From the NCBI GenBank assembly GCA_903642265.1, contig CAHJWN010000022.1:1-50973 (forward strand): a stretch of 50,973 bases of DNA. Reading direction: 5' to 3'. The notes below the pieces were generated by a model. The model saw only the letters and a list, made by a program, of their open reading frames with translations. It made no database searches and was not told the DNA's origin. Source of the stretch: Acidobacteriaceae bacterium (GTDB lineage: Bacteria; Acidobacteriota; Terriglobia; Terriglobales; Acidobacteriaceae). The translations under genes were made by a program, and so were the position numbers. Shown one piece after another: positions 1-50,973 of this stretch; the stretch's first letter is position 1; every line of letters begins with the position of its first letter.

Positions 1-413
1 CAGCAGGACGGCCTTCCAGCTCCGCTCTCTAGACTAAGCGGTCCGTTTCCAAATATCAGCGTGTCTCCCCCCCCCCCACGAAGGCTGTCGAAACAGCGTA
101 GGATACCGGCTCCAAGAAGTAGTGTGGGCGAAGGGGATAAATCTGAGGGACGTGAGGAGGCTACCTCTCTCTAGGTCCGCTGACGCGGCATCGTCCATCC
201 TCGAGGTGTAAACGCCCTTTCTTCTGCTATGCCGATCTCGCTTTTCTAGCCAAGAAAGATCCCTTTTCGTTTCCTGGTTACCAAAGTTTTCGTCTGTCGA
301 CGACATTCGTTATTGACAGCCGATTCTTTGGCTGCGAAGGTAAGTTCGTCCTTACAAAGCTTTGCCTACTCGAGAGTGTTTCCTGACAAGTTCCTTCCCG
401 GAGACTATGCCGC
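1..413. other. Intergenic region upstream of the RHS gene, with an 11-C run
   Basis: No convincing gene is visible here. A minus-strand frame at 34-306 is open but has no recognisable domain. Positions 67-77 are an unbroken run of 11 C, about 335 bp before the RHS start. Such runs can vary by slippage, but this one is outside any supported coding frame, so a phase-variation role is speculation. The region presumably contains the RHS promoter, but no clear -35/-10 pair stands out. Confidence 0.5.
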
Positions 414-3400
414 ATGTCGTCGTGCGCCCGTGCCTATTTGTTTCGCTTCCATAAGTCATCCACATATGTAGCCCTGACCATGCTTTTGGCCTGGATATGC
501 TCCTCCATGGCACACAGCCAGCGTATTCCTTTAGGTGATGACGTTGCGCGGCCGGTTGAAGGGGCGGGGCACGACTATATTCACGCTCTTGCAGAGACCG
601 TAAACCCCGCCAATGGAACGGTGAACCTGAAACTCGCCCTACCTACCCCTCTTGGCCGTGGGCTTTCCATGCCTTTTGCCGTTAGCTACAACTCTGGCCA
701 GGTGCACTACTTTGGCTCTAATTTTCCAGGTTGCGGCAGCCTCGATAGTGGGCAATGTGCCGGCGGTTCCGGGCTCAACAATTCGCGTAACGGTTGGAGC
801 GACACCCTGCCCTATGCGGTTGTGCCCTCTGAGCGGGTTCCCCTATATCCCAGCCAATCGAACTCGTGGTGCACCGTATCAACCTCCTACAACTTCTATG
901 ACCCTACCGGCGTAGGTCATTCGCTGGGTATTGCTTACATCTCCGGAGTGCAGGGATCGGGTACTTATCAAAATCAGAATGCTTGTAATTCAATTTATTA
1001 CAGTCCGACATCCTGCTTTACAAGTCCCACTGGCTTCAACGGCTGCTCTGGAGGGTACCAATATACGGCTGTGAGTCAGGGCGGCGATTCACAGGTACAG
1101 TCTTCGTTTGCACCATGCTCAGCAACGGGTTCAACTGAGGGCAACTGTGGCACAGGGTATCCGGCATTCACGGTTACTGATCTCCATGGAACCGTGTATA
1201 CCTTCAATGCGGCAACAGGAGGCATCCAGTACCCTTATACGATAGAGGATCGCAATGGAAACATCATCTCATTTAGTAGCTGTGGTGGTGGTTGTACAGC
1301 GAGTGATGGTTCCGTTCCTTCGACCGTCGTAAAAGACACATTAGGCAATTCAGTAGTCATAATCAATTACCCTAACGCGACCCCTCAAAATAACGGCCAA
1401 GTATCCAGCTACGTGGTCGACGGCTTAACGTTTACCCCCTCGTATGGGACAACCTCTGCCAACTTTGATGCAACACAACAGGCGGTACAAGTTGCCCTTC
1501 CACCCCAGAATTGGACTTGTGCGGCATATTTCAAGGTTAATGAATCCGCGTTAACTGAAATCACATCTCTTGCTCTGCCGAAGGGTCAACAGCCGAACGG
1601 TCAACAGTACACCTTCCATTACGACTCAACCTGGGGCTTGATTAATGAAGTCGATTACCCAAATGGCGGCTGGGTTAGATATACCTGGAAGCTGAGTGAC
1701 AATGATAATCAGCTGGCCTCCTTCAGTGCCTTCAATCCCAGCGCCCAGAATGGCTATCAGGATGCTCAACCCTATGTAGGTGGGTGCAACTATCAATACC
1801 AAACTCCGGTGGTTGCGACGCGCCAGGTCGGCTACTCGCCCGGATCAGCTGCCGCCCAAACGCAAGAGTTTGCTTACCAGACTAATTGGGATACGCAAGA
1901 TGCCCGTATCTGGGATACCAAAGTTACTACGGTCAAGACCACGGACAACATCACCGGGAAAGTGCAGACCACGACCTACACCTATTCTCCGGTTTACCAA
2001 GCACCGCAGCCCAACACGCAGGGCCAATTGAACCCTCAGCTATCGGTAGAGAAAAGCATTGTTACGCAGGACTGGAACGGCGCTGTTCTGAAGACAGAGA
2101 ACCAGGCATGGGGCGATCCCTTTCTCATGGCCAGCGACCAAACAGTCCTTCCCAACGGTCAAAGCTCACAAGTTGTGTATACGTACGTGAATCACAGTTT
2201 TCCTCCTTTGCCCATCGAGAAGGATGACTACGATTACGGCCCGACTCCGGTGTTGAGCAGAAAAACGCTGTACAGCTACTACGAATACGATCTGCCCAAC
2301 CAGATGGTCACAGAAGATGCCCAGGGTAATCGCTTAGCCGAGACGGATGCCTACTATGATGGACAAACTGCTTTAGGCGCCGCCTCAACAGCCGTTCCGG
2401 TGGCAGCGGGGGTGAGTATGTTACCTTCCTACAAGGTCAACGGCACGTCTTTCTTTACTCATGATGAAACGAACTACGGCCCGAGTTCGACCTTGCCGCG
2501 CGGCAATCCAACAACGATCACCCGGTGGCTGAACACCGGCGGCTCGGTTACAACCACGCACACATATGACGAAACTGGTCAAGTTCTGACCACCACAGAC
2601 GGCTGCGGAAACATGTCCTGCAGCGATATGTCCGGGAAGTGTCACACCACCACCTATACTTATGCGGATTCACCGTCGACCGGCAATGCGAATGGAAATT
2701 CAAACGCCTACCTGACCCAGATCACAGATCCTTTAGGGCACACGCAGAAGTTTTCCTGGAGCTATGCAACAGGTGAGCTCGCAAGCTCAACGGACCCGAA
2801 TGGACAAAGCACCTCCTTCCACTATAACGATCCGCTCCTTCGATTAACCGAGACGGATTACCCTACCGGCGGCGGAACAACAACGGTCGCTTATGCCGAC
2901 CCCACGCCTTCAAACCCCATTACGCCTTCAATAACGACAACAAAAACCGCTTCCCCGGATCCGAGCCTAATAAACGTCGCCCAGATGGACGGTATGGGAC
3001 ATGTGACTCAAACCCAGCTTACCTCGGCTACACCACAGACCATATACGAGGACACTGTATATGACGGTATGGGTAATGTGCTTTCCCAGAGCACGCCGTA
3101 TTACTCCAAAGGTGATCCGAGTTACGGCGTATCCACCCTTACCTACGACGCGCTGGGACGTAAAGTCCTGCAAACCAATGCAGACGCCAGCTCGCAGGAG
3201 TGGTGTTATAACGGAGTAGCTAGCACTCAGTCGAACAACTGTTCCCCAAATGCGAGAACCAGCAGTGCGGCATCGTGGACAGACTTCTCCGATGAGCGAG
3301 GAGTACACTGGCAACAGCAAATTGATGGATTGGGCCGTCTCGTCTCCGTGATAGAGCCGGACCAAAACACCGGTGCACTCAAGACGGAGACGGACTACAC

Positions 3401-6311
3401 CTATGATGTCCTAGACAACCTCCAGAGCGTGATTCAAAACGGCAACTCCAGCTTGAACGATTCCTTAATGCCGGAGACTGCTAGGTCGCGCAGCTTCACT
3501 TACGATTCTCTCTCTCGATTGATCACCGCCCAGAATCCTGAAAGCGGGATCACTTGCTATGGGACCTGGAGTGGAGGCGCGGTAAACTCAGGCACCTGTC
3601 AGAACGGCTATGATGCCAACGGCAATCTGGTAAGTAAGACAGATGCAAACAATGTTCTGATCACCTATGGGTACGATGCCACAAATCGCTTAACCTCGAA
3701 ATCCTCAGGTCGATACAACGCGGTTTCGGACGTAGTTGGTGCGAACCTGAGTTACGATAGCAGCGGCTCAAACAACTACGGCATCGGTCGTCTTACAGGA
3801 CAAGCGAATGACGGCGTAGCCGGAGAGTCTTACGTATACGACAGCATGGGTCGTGTTGTGAACACGAGTTGGCATCAGTACCAGCCCGCAGGCACCGTAC
3901 AGGGTATGCATGTTACTTACGATTTGGCCGGCAAACCCACGCAAATTGTCTATCCGGACGGTCGCACAATCACTCAGGTTTGGGATGGCGCAGGTCGGCT
4001 CTCCTCCATCACGGATGCACAGTCAGGCGCTAACTATTTCAGCGCACCCTCTGGAAGCGCTCAGCAATACTTCCCATCGGGCGCTCTCGAGAATGCCTTA
4101 CTGGGTACCGCCATTACGGAGTCGCTGGGACTCAACAACCGCCTCCAGCCCACAACGGTGACCGCAAACACAACCCTTCTTGCGAGCTCCAGCACAGGAG
4201 CGAACCTGTACAACCGGCAGGTGTTCTACGCCGCGAATACGAGCTCCTCTCCATGCGCCGCCCAGGCGACCAATGACAACGGCAACGTCTACTCGATCGT
4301 CGACAATCTGGTTGCAGGGAACTCGCAGGTCTTCGCTTATGACGGTCTCAATCGCTTGAACTGCGCCAGCCGCGCCGACAATGCCTACAACCACAATTAC
4401 CGCATGGACTCGTTTGGAAATATGGGCGTGGTCGACAACATCCAGGGAGACATGGGGGATTCAGTCGATCCGGCCACCAACAGGCTCAAGACTCATGGAG
4501 GATCGCTTGGCTACGATGCTGTCGGCAGTCTCGTGTCAGTTCCCAACCCACTCGGCGGTTCGCACACCTTCGGGTATACGGCTGAAGGCTATTTGCGTTG
4601 CTACGACCGGTGCAATGTAGGGAGTTACCTGTACGACGGCATCGGCCAACGCACCTACGCTTCCCGTCCAACCTCGGCCACATCCTACGTCTACCTCAAC
4701 GGACAGCCGATGGCCGAGTACAACAACACTGGGTTCTGGACTGACTACATCTATGCGAACGGACAGAAGATTGCCAAGATCACCTCAGGCACGAGCGCAA
4801 CCTCGTCCGGTTCAGGCGCAGCCTCGTCCGGTTCAACTGTAGGGGGAAACGTATTACACCTATCTGGTTCCACGGCCGCAAATAGCGGCTCGGTGTCTAG
4901 CGGAGTACAGTTGACTACCTTAAACGGCATCACGATTCAGAGTGGAGATGTGATTCATCTTTCGCAGTTCACCGTCGGCGAGAATGGAGCTGCAGGCGGC
5001 ATCTGGATTGGCTTTACGGACGGGAACTTCAGCACTTCTTATAAGCCTGCGGGGCCGCTTTACGACAGTGATGGCCAAATGTCGAACCTCGACGGCATCA
5101 CAGGTCAATGGCACCAACGCATGATCGATGTGTCACAATTCCAGGGCGAAACCGTCAACAACTTCATCCTCCTGAATGAACGCAATGGGTCCACCGGTCA
5201 ATTCGACTTCTACTTTGCAAACGTCGCCTTGCATCGAGCCGACGGCACTATCCTTCCCCTCTGGGTTGGGAACCCAGCGGCAAGCTCGTTCTCGACGACG
5301 GTCTACGGACCTGGCCAGAGTACGGCCAACGTGGACATGGCGCTTCCTGCAGGCGTCGACTCCTCGCAGCAAGGGACACACTTCTACCTAGCCGATCGGC
5401 TAGGAACTACACAGATTGAACTATCCGCTGAGGGCTGGCCCTTATCGCAAGGGGAGTTCACACCTTATGGACAGGAGATCACTCACGGAAGTACCCTCAA
5501 CGCTTTCGGCCCGCAACCTGCCGACGGCAGCAGTATGCATTTCAAGTTCACCGGCAAAGAGAGAGAATCCGATACAGGATTCGACTACTTCGGGGCACGC
5601 TACTATAGCAGCGTCATCGGAAGGTTCTCCAGCCCAGACTGGAGTGCCAAGCCGGAAGCCGTACCGTACTCAAGCCTAGACAATCCGCAGAGCCTAAATC
5701 TATATACGTATGTTGGAAACAGTCCGCTGAGCCGAGTAGATGCAGATGGGCATTGTTCACCGCCTGCGGTGGGAAAGGGCCAAATTGGAGTTTGCATTGA
5801 CCTCTACATACAAGCGAAGACGATCAATGTGATCGGACAGGGAGACGGAAGAGGTCCGGCAGCAAATGATCCAAGCGCCACCTACAGAGTCGAACTTCAA
5901 CTTATTACGGATCCAAAAGCGGGTACGGTCTCACTCGTGAAGGATGATGCCGGAGTCAGCAGTGCCTTAGGTGGTCTTTTCTCGAGTAAGGGTACCGATG
6001 CAACATCTCCAATAACTCCTACAACTGACGCGAACGGGACCACACACTTCACGATCAACAATACTGCACTGAATGGCCTGCACGATCTTCCCGGAGCGCC
6101 GCAAAACACGATCAAGACAACGATTAATATGGAGGTGACTTCGGGGGGGAAAGTCGGCATTGAGGGTGGCGTGAGAACTGCCTATCCCTCAATGGAGATC
6201 TACTCTTATAAGCCAAGCGGGCAGTCCACGACCATCCTCCAAATGCAGGAGCACAGGCCGAGCGACTTGTCTAAGCAGAATCAGCAGATCCCTCAAGTAG
6301 CCCCACTGTAG
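414..6311 (+). CDS. Secreted RHS/YD-repeat protein with RHS-associated core and variable C-terminus
   Basis: 1,965 residues. The N-terminus has a basic stretch and a hydrophobic segment (about residues 19-35) ending near 'SMAHSQ', which fits a signal peptide. The middle is rich in YD-type repeats ('YDxxGRxxx' patterns, for example 'YDALGRKV', 'YDSMGRVV', 'YDAVGSL'). The RHS-associated core lies near residues 1715-1775, with 'GKERESDTGFDYFGARYY', 'GRFSSPDW' and 'NLYTYVGNSPLSRVDADGH'. RHS proteins form a beta-cocoon shell that usually encloses a C-terminal toxic domain. About 185 residues follow the core and match no toxin I recognise. A 20-bp unit encoding Ser/Gly-rich linker is duplicated near 4796-4836. 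The next gene starts 9 nt downstream and may be its immunity partner. The family call is secure; the toxin role is inference. Confidence 0.9.
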   Translation: MSSCARAYLFRFHKSSTYVALTMLLAWICSSMAHSQRIPLGDDVARPVEGAGHDYIHALAETVNPANGTVNLKLALPTPLGRGLSMPFAVSYNSGQVHYFGSNFPGCGSLDSGQCAGGSGLNNSRNGWSDTLPYAVVPSERVPLYPSQSNSWCTVSTSYNFYDPTGVGHSLGIAYISGVQGSGTYQNQNACNSIYYSPTSCFTSPTGFNGCSGGYQYTAVSQGGDSQVQSSFAPCSATGSTEGNCGTGYPAFTVTDLHGTVYTFNAATGGIQYPYTIEDRNGNIISFSSCGGGCTASDGSVPSTVVKDTLGNSVVIINYPNATPQNNGQVSSYVVDGLTFTPSYGTTSANFDATQQAVQVALPPQNWTCAAYFKVNESALTEITSLALPKGQQPNGQQYTFHYDSTWGLINEVDYPNGGWVRYTWKLSDNDNQLASFSAFNPSAQNGYQDAQPYVGGCNYQYQTPVVATRQVGYSPGSAAAQTQEFAYQTNWDTQDARIWDTKVTTVKTTDNITGKVQTTTYTYSPVYQAPQPNTQGQLNPQLSVEKSIVTQDWNGAVLKTENQAWGDPFLMASDQTVLPNGQSSQVVYTYVNHSFPPLPIEKDDYDYGPTPVLSRKTLYSYYEYDLPNQMVTEDAQGNRLAETDAYYDGQTALGAASTAVPVAAGVSMLPSYKVNGTSFFTHDETNYGPSSTLPRGNPTTITRWLNTGGSVTTTHTYDETGQVLTTTDGCGNMSCSDMSGKCHTTTYTYADSPSTGNANGNSNAYLTQITDPLGHTQKFSWSYATGELASSTDPNGQSTSFHYNDPLLRLTETDYPTGGGTTTVAYADPTPSNPITPSITTTKTASPDPSLINVAQMDGMGHVTQTQLTSATPQTIYEDTVYDGMGNVLSQSTPYYSKGDPSYGVSTLTYDALGRKVLQTNADASSQEWCYNGVASTQSNNCSPNARTSSAASWTDFSDERGVHWQQQIDGLGRLVSVIEPDQNTGALKTETDYTYDVLDNLQSVIQNGNSSLNDSLMPETARSRSFTYDSLSRLITAQNPESGITCYGTWSGGAVNSGTCQNGYDANGNLVSKTDANNVLITYGYDATNRLTSKSSGRYNAVSDVVGANLSYDSSGSNNYGIGRLTGQANDGVAGESYVYDSMGRVVNTSWHQYQPAGTVQGMHVTYDLAGKPTQIVYPDGRTITQVWDGAGRLSSITDAQSGANYFSAPSGSAQQYFPSGALENALLGTAITESLGLNNRLQPTTVTANTTLLASSSTGANLYNRQVFYAANTSSSPCAAQATNDNGNVYSIVDNLVAGNSQVFAYDGLNRLNCASRADNAYNHNYRMDSFGNMGVVDNIQGDMGDSVDPATNRLKTHGGSLGYDAVGSLVSVPNPLGGSHTFGYTAEGYLRCYDRCNVGSYLYDGIGQRTYASRPTSATSYVYLNGQPMAEYNNTGFWTDYIYANGQKIAKITSGTSATSSGSGAASSGSTVGGNVLHLSGSTAANSGSVSSGVQLTTLNGITIQSGDVIHLSQFTVGENGAAGGIWIGFTDGNFSTSYKPAGPLYDSDGQMSNLDGITGQWHQRMIDVSQFQGETVNNFILLNERNGSTGQFDFYFANVALHRADGTILPLWVGNPAASSFSTTVYGPGQSTANVDMALPAGVDSSQQGTHFYLADRLGTTQIELSAEGWPLSQGEFTPYGQEITHGSTLNAFGPQPADGSSMHFKFTGKERESDTGFDYFGARYYSSVIGRFSSPDWSAKPEAVPYSSLDNPQSLNLYTYVGNSPLSRVDADGHCSPPAVGKGQIGVCIDLYIQAKTINVIGQGDGRGPAANDPSATYRVELQLITDPKAGTVSLVKDDAGVSSALGGLFSSKGTDATSPITPTTDANGTTHFTINNTALNGLHDLPGAPQNTIKTTINMEVTSGGKVGIEGGVRTAYPSMEIYSYKPSGQSTTILQMQEHRPSDLSKQNQQIPQVAPL

Positions 6312-6319
6312 GAGGTGGT

Positions 6320-6691
6320 GTGACAATCCGAGCAGTAATCGTTTTCATCGTTGTTGTCGCGGCACCGCTGATGCCGCTGGTGTCGAGTTGGAGGCGCGTT
6401 CTGAATAAGGGGGGTGTTGAGACGGTATCAACGATGCGCATTTGGGTCGAACTGGCATTAGTCACTTTCAGCTTTTTACTGCTTTTGTGCAGCCTAATAT
6501 GGAACTCTATCTTGGGTCCTGCCTATAGCTGGGCTAGGCTGGGTGGGATCTATGCCAGCATTCTCCTCATGACACTTATTGCCATTGATTCAGCTTTCGG
6601 GAACTCTCAATTGAAGTCTCTCCTCGCTATTACAGCCATCATCCTGGCTTTTGAGTGGGCTTACATGGCGATAGTAAATTCTGTCGTCTGA
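6320..6691 (+). CDS. Small multi-pass membrane protein, candidate RHS partner or immunity protein
   Basis: 123 residues with about four hydrophobic segments (approximately 3-22, 40-60, 70-90 and 98-118). The GTG start at 6320 is preceded by a GGAGG overlapping the RHS stop codon, so translational coupling to the RHS gene is very likely. I recognise no family. Tight linkage downstream of a polymorphic-toxin-like gene is the usual position of an immunity gene, and membrane immunity proteins are known for membrane-acting toxins. That role is inferred from position only. Confidence 0.6.
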   Translation: MTIRAVIVFIVVVAAPLMPLVSSWRRVLNKGGVETVSTMRIWVELALVTFSFLLLLCSLIWNSILGPAYSWARLGGIYASILLMTLIAIDSAFGNSQLKSLLAITAIILAFEWAYMAIVNSVV

Positions 6692-6837
6692 CATTTCGCT
6701 ACGATGCGGACCACCTAAAAAGCACGACTGCTCTCTACGTAACGCACGTTTGTGCGCGTCCAACACATTCTGGTACACCGGCAAACAAAAGAATATCTGA
6801 TACAGGATTCGTAAAAGTGCTGCATAGGGGCTGTAGG

Positions 6838-7116
6838 GTGGATGCTAAAGGTCCTGGCGACATCCCTGACAGACTTTCTTTCCTTCATCCGCCTTCGAGC
6901 GAGCTTGAGTTGCTCGTCGTTCATTCTCTTCGGGAGTCCGAGGCGAACGCCGCGCTTCCTCGCATCGGCGCGGCCGGTACCGGTGCGCTCGCGGATGATG
7001 TCACGCTCGAACTCAGCGATTCCGCCGAAATGGTCCTAATCATCTTGCCGGCGTGCGTGGTGGTGTCGGCCCAGGGTTCCGAGATCGATTGGAAGCGGGC
7101 ATCGTAGCCCAGCGGG
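6838..7116 (-). pseudogene. C-terminal remnant of a serine recombinase (resolvase/invertase family)
   Basis: The minus strand encodes pieces of a resolvase C-terminal half in two frames. From about 7116 one frame reads 'EPWADTTTHAGKMI'. After a frameshift near 7040 another frame gives 'FGGIAEFERDIIRERTGTG' and then an arginine/lysine-rich stretch with the C-terminal helix-turn-helix ('ERKSVRDVARTFSIHPT'). The N-terminal catalytic domain with its Ser nucleophile is absent, so the piece cannot be active. It sits just outside the left end of the ISNCY-type element and looks like debris from an earlier mobile element. Confidence 0.75.
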
Positions 7117-7191
7117 AAAGGCCCGCATGGAACGCACAGACGACCGGCGCACCGCCGATCTCAACTCATAGCCGTTTATGTTTTTATCCTT

Positions 7192-7333
7192 ATATAAATA
7201 TGAACATAGCAGTCGAGAGTTGAGGAAATGTGGAAGACGCTGGCAGCATCGGCGTCTTCCAAGGAGCGGTTTGAAGGGTGGCACTGCTTTACCGTTCCAC
7301 GCTTTGCACCGCTTCGGCATTTCCACGGCTCTG
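7192..7333 (+). repeat. Dispersed repeat with conserved hairpin, copy 1
   Basis: About 140 bp, clearly similar to 19925-20070. The core is an inverted repeat, GGAAGACGC (7232-7240) and GCGTCTTCC (7252-7260), with an 11-nt loop. Both copies then share 'CAAGGAGCGGT', 'GTGAAGGGTGG'-like sequence, and end with 'GGCATTTCCACGGCTCTG'. Differences between the copies fall as wobble pairs in the stem, which suggests the structure has been kept. A short open frame (start at 7200) is interrupted by TGA here but open in the other copy. No transposase is associated. Confidence 0.6.
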
Positions 7334-7627
7334 CCTTTCTTCTGGGAGATCAATTGAACAATTCCAACATCACTCCTCTCCACGTAAAGATCTACATCCG
7401 GTTGGCCGCGCTGCACTCAGATTGCGATACGAGGAATGGAAACGAGATAGGGCGCTACAAACTGGAGAAGCCGAAACTGTAGCAGCCTTAGAGATCGTAC
7501 AGCTCATGAGTAATACGAAGTTGACGGCTCACTCATGCCTACACCAGAATCTTGGCTAGAATAGCCAAGAGGCCTACTACTAATAAGTTTCGTCTGATAA
7601 CGCATCTTCTGTATAGCGGGCGTGTAC

Positions 7628-9212
7628 GAGCAAAGCTGAAATGTCACTAGCCCTGCAAAGCTGAAATGTCGCTTTGCCCTCTCAAGACCATGTCTTGGGA
7701 GGCGAGCTTTGGGCTGGGTGATGATGAGCAAACAGGACTTGCAGCGGATCGAGGTCTTGACCGAGGTATTGGCCGGACGGCGTACGACGGAGTCGGCTGC
7801 GGCTGTTCTGGGCGTGAGCATGAGGCAGGTGCAGCGTCTGTTGAACCGGTACCGCGACGGCGGCGGTGGAGCGCTGATCCATGGGGCGCGTAGCCGGGCG
7901 TCGAACTACCAACTGAGTGCTGGGCTGCGCGAGTACGCGGTGGAGCTGGTTCGGCAGAACTATCGTGACTTCGGTCCCACTTTGGCTGCTGAAGCCTTGC
8001 TCGAGCGACACGGAGTTGAGATCTCGCGCGAGACGCTGCGCAAGTGAATGGTCGAGGCCGGTCTGTGGCTGTCCCGCAAGCAGCGTCGGACCTTCCACCA
8101 GCCAAGGCTGAGGCGGGAGAGCTATGGCGAACTCGTGCGGATTGATGGCAGCGAGCACCGTTGGTTCGAAGGACGCGGCGAACCCTGCACGCTGCTAGTC
8201 TTCATCGACGACGCAACCAGCAAGCTGATGCAACTGCGCTTCGTCCCTAGCGAGAGCACGGCCTCCTACTTCGAGACCTTGCGCGGCTATCTGGTGCTCA
8301 CGGCTGCCCTGTCGCGTTCTACTCGGACAAGCACTCGATCTTCCGAGTAAACAGACCAGAGGCCAAGGGCGGCCAAGGCATGACACAGTTCGGCCGTGCT
8401 TGGCCGAACTGAACATCGAGATCATTTGCGCCAACTCCAGCCAGGCGAAGGGTCGGGTGGAGCGCGCCAACCGTACGCTCCAGGACCGGCTGGTGAAGGA
8501 GCTGCGCCTTGCCAGCGTCAGCGACATGGAGGCCGGCAACGCCTTCCTGCCCGCGTTCGTGGAGCGTTACAACCAGCGGTTCGCGGTGCGCGCAGCGAGT
8601 ACAGCCAATCTGCACCGTCCCATGCTCTTGAAAACGCAGAAGCTCAACGACGTCCTCTGTCATCGCGAACAGCGCTATGTCGGCACTCAACTGACCTTCC
8701 ACTACGATCGTAAGCAGATCATCCTCGAACAGACGGAACTCTCGAAGGGACTCGCCGGCAAGTACGTTGAGCTGTACCACTACCCGGACGGGCCGCTCGA
8801 AGTTCGTTGGAAGGAACACACGCTTCCCTATCGCGTCTTCAACAAGGACCAGCGTGTCAGTCACACAGCCATCGTGGAGAATAAACGGCTCCGCCATGCC
8901 TTGACGGTCATTAAGGCGAAGCAGGATCTCAAGCCTGCAACCAAGGTCATGACCAATAGCGAAAAGGACGGCTACAAGAAGCGACCGCGGATCCTCTATG
9001 GTCCCGACTTCGACGAGAAAACGCGTTCGCGCGCCGCGGTGGAATGACGGTCTGATGGAAAGCGTGGAACGATAAGGCCGTCCCACTCTTCCCACAGACC
9101 TTGGAAAGCGCCAAAGAACGGCACTTCCCACATTACGCACCGCAAAGACAATGACGAAGGAAGTAGACTGACATTTCTACTTTGCACGCTGAGCGACAGT
9201 TCAGCTTTGCTC
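7628..9212 (+). mobile_element. Inactive ISNCY (IS1202-like) insertion sequence
   Basis: The element is bounded by a perfect 13-bp terminal inverted repeat: GAGCAAAGCTGAA at 7628-7640 and its complement at 9200-9212. A second 'GCAAAGCTGAAATGTCGC' motif lies just inside the left end (about 7656-7673), with a diverged counterpart near 9167-9185. It holds one transposase gene, broken by a stop and two frameshifts. No direct target duplication is visible in the flanks ('TGTAC' left, 'CAACA' right), so the element may have suffered later recombination or the duplication may have decayed. Confidence 0.75.
7724..9047 (+). pseudogene. ISNCY-family transposase, broken by one stop and two frameshifts
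   Basis: About 440 codons in three pieces. The first frame (7724-8044) has a helix-turn-helix region and ends at 'SRETLRK', where TGA at 8045 replaces the Trp codon expected in 'RKWM'. The same frame continues ('EAGLWLSRKQRRTFHQPRLR', 'IDGSEHRWFEGRG', 'CTLLVFIDDATSKLMQLR') until a frameshift near 8295, and another base is lost near 8399. The third piece contains 'NSSQAKGRVERANRTLQDR' and runs to 9047. These motifs carry the DDE-type catalytic region of ISNCY transposases. Three independent lesions make it a clear pseudogene. Confidence 0.85.
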
Positions 9213-9310
9213 CAACACAGAACACGAAGGAGGCTTTAAAATCCTCTGAAGTTTGCGTACCGTTACCCATAAGGTACGTTCGTACCCCCCGCGATAGTAC
9301 GAGAGATGCC

Positions 9311-10560
9311 ATGATCACCGCTTTCGTCAGGCGACAGAGTAAAGTCTTTGAGCAGATGGAACAGCTCACCTTTTCGAGCCTTGTAGGTGCCCTTTCCTAT
9401 GCTCTCGACATGACTGAGGGGGCGCAGCCGGGCTATGCCCTTAGAGCCTGTTTACTGGGTATGCGCATTGGGGATAACTCGGCCTCGATCGACAGCAACT
9501 TAGTGATCTCTACTTTGTCTTGTTGCTCAAGGATGCTGGTTGCAGTTCCAACGCCACACGTCTGCATCAGATCGTCGGCGGCGACGAGATCCGCGCAATG
9601 GCATTCTCCAAAATCAACGACTGGACTCGGCTTGACCTTCGACAGATCAAGTTCCCCTTCACGCAGGTCCATCCAGACGAGCCGTTGCCCGCGAGATCAA
9701 AGCGATGCGCTCCATGTTCAAGAACAGCAGTGAGAACGCCGAGGCTCTGATCCGTCTTCGCTGTCACCAAGGCGCTATTGTGGTCAAAGAACTGGGCCTG
9801 AGGGCGGGCACCGCGAAGGCGATCTATAGTCTCGACGAGCATTGGAACGGAGCAGGTTATCCGGACAAACTGGCCGGTGAGGCCATTCCTTTGCTCTCCA
9901 GAATCACAAGCCTCGCGCAAACGCTGGGTGTCTTCCATCATGAGTACGGCTTGGTAGCAGCGCACGAGTGCATGCGGCGCAGAAATGGCCGCTGGTTCGA
10001 TCCGGAGGTCGTTAAGGCGGCAACTCTCTCATAGCCCGCGGGAACTTTGGTCGGACCTTAAGAGCCCTCATCTAAAAAGGATGGTCGCCGCCCTTGAGCC
10101 TTCAGAGCAGGTCGTTCGCGCGGACGACGAGACCATCGATCGCATCTGCTCAACCTTTGCTGGTGCGATCGATGCCAAATCGAAGAGCACGTACCGGCAA
10201 TCAACCGAGGTCGCTCGCATCGCCGTAGAGGACGTTGCCTGAACGTGAGCAGAGAGGAGTGCCTGATTCTGCACCGTGCCGGTTTGCTCCATGACATCGG
10301 AAAAACTAAGCGTCCCGAACTCGATTCTCGACAAGCCCGGAAGTCTGGACATTACCGAGTGGGCTACATCGCGGCCCATCCGCGCTTCACTCATAAATCC
10401 TGAGCCGCATTCCCAGCTTCGAGCGTACCGCCTCCGTGGCTGCTTCCCACCATGAAAAGCTGGACGGCTCCGGATACCACCTAAGCCTGCGTCGTGACGT
10501 TCCGCATGCTTCGGAGGCCGAATGTGTCGCAGCGCTGGAGACATGGTTTTCACCGGCAAA
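9311..10560 (+). pseudogene. HD-GYP-type phosphohydrolase pseudogene (cyclic di-GMP phosphodiesterase-like)
   Basis: Pieces in different frames together read as one HD-domain protein. The order is 'FEQMEQLTFSSLVGALSYAL' (9311-9485), 'SDLYFVLLLKDAGCSSNA' after a frameshift near 9490, 'SLDEHWNGAGYPDKLAGE' (about 9700-10033), then 'SKSTYRQSTEVARIAVEDVA', 'RAGLLHDIGK' (HD motif) and 'ASHHEKLDGSGYHLSLRRD' near 10440-10490. The last two match the HD and HHExxDGxGYP motifs of HD-GYP proteins, and the earlier 'EHWNGAGYPD' suggests two related halves. At least four frame changes are needed, so it is certainly non-functional. The intact diguanylate cyclase nearby suggests a former cyclic di-GMP cluster. 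Confidence 0.75.
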
Positions 10561-10817
10561 GGGTATAGCGCCCCCGAGCCCTTCAGCTGTCCCCTTCACA
10601 AGATTTGCCTCACTAAGGCTGGTGTTCACGGAGGTTCCGTTTACAGTTTCAATGTGACATCCGGTTTGTGACTCGGTACGTATGCTTAGTACAGCATGCA
10701 AGTTGGGCCGGAGCCAAACATCTATAGCGCCCATGAGGTCCGTAGACTCACCTCCAAGGCAGAAATCCTTGCGCTTTCGCCTGCTCTCGAGCTGCTCGCT
10801 GCGGGCAGCCAGGAGCG

Positions 10818-11840
10818 ATGCACTGGCTAGGCTACTTCGTTGCCGAGAGCGAGAGGGCAAAGAAGCAGGTTCACCTTATCCTGCTGCTGTCAGGCGACGA
10901 AACGGAGCTTGATGTGGGCAGGATCTGCGCTGCAGGCTTCTTCACGGAATATTCGATCCTCGGGCAACCGACCCGCATCTTCAGTACCGACGATGCGGTC
11001 GGGTTCCGTACCGTGATCGCGCCGGCCTCATCGCGAGGACTGGCTACAGCCATGATGGTGAAAATGCTTTGGCACGGAGGAGCCCGAGCTGTCTTAGCGA
11101 CCGTGGATAGCAGCCTAGAGGGACAGGCTCGCATGCTGTTGTCCACCTGTTCTGGGGGACTGTGGGGAGAGCGGGAAAGGCTTGTAGAACGTTTTCTCGA
11201 TCTTTGCTCTAGCTACGAAGCGACACTCGCCACATTGGGGAAGTCCACGCGTTTCAATCTGCGCTATTACAGGAAAAGGCTGCAACGCTCCCTTGACCTC
11301 GTGTACGAGGAGAACGCGGGCGGACTTCTGAGCCAAACGCAACTCGACGATCTGAACAAGCGCTCACTCAATCCGGTTTCCTCGGAGGCCTTTCGACTCC
11401 GGTGCCGATCTGGGCGAGAGTTTGCTGGCAGCTTTCTGGTCGGCCTAAGGACCTCTACAGGAGAATGGCTGAGCCTGGTCGGAGGATGGCGGCAAGGAAC
11501 TCAGACAGTGCTGTATTGGCAGCTCAATGTACGAGGGAGGGAAAAGGATTCCATTGGGACGGTGATGCGCTCCTACTTCCTTGAGCATGAGGTCGCCCGC
11601 GGAGCCACGTCCCTCCTCATTTACGGAGGCACCCCGCACAGCATGCGGCACGCGTTCCGCACCGACCGAATCCTGGACATTGTCTTGCGACGGCAGTCCA
11701 GCAAGACCATCGGCGCCTTGCTGTGGTGCTCTACCGCCTCAAACAAACGCTTGGCGGTCAAATCTCACATCGCGGAGGTGCTCTCAAGTGCGCCAACCAC
11801 TTGGCATCCTCGAAATGAAATTACGAGAGAACAGCTTTGA
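10818..11840 (+). CDS. GNAT-like (BioF2-type) acyltransferase, probably lacking its N-terminus through a frameshift
   Basis: 340 codons from ATG 10818. The region around residues 140-300 ('RFNLRYYRKRLQRS', 'SLVGGWRQGTQTVLYWQLN', 'YGGTPHSMRHAF') resembles GNAT or FemAB-like acyl-CoA N-acyltransferases that act on cell-surface or polysaccharide substrates. Just upstream, another frame starting at ATG 10696 reads 'MQVGPEPNIYSAHEVRRLTS' and continues to 'LLAAGSQERCTG' before a stop, which looks like the missing N-terminus of the same protein. A single frameshift near 10815 would join them into about 374 residues. I could not find a good Shine-Dalgarno for 10818. The gene is therefore probably decaying, like its upstream neighbours. 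The substrate is unknown. Confidence 0.55.
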   Translation: MHWLGYFVAESERAKKQVHLILLLSGDETELDVGRICAAGFFTEYSILGQPTRIFSTDDAVGFRTVIAPASSRGLATAMMVKMLWHGGARAVLATVDSSLEGQARMLLSTCSGGLWGERERLVERFLDLCSSYEATLATLGKSTRFNLRYYRKRLQRSLDLVYEENAGGLLSQTQLDDLNKRSLNPVSSEAFRLRCRSGREFAGSFLVGLRTSTGEWLSLVGGWRQGTQTVLYWQLNVRGREKDSIGTVMRSYFLEHEVARGATSLLIYGGTPHSMRHAFRTDRILDIVLRRQSSKTIGALLWCSTASNKRLAVKSHIAEVLSSAPTTWHPRNEITREQL

Positions 11841-12183
11841 TCTGATCAGCGGTGAGTACCAGCTACTCATTGGTCTCAGTTGTTGCTTCACCAGCTCAAA
11901 CTTCTCCAGCATTCTCGGGTAAAGCTGCAGCGTCGTCATGGAGTGGGAGTTCAAGCCTGCAGGGCATGGTGGTCATTATGCATTCTTCACAGATTCGTGA
12001 ACACTGCTCTGAGCCTGTCATCTCGTCGCTATCAAGTCTTGTGAACAGGGAAGAAGCCTTTTGGTACCCGGCTGTTAACGTGAGCTCTCCCGTTGGTTGC
12101 GCGCTCAAAGGCTTCCCTATTTGAGGGATGGACGACACCAAGCGTTCATCCCAAGCTCAAGCAAGAACGCCTGAGCAACTGCA
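11841..12183. other. Intergenic region before the diguanylate cyclase gene
   Basis: About 340 bp with only short unsupported frames. It must contain the promoter of the downstream gene, but no strong promoter or terminator is apparent. Confidence 0.4.
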
Positions 12184-13419
12184 ATGACTATCAAGGAGCC
12201 ATTCGAAAAGCCAATCGCCGAGCTTACAGGGTTCAGATATCAGCGGTTGGTCTTCCCTTCCTCGCTGGAACAACTGTTCTGGGCTGAGGGAGAGGCTTAC
12301 CGTGCCCAACGCCTGTGGTTTGAAGGGCTACTTGGAATCACTTTATATGTGGCTTTTCTCGGCTTTGAGCATGTTCTTGGTTTTTCGGGGATAGGACTTC
12401 GTCTCGGGATCGTTCTGCCTATAGCTGTCGCTGTGAACATGGCCGTTCTATATCAGTTCTTCCCTGGCTACCAAGAGCTCAGTATCCTGCTGGCCTCCTG
12501 CCTGGCTGGCTCAGTTGAGATTGCGCAGCTTCGCCAAGGCCGATCTGCTGAAAGCCTACTGTCATGGTTGGTGATTGATGCGGTGCTTCTCTTTGTGAAT
12601 GGAGTTATGAGGCTTAAGCGCCGGTATGCAGTCGGAGCACTGCTCTGGGGAGCCATTGCAAGCCTCGCTGTTTTGTCCATCCACAAGGGTGAGGATAGGC
12701 GAGGCGAGTATCTGGCTGTCGGAATCGTGATGGGCTGCGGTGTACTGACGTTGATCGTGAACTACAGTCAAGATCGCGAGGCCCGGATCGCCTATCTGAA
12801 GAAGGCACAAAGCGCAGCGCTCATCAAGACGCTGGCTGACTCGAACGAACAGCTTGCAGCCGCGGCACACACAGACGAACTGACAGGTGTGGCCAACAGG
12901 GCCGCCTTCGCCAGCTACGTCGACACTCTGTGGAGCGATCTGGCGAGTTCCAATGAGGCTTGTAGCGCGGTCATGGTGGATATCGATCACTTCAAACAGA
13001 TCAACGACCGTTACGGCCATCTCTATGGAGATCGTGTCCTCAAACGCGTGGCCACTCTGATGGCAGAAGCCCTTCGCCGGCCTGAAGACTTCATCGCTCG
13101 TTTCGGCGGAGAGGAATTCATCATCCTGCTCCCTTTCACTCCAATGAATCTTGCCTATCTAGTCGCAGAGCGGCTTCGCCAGCTGGTCGAGATTGCCGGG
13201 CTCCCTGCGCTACGCGCCGGAGATCCGGGACTGGAAGGCTTGGGTGCTACCGTCTCGTGTGGAGTCGCTACGGTCTCCCCCCGCATGTACCCCGATCCTT
13301 ACAGTCTTGTCGCTGCGGCGGATGAAGCGCTTTATGAAGCCAAACGCCGAGGCAGAAACCAGGTCTGCGGTATGCCTCATGCAGAGCCGCTTCTGCAAAG
13401 CTCGAAGATCGTGGGCTGA
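12184..13419 (+). CDS. Membrane-anchored diguanylate cyclase (GGDEF)
   Basis: 411 residues. Residues about 45-205 hold six or so hydrophobic segments, forming an N-terminal membrane sensor with no recognised ligand-binding family. A short helical linker leads to a complete GGDEF domain (about 240-400). The metal site is in 'MVDIDHFKQIN' (D266/D268), the active-site loop is GGEEF at 308-312, and RPED at 299-302 sits exactly five residues before it, matching the RxxD inhibitory site for cyclic di-GMP feedback. The protein should therefore make cyclic di-GMP from two GTP and be product-inhibited. It is the only intact signalling gene in this decayed section. The HD-GYP pseudogene upstream may once have been the opposing phosphodiesterase. 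Confidence 0.93.
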   Translation: MTIKEPFEKPIAELTGFRYQRLVFPSSLEQLFWAEGEAYRAQRLWFEGLLGITLYVAFLGFEHVLGFSGIGLRLGIVLPIAVAVNMAVLYQFFPGYQELSILLASCLAGSVEIAQLRQGRSAESLLSWLVIDAVLLFVNGVMRLKRRYAVGALLWGAIASLAVLSIHKGEDRRGEYLAVGIVMGCGVLTLIVNYSQDREARIAYLKKAQSAALIKTLADSNEQLAAAAHTDELTGVANRAAFASYVDTLWSDLASSNEACSAVMVDIDHFKQINDRYGHLYGDRVLKRVATLMAEALRRPEDFIARFGGEEFIILLPFTPMNLAYLVAERLRQLVEIAGLPALRAGDPGLEGLGATVSCGVATVSPRMYPDPYSLVAAADEALYEAKRRGRNQVCGMPHAEPLLQSSKIVG

Positions 13420-13781
13420 AGAAGAGCATCTGTCTTCAGCCTGCGATTGGCTCACCGCGGCCGATAGCAGGTTGTTCGCATCAGGCCGGCGGTGTGCGCT
13501 TATAAATATCTGTATGCAAAATTGTTCTTCACCTGGCACCGGTCAGACGTAAGCAAGCCAACTGTAGAGTGCGGCATCGAGCCTGATGATCCCTACAAAG
13601 AAGACATGCAGGTGCAAATTCACAAGGCTATAGGGGCCGCCCAGGTGCACTTCCTGAAATCGTACGAGGAGGCTCCACTCATGAGAGATCTCTCGGCAGT
13701 CGTCGCAAACTAGCCGATCATTGGCCAAATGGCTCGGTTCTGCTTCCTGCCCAGTAAATCTGTTCGTATACTCCCGAACGT
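13420..13781. other. Intergenic region between diguanylate cyclase and IS110-type pseudogene
   Basis: About 360 bp. A plus-strand frame at 13492-13713 (73 codons, ending '...MRDLSAVVAN') is open but has no recognised domain and no clear ribosome binding site, so I do not call it a gene. No IS left end or terminal repeat is recognisable before the transposase remnant. Confidence 0.35.
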
Positions 13782-14784
13782 AAGACGGAGAAGACGACCT
13801 TCCACCTTGTGGCGTTGGGAGCAGCCGGCAAGGTACTGGTGAAGAAGAAGTTCACGCAGAAGCAGCTGCTGACGTACATCGCCAACCTGCAGACCTCATT
13901 GATCGGTTTAGAAGCTTGCGCCGGAGCTCACTTCCTTGGCCGTGCTCTGCACAAGCAAGGGCACGATGTTCGGCTGATCCCGGGTCAGTTCGTGAAGCCG
14001 TTCGTGAAGTCGAACAAGAACGACTTCGTGGATGCCGAAGCCATCGCCGAGGCTGTCGAACGCAAGAACATGCGCTTTGTTCCGATCAAGACTGATGACC
14101 AGCTGGACCTGCAAGCCATCCATCGCGTTCGGGACAGGCTGGTATCACGACGCACTGCCGTGATCAACCAGATCCGTGCGTTTCTGCTGGAACGCGGCCT
14201 GGTGTTCGCGAAGAGGCCGGCCCAGCTGAAGGCTGTCATGGCAGACGTGTTGGAGAACGCAGAGGCGGATCTCACGCCGATGATGCGCAACCTGATCAAC
14301 ACGCTGTGGGGTGAGTGGAAGACCGTTGAAGCGCAGATTGAGGAGCTTGGGGATGAGTTGGAACGGATCTCCACAGCCGATGCCGGCTGCACCCCGCATT
14401 CGGCAGATTCCAGGCATCGGACCGGTTGTGGCGACCGCCATCGTCGCGGCCATCGGCAACGGTGCTGCCTTCCGCAAGGGACGGGACTTCGCGGCGTGGC
14501 TGGGCATCGTGCCGCGGCAGTACTCCACCGGTGGCAAGGCCCGGCTGTTCAGTATCAGCAAGCGCGGCAACGTGTACCTGCGCAAGATGCTGATTCATGG
14601 CGCCCGAGCCGCCGTGCTTCGCGTGAAGCGGGATAATGCGCCCTTCGGTGCGTGCCTGGATCGACTGGATGCCCGATCTCCCAAAAACCTCGTCGTGGTG
14701 GCCATGGCCAACAAGCTTGCCCGCATCGCCTGGGCGGTTCTGTCGAGCGGCAACGACTATCGATTAGCCGCCGTGGCCGCATAA
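13782..14784 (+). pseudogene. IS110-family transposase, N-terminally truncated and frameshifted
   Basis: The recognisable part starts at about 'TTFHLVALGAAGKVLVKKKF'. It runs through 'GLEACAGAHFLGRAL', 'VKPFVKSNKNDFVDAEAIAE' and 'RDRLVSRRTAVINQIRAFLL' of the RuvC-like DEDD domain. A frameshift at about 14391-14396 follows, and the other frame continues 'IRQIPGIGPVVATAIVAAIG', the helix-hairpin-helix, and 'RGNVYLRKMLIHGARAAVLR' of the Tnp domain to the stop at 14784. The extreme N-terminus containing the first catalytic Asp ('GID' motif) is missing, and the frame is broken, so the transposase is dead. IS110/IS1111 elements use a noncoding guide (bridge) RNA. Any such RNA here would be a relic. 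Confidence 0.85.
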
Positions 14785-15172
14785 CAGGCGCGGAAAAGCT
14801 CGCCTTCGGCTCCGAAGCGCTACGCGCTCCCCCTTTCCCGCACCACGACGACGATTCGTTAAGCTTCCCCACCGAAGTCTGCATAGGGCAACAAGGACGA
14901 AAGAACAGTCACAACGGCGTGTCCGCAGCCTGGTACCGACAATGGTCTTCAACGACCGTGCGACTTATAAGGACCGACACGCGCGCAACTCATCCTGGCC
15001 AGGAGAACTAGTCTCCATTCAAAGGCCGAATACATTTGCGCAGACTTGTCCTCTGACCAAACTTCCCCTTGCAGTCGCACGGCGGACCATACATTCAGGG
15101 TAGCTAGCCAACCACATTCCGATCAAAAGGGCCAGACGAGACTTTCAGTAGAACGTCAACCCTGTTGAGGAT
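14785..15172. other. Noncoding flank downstream of the IS110-type pseudogene, with adjacent hairpins
   Basis: 388 bp with no supported gene. Immediately after the transposase stop are two contiguous small inverted repeats: CTTCGG-CT-CCGAAG (14804-14817) and AGCGC-TAC-GCGCT (14816-14828). In IS1111-group elements the noncoding end next to the transposase gene specifies the bridge RNA, so this is where a relic would be expected. The assignment is tentative. The rest of the stretch up to the AraC gene shows nothing I recognise. Confidence 0.35.
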
Positions 15173-16087
15173 TCACACTGCCCGATCCGCCCGAGGAGAC
15201 GTGCCAAACATGCGCGTGTATTCTCGGCTGAACTGTGACGCGCTCGCGTACCCGACTTTATATGCCGTCTCACCTACAGAAGGATGGTTCGTCATAATTA
15301 GCCTCCTTGCCTCCAAGAGGCGCAGCTGTTTTTGATACTGAACAGGAGAAAGCGAAGTGACCGAGCGGAATTGGCGGTGGAAGGTGGCGACGCTCATACC
15401 GGCAGCCTTTGCACGAGCCTCGATGTGGATCGTGTCCCGAAAATCCGTTCGCAGCTGCCGGATCGCCTGCATGGTTCGTCGATCCTGACCACGAGCCATG
15501 CCGATGTTCATCGCTTGCGGTCCATACACTCCACTCAGGAGCCAGTAGCTCATTTCCCGGAGCATGCTTGGATAGAGGACCGGAATGGCAGCGGGCGTAT
15601 CCAGCAGCCGAACCGAACGCAGGACACAGTCAAGCAATTGTCGATTTAGGGTAATCCCGATGGCGCTGCGAACCGGCTCACTCGCAACCCGATCTGGTTT
15701 GCTACTGAGCGCCCCACCCACCTCTTGAAAGACGGTTCGACTCAGTTCGATGATCAAACCGAGAAAGGGCTCTCTGGGAGTAGCCCTGGAAATCGTGCAA
15801 CTGCAAGGAACCTCGACGGTGATGAGCAGCGCTTCTCCCGCGCTGTAATCGAAGCGCTGTTTCCCGACAACCGCCCACTTCAATCCTTGCACCACAATCC
15901 AAAGCGCCGGCTTCGAAATACGATGAATCGGCTCCATCCTGTGATCCGATCTTAGAACCACAAGTCCTTCCACAGGTGTCTCGTGATAGCCATCAAGGGG
16001 CCGCACCTTCGCTTTATCTGTGAAGGCACGTAGAGCGTCCGTAAGTTCCCGCAGCAATCGCTGTCTTTCCAGTTCGTCATTGGTCAT
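15173..16087 (-). CDS. AraC-family transcriptional regulator with AraC_N cupin-type domain
   Basis: 304 residues from ATG 16087. I chose this start because GGAGG lies 8 nt upstream of it, while the longer frame to 16156 has no such site. The N-terminal half (about 30-190) resembles the AraC_N domain ('HRISKPALWIVVQGLKW', 'GEALLITVEVPCSCTI'), which senses small molecules. The C-terminal about 100 residues contain two helix-turn-helix units, with 'AAGMSVATFHRQFRSVTSLS' and 'ETAYKVGYASASQFSREYTR', and end 'FGTSPRADRAV'. It is divergent from the dehydrogenase-tautomerase genes starting at 16231, and the 143-bp spacer is the likely shared control region. Regulation of those genes is inferred from position. 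Confidence 0.9.
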   Translation of the reverse strand: MTNDELERQRLLRELTDALRAFTDKAKVRPLDGYHETPVEGLVVLRSDHRMEPIHRISKPALWIVVQGLKWAVVGKQRFDYSAGEALLITVEVPCSCTISRATPREPFLGLIIELSRTVFQEVGGALSSKPDRVASEPVRSAIGITLNRQLLDCVLRSVRLLDTPAAIPVLYPSMLREMSYWLLSGVYGPQAMNIGMARGQDRRTMQAIRQLRTDFRDTIHIEARAKAAGMSVATFHRQFRSVTSLSPVQYQKQLRLLEARRLIMTNHPSVGETAYKVGYASASQFSREYTRMFGTSPRADRAV

Positions 16088-16230
16088 GAAGCGATCCTCC
16101 ATGTTGATTGCTTTAGGCAAGTCTTTGCGACGAACTCGCGTGCAGGAACAACGCACACTTCATCCTATGCGTATTGACTGATTCGTGTTTCTTGTCAACG
16201 GGGACGTGAGCACCCCAAGGAGAGATCACT

Positions 16231-17310
16231 TTGAAAACGATGCGTGCTGTGCAGATAGAGAAGGTTCTCAAACCGATGAAAGTCCGGGACATTCCTATCC
16301 CTGAGATCGGGGACAACGACGCGCTCATTCGTTTGACAGCGTCCGGGATCTGCCGAACTGATTGGCATCTTTGGAATGGGGACTGGACTTGGATCGATGT
16401 CAAGTTGGATCTGCCTCTTGTTCTAGGCCATGAAATCTGCGGCGTGGTCGACGAGATTGGCTCCGCCGTGCAAGGGCTGCCTGTCGGCACCCGTGTGTGC
16501 GTACCGTTCAACATGGCTTGCGGCCATTGCCCATACTGCCTTAGGGGCTTGCAGAACGTCTGTGACAATTATGAATGGCCGATGCTCACGCGTGGCTCCG
16601 GCGGCTTTGCCCAGTACGTTCGAGTGCCCAATGCTCGTCTGAACTGCGTCCCACTCCCGAAAGAAGTAAGCGACATCGACGCATCCGCGCTCGGCTGCCG
16701 GTACATGACCGCGTATCGCGCGGTTGCGACCCGCGCAGACGTGCGTGCCGGCGAAACCGTGGTCGTGACGGGGATAGGGGGCGTTGGCCGCTCTTGTGTT
16801 GAGATAGCTGCTGCCCTTGGTGCCCAGGTGATCGCGATCGACACGAAGGTGGAGGTCCTGGAAGCGGCGAAGAAGATCGGTGCATCGGAGGTGCTTTTGT
16901 CGGGCGGGCTTACCCCGAAACAGATTGGCGAGCGGGTTAAGGCTTTGACGGGCGGCGTAGGCGTAGATGTGGGCTTGGATGCGGTTGGCGGACACGATGC
17001 CACCTTGATGACCCTACATTCACTCGCTAAAGGCGGCCGCATGGTTCAAGTGGGTCTCACTACGCAGGACGACAAAGGCGAGATCAAGGTGCCGATCGAT
17101 CTGATGGTTGCTAAGGAGTTGTCGATCATCGGCAGCCTCGGAAACCCCCAAGCAAACTACCCAGATCTCCTTCGGCTGATCTCAAGCGGAAAGGTTGACC
17201 CGAGCCGTCATCTCGAAGCTGAGGTCAGACTTGAGGATGTCCAAGGCGTCTTCGATCGTATGCCGAAGTTTGGAACCAATGGATTTTCCATCATCACAAA
17301 CTTCAACTAG
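16231..17310 (+). CDS. Zinc-dependent alcohol dehydrogenase (MDR family)
   Basis: 359 residues. The TTG start at 16231 is preferred over ATG 16240 because AAGGAG lies 8 nt before it. Catalytic zinc ligands are visible: C41 in 'GICRTDWH', H67/E68 in 'LGHE'. The structural zinc lobe is complete (C97, C100, C103, C111). The Rossmann motif 'TGIGGVGRS' is followed by 'IAIDTK', whose Asp favours NAD(H). It should oxidise an alcohol or reduce an aldehyde; the substrate cannot be read. It is the first gene of an apparent transcription unit with the tautomerase-like gene 52 nt downstream, and is divergent from the AraC regulator. Confidence 0.92.
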   Translation: MKTMRAVQIEKVLKPMKVRDIPIPEIGDNDALIRLTASGICRTDWHLWNGDWTWIDVKLDLPLVLGHEICGVVDEIGSAVQGLPVGTRVCVPFNMACGHCPYCLRGLQNVCDNYEWPMLTRGSGGFAQYVRVPNARLNCVPLPKEVSDIDASALGCRYMTAYRAVATRADVRAGETVVVTGIGGVGRSCVEIAAALGAQVIAIDTKVEVLEAAKKIGASEVLLSGGLTPKQIGERVKALTGGVGVDVGLDAVGGHDATLMTLHSLAKGGRMVQVGLTTQDDKGEIKVPIDLMVAKELSIIGSLGNPQANYPDLLRLISSGKVDPSRHLEAEVRLEDVQGVFDRMPKFGTNGFSIITNFN

Positions 17311-17362
17311 TCGCACTTATAAACACCACGATTTTCACTTCTAAGTCGTTAGGAGACAGGCA

Positions 17363-17872
17363 ATGCCACTCGTCTTTATCAACTCGCCCCAGGGTACCTT
17401 CACACCGGCAGCGCTCGATAAACTCGCCGCGCAGATCAGCGAGGACGGCGGCAATCTTGAAGGCTTGGCTACCGACGACTTCGTTAGAAGCACAATATGG
17501 GTCTATGCCCAGGAGTACGACCCCGCCAAGGTATATCACGGCGGCAAACCCGGCGGCACCAGGGTCATCACTGTTGAACTCACTACGCTCCAGGGCGGCC
17601 TCGCCGCACCGACCAAGGCGCTGCTGATTAAGCGCGTTACCGATGCGGTCGCAAAAGCCGCCGAACTGGAGAGTGTCGTCGATGGGGTCGCTCATGCGAC
17701 CGGACTGGGAGCCGTGGCCGATGCGATTGGAAAAGCGGCTGGGGTGGAGAAGGACATCCTGCCTATCTACGTGCTTCTGCACGAAGCGCCGCCGCAGAAC
17801 TGGGGATTCAACGGCAAGCCACTCTCCTTCGAGCTACTTACCAATCCTCCCTCCGACGCTAAGCCGCTTTGA
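17363..17872 (+). CDS. Tautomerase-like protein with an internal insertion
   Basis: 169 residues, start ATG 17363 with GGAG 7 nt upstream. After Met removal Pro is N-terminal ('MPLVFI'), as in 4-oxalocrotonate tautomerase and MIF-type enzymes where that Pro is the catalytic base. It is a paralogue of the 143-residue protein at 19335-19766, sharing 'GTFTP', 'VYHGGKPGGT', 'LIKRVTDAVAKAA' and 'ILPIYVLLH'. This copy carries about 26 extra residues between 'AKAA' and 'ILPIYV' that themselves look like a diverged repeat of the preceding helix ('VADAIGKAAGVEKD'). A role in processing dehydrogenase substrates or products is inferred from linkage. Confidence 0.75.
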   Translation: MPLVFINSPQGTFTPAALDKLAAQISEDGGNLEGLATDDFVRSTIWVYAQEYDPAKVYHGGKPGGTRVITVELTTLQGGLAAPTKALLIKRVTDAVAKAAELESVVDGVAHATGLGAVADAIGKAAGVEKDILPIYVLLHEAPPQNWGFNGKPLSFELLTNPPSDAKPL

Positions 17873-17956
17873 GCGCGATGCACGTGCGAGCCGAAGTCAT
17901 GATGAAAGGGACCTGTAATCGCGTAAGCCGGAAGCTGGTGACGCTATCTTCTCCGC

Positions 17957-18000
17957 GGAAGCGGCGAGCCCAACTCCGCGAAAGCGGCGAGCCAACTCCA
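17957..18000. repeat. Short tandem duplication in the leader before the second dehydrogenase
   Basis: Two adjacent near-identical units, 'GAAGCGGCGAGCCCAACTCC' and 'GAAAGCGGCGAGCCAACTCC', lie directly before the 'AGGAG' ribosome binding site of the gene at 18011. They look like a local slippage duplication. Any role in expression is unknown. Confidence 0.6.
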
Positions 18001-18010
18001 GGAGTCCAAC

Positions 18011-19219
18011 ATGAAAGCTCTCGTTTTTCACGCCATCGGCGACATTCGCATCGAGGATGTGCCTGAGCCTGTCATCGTTGATCAGAGTGACGCAATTGTG
18101 CGACTGACCGCGAGCGCGATCTGCGGCACCGATCTCCATTTCGTGCGAGGCACCATTGGCCCCGTGGAGAAAGGGCAGATTCTGGGCCATGAAGGCATAG
18201 GTATTGTTGAGAGCGTCGGAAGCGAGGTGAAGTCGATCAAGGTCGGCCAGCGCGTCATCATTCCAGCGATCGTCGGTTGCGGCACCTGCCAATTCTGCCA
18301 AAAGGGTTTGTCCGCGCAATGCGATAAGGCCAACCCGATGGGCAAACACGCCGGTTCCGTCTTCTTCGGTGGACCGGAGACGGCAGGCAAGCTGAAGGGC
18401 TTGCAAGCCGAAAAGGCGCGAGTACCGTGGGCCGATACGAACCTGGTGCCGATTCCAAACGGAATCGACGACGACCAAGCCATCCTCATGAGCGATATCC
18501 TGCCTACCGGATGGTTCGGCGCCGACCTCGCAGGGATTGAGGAAGGAGACGATGTCCTTGTTTTTGGCTGTGGCCCCGTCGGCCTGATGGCGATTGCCTC
18601 GGCGAAGCTGATGGGCGGTCGAGTAATCGCGGTTGACCGGCTCACCGACCGGCTCGGTATGGCCCGGGCACAAGGCGCGGAAGTCATCAACTTCGACGAG
18701 GTTGATGTGCTCGAAACGGTGCTAAAGCTGACGAAGGGCGACGGTGCGCGGCGGGTGATTGACGCTGTCGGCGTTGATGCTGAACACGCACATGCCGGAC
18801 CCGAAAAGCCGGGCCTTCTGAATAAGGCGAGGGAACTTGTGGAGCAGTATGCCATTGAACCCGCGGCACGGAAGTTCACGTCGCATTTTCAGGCTGGCGA
18901 TAATCCTTCACAGGTCTTTGATTGGGCAGTCAAATGCGTTGCCAAAGCCGGCACGATCGCGATCATTGGCGTTTACCCGCTCACCGACCGCGTATTTCCG
19001 ATTGGCGTAGCCATGAACAAAAACATCACGTTGCGCATGGGAATTGGGAATCACCGTCGCTACTACGATGTGCTTCTCGACCATGTCACATCGGGTCGGC
19101 TCGATCCGAAAAAGATCCTTACGCAAGTCGAGCCGATGACCGGCGTCATTGAGGCGTATAAGGCGTTCGACGAGCGGCAGCCTGGATGGATCAAGGTCGA
19201 ACTGAACCCCACGGCTTGA
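18011..19219 (+). CDS. Zinc-dependent dehydrogenase of the glutathione-independent formaldehyde dehydrogenase-like group
   Basis: 402 residues, start ATG 18011 with AGGAG 8 nt before it. Catalytic zinc residues are C38 ('AICGTDLH') and H60/E61 ('LGHEG'). Structural zinc cysteines are C90, C93, C96 and C104. The cofactor motif is 'FGCGPVGLMA' with 'AVDRLTDR' after it. The length and the extra region around residues 250-300 ('AGPEKPGLLNKARELVEQYA') resemble longer members annotated as formaldehyde dehydrogenase-like. It probably oxidises an aldehyde or alcohol with NAD. It lies between two tautomerase paralogues in the same direction, so all are likely co-regulated. Confidence 0.9.
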   Translation: MKALVFHAIGDIRIEDVPEPVIVDQSDAIVRLTASAICGTDLHFVRGTIGPVEKGQILGHEGIGIVESVGSEVKSIKVGQRVIIPAIVGCGTCQFCQKGLSAQCDKANPMGKHAGSVFFGGPETAGKLKGLQAEKARVPWADTNLVPIPNGIDDDQAILMSDILPTGWFGADLAGIEEGDDVLVFGCGPVGLMAIASAKLMGGRVIAVDRLTDRLGMARAQGAEVINFDEVDVLETVLKLTKGDGARRVIDAVGVDAEHAHAGPEKPGLLNKARELVEQYAIEPAARKFTSHFQAGDNPSQVFDWAVKCVAKAGTIAIIGVYPLTDRVFPIGVAMNKNITLRMGIGNHRRYYDVLLDHVTSGRLDPKKILTQVEPMTGVIEAYKAFDERQPGWIKVELNPTA

Positions 19220-19228
19220 CGAGCGAGT

Positions 19229-19308
19229 GCCATCGCTAATTCGATAGTCCCGCCGCCACGCTCAACGTGCGAACGGAAGGCTTGACCATCACCCCGAACT
19301 TCAACTGA
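19229..19308 (+). pseudogene. 3'-end stub of a lost alcohol dehydrogenase gene
   Basis: The bases just before 19308 encode '...VRTEGLTITPNFN' followed by a stop, closely matching the C-terminus of the dehydrogenase at 16231-17310 ('NGFSIITNFN'). It precedes the second tautomerase gene by the same kind of short spacer, and both spacers end in 'AGGAGACAGGCAATGCCACT'. The simplest reading is that a dehydrogenase-tautomerase pair was duplicated and that the second dehydrogenase was later replaced or deleted, leaving this scar. Confidence 0.6.
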
Positions 19309-19334
19309 ATTGACGGATCGTCAGGAGACAGGCA

Positions 19335-19766
19335 ATGCCACTTATCAAAATGCACTTCCCCAAAGGTACCTTTACGCCAGAGGCGCTCGACACGCTCGCT
19401 GCGCAAGTCAGCAAGGACGGCGGCGACCTCGAAAAGCTGGCGGACGATCCATTTGTCCGCAGCACAACCTGGGTCTATGCGCTCGAATATGACCCCGCCA
19501 AGGTCTACCATGGAGGCAAGCCAGGTGGTACCAAGGTCATTACCGTCGAACTCAGCGCGCTACAGGGTGGATTCGACGCGGCGACGAAGGCGGAACTCAT
19601 CAAGCGCGTGACCGATGCTGTCGCCAAGGCGGCCGGGTTGACCGACTATATCCTGCCGATCTACGTTCTTCTGCATGACGTACCCCCGCAGAGCTGGGGC
19701 TTCAGCGGCAAGCCGCTATCGTTCGAACAGCTCCAGAACCCGCCTGCCGGCGCCAAACCGCTCTGA
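19335..19766 (+). CDS. Tautomerase-like protein
   Basis: 143 residues, start ATG 19335 with GGAG 7 nt upstream. It begins 'MPLIKM', so processed protein would have an N-terminal Pro, the catalytic base of the tautomerase superfamily. It is the shorter paralogue of the protein at 17363-17872, lacking that protein's 26-residue insertion, and probably represents the ancestral form. 'VYHGGKPGGTKVITVEL' and 'WGFSGKPLSFEQL' are common to both. Likely cytoplasmic. The substrate is not evident. Confidence 0.75.
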   Translation: MPLIKMHFPKGTFTPEALDTLAAQVSKDGGDLEKLADDPFVRSTTWVYALEYDPAKVYHGGKPGGTKVITVELSALQGGFDAATKAELIKRVTDAVAKAAGLTDYILPIYVLLHDVPPQSWGFSGKPLSFEQLQNPPAGAKPL

Positions 19767-19924
19767 TTGCCTGCATGGTAGACGACTGGTCAATAAATAC
19801 ACCGTACTATGTGACTGCTGGCCGCATCATCGCTGGCACAATCTAGCCAGTGCTCGCAGCGCAGCGGGCAGAGCTGTGCGAGCATCCGACAATTCAGCCG
19901 ACCGCCTGGCTAGAGACTTCTGTT

Positions 19925-20070
19925 TTATAAACATGAGCATCGCCATCGAGAGCTGGGGGAATGTGGGAGACGCCGGCAGCATCGGCGTCTTCCAAGGAGC
20001 GGTGTGAAGGGTGGGAAACAGCTTCATAGTTTTCCATGCTTTGCACCGTTCCGGCATTTCCACGGCTCTG
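19925..20070 (+). repeat. Dispersed repeat with conserved hairpin, copy 2
   Basis: This lies in the 372-bp gap between the tautomerase and PhzF genes and matches 7192-7333. The stem is GGGAGACGCCG (19965-19975) and CGGCGTCTTCC (19983-19993) with loop GCAGCAT; one position is a G-T wobble where copy 1 has A-T. A 24-codon frame starting at 19933 ('MSIAIESWGNVGDAGSIGVF...') spans the hairpin and is open only in this copy. The rest of the gap (19767-19924, 20071-20138) shows nothing else clear. Confidence 0.6.
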
Positions 20071-20138
20071 TCTTCCCCTCAACTGGCGATAATGCGACTT
20101 ATTGAGACCAAAGTCATTCCATCGACGACAATAGCTTT

Positions 20139-20969
20139 ATGGACGTCCAGAAGATCGCAGCATTCACGAACGGTAGCGAGGGTGGCAACCCCGCAGGTGT
20201 GGCTCTGTGCAACACTTTCCCCCCAGCCGAAGATATGCAACGGACCGCTGCCGAAGTTGGCTTTTCGGAAACGGCTTTCGCTGTACCGGAAGGTGCTTCC
20301 TGGCGTGTCCGCTACTTTGCTCCTGAACTGGAAGTGCCGTTTTGTGGGCACGCAACCATTGCTCTCGGTGCTGCTCTTGCGTCACGGTATGGAGCAGGTA
20401 TTTACCCACTGCTTCTCAATCACGTTGAGATCTCGGTAGAGGGCAAAATGGACGGCGATCTTGCATCTGCCGTACTGCAATCTCCAAAGACCAGCAGCAG
20501 CCCCGCTCCGGCAGAACTTGTGGACGCTGCGCTCAGGTTGTTCTCCCTAACCGCTCATGACCTCGATCAGAGGATAGCTCCCGCGATTGCTAACGCCGGT
20601 GAGAACCACCTCGTTTTGGCTTTGCGTACTCGGGACCATCTTCGAGAGATGGCATATGACTTCACGAGTGGGAAAGAGCTGATGCTTGGGCAGGGACTCT
20701 GTACGATAACGCTTCTTTACGCGGAACATGATCAGCTTCTCCATGTGAGGAATCCCTTCGCTTCAGGTGGCGTGTATGAAGATGCTGCGACTGGTGCTGC
20801 TGCTGCGGCGTTAGCCGGTCTCCTCCGTGATATCGCATGGCCTCATCATGGGCACGTGGACATCCACCAAGGTGATGACATGGGTGTCCCGTCTCGACTT
20901 CACGTAGAAATCTCGCCCATACCGGGAGAGAGTATCCGCGTCTCTGGCACAGCGCGCTACATGAACTGA
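20139..20969 (+). CDS. PhzF-family isomerase/epimerase
   Basis: 276 residues with the two-lobed PhzF fold pattern. The general acid/base Glu is E44 in 'GFSETAF'. 'VPFCGHATIALG' and 'EDAATGAAAAALAG' are the family's substrate-loop motifs, and the start 'MDVQKIAAFTNG...GNPAGVAL' is the normal N-terminus, which fixes the start codon despite the lack of a clear ribosome binding site. PhzF relatives catalyse isomerisations of small carboxylic acids. Only some act in phenazine synthesis, and no other phenazine gene is here. It is convergent with the dehydrogenase at 21104. Confidence 0.92.
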   Translation: MDVQKIAAFTNGSEGGNPAGVALCNTFPPAEDMQRTAAEVGFSETAFAVPEGASWRVRYFAPELEVPFCGHATIALGAALASRYGAGIYPLLLNHVEISVEGKMDGDLASAVLQSPKTSSSPAPAELVDAALRLFSLTAHDLDQRIAPAIANAGENHLVLALRTRDHLREMAYDFTSGKELMLGQGLCTITLLYAEHDQLLHVRNPFASGGVYEDAATGAAAAALAGLLRDIAWPHHGHVDIHQGDDMGVPSRLHVEISPIPGESIRVSGTARYMN

Positions 20970-21103
20970 TCCTCGCGGGATATAAGTCCTATGAAACGCC
21001 GTTCACGCCAGTCAGCAAGCCGGGCCAGCTCAAGCGGCCCTGCTAAGCGCCTTTGTTACCAGCAGGCAGCCGATCGTGTCTCTGAAGAACACAGAAGACT
21101 CTG

Positions 21104-22165
21104 CTAGAACGAGTCGATCACGACAATACCTGTCGTGTCATACGTCCCCATGCGCTCCAGAACGGCCGTGATTCCTTCCAACCCTACAGTTTCGGAGACG
21201 ACCTGAGCTGGTTTCAGCCTTCCGGCCTCGCACATGGCCAGCATTGTTCCGAACCGTTGCGCCTGCATGCCGAAGGTTCCAAACAGGCAGAGTTCATTCA
21301 GCAGAATCACGTCGATAGGAAGAGGTACGTACCCGACTTCTTTGCGCGTCGTATGGCCTAGCTGGACATGTCTTCCCAGCTTCCGCAGCGACAGCACGGA
21401 GTTGCAACAGGTTTCCGCGATTCCCAAAGCGTCCACCGAAACCTGTGCGCCACCTTTCGTAATCGAACGGATTGCTTCCACCGCATTCCCGTCTGTCCCG
21501 TTCAGCGTGACCGCTGCACCCACTGCACGGGCGGCAGCAAGCCCACGCTCCGACACGTCTACGGCGATCACGTTCGCACCCAGCGCCGCCGCGATCTGCA
21601 CGGCTGACAGTCCCATGCCACCGCCTGCACCATGCACCGCGACCCACTCTCCGCCTCGCACAGCCGCCTGATTCGCGACGCCGTGAAACGCCGCCATGTA
21701 TCGGCAGGCCATGCTGGCCGCATCCACGAAGCTGATCGACTCGGGCAGCCGAACCAGATTGACATCGACAAACCGCACCATCACGTACTCCGCGAATGCT
21801 CCCCAGTACGAAACGCCGGGCACCAACTGAGCGCCCGAGTCACATACATGCTGGTTGCCGCTTCTGCACCATTCGCAGGTACCCTCGCCGGGATTCATAG
21901 GGAAGAGCACACGGTCACCCTTCTTCCAGCCCCTCACGTCACGTCCGACTTCCTCAACTGTGCCGCTGAACTCGTGCCCGAGAACGAAAGGGGGCTTGAT
22001 CGCGAGGCCCCGCCATGCCCAGTCATCCGTCCAAAGATGCCAGTCGGTGCGGCAGATGCCGTTCGCTCCGACCTTCAGAATCGCGCCATCGGGAGGACAT
22101 TCCGGGTCAGGGACGTTCTGAACGACAAGGGGCTTTCCTAGGCGTTCGATCACGGCAGCACGCAT
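21104..22165 (-). CDS. Zinc-type alcohol dehydrogenase (MDR family) with one structural Cys replaced
   Basis: 353 residues from ATG 22165, which has GGAG 8 nt upstream; the longer open frame upstream of it is only read-through across the tetR gene. Catalytic residues C38 ('GICRTDWH') and H64/E65 ('LGHEF') are present. The structural zinc lobe shows C97, C100 and C108, but the first of the usual four cysteines is Glu (E94 in 'NPGEGTCEWC'), so that site may be weak or use another ligand. The Rossmann motif is 'GAGGGMGLS' with 'IAVDVS' (NAD type). It is divergent from the TetR regulator at 22241, which likely controls it. Confidence 0.9.
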   Translation of the reverse strand: MRAAVIERLGKPLVVQNVPDPECPPDGAILKVGANGICRTDWHLWTDDWAWRGLAIKPPFVLGHEFSGTVEEVGRDVRGWKKGDRVLFPMNPGEGTCEWCRSGNQHVCDSGAQLVPGVSYWGAFAEYVMVRFVDVNLVRLPESISFVDAASMACRYMAAFHGVANQAAVRGGEWVAVHGAGGGMGLSAVQIAAALGANVIAVDVSERGLAAARAVGAAVTLNGTDGNAVEAIRSITKGGAQVSVDALGIAETCCNSVLSLRKLGRHVQLGHTTRKEVGYVPLPIDVILLNELCLFGTFGMQAQRFGTMLAMCEAGRLKPAQVVSETVGLEGITAVLERMGTYDTTGIVVIDSF

Positions 22166-22240
22166 GTTCCGTCTCCATTCCTTGCCACACGACAAACAAT
22201 AGCATGACCGGGATATATTCTTGAATGAGTAGCAAGGAAT

Positions 22241-22834
22241 ATGGCAGGCAGACCACGCGAATTCGATAAAGATGCCGCACTTAAAGTGGCGAGAGACCTC
22301 TTCTGGGAACGAGGGTATGAAGCCGTGTCCATGGCCGACCTCACCGCGGCGCTGGGGCTGGCGTCCGCCCGTATCTACGCCGCCTTCGGATCGAAGGAGC
22401 AGCTGTTCCGCGATGCAGTGCTGGATTACGAGGCGCGCGAAGGAGGCTTTGCCGACCGTGCGCTTGCGGAAGAACCGACAGCTAGACAGGCCATCGAGAG
22501 AATGTTTTATGAGGCCATCGACCTGTACACGCGGCAGGAGGGACCGCGCGGCTGCATGGTCGTGTCTTCGGCGATCAACTGCACCGCTGAAAACAGCGGT
22601 ATTCGTGCGTGGCTGGAAGAGCATCGTCGCGCACGGACAACGGCGATCGTCGCTCGCGTTCAGAAGGCTGTCCGAATGGGCGAACTGGCAAGACGCGTCG
22701 ATGCCAAGGCAGTCGGAAATCTGTGCGCCGCTGCACTCCATGGCATCTCGGTTCAGGCCCGCGACGGTAGTTCGCGTGAGACGCTGCGCAAGACTGTCCC
22801 GCTGCTGCTTTCCTTGTTCGAGGGTGTTTCCTAG
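22241..22834 (+). CDS. TetR/AcrR-family transcriptional regulator
   Basis: 197 residues. The N-terminal helix-turn-helix is typical: 'GYEAVSMADLTAALGLASAR', then 'IYAAFGSKEQLFRDAV'. The C-terminal ligand domain resembles the subgroup with 'GPRGCMVVSSA'. It is divergent from the dehydrogenase with 75 bp between start codons, so autoregulation and control of that gene are likely. Its stop shares the palindrome CTAG (22831-22834) with the stop of the convergent membrane-protein gene. Confidence 0.92.
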   Translation: MAGRPREFDKDAALKVARDLFWERGYEAVSMADLTAALGLASARIYAAFGSKEQLFRDAVLDYEAREGGFADRALAEEPTARQAIERMFYEAIDLYTRQEGPRGCMVVSSAINCTAENSGIRAWLEEHRRARTTAIVARVQKAVRMGELARRVDAKAVGNLCAAALHGISVQARDGSSRETLRKTVPLLLSLFEGVS

Positions 22835-23574
22835 GCGACCACGTCGCTTTGCAGGCAGAGGATTGTAGATAGCGGCCACAGCAGGTACTCAGAACAGGCG
22901 GAGATCCAATAGGCGGCACGGCCGTAATTGTGGAGTCCCCCTTCCCCAAAGAACACGAAGATGAAGTACGTCGTCATGAGGACGAGAGCACCCTGGAGAA
23001 CGGGTTCCGTGGGGAAGAGGAAAGCTCTCGCCTCCGGCAGAAGACGCCGCAGCAAGTGCCAGATGGCCACGCCAAACGGAATACCCAGCCCGAGGACGAC
23101 CACCCACGGAGACACACCCAGCCCACGGACGACCGTGGACATATCGGCGTGAGAAGCAAAGGTTCGTACCGGCACGTAGGAGAGGAAGTTCCCTACGCTC
23201 ATGGTGACGAGCCAGAAGAAGAACATGGCCCATGCGCGCTGGGTTCGCCTCTCCGCTCGCCGGTACAGCAAGAGGCTGCCGACATAGGAGATGCCGTTCC
23301 CGATCAACACACCGGAGACCGCGATCAGGGCCGCCACATGGCCACGGCCTGCGGCAAAGAGTGGAGCGTAGTCCACGTCTTCGTCGATGTCGCTTAGGAA
23401 CAGCAAGTTCTCCAGATTCAGACCGCCGTAATCGAGAGCCAACGGATTCGCTTTTGCATGGCAGAACCATGCAAGGAAGCTGTGCGCATACTCATGCACC
23501 AGGTAGCCGACTGCATGGGCGAGCCACAGTTGGGCGATGGCAAGTAGCCAGGTAAAAGGGGGTCGTTTGCGCAT
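22831..23574 (-). CDS. Polytopic membrane protein with an HExxH motif
   Basis: 247 residues from ATG 23574 (a TTG six bases upstream is also possible). Five to seven hydrophobic segments are visible. The first contains 'GYLVHEYAHSFLAW', an HExxH zinc-metalloprotease-like motif inside the membrane, as in site-2 (M50) proteases. The second M50 motif (NPDG) is not visible, so protease activity is uncertain. The gene ends convergently against tetR with a 4-bp overlap of stop codons, and lies 16 nt downstream of the HNH gene's end on the same strand. Confidence 0.65.
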   Translation of the reverse strand: MRKRPPFTWLLAIAQLWLAHAVGYLVHEYAHSFLAWFCHAKANPLALDYGGLNLENLLFLSDIDEDVDYAPLFAAGRGHVAALIAVSGVLIGNGISYVGSLLLYRRAERRTQRAWAMFFFWLVTMSVGNFLSYVPVRTFASHADMSTVVRGLGVSPWVVVLGLGIPFGVAIWHLLRRLLPEARAFLFPTEPVLQGALVLMTTYFIFVFFGEGGLHNYGRAAYWISACSEYLLWPLSTILCLQSDVVA

Positions 23575-23590
23575 GCTCAATCCAGAGTTT

Positions 23591-24031
23591 CTAACGCCTT
23601 GATTTCATTTCATCTTCAAATAACGGAACAAGTTTCGCCGCAGGCTTTTTCGAGCTGAAGTCGAGCTGCTTCTGTTCGTGACCTTTGGGGTGCTGCTCAC
23701 GCCATAGTTCCAGGAGCAGCGGCGGCATGGCCGAGAGCACCGCCTTGGTGCGGTGAATCTTGGCATGACAACCAGGACAGAGCGAAAGCATCAGGTTCAG
23801 GACCGACTTGCCGGGTACCCGGTGATGCACGATGATGGAGCGTTTATCGCGACCGGAAGCATCGCAAACCCGGCAACGGTAGCCGTCACGCTCCAGAACC
23901 GCTTCGCGCAGACCACCGAAATACTCCTCATCCTGCCGTTTCAGCGTGTAGCAGGTTGAACACAGACCCAAGGCCAGGATCTTCGGATTCCCACACGGAC
24001 AATGCATGACCCTTTGAACGAGGCGTGTCAC
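23591..24031 (-). CDS. HNH endonuclease
   Basis: 146 residues. An N-terminal zinc-finger-like part has 'CPCGNPKILALGLCSTCY' (C-x-C...C-x2-C). The HNH core reads 'ERDGYRCRVCDASG', 'IIVHHRVPGKSVLN' and 'LSLCPGCHAKIH', giving the two CxxC zinc pairs and catalytic His. The GTG start overlaps the recombinase stop (GTGA), so the two are translated together. Such short HNH proteins nick or cut DNA. Its link to a serine recombinase suggests a mobile-element or plasmid-maintenance function, which is inference. Confidence 0.85.
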   Translation of the reverse strand: MTRLVQRVMHCPCGNPKILALGLCSTCYTLKRQDEEYFGGLREAVLERDGYRCRVCDASGRDKRSIIVHHRVPGKSVLNLMLSLCPGCHAKIHRTKAVLSAMPPLLLELWREQHPKGHEQKQLDFSSKKPAAKLVPLFEDEMKSRR

Positions 24032-24651
24032 TTCCCCGCCCTTTCAGCTTTTGCCTTTGCCCGTCCGATGTAGCGGTAAACCGTCGTCCGATCTAGCTTG
24101 AACTCGCGCGCCAGAGCGGCTTTGCTTTCTCCCTCGCCCAGGCGACGGGTCAGCTCAGCCGCCCGATCCGGTGTCAGCAGACGCTTGCGGCCTTTGTAGA
24201 CCCCATCCCGCTTTGCAAGCTCGATTCCCTCTCGCTGGCGTTCCCGGCTCCACGCCACTTCGAACTCCGCGAACGAGCCCATCATATTAAGGAGCAGCGT
24301 TGCCATCGGCGAGTCGTCGCCGGTCAACGTCAGGTTCTCTTTAATGAAGCGGACTCCGATCTTGCGCGAAGTCAGCTCCCCGACCGTCTTTCTGAGGTCC
24401 ACCAGATTGCGACCCAGGCGGTCCATCGAGTGACAAACAACCGTATCGCCTTCCCGGACGAACTTCATCAGGGCTTCGAGCTGCGGGCGTTGGATGTTCT
24501 TGCCCGAGGCCTTATCCAGGAACACGCGGTCCAGTGCCATGCCTTCAAGCTGGCGACTCACGTTTTGTTCAAAACTGCTCACTCTCACGTACCCCACCGT
24601 CTGTCCCTTCGGTGGGTGTTGTGTGGCATTAGGCTTTACTACTTTCGGCAT
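24028..24651 (-). CDS. Serine recombinase (resolvase/invertase family)
   Basis: About 207 residues if started at ATG 24651 ('MPKVVKPN'); a longer frame reaches 24702, and no start has a strong ribosome binding site. The catalytic Ser is in 'GYVRVSSFEQN', followed by 'DKASGKNIQRPQLEALMKFV', 'VCHSMDRLGRNLVDL' and 'GSFAEFEVAWSRERQREGI'. A C-terminal helix-turn-helix is present ('GESKAALAREFKLDRTTVYR'). All resolvase landmarks are intact, so it should perform site-specific recombination, possibly multimer resolution on a plasmid. It is co-translated with the HNH gene. Confidence 0.93.
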   Translation of the reverse strand: MPKVVKPNATQHPPKGQTVGYVRVSSFEQNVSRQLEGMALDRVFLDKASGKNIQRPQLEALMKFVREGDTVVCHSMDRLGRNLVDLRKTVGELTSRKIGVRFIKENLTLTGDDSPMATLLLNMMGSFAEFEVAWSRERQREGIELAKRDGVYKGRKRLLTPDRAAELTRRLGEGESKAALAREFKLDRTTVYRYIGRAKAKAERAGK

Positions 24652-24813
24652 TGCCTGTAGCATAAACCAGAAATCAACCCTATGCCACGCTCTTTCGGGC
24701 AATCATGCAACGTGGCGATACGGTATACCCTGGTGGCACGGAACAAGCCAGCCGGCGATCGTCACAAACGGTATCTTTGCAGCTTCGTTAGAAGCTTTCT
24801 GGTGATTCCAAGG

Positions 24814-25413
24814 CTAGCTGAATTGGTAGACCCTATCCGGAATACCACCCTCTCGCAGCTCATGGATTGGCAAACGGAACACGCCGCGGATCTGTTCCAC
24901 TTTGCGCACGGCAATCTGAACGTGAGTCTTCTTCCAAAAGCCGGCCTTTGGGTACAGCTCTTCCCCTTCCGGGAAGAGGGCGCGTACCGTGTCGTACTCA
25001 ACACCGATCTCTGCAAGGTTTTCGTGGAGATGCTGAATGACGGCACGATCCAGAAAGCGAAGTGCCAGATCACCAGGTTTACGATCCTTGATGTCTCTGT
25101 TTTCCAGCAGCGCTTCGCCGCGTAGCGTTTGCAGGTCTTTATAGCTCGCGTAGGCCGCTTCCACAGCTTGGGTGCCGCGCTGGGTGGTCAGATCTAAACA
25201 ATTCCCCAGTTCGATTGCCGCCCCGACAAGGCTTTCCTCCCCAGTGCGGAACTCCTCAGCCCACTGGTAAGCACGAACCGCATCCCACTCCCAGAAGTAA
25301 GCGCCGTTTCCAAGCCAATCCCATCGCTGATTGCTCAAGCGAAACAACGAACCGCCCAGAAGCTCGTGGGCGGTTGCTTTACTACAGCCGTGATATGCCA
25401 GAACTATCGACAA
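24814..25413 (-). CDS. Putative ADP-ribosyltransferase-like protein, candidate toxin
   Basis: 199 residues with TTG start at 25413, overlapping the upstream 57-codon gene by 10 bp. The N-terminal pattern 'AYHGCSKATAHELLGG' followed by 'QRWDWLGNGAYFWEWDAVRA' resembles small bacterial proteins with an ART-type (H-Y-E) fold: His in YHG, Tyr in the AYF strand and an acidic residue later. I recognise the sequence pattern from uncharacterised families but not a named one. The overlap with a short upstream gene with a strong ribosome binding site suggests a toxin-antitoxin arrangement. Both the fold and the toxin role are inferred. Confidence 0.6.
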   Translation of the reverse strand: MSIVLAYHGCSKATAHELLGGSLFRLSNQRWDWLGNGAYFWEWDAVRAYQWAEEFRTGEESLVGAAIELGNCLDLTTQRGTQAVEAAYASYKDLQTLRGEALLENRDIKDRKPGDLALRFLDRAVIQHLHENLAEIGVEYDTVRALFPEGEELYPKAGFWKKTHVQIAVRKVEQIRGVFRLPIHELREGGIPDRVYQFS

Positions 25414-25577
25414 ATGGTTTCTGCAACCTCTTCGTCTCGAAAATGCGGTGCGGTCCGGCCGCTCTGGTCCACAATCCCCTCACTCTGGAGAAGTGCGGTA
25501 GCCTTTGCAGGCGTGTTGTACTCGGATCGTATCTCCGCAAACCTGGCCATCAGCTTCTTGTAGTCGGCTTCGCTCAT
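25404..25577 (-). CDS. 57-residue protein, candidate antitoxin
   Basis: A small gene from ATG 25577, with GGAGG 5 nt upstream, to TAG 25404. The sequence starts 'MSEADYKKLMARFAEIRSEY', then 'NTPAKATALLQSEGI', and ends '...VAETICR'. Short helical proteins with 'TPxKAxxxLxxxGI' and 'xGxLTPxY'-like ends are common next to toxin-like genes. Its coding sequence overlaps the start of the ART-like gene by 10 bp, so the pair is co-transcribed. The strong ribosome binding site and the weak TTG start downstream would make it the more abundant product, as expected for an antitoxin. Confidence 0.65.
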   Translation of the reverse strand: MSEADYKKLMARFAEIRSEYNTPAKATALLQSEGIVDQSGRTAPHFRDEEVAETICR

Positions 25578-25636
25578 CGCACCTCCAGATCGCCTACTAG
25601 GATAGCAGCTTTGTCAAGTGAAGCTGTAGTCGAACC

Positions 25637-25885
25637 TCACCGCTGCCGATTGGCTTGCGACAGCACTGTCGCAGCAAGTTCCTTCGTGTCTTCGGCATAT
25701 TTATTGCTTTTCATGACCCTAGATGCGAGCTCTTCCATTTCTTTGCCCGTCTGATGGCTCGGGTTGCGTTGGGAAAGTGCAGAAGCCGCAAGTCGCTTCT
25801 GCACTTCAGAAGCATTCGGATCATTGAGCACAGACCCGGCATCGGACGCGACCTCAGCTGACGTCCGCTTTCTATTGAATGCCAT
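25637..25885 (-). CDS. Small conserved plasmid-type protein of unknown function
   Basis: 82 residues, start ATG 25885 with GGAGG 5-6 nt upstream. Highly helical and Ser/Ala/Lys-rich, with an internal approximate repeat: 'GSVLNDPNASEVQKRLAASA' resembles 'SRVMKSNKYAEDTKELAATV', each followed by 'LSQ'. I recall similar short proteins from plasmids and conjugative elements but no known function. Stands alone between the candidate toxin-antitoxin pair and the WYL/membrane pair. Confidence 0.7.
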   Translation of the reverse strand: MAFNRKRTSAEVASDAGSVLNDPNASEVQKRLAASALSQRNPSHQTGKEMEELASRVMKSNKYAEDTKELAATVLSQANRQR

Positions 25886-25929
25886 TTTTTCCTCCGTACG
25901 AGGTTTATTCGACCGCCCTTGACGTTGTT

Positions 25930-26586
25930 CTAGTCCCGATCCGCACAGGAAACACCCTCTAGAGCCAACACATTCGTGACGAAGTGCCGCGCAGCATTGC
26001 GCGCTGCCAACATCATTACCAAGTATTCCACTGCGAAGATGAGCAGAAGGGAGTCCGTTTTCAGACCATGCGGCGTAAATCCCACGAATCCAATGATCCC
26101 GACAAAAAAGACGATCACCGAAAAAGCAGTCATCTCGCGAAAGCGAAGGTAGGCGCCGTGGGCGTCCTCTACTGAGGCCTGCGATTCGTGTCCTTTGTAG
26201 ATGCGGTACCAGAGAGCTGTTTGAGCAGCAGCTTCCACAGGAAGCTGCCCATACTTTCGCATGATCCTCTCCAAGTCAATGCGCGGATCACTCTTCGCCA
26301 GCCGAGAGAAAGCTTCACTCGAAGGCAGACAGTTCTGCAGTTTCCAGAACACCAGAGACTCTTTGAGCTGCTTCGAGCAAGCCCAACCGATTGCACTGGT
26401 GAGCAAGGTGATGGCGGCTGGCACCGCAAACAGCTTGCCCACGAACGACCAATCACCGTGTATGAATGAAGTCACCAGATCAGCAACACGCTGCCGGCCC
26501 ACGATAATCAAGCCAAGTGCAATGGCGTTCATGGCAATGAATGTAATGATGTACGGCTGATTCTTCTGCTTAAGTGTGCGTCCCAT
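25930..26586 (-). CDS. Four-helix membrane protein linked to the WYL regulator
   Basis: 218 residues. Hydrophobic segments lie at about 13-33, 50-70, 154-172 and 180-198, with a soluble loop of about 80 residues between the second and third. No family is recognised. Its ATG at 26586 comes 1 nt after the stop of the WYL-domain gene, so the two are one transcription unit. Given the divergent ubiquitin-like operon, it could be a membrane effector of the same system, but this is a guess from context. Confidence 0.65.
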   Translation of the reverse strand: MGRTLKQKNQPYIITFIAMNAIALGLIIVGRQRVADLVTSFIHGDWSFVGKLFAVPAAITLLTSAIGWACSKQLKESLVFWKLQNCLPSSEAFSRLAKSDPRIDLERIMRKYGQLPVEAAAQTALWYRIYKGHESQASVEDAHGAYLRFREMTAFSVIVFFVGIIGFVGFTPHGLKTDSLLLIFAVEYLVMMLAARNAARHFVTNVLALEGVSCADRD

Positions 26587-26587
26587 C

Positions 26588-27460
26588 TCACTCCACGAAG
26601 CCGTGCTTCTTATAAAAAGTCGACAGTTCCACTCGATTGGCTAACGCGAGACCTTTATGGACATTCCGAGGCTCGTTGAGCAATCCAAGGTGCTCCAGGT
26701 TGTAGAACAGGAGCGCCTCCTTAACCCGCAGGATCAACCTGCCGTTCTCCATACAGAAGTCTTCCTCAACAATCTTTCGTTGCGCCTCTGACAATTCAGG
26801 ATGGGGTACGATCACCGCTTCGATAATGTTGTACCAGTCTGCATCCGAGCCCGGACCGATGGGAGATGATCCTTGCAGAACGGCCTCTCTCACACGGCCA
26901 AGGACGAAATCTCGGAATTCGTTACGTTCGTGGCAGTAGGCCCGAACGTGCCATCTGCTTCCGTTGAATCCAAGTGCATGCGGTGTGATGTTCCGGCACG
27001 ACGTTCCAGAACCGCTAATGGAGTCGTAAAGAATACGGACACTTTTCTGATCTTTTGTCGCCGCTAAGATTGAACGCAGGATGTCGTGCCCAACCGGGCG
27101 AGCAGGTTCCGCAACCAGACTCGTGTCAGGTCTCCAGCCTAAGAACGACGAGTTCTCTGCCTCCACACCACTCGTGACGGCCCACAAGCGAGTCAAGTAG
27201 TCGTCTGTAGAAGCCTTGAGCAGCACAGGCGCAAAGGTCTTGCTGGTGATGTATGCCCTTTCAAGCACATCGTAGAACGCGTTCTCAGGTGCCAGCTCGC
27301 GATATCTTGCAAAATCAACGGACGCCTGTGGGACCGAGATTCCGAAGAAATCAACCAGATCGCTGCGATTGACCCTTCCCTCCCATTGCAAGCGGAACTC
27401 GATGAACTCCAGCCTTCTTTCCTGCCCCCATCGTGCTGGCGCTCTCTCTTTTTCCGGCAA
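26588..27460 (-). CDS. WYL-domain transcriptional regulator (BrxR/CapW-like)
   Basis: 290 residues with TTG start at 27460, preceded by AGAGG. N-terminal winged helix-turn-helix (about residues 15-65, 'GRVNRSDLVDFFGISVPQAS'), then a WYL-type domain (about 130-200) with 'SVRILYDSISG', 'ITPHALGFNGSRWHVRAYCH' and 'FRDFVLGRV', and a C-terminal extension. Order and sequence resemble the BrxR/CapW regulators that repress BREX, CBASS and other defence loci, where the WYL domain is thought to sense a ligand. It is divergent from the MBL/E2-E1/JAB operon, and a perfect palindrome sits in the 124-bp spacer. Repression of both directions is the natural inference. Confidence 0.85.
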   Translation of the reverse strand: MPEKERAPARWGQERRLEFIEFRLQWEGRVNRSDLVDFFGISVPQASVDFARYRELAPENAFYDVLERAYITSKTFAPVLLKASTDDYLTRLWAVTSGVEAENSSFLGWRPDTSLVAEPARPVGHDILRSILAATKDQKSVRILYDSISGSGTSCRNITPHALGFNGSRWHVRAYCHERNEFRDFVLGRVREAVLQGSSPIGPGSDADWYNIIEAVIVPHPELSEAQRKIVEEDFCMENGRLILRVKEALLFYNLEHLGLLNEPRNVHKGLALANRVELSTFYKKHGFVE

Positions 27461-27481
27461 AGCAGACCTCTTTTCTGACTA

Positions 27482-27500
27482 CCATCTAGAAACTAGATGG
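27482..27500. promoter_or_regulatory. Perfect palindrome, likely operator of the WYL regulator
   Basis: CCATCTAG-AAA-CTAGATGG: 8-bp arms with a 3-bp spacer, between the divergent WYL and metallo-beta-lactamase genes. It lies 22 bp from the WYL start, and a TATAGT possible -10 box (27503-27508) for the other direction begins 2 bp after it. BrxR-type WYL dimers bind inverted repeats in exactly this kind of position. Binding here is predicted, not shown. Confidence 0.65.
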
Positions 27501-27584
27501 GGTATAGTAACTCTATTCTAATTCAAGGAGGGACGACCCCGCCGCCATCAAGACGAGGCCAGTTCCGTAGGAGATACCTGCAAA

Positions 27585-28817
27585 ATGGCAACCACGATTA
27601 CATTCTTTCCGGTCGGGAATGGGGGCATGACACTTGTGACCCTCGACGGTGGCCGGACCATCTTGATTGACTGCAACATTACCGGCGCGGCTGACGATCC
27701 TAAAGACAGCACCCGTGACGTCGCCAAAGATCTCCGCGAGCGACTGAAGAGGGACAAGGCTGGGCGGCCCTTCGTAGACGTTTTCCTCTTGACCCATCCG
27801 GATCAGGACCACTGCCGGGGAATCCAGAACCACTTCTACTTCGGCAAGCCAGCAGATTACCCCGATGACAAGAAAGCCGACAACGAAAAGCACATCGTCA
27901 TCCAGGAGATGTGGTCATCGCCCATCGTGTTTCGCCGTGCCAGCGTTGGCCACCCCTTGTGCAAAGACGCCAAGGCATTCAACTCGGAGGCTAAACGCCG
28001 GGTGGAGGTCGCTCGCTCCAAGAAGTGCACCGGTGTCGCGGAAGGCGATCGTATCCAGATCCTCGGGGAAGATGAAGACGGAAAGACGGATGACATCCTC
28101 GCGATCGTCGTGAAAGTTGACCAGGACATCACCAAGGTAAACGGCGAGGCCAGCAAGATCTTCAAGGCACGGCTACTCGCACCTCTGCCGAAATCGGACG
28201 ACGATGACGAGGAGGAAAACCTCCGGAAGAACCACTCCAGCGTCATCCTCAATATGGAGCTTGCCGATACCTCAGCCCGTAAAACAGTGAAGAATTACCT
28301 AAACGGCGGAGACGCCGAGGTTCTGATCTGGGAGAAGCTGTGGGCAAAGCACAAAAAGGCGACGGCCGTTCTCGAATACGACTTGCTGGAGACACCGCAC
28401 CACTGTTCCTGGCACACACTCTCTTGGGACAGCCGCTCTGAGCTGGGCGACAAGGCGAAGGTCTCCCCCGATGCCAAGAAAGCTCTTTCGCAGATCCGTG
28501 AGGGAGGACGTATCGTTTCGGGCAGCGCCCCCATCAAGGACAACGATTGCGACCCCCCGTCATACGCCGCGAAGAAAGAGTATGAGGGAATCGCGACCGG
28601 GGTCAAAGGCAAGTTCTTCTGCACCGGCGAGAACCCGACCGAGAAGAGTCCTTCTCCCTTGGAATTCACGGTAACCGACCAGAAACTCAAGGAGTCTGTC
28701 CGCGGAGCTGTTGTAGATGCACCCTATGTCATGACAAAATCCATGGTCGATGAGGCCGCGCGCAAAGCTGCGGAGTCTGAGGCCGTCTCTAAGGGCGGAG
28801 ATACCAAGTATGCCTAA
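27585..28817 (+). CDS. Metallo-beta-lactamase-fold protein of an E2-E1-JAB operon
   Basis: 410 residues, start ATG 27585 with GGAGA 8-9 nt upstream. The metal-binding motif is 'THPDQDH' (H71, D73, D75, H76), the ComEC/Rec2-like form of the metallo-beta-lactamase signature. Later His-rich stretches are 'KNHSSVILNME' and 'ETPHHCSWHT'. A run of acidic residues 'SDDDDEEEN' lies mid-protein. It is probably a hydrolase acting on nucleic acid or a nucleotide. Its stop overlaps the E2-E1 start by 8 bp, so these are translationally coupled. Combination of MBL, E2-E1 and JAB has been noted in comparative genomics of prokaryotic ubiquitin-like systems (recalled, not checked). Confidence 0.85.
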   Translation: MATTITFFPVGNGGMTLVTLDGGRTILIDCNITGAADDPKDSTRDVAKDLRERLKRDKAGRPFVDVFLLTHPDQDHCRGIQNHFYFGKPADYPDDKKADNEKHIVIQEMWSSPIVFRRASVGHPLCKDAKAFNSEAKRRVEVARSKKCTGVAEGDRIQILGEDEDGKTDDILAIVVKVDQDITKVNGEASKIFKARLLAPLPKSDDDDEEENLRKNHSSVILNMELADTSARKTVKNYLNGGDAEVLIWEKLWAKHKKATAVLEYDLLETPHHCSWHTLSWDSRSELGDKAKVSPDAKKALSQIREGGRIVSGSAPIKDNDCDPPSYAAKKEYEGIATGVKGKFFCTGENPTEKSPSPLEFTVTDQKLKESVRGAVVDAPYVMTKSMVDEAARKAAESEAVSKGGDTKYA

Positions 28818-30684
28818 CGGCATCGCTCAGCGGATGCAAGAGGAAGGCGTCGCGAAAGCTGACGCCTTTCTTGCAGCAAACTGGCATGCCCGACGCCTCT
28901 CGGAAGCCGAGCTAAAGCAACACGCCGTCCGTGAACCACTGGCCGGCTGGGAAGCCTACGTTCAGCCGGAACAGGCCATCCACCGGCTACACATCCTCAT
29001 CGATCATCAGTTCCCGTACTCTCTTCCGAAGTTCCTCCTTGCGGACAATCCGAGCTTCCCCTCATGGCCGCACGTCGAGCCTGACGGCAATCTCTGTTTG
29101 AGTCGAACCAATCGAGTGCTTCGACCGGACCACCCAGCGGGAGTGCTGGATGTGCTTTTGGCCCAGGCAGTTGATCTTCTTCGGAAAGGTGAGCTTGGCC
29201 TGAATCTCGAAGACTTCAAGTCAGAGTTTTACTCGTATTGGAACTTCAGTCTCGATGACCCAAAGGAAGCGGTCCTCAGTCTCCTCGACACCCAAGCGAA
29301 AAGTAGATTTGTCAGAATCTGGCCGGGCGAGACACGGAGCGTTGTAGGTGAATCCGAAGCGCAGGTGTCGACCTGGCAGCGCAACCGTTGGGGTGAGCAG
29401 CCACAGTTCGATAAGACGATACCCGCATGTCTCCTATGGCTCCCAGAAGTGCTCCTCCCCACTCAGTATCCCCGGTCTGCCCACGATCTCTTCCGTCTCG
29501 CTCAATCAATTCCAAACGGCAAGGACCTCCTGGAGCGTTTCAGCCGACTAAAGCTGTCCACCTACTACTTTGTTCTCGGTGCGCTTGGAAAAAATGGTCC
29601 CTGCTTCGCAGCTGTTTGTACACGTCCGCCTCAGACTTCCGAGATGAGGACATTTCGCAAACATGGGACGTTGAACGGCTTCAGGAAAGGCAAGATGCCG
29701 CAATCGCTCGTAGCCGCGCGGCTTTTCTCTTCTGTGGCTCCAGCACAGCGCCTCAAGCTTGACCGGGCTGATGCAGGCTGGATACATGGGCGAGGGCACG
29801 ACCCGCATCAGCCCGTACTCGCTCAGAAGCGCGTGATCATTATTGGCTGCGGCTCGGTAGGCGCTCCCATCGCAGGGCAACTTACAAAAGCCGGCGTGGG
29901 CCAGATCGATATCGTTGACCCCGAAGGTCTGGCGTATGCAAACATCGGGCGCCATCCACTCGGTGCTGAAGCCGTGGGCGTCAAGAAGGCGTTATCCATG
30001 GCGACAAGGCTACAAAGCGGCCACCCTCACGCGACGATTCGCGGCTTCGGTCTTTCGTACGAAGAATTCGTGTTCAAGCATCTCGATACTCTCCAGAGTG
30101 CAGACCTCATCATCAGCGCCACTGGTAGTTGGACAGCGGAACGCCTTCTCAATACGCAACGGATTAGCGGTGAACTCCAAGCACCGACGATCTTTACGTG
30201 GACCGAGGCCCACGCCTGCGCGGGTCACGCCTTGCTCCTCACTGCGCCACTACCCTGTCTGCAGTGCGGTATGACCCTTGAAGGCGCGCCGAAGACCACA
30301 GTCACGACCTGGGCCGATCCCCGCGCGGGAGAGCGAACAGAACCGGCATGCGGGGCCGTGTTTCAGCCTTATGGGATTGTTGAACTCCAAGGCACGATTA
30401 CTCTAGCATCGGGCTTGGCCATCGAGGCCTTGATAGGCCAAGCTACCGGGTCTACACACCGCGTGTGGCAGGTGGCAGCTGCGTTTCTTCAACAGGCCGG
30501 CGGAGCGTGGCATCCAGATTGGATCCAGGGCCGCCCCGAGCGCGCGGCTGGCGGCTTGCAAACCGAAATCATTTGGGAGAAAGACGATCTGTGTCCTGCG
30601 TGCTCCTCAAGAAATACTGGCGTAGTCTCCGTTACCGGATCGGAGACTCAGATCAACAGCTCTCCATCACACCTGCAGTCATGA
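28810..30684 (+). CDS. E2-E1 fusion protein (ubiquitin-like conjugation, ThiF family)
   Basis: 624 residues from ATG 28810 (GGAGAT 8 nt before), overlapping the MBL gene. The N-terminal E2-like domain has its predicted catalytic Cys at C96 in 'HVEPDGNLCLSRTNR', the typical prokaryotic E2 pattern. A central unknown segment (about 160-330) follows. The E1/ThiF adenylation domain starts near 340 with 'VIIIGCGSVGAPIAGQL' and 'DPEGLAYANIGRH' (nucleotide Asp and Arg finger). Zinc pairs are C483/C486 and C595/C598; C514 in 'EPACGAV' is a candidate thioester Cys. This is the architecture of Cap2 in type II CBASS, which conjugates a protein C-terminus to targets. No CD-NTase or ubiquitin-like gene is visible nearby. 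Confidence 0.9.
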   Translation: MPNGIAQRMQEEGVAKADAFLAANWHARRLSEAELKQHAVREPLAGWEAYVQPEQAIHRLHILIDHQFPYSLPKFLLADNPSFPSWPHVEPDGNLCLSRTNRVLRPDHPAGVLDVLLAQAVDLLRKGELGLNLEDFKSEFYSYWNFSLDDPKEAVLSLLDTQAKSRFVRIWPGETRSVVGESEAQVSTWQRNRWGEQPQFDKTIPACLLWLPEVLLPTQYPRSAHDLFRLAQSIPNGKDLLERFSRLKLSTYYFVLGALGKNGPCFAAVCTRPPQTSEMRTFRKHGTLNGFRKGKMPQSLVAARLFSSVAPAQRLKLDRADAGWIHGRGHDPHQPVLAQKRVIIIGCGSVGAPIAGQLTKAGVGQIDIVDPEGLAYANIGRHPLGAEAVGVKKALSMATRLQSGHPHATIRGFGLSYEEFVFKHLDTLQSADLIISATGSWTAERLLNTQRISGELQAPTIFTWTEAHACAGHALLLTAPLPCLQCGMTLEGAPKTTVTTWADPRAGERTEPACGAVFQPYGIVELQGTITLASGLAIEALIGQATGSTHRVWQVAAAFLQQAGGAWHPDWIQGRPERAAGGLQTEIIWEKDDLCPACSSRNTGVVSVTGSETQINSSPSHLQS

Positions 30685-31091
30685 ACCACATCGCTGAGCA
30701 GCAGCAAAATGCCCCGCACGCAGCCGAAGCTGGCGGTCAACTCTTTGCACGTATCACTGAATCCTGCATCACCGTTCAACGAGCTACTGGACCCAGATCC
30801 ACGGACCGCCGTACCCGGTATGGCTACATCCCTGATCGAAAGAAGGAACAACAAGAGATCGACGAGATGTTCCAAGCGGGGTTGCTTTTCATTGGAGACT
30901 GGCACACACACCCTGAGAAGATCCCGACGCCATCCAGGTCAGACCTCCAGAGCATCAAGAACATATACAAGGGATCGCGACACCATCTTCCCGCGTTTCT
31001 GCTACTGATTGCCGGAACAGAAAGCTTCCCTGCTGGCCTACATCTCAGCTTCCACTCGGCAAGTGCTGAGGTAAGACTCTCCAAAATCTAG
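30591..31091 (+). CDS. JAB/MPN-family metallopeptidase (Cap3-like deconjugase)
   Basis: 166 residues if started at GTG 30591, which gives a complete beta-strand 'LSITPAVMNHIAEQQQ' and has GGGAGAAAG upstream; ATG 30681 would give 136 residues with a 4-bp overlap. The JAMM zinc site is intact: E46 ('AEAGGQLF'), H105 and H107 ('WHTHPEKIPTPSRSD'), S115 and D118. Such enzymes cleave isopeptide or C-terminal fusions in ubiquitin-like systems. It overlaps the end of the E2-E1 gene by about 94 bp. Its presence implies a conjugate to be removed, even though the modifier gene is not recognised. Confidence 0.88.
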   Translation: MSCVLLKKYWRSLRYRIGDSDQQLSITPAVMNHIAEQQQNAPHAAEAGGQLFARITESCITVQRATGPRSTDRRTRYGYIPDRKKEQQEIDEMFQAGLLFIGDWHTHPEKIPTPSRSDLQSIKNIYKGSRHHLPAFLLLIAGTESFPAGLHLSFHSASAEVRLSKI

Positions 31092-31101
31092 AAAATGATG
31101 A

Positions 31102-31242
31102 ATGTTGCGTCAATCGCGAATAGCTGGCTACTTCGTAATGGCATCATCACTTACGAACGAGTCCGCCTTGACATACTCTGGCAAGCCTCCGGACCGCACA
31201 GAAGCACCATCTTTTCAAGCTCGAAGATCTCTCTATTCAGTT
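31102..31242 (+). pseudogene. Possible truncated fourth gene of the ubiquitin-like operon
   Basis: A frame opens at ATG 31102, 10 bp after the JAB stop, reading 'MLRQSRIAGYFVMASSLTNE' and further to about '...RRSLYSVSATLQ'. At 31243 it runs into the reverse strand of a umuC fragment, so its 3' end appears to have been cut by recombination. I recognise no domain. If real, it may be the lost modifier or effector of the upstream operon. Confidence 0.3.
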
Positions 31243-31901
31243 TCAGCAACGCTCCAGGGGCATACAGGAGGCCCCGCGCAGCTCGTAGACCGTGCGACCA
31301 CCCGTCGCCGTCATCAGCGCCCGAGCGTCGTCCGGCTCGAGCGCGGCCAGGTCCGCGGCCGTCTGGATTCCAAGCTTCGCGATCTTGACGGCCGAGGCTC
31401 CACCGATTCCCCAGGCCTCATCCACCGGCACCGTGGGCAGCAGCTCCGCACGCACCCGCCCGTCGCGAAGGTCACAGACGCCCGCGTACTGTGGCCGTTT
31501 CTTGGCAATGAAGTTGGCCACCTTCGCCAGCGTCTTCGTCGGCGCGATTCCAACACCGGTCGGGATGCCCACCCAGCGGTGAACCCGCTCCCGCATTGCT
31601 CGCGCCAGCGGCTCGACCTCCCTGCTGTTGAACTCGCCCAGGTTCAAGAAGCTCTCGTCGATGGAGTACGTCTCCACCGTCGGCACCATGGAGTGCAGGG
31701 GGTCACCCATGCGGATTCCAAGCGCCTTTGCTTCTCAGTCATCTGGAATCGCACTGCCATAGTTGGTAGGCGCGGTATGACATCATCACCAACGACAACC
31801 TGCATTGTCTTGGGGGTCACCTCCGACAACTGGCCTTGTCGTGGGCGAAACGAAGTGGTTTCCGCGCGAGTTACCAGCAGGTAGGCCAATAACGCCCACA
31901 T
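31243..31901 (-). pseudogene. umuC-like Y-family DNA polymerase, truncated and frameshifted
   Basis: The best part (31243-31710) reads 'MGDPLHSMVPTVETYSIDES', 'IPTGVGIAPTKTLAKVANFI' and 'DEAWGIGGASAVKIAKLGIQ', typical of UmuC/DinB palm and helix-hairpin-helix regions. Upstream the frame reads 'EAKALGIRMGDP' after an in-frame TGA, and an ATG at 31901 gives 'MWALLAY', resembling the UmuC start 'MWALLD'. Several frame changes lie between. The C-terminus stops after 'ELRGASCMPLE', so some 250 residues are missing. It is inactive. Confidence 0.8.
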
Positions 31902-31905
31902 TGCT

Positions 31906-31963
31906 TGAGGTACAAGGAAGCCGTTTGCCGACCGGCTTCTTACGCTTCCTTGCGGCTACCTCA
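31906..31963 (-). terminator. Large imperfect hairpin downstream of the Lys/Ala-rich gene
   Basis: Outer arms TGAGGTA (31906-31912) and TACCTCA (31957-31963) are perfectly complementary. Inside are GAAGCCG/CGGCTTC and CAAGGAAGC/GCTTCCTTG alternatives. It begins 7 bp after the stop of the minus-strand gene, the expected position for a terminator, but no T-tract follows. Confidence 0.4.
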
Positions 31964-31970
31964 GGTCGCC

Positions 31971-32159
31971 CTATGCCGTTTTCTTGGCTGCCCTTTTCTT
32001 GGCCGGAACCGGCTTGACGGCTGTCTTTTTGGCAGCAGACTTCTTCACGGGTGCCGGGGCAGTTCCAGCCTTTGCGTCGGCAGCGGCGAGGCGATCCTTG
32101 ATCGCGGTCAGTTGGGCAATAGTCTTTTCAAGAGCAGCAATCGTACGAGCGTTGTTCAT
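31971..32159 (-). CDS. Small Lys/Ala-rich, histone H1-like protein
   Basis: 62 residues. The first half is a coiled-coil-like helix ('MNNARTIAALEKTIAQLTAI'). The second half is a low-complexity basic tail of 'AAKKTA' and 'PAKKRAAKKTA' units, like the C-terminal domain of H1-type nucleoid proteins. It would bind DNA non-specifically. The start codon lies inside one arm of a perfect 12-bp inverted repeat (32157-32186), and no Shine-Dalgarno is visible, so translation may be controlled by that structure or the message may be leaderless. Confidence 0.65.
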   Translation of the reverse strand: MNNARTIAALEKTIAQLTAIKDRLAAADAKAGTAPAPVKKSAAKKTAVKPVPAKKRAAKKTA

Positions 32160-32186
32160 ACCGAAACCGTATCAGGTTTCGGTATG
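32157..32186. promoter_or_regulatory. Perfect 12-bp inverted repeat covering the start codon of the H1-like gene
   Basis: CATACCGAAACC (32157-32168), spacer GTATCA, GGTTTCGGTATG (32175-32186). On the minus strand the ATG of the downstream gene is the last triplet of the 3' arm. It could act as an RNA hairpin hiding the start codon or as a protein operator over the promoter. Confidence 0.6.
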
Positions 32187-32313
32187 AACCGATGAGCTAG
32201 GAGAGAGGTCCAAATCAGGGCTGCCAAAGCGATCACTTCCTACAATGCGACTTCACGGTACTTAAAATGTCAAGCTGGCACTCAGGCCTCGATACAGGCG
32301 AAACCTGCCAAGC

Positions 32314-32862
32314 TCACGCAGTCTCGGGTCCTTGCTCAAGGGCAGAGCAGTAGAGAACGTATGACCCAGCTCTAACGGCGTCGGTTCCAGAGACATCTTG
32401 GTAGCGAGAACTCACAGTGTCACCCGGTTTGTCGGTGTAGTCACTGAGGTCGGCAGAGATGCGTTCCACCTGCCATTTGCGAGTAAGATTGTGCGGGTGA
32501 ACCACTGTGCATAGAGCAAAAGTGAGCCGGATCTCACCGGTTACATGCTCACCAACCTTGCATTCTGACGGTAGCGGTATGCCCAACAGGCCACCCAACT
32601 CGGAGATGGCTTTCACGCCGAAGTCGATGATGCACCCAGCCTGGGCCGGGTCTTTTGAGATGTAGATGACCTCTGCGTTTACATGGTAGTAGTTCCCTGC
32701 CAGTGGAGACGCGATGTTGTTCTCCTCGCCTGATCGTGTCAACACCTCGTCTACCCAGAAGGTTAAGGGCCAGGCAAACACGTCACCGACATGAAGCTCT
32801 GGCTCGCCGTCCTCAATAACCCAACGCTGAAGATGAACGCCCCACACCAATCCATCGGTCAT
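32314..32862 (-). CDS. Hypothetical protein
   Basis: 182 residues, no recognised family. The composition is balanced, without signal peptide or membrane segments. A run of beta-strand-like stretches ('HVGDVFAWPLTFWVDEVL', 'GNYYHVNAEVIYISKDP', 'GEHVTGEIRLTFALCTVV') suggests a compact beta-rich cytoplasmic protein. It stands alone, with a copy of a palindromic intergenic repeat about 80 bp upstream of its start. Confidence 0.6.
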   Translation of the reverse strand: MTDGLVWGVHLQRWVIEDGEPELHVGDVFAWPLTFWVDEVLTRSGEENNIASPLAGNYYHVNAEVIYISKDPAQAGCIIDFGVKAISELGGLLGIPLPSECKVGEHVTGEIRLTFALCTVVHPHNLTRKWQVERISADLSDYTDKPGDTVSSRYQDVSGTDAVRAGSYVLYCSALEQGPETA

Positions 32863-32942
32863 GTCGGAATGTTAAAGGATCGAAAGGCGGGACCGCTCAG
32901 TCCTCATAAACGCAGTTGTCGGAAGTTGAGGCAGCGTACCCT

Positions 32943-32966
32943 AACAGAAACGTTCGTTTGTGATGA
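32943..32966 (+). repeat. Intergenic palindromic repeat, copy A (degenerate)
   Basis: 'ACAGAAACGTTCGTTTGTGA' plus TGA. It shares the right arm CGTTTGTGATGA with copies B (33854) and C (34872); the left arm has decayed so that only AAACG/CGTTT pairs remain. It is followed by 'GGATCACTTCCCATAATGCG', which recurs in similar form near 32229-32253. Confidence 0.5.
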
Positions 32967-33028
32967 GGGGTTCCGGCCAGTCGGATCACTTCCCATAATG
33001 CGAATTCTGGGAACTAATTCGCTGAACC

Positions 33029-33736
33029 TCAATGTGAGCCCGTCTGCGCCCTAGGTTCGAGGCCCGACAAGCGAGGAATCCCATCCTCAAGAGCTGCTGA
33101 GGCCTTCACCTCGTCGTGAGTGTCTTTCATTCGGAAAAAAGCCTGCTTACCTTTGGTGCCGATCTCGATAGCGTTGACGTCATTTGCTGCGTCCGCTGGG
33201 TACTCGACCACCATCCCTGCAAAGCCTGTCTTGTCGTCCACGTAAGCACCGATGGCATCGAGATTGGGACGATCCAGCGAGATGGTGGCTCGCCCATTTG
33301 CAAGCCACGCCATGCCGCCCCGCTCGTTGCCTAGAACGTCATGGATCATGATCCCAACACCAGGGGCGATCCGATGAAAGTCCGGGGACACTTTACCTGC
33401 TATCTGCGCTGGCGTTTCTTCCCCAAGCGTGAGGCGATCGTGTCCATGTTCGTCAAGAAAGATCATGCTGTTTGTAGGTGTATCTTGCCGCAGTCTGTCT
33501 TTCGTCACAGGAAACGGTGCGCCCACGATCCAGCTGGCTCTTCCTTGCGCGTCCTCGATGACCAAACCTTTCGCATGCAAGACTTGGTTTGATGTACTCG
33601 CCTGCACAGTGTGCGAAGACCAGAGCGTACAAGCCCCAACCAAAATGACAACACACTGCGCTATGCACAGGAGGCGGAACACGGAGAGCTGCTTTTCGAG
33701 TCGATCTAAACGACAATGAGTTTGTAGACTTTCCAT
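33029..33736 (-). CDS. Membrane-anchored hypothetical protein
   Basis: 235 residues from ATG 33736, chosen because GGAG lies 8 nt upstream; the frame extends to 33796 without support. One hydrophobic segment near residues 21-42 ('LLCIAQCVVILVGACTLW') follows a basic N-terminus, so the protein is probably anchored with its C-terminal domain outside. The rest has beta-rich repeats such as 'VIEDAQGRASWIVGAP', 'MIFLDEHGHDRLTLGEE' and 'VGIMIHDVLGNERGGMAWLA', a pattern I have seen in uncharacterised bacterial exported proteins. Function unknown. Confidence 0.65.
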   Translation of the reverse strand: MESLQTHCRLDRLEKQLSVFRLLCIAQCVVILVGACTLWSSHTVQASTSNQVLHAKGLVIEDAQGRASWIVGAPFPVTKDRLRQDTPTNSMIFLDEHGHDRLTLGEETPAQIAGKVSPDFHRIAPGVGIMIHDVLGNERGGMAWLANGRATISLDRPNLDAIGAYVDDKTGFAGMVVEYPADAANDVNAIEIGTKGKQAFFRMKDTHDEVKASAALEDGIPRLSGLEPRAQTGSH

Positions 33737-33853
33737 CGGAAACTCCTGAAAGGAATGCGAGAGCGCGTGAGCACGCGATTCTAAATCGCTTGGCACCGTT
33801 TCGTTACGCCAAGTCCCGGGAAACGCGGTTGTGGGAAGTTGGCCCGTATCCTG

Positions 33854-33873
33854 TCACAAACCGTCGTTTGTGA
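33854..33873. repeat. Intergenic palindromic repeat, copy B (perfect)
   Basis: TCACAAAC-CGTC-GTTTGTGA, a perfect inverted repeat 40 bp before the start of the next gene. Copies A and C share the right half. A shared operator or the target of a repeat family are both possible. Confidence 0.6.
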
Positions 33874-33912
33874 TGAGGGTCGGAGTACTTGCATTTGCTC
33901 TACGATTAGAGC

Positions 33913-34857
33913 GTGGACCCGAGCGCACGGAAAACATGGATCAAGGCAGTCAGCGGTGTTGTTGTGGCACTGGTTGGCTTCGGAGGTGTGGTTTATAGGG
34001 TCGAGTACGACTCCCCCAAGATGTTGCGCATCGTGGGCAACGTTCGATCCGAGGCTGGTGACCCCATTCCCGGGGGGCATGTGGAGATTGTTGATGAGAC
34101 AGGGGCGTCTCAGGGAACTCCAACTGACTCTTTCGGAACCTTTCATGCGGACGTTACCGTCGGGACGAAAACAGTTCACATCTACGTCCAAGCGCGTGGG
34201 TTTGAAGCGCATGACGAGGAGTTCACTCCAGGGCAGAACAGGATAGCCCAAGTCGTTCTTGTCTCTCGGTCATCTCCATCTGTAGCTCAGAAGAACGACG
34301 CACCTCCCCTTTCGAAAACAGCAGTGCGTCCGGTCAAGGTATTACCTCCTGTACCAGCTAAGCCGGAGAAGACAGGGTCGGGAGTGCCACCCTCACCTAC
34401 GACAACTCTGAGCGCGCCTAATGGAATCGTCGTCGGAGGAAACAGCTTCGGAACGAATACCGTGATCAACAACGGGCCAGTGCCGATGTCCATAAACGCC
34501 CAGGGCGAAGCGTTGATAACGCAAGCTATGTTGCCCTATGCGGGCAGCAAGGTACTCATTTCTGCGGTATATGGAGATGAAAGCGAGGCAGTCGCAGCGG
34601 CATTCCAGCGGGCTCTCGAAGGTGCGCATCTTTCCGTCACTGTAAACAAGTCGATGATGATCGCTGGCCCAGACATGAAACCTCTTCGGCCAGGAATAAC
34701 ATTGGCTTCGTCAGACGCGACAAGAGCCGAGGTGCAGCCATTGGCGCAGGCTCTTTTTGGGGCGGGCCTTACCTCGCAGGAGCACCCCGCCGCTTACCTT
34801 AATACGATCAAGATGGGCGATAACGCGCTATGGATTGGAATAGCGCCCTTGCGCTGA
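33913..34857 (+). CDS. Membrane-anchored protein with carboxypeptidase-regulatory-like domain
   Basis: 314 residues with GTG start at 33913. A single membrane segment lies at about 10-28 ('AVSGVVVALVGFGGVVY'), then a beta-sandwich resembling the carboxypeptidase regulatory fold ('IVGNVRSEAGDPIPGGHVEI', 'TDSFGTFHADVTVG', residues about 38-120). A Pro-rich linker (about 130-170), then a C-terminal domain (about 200-314) with no recognised family. A palindromic repeat lies upstream and another between it and the next gene. Function unknown. Confidence 0.65.
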   Translation: MDPSARKTWIKAVSGVVVALVGFGGVVYRVEYDSPKMLRIVGNVRSEAGDPIPGGHVEIVDETGASQGTPTDSFGTFHADVTVGTKTVHIYVQARGFEAHDEEFTPGQNRIAQVVLVSRSSPSVAQKNDAPPLSKTAVRPVKVLPPVPAKPEKTGSGVPPSPTTTLSAPNGIVVGGNSFGTNTVINNGPVPMSINAQGEALITQAMLPYAGSKVLISAVYGDESEAVAAAFQRALEGAHLSVTVNKSMMIAGPDMKPLRPGITLASSDATRAEVQPLAQALFGAGLTSQEHPAAYLNTIKMGDNALWIGIAPLR

Positions 34858-34871
34858 GAGGGCGTACGCCG

Positions 34872-34891
34872 CCACAGACCGTCGTTTGTGA
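34872..34891. repeat. Intergenic palindromic repeat, copy C
   Basis: CCACAGAC-CGTC-GTTTGTGA, one step from the perfect palindrome of copy B. It ends 18 bp before the ATG of the DUF3800 gene, a position suited to an operator or promoter element for the three-gene operon. Confidence 0.55.
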
Positions 34892-34909
34892 TGACGTTAG
34901 AAAGACCAC

Positions 34910-35680
34910 ATGAGCGGACCGATTATCACCGGATACATCGATGAAAGCTACACCGGCAACCAGAAAAAAGGTCTTTTCACACTCTGCTGCGTTTTTGTGC
35001 GCCAGGAGCAGCTCGCACCGCTGGAGCTTTCTTGGCAAAACGTAATCGACAAGAAGAATCTCCAGCTCCAGAAGGAAGGCCGCCCGTCGATACAACGATT
35101 CCACGCGACGGAGTTGAATTGCTTGTCAAAGCAATACGAGGGCTGGACGGATGACGAGCGACTTCAGTTCGTCAAAGCTTTGTACCGGACCCTTCGATAT
35201 AGCCTGACAAGCCATGAGGCATACACCCTGGACCTCAGCGATATCCTTGCGATTTGGCCGGAGTCCGAGCACCCGATAGCGTTCGGCTATCAGCTTCTCA
35301 CCCAGAACTTCATGCTCGATATGGGTGAGATCATTCATCAGGAACAAATGACGGAACGCATTGACCTGGTCGTGGAGCGGGGAGATGGATCAGCAACTAC
35401 GCAAGCCACATTCCAGGCGATGTTGCGAGACGAGACATTCAAATACGCAAACACGTTCCGTTCCATCCGAGAGGGTAGCTGGGATCGTGACAGGATGCTT
35501 CAGATAGCAGACCTATTCGCCTATGAGGCTTTCAAAGATGCGAAGCGCCGTAAGCAGGGTAAGACTGACCCACGGTTGAGCATGCAGGCACTCCTCTCGA
35601 TGGACTCCGTAGGCATTAAGACGCAAGAAGTCTCAAGGGAATGGCTCTTGGAGCTGAAACGCACCAAAGACCAACAATAA
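34910..35680 (+). CDS. DUF3800-family protein
   Basis: 256 residues. The N-terminus 'IITGYIDESYTGN' is the YIDESG-type motif of DUF3800, a family with a predicted RNase H-like fold whose acidic residues (here D and E of 'YIDES') would bind metal. Near the C-terminus 'MLQIADLFAYEAFKDAK' is the other conserved block. Members are often found in phage-defence and mobile regions. It is first in a three-gene unit: the next gene begins 18 bp after its stop and the HEPN/Toprim gene follows. Confidence 0.8.
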   Translation: MSGPIITGYIDESYTGNQKKGLFTLCCVFVRQEQLAPLELSWQNVIDKKNLQLQKEGRPSIQRFHATELNCLSKQYEGWTDDERLQFVKALYRTLRYSLTSHEAYTLDLSDILAIWPESEHPIAFGYQLLTQNFMLDMGEIIHQEQMTERIDLVVERGDGSATTQATFQAMLRDETFKYANTFRSIREGSWDRDRMLQIADLFAYEAFKDAKRRKQGKTDPRLSMQALLSMDSVGIKTQEVSREWLLELKRTKDQQ

Positions 35681-35698
35681 GGTAAGAGCAAGAACGCT

Positions 35699-36661
35699 AT
35701 GGAATCTACACTCGTACAGGTTTCCGTTGAAGCGATTCGACCCGCCCCTGCAGTTGGTCCTATGGGCGGAGCCATCTTTGACGTGACTCTTAGAGGAATC
35801 TCCGCCAACCCCGATGCGTGCTTCACTGAAATCGTCCGGGTCGGTTCGAAAAGCTATGAGAACATCCAGCTACTTCAGAAACGTGGATCAGTTGTGGTTG
35901 AACTGCTTGGGTTGTGGCAGCATGACCACCACACAAGTGGTGGTTGGATCAGCTATGTGTTCCGGAAGGTAACCGAGCAGATCGAGGCTTTAGACATGAC
36001 GAGTCAGGACGACACACCATACGGGTATGACGCAGAGTTGGCGCAAAGCATCCTAATCGCCCTCAACAAGATCTACCCGGCAACCATGCCCGGCCCCATG
36101 GACCTGAAACATGCCCTCTCCAACGTTCCGAGTGACACTTCCTTATTAACGGCCCTGGATGCCCTTTTGGGAGACGGGCTAATCACCGGGAGACCACTCC
36201 GAGATCACACACGCGCTGGAAACCGTCTCGCAATCTTGGCGAATATTCAGATCACCCGCGAAGGTCGGAAGCACCTCGCTCCACCGGGAGAGAAAGTTCC
36301 CCAACAGCCCTCGCTAGTTGTACATGGTGACCACATCACAAACAGCGGCACGGTCGGCTCTATCGGTCGCAATTCAACCGGGGCGGTCGCGACCAGCGGC
36401 CCGAAGCACGATGAGGCACTTGCAGCCTTAAATGAGCTGTTAGCGGCGCTAAAGCCGCTGCAGCCGCAGGACCAGTTGCTGGACAGGGCACACCGCGAAC
36501 TGATGAAGGTACACGACGAGCTTTCAGACGAGCCGGAACCAGATCAGAACAATATCATCAAGTGGCTCAGCCGAAGCAAGCAGGCAATCGCGACCGCATC
36601 ATTGGGCTACGAGGTGGTGGACGCAGCTCACAAGCTCTTCTCACTGTTCGGGTTGGGATGA
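35699..36661 (+). CDS. Hypothetical protein with a probable winged helix, middle gene of a defence-like operon
   Basis: 320 residues. The first about 100 residues are beta-rich. Residues about 115-195 read like a winged helix ('SLLTALDALLGDGLITGRPL' followed by 'IQITREGRKHLAPP'). A Gly/Asn-rich motif 'VVHGDHITNSGTVGSIGRNS' (about 203-222) then leads into a C-terminal helical domain with heptad-like Leu spacing ('LAALNELLAALKPLQPQDQL'). I do not recognise the full family. Similar 'GDxIxNSGxxGxIG' stretches occur as linkers before effector domains, from memory. Tight spacing with DUF3800 and HEPN/Toprim genes suggests a shared function. Confidence 0.6.
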   Translation: MESTLVQVSVEAIRPAPAVGPMGGAIFDVTLRGISANPDACFTEIVRVGSKSYENIQLLQKRGSVVVELLGLWQHDHHTSGGWISYVFRKVTEQIEALDMTSQDDTPYGYDAELAQSILIALNKIYPATMPGPMDLKHALSNVPSDTSLLTALDALLGDGLITGRPLRDHTRAGNRLAILANIQITREGRKHLAPPGEKVPQQPSLVVHGDHITNSGTVGSIGRNSTGAVATSGPKHDEALAALNELLAALKPLQPQDQLLDRAHRELMKVHDELSDEPEPDQNNIIKWLSRSKQAIATASLGYEVVDAAHKLFSLFGLG

Positions 36662-36734
36662 ATCATCACTCAAACAACTACAGGTAGCGTTGTCACAGGC
36701 TGCTCCATTCACAAGAGGTTCACCTGGAGGCATA

Positions 36735-38054
36735 TTGGGAACGTACATAACGCTGGAGGTGGGAGGGGTGGAGGTCACTTCCAGCAAGAACCATCTCGGG
36801 ATGGATCATGGTTCACTCTTCCAGCGTTCTGATCGCAGACCTATACACAGCGACCAGATTGACTACGAATATTACGAGCAAGAAAAAGAAGACCCCACGC
36901 CAATGGAGATGGTGTTTATACGCCCTTTGGGAGACGTTGTGCCTCGGCTAGAAATGCTTGGCTTCACTCTTGATCGTGTGCGTCGTGAATATGAGAGGGT
37001 GGCTGACGAAACGCGTAAGATCATGTCTTCGGTTGACATATACAACGCTGATGAAATCGCTGCGTTGATGAGCTTTGATGAATTTCGCGATTTTGTGAAC
37101 GACTACCCCATCGAGAGTCTTAGTGCGGCCTATGTGGAAGTTTCAGACAAGGAGGCCATGCAAGCTGTCCGCCAACGGTTTTCTAGATCTGAGATCAATC
37201 GGATACCGCGACATTCGGCATACGACGTGGCCTACTCCGAACGCAGCTTCTTTGCAGGTGCGATAGACATTCTGCACCCTTACTCAGTGATGAGACTCCT
37301 GGGAGACATAGACGCTAACGCGATAGTTTCAGTCGTTTGGCACTACGGTCCGCTTCTCGAAGGCGGGTACGTGAATGCAAGCGACTTCACCCCGGAGGCA
37401 CGTAGGGCTGAAGCTTTCCTCATTGCGACTGAAGGCAGTTCCGACATACACATCCTGAAACGCGCTCTCCTACTTTTGCGCCCAGATGTTGCGGACTTCT
37501 TCCGTTTTATCGACGTACAAGAGGGCCATCCGTTCCCAGGAACCGGAAACCTCGTAAGGTTTGCAGAGGGTCTCGCCAAAATTGATATACAGAATCAGGT
37601 TCTATTCTTATTTGACAATGACGCGGAGGGTCTAGACGCCTACCAACGCATGTCGAAGCTAATCTTGCCGCTTAATATGCGCGGAGCCATGCTGCCGGAT
37701 GTGGAGACTTTTAGGAGATTTCCAGCCCAGGGTCCAGACGGCACTCAGTTAGTGGACATTAACGGTCGTGCAGCCGCTATCGAATGCTACCTAGATCTGG
37801 AGCTTGAGTCCTACCCCCCTGCAAAGGTACGTTGGACGAACTACAAGAAGGACTTGGGCGTCTATCAGGGTGCCTTGGACTACAAAGAGTCCTACACCAA
37901 AGCCTTTCTGGATCAGACACCAGAGTCGATCAACACAGGTTCGTATGATGTAAGCAAACTTCAGGCCGTGCTTAGCCTAATGATCGCTGAGTGTACCGCC
38001 ATAGCCGTCGAGCAGGCACAACAGAACATGAGCTATTTAGACAAGGAATGGTAG
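36735..38054 (+). CDS. HEPN/Toprim-associated protein, candidate defence effector
   Basis: 439 residues from TTG 36735, chosen because GGAGG lies 4 nt before it and homologues begin 'MGTYxxLEVxG' exactly there; the frame is open back to 36690. The N-terminal part ('GTYITLEVGGVEVTSSKNHL') is the HEPN/Toprim-associated N-terminal domain. A Toprim-like nuclease domain follows, with 'IATEGSSDIHIL' (E233) and 'FLFDNDAEGLDAYQ' (D294, D296) as the acidic metal-binding motifs. Such proteins are predicted nucleases in conflict systems. Last of the three-gene operon. Confidence 0.8.
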   Translation: MGTYITLEVGGVEVTSSKNHLGMDHGSLFQRSDRRPIHSDQIDYEYYEQEKEDPTPMEMVFIRPLGDVVPRLEMLGFTLDRVRREYERVADETRKIMSSVDIYNADEIAALMSFDEFRDFVNDYPIESLSAAYVEVSDKEAMQAVRQRFSRSEINRIPRHSAYDVAYSERSFFAGAIDILHPYSVMRLLGDIDANAIVSVVWHYGPLLEGGYVNASDFTPEARRAEAFLIATEGSSDIHILKRALLLLRPDVADFFRFIDVQEGHPFPGTGNLVRFAEGLAKIDIQNQVLFLFDNDAEGLDAYQRMSKLILPLNMRGAMLPDVETFRRFPAQGPDGTQLVDINGRAAAIECYLDLELESYPPAKVRWTNYKKDLGVYQGALDYKESYTKAFLDQTPESINTGSYDVSKLQAVLSLMIAECTAIAVEQAQQNMSYLDKEW

Positions 38055-38075
38055 TCATAGCCAAGACAGCGCTGG

Positions 38076-38302
38076 CTACAATGGCAGCTCGCCGTCCTCA
38101 GCCGCTTTCTCTGCAGCTCGCATCATCTCCGGCCCATTGTTCCGAACGTTGTTGACCTTCGGATTGGCCTCATAGACTTCCATCTCTTCCGACTCATAAG
38201 GCCGCAGCAGATCGAGCGGCAAGCGCTCTGTCTCTTCCCGATCAAGCCAGCGGTCATAGTCTCGCGGGTGCAGGATGACCGGCATACGCGGGTGTATACG
38301 CG
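38076..38302 (-). pseudogene. SRAP (YedK-type) protein, C-terminal half, separated by insertion
   Basis: The minus strand reads 'RIHPRMPVILHPRDYDRWLD' and '...LRPYESEEMEVYEANP', then 'VNNVRNNGPEMM', the standard C-terminus of an SOS-response-associated peptidase, including the His of 'IHPRMPV'. Its N-terminal half is at 39726-40224. The 1.4 kb between them is a mobile element. Before the insertion the protein shielded abasic sites in single-stranded DNA. Confidence 0.88.
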
Positions 38303-38390
38303 TTATGTGGAATTGGACAGTTGTCAATCGTCCGCGAGAGTGGCAGCAATCCCTTGCGCCTCTCCTAAGAGCCTGAGAGCATGGCTGGTG

Positions 38391-38579
38391 ATGATTAAAC
38401 CCGGCTATCTTGTGCCCTTGCTGGAGATTGACCTAGGAACTGCGGTTGTTGGCTTCCTACTCTCGTGGCAATGGGGCCGGACCACGAAGATGAAGATGGA
38501 CCGTGGCAAGTTCATCTTCTTGGGATGGATGTGGACAGGGATCTTCGCGTTCGGTGTCTTGATGGCATTCGTCATGTAG
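38391..38579 (+). CDS. Small two-helix membrane protein (weak call)
   Basis: 62 residues from ATG 38391 ('MIKPGYLVPLLEIDLGTAVV'). Two hydrophobic segments flank a short basic loop ('RTTKMKMDRGK'). There is no strong ribosome binding site and no recognised family. It lies inside the element and points opposite to the recombinase. A 34-bp palindrome begins 52 bp after its stop. Confidence 0.4.
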   Translation: MIKPGYLVPLLEIDLGTAVVGFLLSWQWGRTTKMKMDRGKFIFLGWMWTGIFAFGVLMAFVM

Positions 38580-38630
38580 AACCGCGTGATTGCCCTAACA
38601 CTCAAGCTGACCGACACCCGATGAAGTTCC

Positions 38631-38664
38631 TGTTCTCGCCTGGCTGTACAGCCAGGCGAGAACA
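38631..38664. terminator. 34-bp perfect palindrome, possible bidirectional terminator
   Basis: TGTTCTCGCCTGGCTG, central TA, then the exact complement. As RNA it would form a 15-bp stem with a GUAC loop, and interrupted outer arms GTTCC/GGAAC extend it. It lies between the convergent small membrane ORF and the recombinase pseudogene, which fits a bidirectional terminator, although neither side has a T-tract. Confidence 0.5.
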
Positions 38665-38690
38665 ACAGAGGAACCTCTGGGCGGGGGGTA

Positions 38691-39607
38691 TCAAGCGTTG
38701 GATGGCGCAGCGATCAGTTGCTGCAACGCTGCCTGATCGCCTGCAAGAGCCTTTCGCTCCGTCTCCGTGACGGGGATTTGTTCAAGTAGGCGCTGATTGT
38801 GCGAACTCGCTTCGAGCGCCTGGGCTCGTGTCGAGTCTCCCGGCACGTAGAAATCGCAGCGCTGGCAGGCCATGCGGTGCTGGCATTGTGCCCAGTAAGG
38901 ATTGGCGCAGTAGCCGTGTCCAAGATGAACGAACTTGTACGATTCACCTTTGCTGGCGGCACCGCTTTCGATTGCGGCACGATCGAGCAAGACCTGGACG
39001 ACAGCAACGTTCCGCTCGAAGTAGCGCGCATCAACATAAGCCTGCGTGAGCCTGGCAGGGGAGACGGCAGCATACCACTGGGTCGACGAAAGGCAGCGAT
39101 GCCCCAACCACTCCTTTAGGGCCAGCAGCGACATCGGCTCCTTGGCGTTATACTTTCCGCAGTCGAGCTGAGGAGCCGTTCCCATTCCGCATCGGTTGGG
39201 ATCCAGGGCAGTTTATACAGTCGCCTGATCGGACCCGCCGTGCGAATCACAGTCGTCCCGAAATAGCGGAACTCCCCTCCCAGTGCTACCGGGTTTCTGG
39301 GCCGCACGCCTTCCTCGACCAAATACTCGAAGAACAACCGCAAGGCTGTTACTCGCTGAATCAGCGTGGCGTTCGCTAGATCCCGCTCGCGCAGTTCGTT
39401 CACCCACCTGCCGACATCGGCCTGCGTACTGGCTTCGCAAGTGTGGCCTTGCGTCTGAAGAAACGTCAGATACGACTCGATGGAGCGCGCATAGGCGTCG
39501 AGCGTGTTGGGAGCAAGGCCGAACTGCTCTCGCATCGTCAGCCACGCCCTTGCATGCGCAGACCCTGCAAGGCACTCATACCGGTTGACATTGAACCGAA
39601 GAGCCAC
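38691..39607 (-). pseudogene. Tyrosine recombinase with internal deletion and frameshift
   Basis: The N-terminal SAM-like domain (39116-39607, 'TMREQFGLAPNTLDAYARSI', 'LIQRVTALRLFFEYLVEEGV') is followed by a break. The C-terminal part is in another frame (38691-39185): 'LLALKEWLGHRCLSSTQWYA' contains the GH motif and the Tyr nucleophile, and 'HGYCANPYWAQCQHRMACQR' is the Cys-rich tail typical of transposon-borne recombinases of this group. The segment carrying the first catalytic Arg and the HxxR motif is missing, so the enzyme cannot work and the element is now immobile on its own. Confidence 0.8.
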
Positions 39608-39725
39608 ACCGCCTCCGCCCTCGCATTCCCAATCGCACTCGTGCGATCGGGAACGCGAGGCCTTTGTACACCCTTGGCGGAGGCACTCAGCCCAAGAACC
39701 TGCGGCTAAGCTCTATTCCACTTAA

Positions 39726-40224
39726 CTAATCTCATCAGTTCGTTAGCTTCCGTGGTTACGATGGCGAACGACTGGAGCCAGTGGCCGTCCTTTTCCTTCC
39801 ATGCGTCCCACAGGCCGGCGAACGCGAAGGTGCTGCCACTGCTCAACTCGAAGGCGTAGGGCTGCTTGGGTGGCTTGCCTTCTTTGGGCCACTCGTAAAA
39901 CGACGACACTGGCACGAGGCATCGCCGCTTCTTAAATGGCTCACGCCAGGTCGGAGCCTTGGTGATCGTCTCGGAACGGGCGTTGATGGTCGAAAGACCC
40001 TTTACCTCCTTGAGATCCTTCGTGAAGAACGGAACCAGTCCCCAGCGGGCCAGGATCAACTCACGGTCTCCCGATTCCCTGCTCTGCCGAATGATGGGCT
40101 GGTGCGTCGTCGGCGCTACGTTGTAGTCCGCATCCGGCATCGGCAAATCGGCCGGATGCGGATTCGCATGAAAGTGTTCCGCGAGCTTCTGTTTATCACC
40201 TCGGCGAACGTAACGGCCGCACAT
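39726..40224 (-). pseudogene. yedK: SRAP (YedK-type) protein, N-terminal half
   Basis: Starts 'MCGRYVRRGDKQKLAEHF', with the catalytic Cys2 that forms a thiazolidine crosslink to abasic sites. 'YNVAPTTHQPIIR', 'ILARWGLVPFF', 'INARSETI' and 'RRCLVPVSSFYEWPK' are all standard, ending at 'FAIVTTEANELMR'. Past that point the frame enters the inserted element and stops at 39706. A truncated product could still contain Cys2, but lacks the His region encoded at 38076-38302. Confidence 0.9.
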
Positions 40225-40503
40225 CAGCTCCCTCCAGAGATCAACCTCGAGGATACGCCGCCGCCGCCGGCATCCGGGTCCACGTTCTTGAAGGCTTCGC
40301 AGGCGTAGTGATCATCGGCGGCCACACACGAGGCTCTGGTGCCGCTAAGTTCATCGCTCGTGCAAGAAGACATGTGTTAGAGCTGCTCACAATAATTGTC
40401 CACCCTGGCCTGTCGGCTGAAGTCTACACAGGTATGTTCTGCCCGCGGACTTCTCTAGTAAGATTTCGTGAAATTCGGGCCCTAATTGTGCCCAGGAGGC
40501 TAC

Positions 40504-41445
40504 ATGCGGCTTCATAGGAGAGTTGCGTACGTGAGCGCAGGACTTGGTGTGGCCGTAGCTGGCACGTTCATTTGGTTGTTCCTTTGGCATAGGCCTACGG
40601 AATTGCTCTTTGCGCAAAAACTGGAGCAAAAGGATTTCCTAGCGGCCGACAATCGAAACAGAACGAGCGTCCTTACAGCCATTGGTGGGCTTGTCGGAAT
40701 TTGCGGGGTTCTCCTTAGTTGGAGGCAGCTTCAAGCGAACCGACCGGCTGCCTTGGTGAACCGAGAACTTGCCCTGAACAACCAAGCCGCAGCACTGAAG
40801 GGCGAGAGATTGGCTGAGCAAGGGCAGATAACGGGCAGATTTAAGGACGCATCGCTCCTGCTTGGCCATGAAAACCTCGCTGTGCGAGTCGGGGCTATTG
40901 CGTCACTAGGCTGAATTCTGCACGATTCCCAGAGAGCAACGGATCATGAGGACATCGCCTCAGCAGATTACTGGCCGATTCTTGACGTGCTCGTCGCGTA
41001 CCTGCAAGCGAACGCGACGTCTGGCATCTCTAGTGCAGACATGAGCGTATTCGAAAAGGCAGAGCGCCTCCGCCCGGACCTCCAGGCAGCTGTGAACGTC
41101 ATCGGAAGGAGAAAATATATTTTCCCGAGAGAGGACGACTCTCCTGTGGATTTGGCCGGCACAAACCTACCCTATGGGTATTTCGTAAGAGGGGAGTTTT
41201 CGAGGGCCTACCTCACCGGTGCGGATTTGCATCACGCATGGATGATGGACGCTAAATTCGATCAGGTTCAGTTCGGAAATGCTGATCTCTCGAATTGTTG
41301 GATGAGGGGCTGTTCGATAAGGGGGTCTTGGCTCGAGAACGTTCAAGGGCTGACCCAAGATCAAGTGAACGAATGCATCGGGGACAGCAAGACCTCGCTC
41401 CCACCTCACATCGATCCTCCTCCGAGTTGGGGACAATCTGCATAG
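40504..41445 (+). pseudogene. Pentapeptide-repeat protein with N-terminal membrane helices, interrupted by in-frame TGA
   Basis: ATG 40504 has AGGAGG 4-5 nt before it. Two hydrophobic segments ('YVSAGLGVAVAGTFIWLFLW' and 'SVLTAIGGLVGICGVLLSW') precede a helical region. 'LLLGHENLAVRVGAIASLG' is followed by TGA at 40912-40914. The same frame continues 'ILHDSQRATDHEDIASADYW' and on to pentapeptide-like units ('LTGADLHHAWMMDAKFDQVQ', 'FGNADLSNCWMRGCSI') up to 41445. Homologues read 'VRLGAIYALERIxxDS' across the stop, so CGA or a similar codon has mutated to TGA. A single lesion; read-through cannot be excluded. Confidence 0.75.
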
Positions 41446-41852
41446 TTAGCAACTTCGCTGCTAGGGTCTGCTGTCGTGTGCTGTTTTCGTGAATGCGAGC
41501 AGTTTCAAACCTGAGTTTAGACACTTGGATCGATCAGCCATAGCCCGGTACTCAGCCCTAGACGTTTCATGAGCATTCCACCCGAACTCAACCGCCTGAC
41601 GCGGACTGCAGACAGCATCTTGAGCATGGGACCATCTTGGAACGGGTCCTTCGAAGCCGGCTTCGAGGAGTACCTACGCTATTCGGCAGCATTCCTGATC
41701 TATCTACCCCCTGAGTAGTTCGGGATCTCTGAATCAAGAGACTCCCCCACTCGTGTCTGCTACGGCGAAGCGCTCTACGTAGTCTTGGAATTCGTATTGC
41801 AGAACCGCAATGAGATGGAAGTGATTGCTCCGTAGTCGTTCGCGCCCTCACA
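41446..41852. other. Intergenic region between pentapeptide-repeat pseudogene and exported protein gene
   Basis: About 400 bp. A 49-codon frame from 41570 ('MSIPPELNRLTRTADSILSM') to 41719 has no ribosome binding site and no recognised domain; it may be a remnant. Nothing else stands out. Confidence 0.35.
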
Positions 41853-44180
41853 TCAGTTACTCACCACAGATTTCGAAGCAACCACGGCTAGTGCGTAAAC
41901 GCCAACACTCTTGTCCGCGTACTCGACCTTCAAAGGGTAGGTGCCGGCTTGGGAATAGATCGATGCTGGAAGATCAACTTGGAGCTGCGGCGGTTTGTCC
42001 GGCGTGATCCTGATGTTCAGCCTAGTCCCTGCGTAGCTGACGGACAAGATCTGGTCCAATGAGTTTCCGTCGATCAGGACGCTCGTATCTTTGTTGAGCG
42101 TGATGGATTTCCCGGGTGTCAAACCGGGTTTGGCCTCTTCGGCCGAGCTTTTGGGTAAGTCGACGAATATCGGCTGTGACTCCGGATCGCACGTGTTCGA
42201 TCCGCTCTTGACTTGGCAGAAGACGATCTGTTTAACGCCTTTCGCTTGAGCATCGGTTAAATCGAGTGTGGCGAAATCAGATTGAATCGAGGAGAGCGCC
42301 CCGGCTGGCACTTGTGGGTACATCAGTTTTGCCGATTGCAAGTTCGCCCCTAACAGGCTTACATGTATTCCAGGCGCAGAGGTCATGCTCACTACCTTCA
42401 CCACACTCACGCGATTGGCGTTCAGAGAAACCTCCGCGGTGTAGAATCCCGCAGACCAAAGCAAGCGCTCTAAAGTGACCTTAGAGGATGACGTAATCAC
42501 GTCGCTGGGAAGAAACAATTCGATAGTACCGGTTCTTGTGTTGAAATCCTCTGACGCGCTCAAGAAAGGCGCATCTGGCAGTCCGTAGGCTTTGCCGCCA
42601 ATCACCACAATCCAAGGGTCATGGCTTTCGCAGGCTGGATCTGCCAAGGTCTGACCAGGTAGGGGATCACATGGTTCAGGGGGAAGCTCATTTCCAAGTG
42701 GCAGCTTATATGTCAGCGTCAGCTTGTCCGTCGAATCAGAGAACGCCGCAACTTTTATGCTCGGAATCGTCAGATGTTCATTGTGATCGGCACCCCCGTG
42801 ATTTGAGAGCGCGACCGACTTTCCGTCCCTACTAATCAAAGAGGCCCCGCCTGCGTTGATAATGTCCGCTGCTGCAGCAGGAAACTCCACCGTGGTGCCA
42901 TCCGGAGAAAAGGTTAAGCTGGCTTGGGGCAAGGTCACCGCGCCGATGCGTACACCTGTGCCCGGAAGAATCGCTTCCGCCCTCGCGGTTACCCAGACAT
43001 TTCCGTTACCTATCCCACGAATCGATACGTTCTCGAGTTGTGGTGTGGTGTCGTAGTTGAGAACTGGGAAGCAGCTTGTTGAACTCAGACCCGGATCTCC
43101 CAACTGATCGCCACCCTTCTTGATTTTCCTCCAGGTCGCGTCCACACATGCAAGTATGACTTCTCCGCCCGGAGGAGGCGTGGTGCCGTCGCTTGGGAGT
43201 GAGATTTGCACGAAGTTTTCTTGAGTCCCGGTTCGAACATTGTTGCTACCGAGTACCGGTTGAATCTCCCATTTGAAAGACGCCCGTGGGCTCATCGCCG
43301 GATTGGGGCATGTCCCAGCAGGTACTCGTAATGCGACCGTCTCTTGTTGACGAACTAGGTCGTATCGTTGGTGACTCCAAAGAAACCCACCGCCCAGACT
43401 GAATACACCTCCGATGATTCCGCCAACCGTGCCGCTTGCGGAGTGGTTCACCAGCCCAGCGACGTCGTACGTACGTTCCTGCGGTAGGACTTGCATGATG
43501 GAGAGGCCGTTGGACGAACTGCATAACGTGACGGATACATCGGCGACGCTCTTGACGCGGCGGGCGTAGTCGGACGCATCGGGACGTTCGAATGTGATCG
43601 GAAAACCGATCGTCAGGACCTTCCTAGCCTTACCTGTTCTGGGATCGATCTTGTTGTTAAGAGATCCGTCCAGCATCAACTCTAGTGCATTGATCCGCTG
43701 TGCCAGTTCTATCGATTCCGCTAGCGTGTCCTGCGAGCCCAAGACTGGCGTTGGACTGGTGGTGGTAGCTGGCGCAACACTAGGAGTCGGAGGCGCTAAC
43801 GAAACGCCATTGCTGGTCACTGTGGGTGCAGTGCCGCTTACGGTTGTGACGGACGGATTCGTGCCGGTAACGGTAGTTGTTGAAGGGATAGCCCCGCTTA
43901 CCGTGGTAAGCGCTGGCGTCGCGGCGCCCCCGCCTTGAAACGAAACGCCAAATTGTCGCGCATCAGCGCCTTGTGCGTTTCCGATGTGCCCAGTGATGGT
44001 TGCAGAGTTCAAGACCTGAAGGGCTTCGAGCTGGCCTCGGAGGCTATTGAGTTGCTGCTGGAGATAGTAGTTGTCGAAGACATCGGGTGGAGAAACCGTT
44101 AGGCCGTCCTGGCTGACAGGAATTTGCGCAAAACATGGAAGGCTGAGCGACAGCGCGAGACTCAACATGAGCTTTCTCAT
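41853..44180 (-). CDS. Large exported protein with Thr-rich repeats
   Basis: 775 residues with a clear signal peptide ('MRKLMLSLALSLSLPCFAQ'). A coiled-coil-like stretch near residues 35-60 ('YYLQQQLNSLRGQLEALQVL') is followed by a Thr/Ser/Pro-rich region (about 85-150) of units like 'TTVSGAIPST', 'TTVTGTNPSV' and 'TTVSGTAPTV'. The long C-terminal part is beta-rich and ends with IPT/TIG-like features ('LNIRITPDKPPQLQVDLPAS', 'GTYPLKVEYADKSVG'). Probably secreted or outer-surface. The upstream 97-residue gene overlaps its start by 4 bp, so the two are co-translated. Function unknown. Confidence 0.75.
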   Translation of the reverse strand: MRKLMLSLALSLSLPCFAQIPVSQDGLTVSPPDVFDNYYLQQQLNSLRGQLEALQVLNSATITGHIGNAQGADARQFGVSFQGGGAATPALTTVSGAIPSTTTVTGTNPSVTTVSGTAPTVTSNGVSLAPPTPSVAPATTTSPTPVLGSQDTLAESIELAQRINALELMLDGSLNNKIDPRTGKARKVLTIGFPITFERPDASDYARRVKSVADVSVTLCSSSNGLSIMQVLPQERTYDVAGLVNHSASGTVGGIIGGVFSLGGGFLWSHQRYDLVRQQETVALRVPAGTCPNPAMSPRASFKWEIQPVLGSNNVRTGTQENFVQISLPSDGTTPPPGGEVILACVDATWRKIKKGGDQLGDPGLSSTSCFPVLNYDTTPQLENVSIRGIGNGNVWVTARAEAILPGTGVRIGAVTLPQASLTFSPDGTTVEFPAAAADIINAGGASLISRDGKSVALSNHGGADHNEHLTIPSIKVAAFSDSTDKLTLTYKLPLGNELPPEPCDPLPGQTLADPACESHDPWIVVIGGKAYGLPDAPFLSASEDFNTRTGTIELFLPSDVITSSSKVTLERLLWSAGFYTAEVSLNANRVSVVKVVSMTSAPGIHVSLLGANLQSAKLMYPQVPAGALSSIQSDFATLDLTDAQAKGVKQIVFCQVKSGSNTCDPESQPIFVDLPKSSAEEAKPGLTPGKSITLNKDTSVLIDGNSLDQILSVSYAGTRLNIRITPDKPPQLQVDLPASIYSQAGTYPLKVEYADKSVGVYALAVVASKSVVSN

Positions 44181-44470
44181 AGGATTCCATCCACGAAGAG
44201 CACTGACAAGGCCATTCCGTTCGAACTCACGTTCATCATCACGCCAGTCGAAGATATGGGGTCGTTTTCGTTGAACGAGTTCTTGAGTCGGCTCGCGGTT
44301 TGCGCAGCGATCGTGAAATTTAAATTGCCCGTGAACGGCATATCGAACTGCAGAAGGCTCCAGCTTGATTGGCTCGGACTCTGTATGTAGGAATACAACC
44401 CTCGGAAGTGGATAGTGCCGTTGAACTGGGCGGACGCGGGATGGAGGCTGATCGAATCTGGTATCGGCAT
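44177..44470 (-). CDS. Hypothetical protein co-translated with the exported protein
   Basis: 97 residues, start ATG 44470 with GGAG 6 nt before. No signal peptide or membrane segment. The sequence is polar and beta-rich ('SAQFNGTIHFRGLYSYIQSP', 'NLNFTIAAQTASRLKNSF'). Its stop overlaps the start of the 775-residue gene in ATGA, so expression is coupled. No family recognised. Confidence 0.6.
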   Translation of the reverse strand: MPIPDSISLHPASAQFNGTIHFRGLYSYIQSPSQSSWSLLQFDMPFTGNLNFTIAAQTASRLKNSFNENDPISSTGVMMNVSSNGMALSVLFVDGIL

Positions 44471-45300
44471 AGCAGCTCCGTTTAGGTACGTGATTAGGAC
44501 GGCTATCTGAAAACTTCAGTGAAAGGGGCCCAAAGCTGCAGGTAGTGGCTCAGAATTCACAGCTGATCGTTGCCGGAACAGGGGCACTTTCGAGCGTTAT
44601 GCAACTCGGAATACCAGAAGAGGTAGCTTAAAGATTTGCAGAAGTGTACAGCATTAGCTTCGATGGGCAAGACCTTACCAGACGACGAACGGGCCATGGA
44701 ATCCAACTGCTGGCCCCAACCCTGATCCCTCGCTCTTGGAGGATGTCGCCCATGCACTCACCAAATTCTGGATTCGTACGGTGACTTGGCTGTGTCTACT
44801 AGTCCTAATGCCGCGAGCATCGGATTGGTAAGCTGATCGCGCCGGGGTTTGTCGGCTATCCGGAAGTTGGTTTTTTTCCAAGTGTCTTGATTCAGACCTT
44901 TGATCCGCACTACCGGTCGCGGCTGCTGAGGGAAGACTGCTCTTCCCTGCTCCGGCCGGCTTCGCCGTCCTCCGGCACCCATTTGAAGCGGGCACACCCC
45001 GCAACTCCCCGTTATAGATTGGCGTTCCTGCGAAACGCTTGAAGCGGTAACCAAGCCTCCCTAAGGGGCTCTGCCCCGATCGCGCCCCGCAAGCCGTCTC
45101 CCCAGTCTTCCGCGCTTCGCTTGTGCAGACCTCCGCTGCGCTGCGCCCTTTCCGTTCCGCCTGTCGGCTCCGTCTCCAAGGGTGGGCGATACCCCTCAGC
45201 TTGCAGCTTGCTACCCCCGCCTTCGCCAGGTGGCGTTCGGCATTCGGTTTCAATGCCGCGACACAAAACGGCAAACGCCAAAGCCCAAGGAGCAAGCACC
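44471..45300. other. Intergenic leader before the antirestriction operon
   Basis: About 830 bp. Long open frames on the minus strand (for example 44675-45316) show only Arg-rich shadow composition and no domain, so I do not call them. The stretch from 44920 to 45250 is GC-rich and contains small hairpins such as GGGGCTCTGCCCC near 45065. It likely holds the promoter and leader of ardC. Confidence 0.4.
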
Positions 45301-46200
45301 ATGACCACCACCGCAACCAACGTTCAGACCCTTCCCTCCACCCCCAAGCCTCAGACCACCCGCGAGGTCATTCAGGCCAACGTCGACCTCTTGATCGAAC
45401 AGCTTCAGGCGGGACACTCGGAAGGCCTCACCGCCTACCTCACCGCCATGGGACGTTTTCACAACTACTCCCTGGGCAACATCCTTGAGATCGCACGGCA
45501 GAAGCCGGATGCCACCCGCGTGGCCGGGATGTATGCGTGGAACCAGTTAGGCCGCAGGGTGAAGAAGGGCGAGAAGGGCATCCGCATCCTCGCCCCGATG
45601 ATCGGCACCCGCAAGAAGAAGGACACCGAGAAGACTGCAGACGCAGCAGTCACCCACAAGCCCGTACTGGTCGGCTTCCGTTCGGCGTACGTCTTCGATG
45701 TGAGCCAGACCGACGGGGCAGAGCTTCCGCAGTTCTCCGCCAAGGTAACCGGAACCGTAGGCAAATACAAGGAGCGGCTAGTCGAGTGCATCGCCGCCCA
45801 GGGCATCGCGCTTGAGTTCAGCGAGACCATCGCCCCCGCTCTGGGCATGAGCTACGGCGGACGCATCGCCATCCTGCCCGGACAAGAACCAGCCGAAGAG
45901 TTCAGCACCTTGGTTCATGAGCTGGCGCACGAGATGCTCCACAAAGCCGCGCGCCGCACGGCAACCACGAAGACCGTACGCGAGACCGAAGCCGAGGCAG
46001 TGGCCTTTGTGGTGGCACAGACCATCGGCCTGAACGCCGGACACGCGTCAGCCGACTACATCCACCTGTACCACGGCAATGCCGCCCTCCTAGCCGAATC
46101 GCTTGAAGTCATCCAGAAGATCTCAGCCCTGATTCTTTGGGCCATCGAGACACCTGCAGCCGAACAGAACGACAACGAAGCCGTTGCGGAGGTGGCCTAA
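45301..46200 (+). CDS. ArdC-type antirestriction protein with HExxH domain
   Basis: 299 residues from ATG 45301, with AAGGAG 8 nt upstream; the frame is open back to 45121 but without support. The N-terminal ArdC domain binds single-stranded DNA: 'LTAMGRFHNYSLGNILEIAR', 'AGMYAWNQLGRRVKKGEKGI' and 'ILAPMI'. The C-terminal zinc-peptidase-like domain carries 'LVHELAHEMLH' (H206, E207, H210) and 'ETEAEAVAFVVAQTIGL', as in ImmA/IrrE-like peptidases. ArdC proteins protect incoming plasmid DNA during conjugation. It starts an operon with the DUF6908 gene (1-bp overlap) and the ParB fragment. Confidence 0.9.
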   Translation: MTTTATNVQTLPSTPKPQTTREVIQANVDLLIEQLQAGHSEGLTAYLTAMGRFHNYSLGNILEIARQKPDATRVAGMYAWNQLGRRVKKGEKGIRILAPMIGTRKKKDTEKTADAAVTHKPVLVGFRSAYVFDVSQTDGAELPQFSAKVTGTVGKYKERLVECIAAQGIALEFSETIAPALGMSYGGRIAILPGQEPAEEFSTLVHELAHEMLHKAARRTATTKTVRETEAEAVAFVVAQTIGLNAGHASADYIHLYHGNAALLAESLEVIQKISALILWAIETPAAEQNDNEAVAEVA

Positions 46201-46673
46201 TGCAGACCATCCTCGACATTCTCAAGGAGGCCGGAGGGTACCGCCCCGGCCTTTACCTCAAGATCACCAACGAGTCCTTCATGGAGCTTGTGATCGAAGC
46301 CGTACACGAGCCAGGCCCACGCGGATTGCCTGCCCTCTCCGTTGCGCACTATGGCGAACAGAACGGCGATGCGATGCGCGACCCGGAGATGTGCTTCGAG
46401 CTTGAGCCGGACGGGGAGCTATGCCCCTACTACTACCGCAACGACTATGTCGGCGTGGAGCAGTGGAGCCGATCCATCCACGAGGGCCAGCACATCACGC
46501 ACCGCGCCCTGTTCATCCAGCATGTCTCCTTTGCCAAGGTCTGGGACCGGAACATCATCAGCCAAGGCTACGGGCGCATTTCGCCCGACCGAGCACATTC
46601 GCGGCTAACCCCTTCTCCCTTCCACCACGGAGCGGAGATACGAGGAGACCCGTGTGTCCGCTCCACCCCTTGA
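46200..46673 (+). CDS. DUF6908-family protein
   Basis: 157 residues. The ATG overlaps the ardC stop (TAATG), so the two are coupled. Conserved-looking blocks are 'GYRPGLYLKITNESFMELVI', 'PALSVAHYGEQNGDAMRDPE' and 'PYYYRNDYVGVEQ', which I associate with the DUF6908 family found beside ArdC and ParB genes on plasmids. Function is unknown. The last about 25 residues are rich in Arg/Pro and may be a non-native tail. Confidence 0.75.
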   Translation: MQTILDILKEAGGYRPGLYLKITNESFMELVIEAVHEPGPRGLPALSVAHYGEQNGDAMRDPEMCFELEPDGELCPYYYRNDYVGVEQWSRSIHEGQHITHRALFIQHVSFAKVWDRNIISQGYGRISPDRAHSRLTPSPFHHGAEIRGDPCVRSTP

Positions 46674-46703
46674 ACCCACAACCCACGCTCAAGGAGAGCA
46701 ATC

Positions 46704-46871
46704 GTGCAAAACAGCAGCGCCTTCCAGTTCATCGCCATCGACCAGATTCGCGAATCCGCCAGCAACCCCCGCCAGACCTTCGAAGAGATGAAGCTCCACG
46801 AACTGGCCGAGAGCATCCGGCAGCATGGCCTTATCCAGCTCTTCCCTGCCCTCCGCAGGCGGGATTGCTAG
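46704..46871 (+). pseudogene. Truncated ParB-like protein, N-terminal fragment
   Basis: GTG 46704 with AAGGAGAG upstream. It reads 'FQFIAIDQIRESASNPRQTF' and 'ELAESIRQHGLIQ', the start of a ParB/Srx domain. In place of the next ParB motif ('PLxVR') the frame continues 'LFPALRRRDC' and stops after 55 codons. The rest of ParB is absent, so this is a deletion remnant. It shows that a third gene once followed ardC and DUF6908. Confidence 0.75.
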
Positions 46872-47063
46872 TTCCAAGCTCATTTCACAGTTCTATCCGA
46901 CGAACGGCATTGTCAAAGCCACTTAAGTGTTCAAACAATAGATTTAAGCCCATTGTAGGAATGTGACGTGTGGCCTGTCTTTTGCTGAGTCAACTCAGCT
47001 CCATGTCGCTCTACCAGCGAACAGTTCATTCTGTTTGCGTGGAGATGTGAGCGCATTCTGAGG

Positions 47064-47103
47064 ACAGTACAAGTGCGCAGTTGTACACATCTGTACGTTC
47101 ACT
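47064..47103. repeat. Short cluster of 8-bp-period motifs, left outlier
   Basis: Contiguous octamers ACAGTACA, AGTGCGCA, GTTGTACA and CATCTGTA. GTTGTACA differs by one base from GTTGTGCA in the cluster at 48913-48960. It lies in the gap between the ParB fragment and the recombinase gene and may belong to the same repeat system as the dense array at 49043. Confidence 0.4.
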
Positions 47104-47145
47104 GGATATGCACCAGGGAAGGCGAGCACAGGCCACAACCCACTT

Positions 47146-48099
47146 CTAACCCAGATCCAGCCCCAATCCATCATTCACAGCGCTGACCAGGTTCTGCTCC
47201 GTCCCCAGGTACCGCTCAGTGGTCTGCACCGACGCATGCCCCAGCAGCAGTTGAATCTGCTCGAGATCTCCACCGGCGTTCCTGCACAGCTTTGCGCAGG
47301 TCCGCCGCAGGTCATGCGGCGCCAACTTCCCGAGTTCGGTCTCGCGGGCATAGCGGACGACCAGGCGCCAGATCGCCTTTTCATCCCGGATGGCCTCACC
47401 CTTGACGACCCCGCCCTTGGTCACTGGCCGAAACAGTCGACCTTCGGTGATCCCGGCCGCGCGGGTCCACTGATCGATGCGGGCCTTGATTCCGGACGGG
47501 ACGGTGATGGTCCGGGAGCGGCCGCCCTTGCCGAGGAGGTCCGGGATGAGCCAACGCGCCTCCCGCTGCTGGACTTCCTCTATCGAAAGCCCGACCACCT
47601 CCGCCCGGCGGAGACCGCAGCCGATTAACAGGGCCAGGATGGCGCGATCGCGCTTGCCGCCCAGTGTACCGGGTTCGGGCGCGTTGAGCAGCTCGTTGGC
47701 CTGCTCCTTGGTCAGCCAGTTCCCTACCCTGTGGCCGCGACGCTCGACCCCGGGTACCCGCTCGATGGCCGCAGCAACGGCCTGGTCGAGGTACTGGTTG
47801 TCGGCCATCTCGCGGGCAAGCCGGCGGATGGGCGAGAGCCGGAGGTTGATCGAAGCCGGGCTGAGGCCCTGGGTCAGGAGGTGGGACCGGTACTCCCCGA
47901 CCATCGCCTTCGAGAATTGGCCGACATACCCGGAACATCGAGTCCAATGGAAGAACTTGGCCAAGCCGGTCCGGTAAGACCGCCGGGAGTGAGCGGAGGT
48001 GACGGAGTTGAGCACTAGGGCGGTCAGTTGGACCTCGATCTCTCGCTCGGAGGCACTTCCCTGCCCTGCGATGACCGAGATGGCGCTTTCCTGGCCCAT
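47146..48099 (-). CDS. Tyrosine recombinase/integrase (XerC/D-like)
   Basis: 317 residues, ATG 48099. The N-terminal SAM-like DNA-binding domain (about 20-110) is followed by an intact catalytic domain: R164 in 'GCGLRRAEVVGL', K191 in 'GKGGRSRT', H262/R265 in 'LAPHDLRRTCAKL', H288 in 'LLGHASVQTTERYLG' and Tyr 297 as nucleophile. All six functional positions are present, so it should be active. On a replicon near parA and repA it may resolve multimers or integrate a cassette. No attachment core was identified. It is divergent from the 48224 gene. Confidence 0.93.
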   Translation of the reverse strand: MGQESAISVIAGQGSASEREIEVQLTALVLNSVTSAHSRRSYRTGLAKFFHWTRCSGYVGQFSKAMVGEYRSHLLTQGLSPASINLRLSPIRRLAREMADNQYLDQAVAAAIERVPGVERRGHRVGNWLTKEQANELLNAPEPGTLGGKRDRAILALLIGCGLRRAEVVGLSIEEVQQREARWLIPDLLGKGGRSRTITVPSGIKARIDQWTRAAGITEGRLFRPVTKGGVVKGEAIRDEKAIWRLVVRYARETELGKLAPHDLRRTCAKLCRNAGGDLEQIQLLLGHASVQTTERYLGTEQNLVSAVNDGLGLDLG

Positions 48100-48223
48100 T
48101 CGTCGAATGTAGCACGATAACGAGGATTATCGGGCGCATGAAACGCAGACCACCCAACGGGTAATTGGCAGGTGTGCCAGTAATCCCGGTATCCTGAAGG
48201 AGCGTTTTTGGAGGGCTTTGGCC

Positions 48224-48802
48224 ATGGCAAGACCAGTCAAGTGGGCTCGCGACCTTCACCTGCTTCGGGAGCGCGCCAGCCGCTCCCGGGTGGAAACCTG
48301 GAGCCGGCAAGATGTCGAGCGACTCTTCGGCGTTGGCCGGGCTACCGCGCAGACCCTTATGAAGGCCATCGGCGAGGTGCAATCGGTTGCCGGCGCACAC
48401 TTTGTGGATCGCCCTTCCCTGCTCAGTTTCCTGGACGGGATGATCAAAGCATCTTCGGTCGACGAGGCCATGCGGGCACGGTTGGCCGAGGCCGAGCCCG
48501 TGCCGCGGCCCAGAGCGCTGCGGGTTTCGCTGCCACCCGACCTCCGCAACGCGATGCTTCCTGACTTGCCATCCAACATCACGCTCGAACCGGGGCGACT
48601 GGAGATTCGGGCCGAGAGCGCTGAGGCGATGTTGGAGAGCCTGGTGACACTCGCTATGGTCATGACCAATGACTTGGAAAGATTTCGGGCGGCGGTAGAG
48701 ACGACGGGAGTATTGACCAGAAATGAGAATGAACTTGGTGCTCTATTCGTTGGGCTCCACCTAAGGAACTCCGTGGAAGAGAGTTCCTCCGAGCCTATTT
48801 GA
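48224..48802 (+). CDS. Hypothetical protein with a probable helix-turn-helix
   Basis: 192 residues from ATG 48224, with GGAGG 9 nt before; a TTG six bases earlier is less likely. Residues about 20-50 ('WSRQDVERLFGVGRATAQTL') resemble a DNA-binding helix-turn-helix. 'RALRVSLPPDLRNAMLPDLP' and 'LEPGRLEIRAESAEAMLESL' follow, and the C-terminus is acidic. I know no named family. Divergent from the recombinase and just upstream of the 8-bp repeats, so it may act with either. Confidence 0.6.
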   Translation: MARPVKWARDLHLLRERASRSRVETWSRQDVERLFGVGRATAQTLMKAIGEVQSVAGAHFVDRPSLLSFLDGMIKASSVDEAMRARLAEAEPVPRPRALRVSLPPDLRNAMLPDLPSNITLEPGRLEIRAESAEAMLESLVTLAMVMTNDLERFRAAVETTGVLTRNENELGALFVGLHLRNSVEESSSEPI

Positions 48803-48912
48803 CGATTGTGCGATCGGCCCACAGACGAGATCTTATCCACATATGTAAACATCCGCATGTCCGTAACCAAGATGGCGTCGCATCTACTTCCTTCAGCACT
48901 TAGAGCGCAAAC

Positions 48913-48960
48913 GATCGGCATGTCTGCATTTGTGCATGCCTGCAGTTGTGCAGATGCACA
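48913..48960. repeat. Cluster of 8-bp-period TGCA motifs
   Basis: Octamers GATCGGCA, TGTCTGCA, TTTGTGCA, TGCCTGCA, GTTGTGCA and GATGCACA lie end to end, all with GCA in the last positions except the final unit. It lies 83 bp left of the main array and shares its 8-bp period. Confidence 0.6.
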
Positions 48961-49042
48961 ACTGAACAACGCTCGATTTGAATCTCAATTTGTTGAGAGG
49001 CAGCTACGTAGACGCGTCTCTGGGGTGCCGCTGCACTTGCGG

Positions 49043-49194
49043 TCCACAAGTTTGCAAGTTTGCAAGTTTGCAAGTTTGCAAGCCCGGAAGCCCGCAAGCC
49101 CGCAAGCCCGCAAGTACGCAGGTTCGCAAGTTCGCAAGTGGGCAAGTGGGCAAGTGGGCAAGTGGGCAGGTGAGCACGTATACACGTATGCGCG
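49043..49194. repeat. 19-unit 8-bp tandem array, candidate partition centromere or iteron region
   Basis: Nineteen contiguous octamers without a single phase break. In order they are TCCACAAG, four TTTGCAAG, CCCGGAAG, three CCCGCAAG, TACGCAGG, two TTCGCAAG, three TGGGCAAG, TGGGCAGG, TGAGCACG, TATACACG and TATGCGCG. The last five bases (GCAAG) are almost constant while the first three vary in blocks. Both strands are open in several frames only because the period is not a multiple of three. Contiguous short repeats upstream of a small ParA and a ribbon-helix-helix partner are a known parS layout (7-bp heptads bound by omega protein). Confidence 0.8.
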
Positions 49195-49657
49195 TTTCGA
49201 GATTGCAAGTCCGCACGTTCAATGATCATCGCGCCAGCATAGCCGCCAGTAAGCGGGTCAGCCATCCTGAAGACTGCAAGCGAGCACTCTAGGGGAATGG
49301 TATGTACCTGTACATCTCGTCTCGCAATTGTTCCGGCTGCAACTGCGGGGCCCGAGACCTCGCTCGTCAAGCTGAAATATTCACGGCTTCGGTGCCCACT
49401 CTCGACATCCGCATATGAGAATGTGTTCAGTTGCAGCCACTCGTGGGCGACTGCCCTCTTACTTTAAGGTGCCGGACTTCGTCTCTGATTCCACAAATGC
49501 GCCATGAGTAATCGCGGACTCCTCTTCAGGAAAAGGAGGAAGTTCTTTCTGCAGCCATGCATTTCCAGATATGTGCACTTTTCCACTTCTGCACTCGTTA
49601 AGGTCTAGATACTCCGATGCGAACACCTGCGCACTTGCATGAATCTGGAGCTAACCT
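49195..49657. other. Intergenic region between the 8-bp array and parA, with further octamer motifs
   Basis: About 460 bp without a gene. Octamers in phase recur at 49573-49596 (GTGCACTT, TTCCACTT, CTGCACTC), in the opposite orientation to the AAGTGGGC form of the main array. ACTGCAAG and CGAGCACT occur near 49273-49288. These may be extra binding sites near the parA promoter. No promoter can be fixed with confidence. Confidence 0.45.
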
Positions 49658-50323
49658 GTGCGTAGACACGATATGGCTAAGCGAATCATCACAGTCACAA
49701 GTCTCAAGGGCGGCGCAGGTAAGACGACCAGTGCGCTGCATCTAGCTGCTTACTATCAGCAGACCTCCTCCACTTTGCTCGTAGATGCCGACCCCAACCG
49801 GTCCCTCCGGGAATGGGTCGCCCGTGGGGTTGGTCTACCGTTTCAAGTGATCGGAGAGGCCAGTCTCGCAAAAGAGGCAGGCAAGTTCGAGACCATCATC
49901 ATCGATACAAAAGGACGCCCGGAAAGAGACGACCTCGACGACATGATCGCAGGTTCGGACATGATTGTTGTCCCTTGTCCGCCAGATGCACAGGCCGTCG
50001 CCACACTCCGTATGCTCTTTGCCCAATTCCGTCAGCTAGGTGCAACGAATTACCGGGTTCTGCTAGTGAACGTTCCACCCCTCCCCCAGCGGGACGGCGA
50101 GGAGTACCGTGCGCTTTTAACAGATCTGGACATCCCACTGTTCCGGCGCTCGATCAGAAGCGCGAAGGCATTTCGCAAAGCGTCCATGCAGGGTTGCACC
50201 GTAGACCGCGTATCGGACGATAGGCGCAGCTATCTCGCTTGGTACGACTATGAGGAGGTCGGCCGAGAGATCGATGAAATCCTAATTGCACAATCCACCT
50301 CACGCCTGCAACGGGCATCCTGA
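49658..50323 (+). CDS. parA: Small ParA-family partition ATPase
   Basis: 221 residues with GTG start 49658 (GGAG 7 nt upstream; ATG 49673 has none). Deviant Walker A 'SLKGGAGKTT' with signature Lys 17 and Lys 22, 'LLVDADPNRS' (D43, D45), and Walker B-like 'TIIIDTKGRP'. There is no N-terminal DNA-binding extension, so it is type Ib, the class paired with small ribbon-helix-helix partners such as ParG or omega. It drives plasmid segregation over the nucleoid. The partner gene starts 10 bp downstream and the octamer array lies upstream. Confidence 0.92.
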   Translation: MRRHDMAKRIITVTSLKGGAGKTTSALHLAAYYQQTSSTLLVDADPNRSLREWVARGVGLPFQVIGEASLAKEAGKFETIIIDTKGRPERDDLDDMIAGSDMIVVPCPPDAQAVATLRMLFAQFRQLGATNYRVLLVNVPPLPQRDGEEYRALLTDLDIPLFRRSIRSAKAFRKASMQGCTVDRVSDDRRSYLAWYDYEEVGREIDEILIAQSTSRLQRAS

Positions 50324-50333
50324 AAGGACATCG

Positions 50334-50738
50334 ATGGCAAGCAGCCGCGCATTTAAGAATCTCGCCAGCTTGAAGGATTCCTTCGAGGAACCGCTCGAAG
50401 ACGAAGGCTCTAGGCCTCAAGCTCCGCAGGCAGTCACTCACTCAGAGGGACACACACACACTGCGCCTTCACAGCATCATGCGCCCGCTCCTATGCTCGT
50501 CCGTTCGCATGAAAGTGCTCATCAAGTCTCTCCGATCACCGGCAAGCCCGACCGCCGCAGGTTGAAGAAGGTTCTGAAGACGCCAAGTGTCTCTCTTAGT
50601 GTGGCAGTAAGAACCGAACTTCACGAAGACGTCAGCACGATGCTTTTCGCCAGAAAGTCTACTTGGATCGCCCTCTTAGATCAGTTGTTGACCGACTACG
50701 TGTCAGAGGCGAAAGCGAAAGGCCAGTTCCCAAAGTAG
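50334..50738 (+). CDS. Ribbon-helix-helix-like partition partner (ParG/ParB-like)
   Basis: 134 residues, ATG 50334 with AAAGGA 6 nt upstream, 10 bp after parA. The N-terminal about 80 residues are disordered (His/Pro/Ser-rich, 'HTHTAPSQHHAPAP'). The C-terminal part 'KTPSVSLSVAVRTELHEDVS' followed by 'TWIALLDQLLTDYV' looks like a beta-strand and two helices of a ribbon-helix-helix fold. A flexible tail plus such a domain is the architecture of ParG-type centromere-binding proteins. The octamer array is its predicted binding site. Confidence 0.65.
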   Translation: MASSRAFKNLASLKDSFEEPLEDEGSRPQAPQAVTHSEGHTHTAPSQHHAPAPMLVRSHESAHQVSPITGKPDRRRLKKVLKTPSVSLSVAVRTELHEDVSTMLFARKSTWIALLDQLLTDYVSEAKAKGQFPK

Positions 50739-50763
50739 GATGACGATTCGCGGAGCGTAGAAG

Positions 50764-50973
50764 ATGAGGAACTACAACGCAGAAAAGACCGCAGGTAAGG
50801 GAAATCTCGCCCTTCGTATGGTGGAGGTCAAAGAGGCCCGTCTTGGCCCCTCGACCATGGAGTTGATGCTTATAGCCCAGATTATGGTCTTTTGCGGTCT
50901 ACCCTACCGTCGCAGCACTGAACGGCGGATCGTCCGAAAGGCGAGAACCGGGAAGGGAAGTACTGTCACCGTT
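50764..50973 (+). CDS. RepA-like plasmid replication initiator, 5' end only
   Basis: ATG 50764 with GGAGCG upstream; the frame is open to the window edge (70 codons). 'LMLIAQIMVFCGLPYRRSTE' followed by 'RRIVRKARTGKGSTVTV' matches the conserved early block of RepA-type initiators ('CGLPYRxTxERxIxRxARxG'). It is 25 bp after the partition genes, in the same direction. The rest of the gene lies outside the window. It strongly supports a plasmid origin for this region. Confidence 0.75.
   Translation, partial: MRNYNAEKTAGKGNLALRMVEVKEARLGPSTMELMLIAQIMVFCGLPYRRSTERRIVRKARTGKGSTVTV

Follow-up and report, generated by a model that had tools for sequence, protein, structure and literature searches.

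A probable hybrid 6A-MBL anti-phage operon with a CBASS-type E2-E1 and JAB beside a ComEC-like metallo-β-lactamase that ends in a conserved C-terminal tail

The window (the whole 50,973-nucleotide stretch of DNA analyzed here) derives from a soil bacterium and carries, judging from its genes, a predicted virus-defense operon with the following features.

25930..26586, minus strand: putative membrane protein of 218 aa with four hydrophobic segments, of a kind that adjoins MBL/E2-E1 units
26588..27460, minus strand: WYL-domain regulator, divergent from the MBL gene (Pfam WYL, 3.8e-14)
27482..27500, no strand: CCATCTAG-AAA-CTAGATGG, a perfect inverted repeat located within the divergent promoter region
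27585-28817, plus strand: metallo-β-lactamase (MBL), a 410 aa ORF
28701..28814, plus strand: MBL C-terminal tail, residues 373-410, with low pLDDT and a conserved end, matched by a profile of non-MBL tails
28810..30684, plus strand: E2-E1 fusion of the CBASS Cap2 kind, 624 aa (Prok-E2_B, ThiF; PADLOC E1-E2)
30600..31091, plus strand: JAB/JAMM isopeptidase of the Cap3 kind (Prok-JAB; PADLOC JAB)

The ORF list and Pfam and NCBIfam families confirmed the three genes described in the first-pass annotation, which encode the MBL, the E2-E1 (C96, C514) and the JAMM peptidase and each overlap the next. The E2-E1 frame ends at 30684 and probably starts at ATG 28810, inside ATGCCTAA, where it overlaps the MBL stop. 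The JAB frame ends at 31091 and probably starts at GTG 30600, giving an 85 nt overlap with the end of E2-E1. The possibility of a single E2-E1/JAB gene broken in the window was rejected, as separate frames were also present in L003, L118 and the gamma split loci; a frame change in E2-E1 was seen in L002, a near copy of the window. The original inventory had these parts right, but missed the upstream minus-strand membrane-protein and WYL genes and the CBASS kinship of the E2-E1 and JAB.

Family matching supported the assignment of both proteins (Pfam: Prok-E2_B 1.9e-16, ThiF 3.5e-21, Prok-JAB 1.5e-11; PADLOC: E1-E2 603 bits, JAB 191 bits). The E2-E1 carries C96 in its E2 part and G346/G348/G351, D370, R381, K393 and C514 in its E1 part. 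Both cysteines were invariant in 28/28 CBASS-type and 70/70 long (fused-type) E2-E1 rows, with L004 and L008, which have V in the C514 column, counted apart; no E2-E1 was found in 6 of 110 loci (L045, L054, L066, L068, L077 and L148). The catalytic C96 and adenylation motifs proposed at first pass were borne out, with C96 invariant in 98/98 rows. The JAMM motif was intact as proposed, comprising E43, H102, H104 and D115 when numbered from GTG 30600 and aligned with the JABs of split loci; the numbering H105/H107 given earlier was three off from that start. The nearest relatives of the E2-E1 were CBASS Cap2 proteins in the tree, in PADLOC and in the PDB, where Cap2 was its best sequence match, which places it in the Cap2 kind. 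Against NF058523 (cut-off 320) the E2-E1 scored 60.8 bits and the JAB 42.8 bits, and the fused relatives L012 and L123 scored 555 and 553 bits. The JAB scored 62.5 bits against the NCBIfam Cap3 model NF050170, below its cut-off of 200.

The MBL belongs to the NCBIfam '6A-MBL' family (NF058524; 422.3 bits, cut-off 220), and 3268 of 7993 scored candidates were homologues at E<=1e-5, beyond chance. The metal-ligand residues H71, D75, H76, D243, H272 and H273 were invariant and D73 nearly invariant in 55 aligned MBLs. The AF2 model had a pLDDT of 89.1, with lower block means (78-86) around residues 161-170 and 201-220. Its top PDB fold match was the ComEC β-lactamase-like domain (9ic4, E 9.6e-13), and the matches also included the phosphodiesterase 7dck. 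Sequence and model together suggest a ComEC-like 6A-MBL enzyme, which we propose would act both as a nuclease and as the conjugated protein.

Analysis of the membrane protein (all-helical AF2 model, pLDDT 83.9) revealed no above-cut-off match in Pfam, NCBIfam or PADLOC and nothing at E<=0.001 in a PDB fold search. Two membrane-protein families adjoined 42 of 85 MBL/E2-E1 units (32 the window's family, 10 the second), and a recognised member of the two was absent in 43; a same-strand membrane ORF flanked 57/85 units compared with 12/218 control ORFs. The protein thus appears to be an uncatalogued, often linked partner. This linkage, together with an MBL fold that also covers phosphodiesterases (7dck), would suit an arrangement in which killing is carried out by the membrane protein, with the MBL as a regulator, for example a phosphodiesterase or a signal-removing nuclease, and conjugation of the MBL as the control. 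We consider this improbable, since the ComEC domain is the best MBL fold match, the 43 units have no recognised member of either membrane family, and the defense MBLs studied by Tuck and colleagues cut DNA (PMC12799240).

The WYL regulator may be CapW/BrxR-like. A WYL homologue lay divergently upstream of the MBL at 27/84 loci, and the membrane-protein and WYL genes were each absent at many loci. The inverted repeat, a candidate WYL operator, was identical in L002 and L118. The pattern CATCTA-N5-TAGATG with at most 2 mismatches occurred at 5/27 WYL loci, against an expectation of 0.06 in shuffled sequence, and at 0/58 non-WYL loci; this close group of relatives supplied three of the five, and at 4 mismatches the half-site test gave 17/27 WYL loci compared with 10.0 in shuffles. 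A palindrome with arms >=7 across WYL loci was a weak signal (5/27 compared with 2.2 in shuffles); the half-site test was stronger at 2 mismatches.

We also compared MBL C-termini. The core of the window MBL was ordered in the AF2 model and the tail was predicted to be largely disordered, with pLDDT <50 at 374-387 and 399-410 and a low-confidence helix at 385-400. The tail ends in VSKGGDTKYA (28785-28814). The motif G-x-x-[K/R]-Y-A was terminal in 120/120 listed MBL homologues, the window MBL among them, and positions -1 (A), -2 (Y) and -6 (G) were invariant, with V at -10 in 119; some other pre-end positions (e.g. -15 and -22) were conserved too in these close homologues, so the constraint is wider than the end. 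Across 85 intact 6A-type MBLs (excluding L036, L054, L066 and L068, which are broken or cut, and the near copy L002), G or A was terminal in 56, and 27 of the remaining 29 ended in RAG, HG or YG plus 1-6 residues; L077 and L122 fell outside the end rule as set. A terminal G or A was present in 12/83 partner E2-E1s and 174/816 background ORFs. A C-terminal G/A carried by a flexible tail is thus a conserved feature of the MBL, as in the type II CBASS mode of working. As a precedent, CD-NTases are reported to be conjugated via a C-terminal G/A that is conserved only alongside Cap2 and Cap3 (PMC10097602); Jenson found their penultimate residues to be variable. We propose that the MBL tail is a conjugation tag, with A410 activated by E1. 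The first-pass annotation had reported no visible modifier: no ubiquitin-like gene was found among the neighbors scanned, but a candidate modifier became visible once MBL C-termini were compared. Its suggestion that the operon conjugates one of its own proteins by the C-terminus now has a best candidate in this conserved tail, which would be the site of attachment.

A tail profile was built from 11 CD-NTase and cyclase tails only, with no MBL. It recognised 120/120 window-family MBLs and 9/10 gamma split MBLs, and it recognised 0/71 other 6A MBLs (outside the split lineages) and 0/120 control MBLs. Its 13 matches in 4641 background ORFs were all the CD-NTases and cyclase themselves. The profile missed L117 (1.2 bits) as well as L004 and L008, the two split loci from Bryobacterales. 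Among the 71 other MBLs, 69 stand beside a frame in which E2-E1 and JAB are fused (matched by the JAB profile in 69/69); the other two are L045 and L077, for which a partner was not found. CD-NTases with other ends (L149, L159, L166 and L167) were left out of the profile, and their Cap2s branch outside the window's group. The control MBLs were 120 homologues of one Avs1a-like MBL, taken on sequence homology, and no C-terminal tag was present in any of them; true Avs1a was dropped as a control because it matched in 2/274 genomes, none above cut-off. In L164, a class III cyclase gene lies immediately 5' of E2-E1 and its product has the tail ENAVHSSGGTRHA; no JAB motif was found in L164. A 'CobQ-like' protein considered as an extra tail-bearing fold was rejected, as the CobQ annotated in L117 is an MBL.

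The tail followed the E2-E1 rather than the MBL core. In a Mantel test of 81 MBL loci, the partial r of tail versus E2-E1 with the MBL core held fixed was 0.644 (0/2000 permutations as high), compared with -0.062 for tail versus MBL core; the test omits L036, L054, L066, L068, L055 and L023, which are absent from the MBL-core tree, and L002, L077 and L122. The window MBL core was 62.5% identical to that of L004 and 61.3% to that of L005. Its E2-E1 was 17.8% and 15.6% identical to those of the same two loci and 36.4% identical to the CBASS Cap2 of L112. An AU test did not reject placing all MBL-linked E2-E1s on one branch side (p 0.115; IQ-TREE run with 41/104 E2-E1 rows), so the idea of several proven MBL-CBASS swaps was dropped and no particular direction or number of swaps is claimed. 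The best reading is that the E2-E1 module and the C-terminal tag travel together between unrelated immune enzymes, here serving a ComEC-like nuclease.

The tail could instead be a switch, with JAB clipping or E2-E1 docking freeing the nuclease and no target being conjugated. Related MBL pro-nucleases (Hachiman, AVAST, Canu) are opened by trypsin- or caspase-like proteases (PMC12799240), the JAB is a peptidase, and 27/85 MBLs have a short removable extension after RAG, HG or YG. However, 56/85 MBLs, including that of the window, have no extension to clip, the tail covaries with E2-E1, and the E2 cysteine and E1 adenylation residues are kept in 98/98 rows although they would be needless for docking or clipping alone; there is only a small chance that the switch is the correct explanation.

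Comparison with known systems revealed that the class itself is not new, contrary to the first-pass view of it as distinct and unrecognised: Iyer 2006 (row 6a) placed an MBL beside E2-E1-JAB, and NCBIfam holds an 'anti-phage 6A-MBL system', whose anti-phage activity is carried by the NCBIfam name only. A literature search did not find the primary 6A-MBL publication, and MBL conjugation may already be published. The window resembles this system (NF058524, NF058523; Iyer 2006 row 6a) in having an MBL of the family beside E2, E1 and JAB domains, in the same order as in the Iyer 6A operon. It differs in that the JAB is a separate overlapping gene rather than part of one polypeptide, the E2-E1 and JAB belong to the CBASS kind and score under the NF058523 cut-off, and the tail ends in KYA, not HG, AG or YG. 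The type II CBASS Cap2 and Cap3 are the nearest E2-E1 and JAB kin, with separate overlapping genes and the same tail type on an upstream-encoded protein; in contrast, neither a CD-NTase nor a CBASS effector was found beside the window module, the tail is on the MBL, and the JAB is below the Cap3 cut-off. Like the window, the defense operons with MBL pro-nucleases (Hachiman, AVAST, Lamassu, DRT and Canu; Tuck 2025, PMC12799240) have a ComEC-like MBL as the likely DNA-cutting effector, whereas their partner is a trypsin- or caspase-like protease and that of the window is E2-E1/JAB; the window MBL also has the C-terminal tag that the Avs1a-like homologues do not. Pycsar-like class III cyclases occur beside E2-E1 or E2 genes and, in L164, have a like tail, but on a cyclase fold and not an MBL.

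Bil and Bub also have E1, E2 and JAB parts in defense operons, and WYL (CapW) regulators occur with Bub too (CapW or CapH+CapP in 219/544 Bub operons; PMC13373217). In the window, family matching of the proteins scanned found no ubiquitin-like protein. In agreement with the first-pass annotation, no CD-NTase or ubiquitin-like family matched among the neighbors scanned (7 proteins with Pfam and NCBIfam, 10 with PADLOC and 10 further with Pfam), and on these proteins an unseen modifier of either type was set aside as unlikely. Five CD-NTase queries matched 1/90 MBL loci (L078), although the same queries failed to detect the CD-NTases already known in L115, L159 and L167. Three stretches of viral contigs fitted a pattern and none was a relative; phage records gave partial E1 matches only, in 5/50,697. 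A ubiquitin-like modifier encoded elsewhere in the genome, with the MBL tail serving another end such as E2-E1 assembly, would fit the pairing of such proteins with E1, E2 and JAB in Bil and Bub (PMC11354881 and PMC13373217), but is very improbable, as CBASS, the nearest kin of the window E2-E1, needs none (PMC10097602) and the MBL tail looks like the tails of Cap2 substrates, whether proven or likely.

Taken together, the layout of the sequence, a C-terminus that is conserved and covaries with E2-E1, and the resemblance of this end to the tails of CD-NTases and the cyclase make a hybrid 6A-MBL anti-phage system the likely identity of the operon, one in which a CBASS-kind E2-E1/JAB serves a ComEC-like MBL that is its own conjugated modifier. 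Counting against this reading are the few MBLs outside the end rule or the tail profile, the V in the C514 column of L004 and L008, the conserved positions ahead of the MBL end, the variable penultimate residues of CD-NTases, the AU test result and the many loci without the membrane-protein or WYL genes. E1 would adenylate the C-terminal alanine A410 of the flexible tail, the MBL would be handed via E1 C514 to E2 C96, and E2 would link it to a target by an isopeptide bond. JAB would remove the MBL from the target and, in relatives with a few extra residues, would first trim the tail. Conjugation may place or prime the nuclease; one conceivable site is the membrane, where the linked membrane protein might take part. 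Once infection occurs, the MBL nuclease would cut DNA. A WYL repressor at the palindrome would probably raise expression upon DNA damage. A bolder and rather doubtful extension is that a modifier in bacterial immunity does not have to be a fold: a short, portable C-terminal tag might travel with E2-E1 (on MBL nuclease, CD-NTase and class III cyclase), and here E2-E1 might weld the ComEC-like nuclease to the membrane protein, producing a conjugated equivalent of a ComEC fusion with its DNA-cutting domain at the site of phage DNA entry.

The proposal offers a concrete, testable substrate for the E2-E1-JAB proteins that were reported beside MBLs in 2006. Bare-C-terminus conjugation, known from CD-NTases, would then also cover a nuclease-like MBL and, on sequence grounds, a class III cyclase, with the tail and E2-E1 inherited as one unit. 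If MBL conjugation is already published, the Cap2-type hybrid, the tail-module covariation, the cyclase case and the membrane partner would be the new elements. If the proposal is true, tail sequence alone would predict the substrates of bacterial E2-E1 proteins, and tails would be exchangeable between immune enzymes.

The three overlapping genes described in the first-pass annotation, encoding MBL, E2-E1 and JAB proteins, were confirmed by ORF analysis and family searches. The contig is number 22 of a 4.64-Mb MAG (196 contigs, completeness 94.7, contamination 5.7), probably of an Acidobacteriota member, judging by kinship with the Terriglobus MAG locus L002, whose MBL is 95% identical.

Genes of the operon and immediately upstream
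27585-28817, plus strand: MBL ORF, overlapping E2-E1
28810-30684, plus strand: E2-E1 ORF, overlapping MBL and JAB
30600-31091, plus strand: JAB ORF, overlapping E2-E1
26588-27460, minus strand: WYL regulator, directly upstream of the operon
25930-26586, minus strand: membrane protein, one base from the WYL gene

Family matches in E2-E1 and JAB were Prok-E2_B, ThiF and Prok-JAB. The annotation had proposed a distinct, little-studied defence class; this class is already known, because the MBL matches the NCBIfam model for the 'anti-phage 6A-MBL system' enzyme with 422 bits (cut-off 220) and the MBL plus E2-E1-JAB layout was described in 2006 as row 6a (PMC1779556, excerpt). In open-licence PMC full text we found no report of MBL conjugation and no occurrence of the term '6A-MBL'; the NCBIfam name implies some source publication. 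Directly beyond the operon lies a 155-aa Y-family polymerase (IMS) piece that appears cut (31243-31710, minus strand). Genes for resolvase, weak PD-T4-9_A-like, DUF3800 and HEPN/Toprim N-terminal domain proteins (24028-24702, 24814-25413, 34910-38054) possibly form a defence or mobile island.

The catalytic residues E2 C96, E1 C514, G346/G348/G351, D370, R381 and K393 were invariant in 28/28 CBASS-type and 70/70 long (fused-type) E2-E1 rows; beside these, position 514 was V in L004 and L008. The window JAB retains E43, H102, H104 and D115, and MBL residues H71, D75, H76, D243, H272 and H273 were kept in 55/55 aligned MBLs. The best fold match of the modelled MBL was the ComEC beta-lactamase-like domain (9ic4, E 9.6e-13, TM-score 0.71 by target), a metal-dependent nuclease according to a title in the reference list of PMC12799240. 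DNA cutting by the window MBL is inferred as likely. In the nearest relative, the Terriglobus locus L002, most of E2-E1 shares its frame with JAB and the final stretch uses a different one (11151-13526); this frame change inside E1 is either real or an assembly error.

We then analyzed the MBL C-terminus. Of 7993 candidates scored in a homologue search, 3268 reached E<=1e-5, and the best 120, window MBL included, were used. All of these best 120 of 3268 ended in G-x-x-[K/R]-Y-A: positions -1, -2 and -6 were occupied by A, Y and G in 120/120, and position -10 by V in 119/120; elsewhere in the tails of this close set several positions varied freely, and -15 and -22 were also conserved. AlphaFold2 predicted an ordered core (mean pLDDT 89.1, pTM 0.87) and a tail with pLDDT < 50 at 374-387 and 399-410 and a low-confidence helix at 385-400. 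A flexible tail with a conserved end is a feature of E1/E2 substrates, and the window MBL has the same feature. In a control set, the 120 homologues listed for the Avs1a-like MBL of L169, 13/120 ended in G or A and 0/120 carried the motif.

A distant set of 90 loci was drawn from the best 80 of 87 genome-scan loci, six Acidobacteriota matches over the cut-off (from 297 genomes), four plasmids and the window. Of its 85 intact 6A MBLs, 56 ended in G (42) or A (14), and 27 of the other 29 had 1-6 further residues after RAG, HG or YG, resembling a ubiquitin precursor; the exceptions to the end rule as set were L077 (..NGDDVI) and L122 (..FGRRHD). G/A ends were found in 12/83 partner E2-E1s and in 174/816 background ORFs of 250 codons or more. 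The protein annotated as cobalamin biosynthesis CobQ at L117:3635-4819, on a plasmid of Aeromonas salmonicida, is a 6A-type MBL that adjoins E2-E1 and JAB. At L170:1468-3426 (minus strand), an MBL without a C-terminal tail directly adjoins a protein that is caspase-like by eye, a Canu-like arrangement.

In CBASS, conjugation of CD-NTases via a conserved C-terminal G/A has been demonstrated; Jenson and colleagues reported that this residue is conserved only with full-length Cap2 and Cap3 present, and that penultimate residues vary (PMC10097602, excerpt). A Bacillus CBASS cyclase was linked to PspA via cyclase residue A331 (PMC11153139, excerpt). Similar ends occurred on unrelated folds.

C-terminal ends of CD-NTases beside the closest Cap2s, the window MBL and a class III cyclase
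CD-NTase, L146: PVEKRGGGRFG
CD-NTase, L147: VVIKGGNSDYA
CD-NTase, L158: PVEKQGGGRYA
CD-NTase, L114: AVDKRGGGRYG
CD-NTase, L115: AVKLDGDERYA
CD-NTase, L112, L161, L162, L168: AVSSAGGGRHA
CD-NTase, L116: PVEKREGGRYA plus GSALP
MBL, window: AVSKGGDTKYA
Class III cyclase directly before E2-E1, Agrobacterium plasmids (L164:1257-4656, L176): ..AVHSSGGTRHA

The L164-type cyclase is ~39% identical to annotated PycC proteins; 14/120 of its listed homologues (P0242-P0361) had such an end and most did not. A profile built without MBLs, from 10 CD-NTase tails and 1 cyclase tail (11 in all; threshold 10 bits), matched 120/120 listed window-family MBLs, 3/3 window-clade loci and 9/10 gamma split MBLs (L117 failed at 1.2 bits). 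No match was obtained in 2 Bryobacterales split loci, 71 other 6A MBLs or 120 control MBLs, and the 13 matches among 4641 background ORFs were the CD-NTases and cyclase themselves. CD-NTases with more distant Cap2s (L149, L159, L166, L167) have different ends and were left out of the profile. At L173:3501-6363 and L175:3492-6804, the gene after a Pycsar-like cyclase with an end of a different kind (..RAHASK, ..VEVGGE) encodes an 'E2 domain-containing protein' that lacks E1, and the next one a Pycsar effector or TIR protein.

The window E2-E1 (60.8 bits) and JAB (42.8 bits) both failed the 6A-MBL cap2_3 model (cut-off 320), which both fused relatives tried passed (L012, 555 bits; L123, 553 bits). 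E2-E1 scored 603 bits with the PADLOC E1-E2 profile, and its best PDB match was Cap2. Across 297 Acidobacteriota genomes this profile found four E2-E1s > 480 bits (next best 153), adjoining an MBL in G000, the window's own MAG, and G225, and a CD-NTase in G238 and G220, with CD-NTase and patatin assignments made by eye. In trees, the window E2-E1 grouped with CBASS Cap2s, away from fused E2-E1-JABs (in the 41-row tree, SH-aLRT 100 on both sides of this split). The nearest kin of the window E2-E1 and JAB are CBASS enzymes. The MBL core fell among fused-lineage 6A MBLs (62.5% identity to L004, 61.3% to L005); E2-E1 identity was 17.8% to L004, 15.6% to L005 and 36.4% to the CBASS Cap2 of L112. 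Conjugation module and MBL have separate histories. Exchange may have gone in either direction and happened once or several times: a tree that places every MBL-linked E2-E1 to the same side of a branch was not rejected by an AU test (P = 0.115). In the Bryobacterales loci L004 and L008, the split E2-E1 is of a third kind and its branch is very long; the MBLs there have ..NKPAGFA tails, and their cores share 61-63% identity with the window MBL core.

Two membrane-protein families adjoined 42/85 MBL/E2-E1 units (32 + 10). By simple hydropathy, a same-strand ORF of 110-350 residues with >= 2 hydrophobic segments adjoined 57/85 units versus 12/218 control ORFs. The window's family was found in 0/19 CBASS or cyclase loci, and its protein gave no Pfam or NCBIfam model over cut-off, no PADLOC match and no matching PDB fold. 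A divergent WYL gene lay upstream in 27/84 loci. Between the WYL gene and MBL the window carries CCATCTAGAAACTAGATGG, identical in its close relatives L002 and L118; CATCTA-N5-TAGATG with <= 2 mismatches occurred in 5/27 WYL loci (0.06 expected), three being these loci, and in 0/58 others.

Across 81 MBL loci, tail dissimilarity tracked E2-E1 distance with MBL-core distance fixed (partial r 0.644; 0/2000 permutations as high, a count that gives no clean probability because the loci share kinship). With E2-E1 distance fixed, the value for MBL-core distance was -0.062 (1863/2000 as high). Even so, the tail seems to go with the conjugation module, not with its carrier enzyme. In the mechanism we propose, where uncertainty is greatest for target and trigger, the WYL protein would keep operon expression low at rest. 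Once MBL is produced, E1 would adenylate A410, and the MBL would be carried by C514, then by C96, before E2 attaches it to lysines of a target; JAB would undo the attachment. The membrane protein could act as a target, an anchor or a sensor. Conjugation would prime or place the nuclease; cGAS in CBASS is primed in this way.
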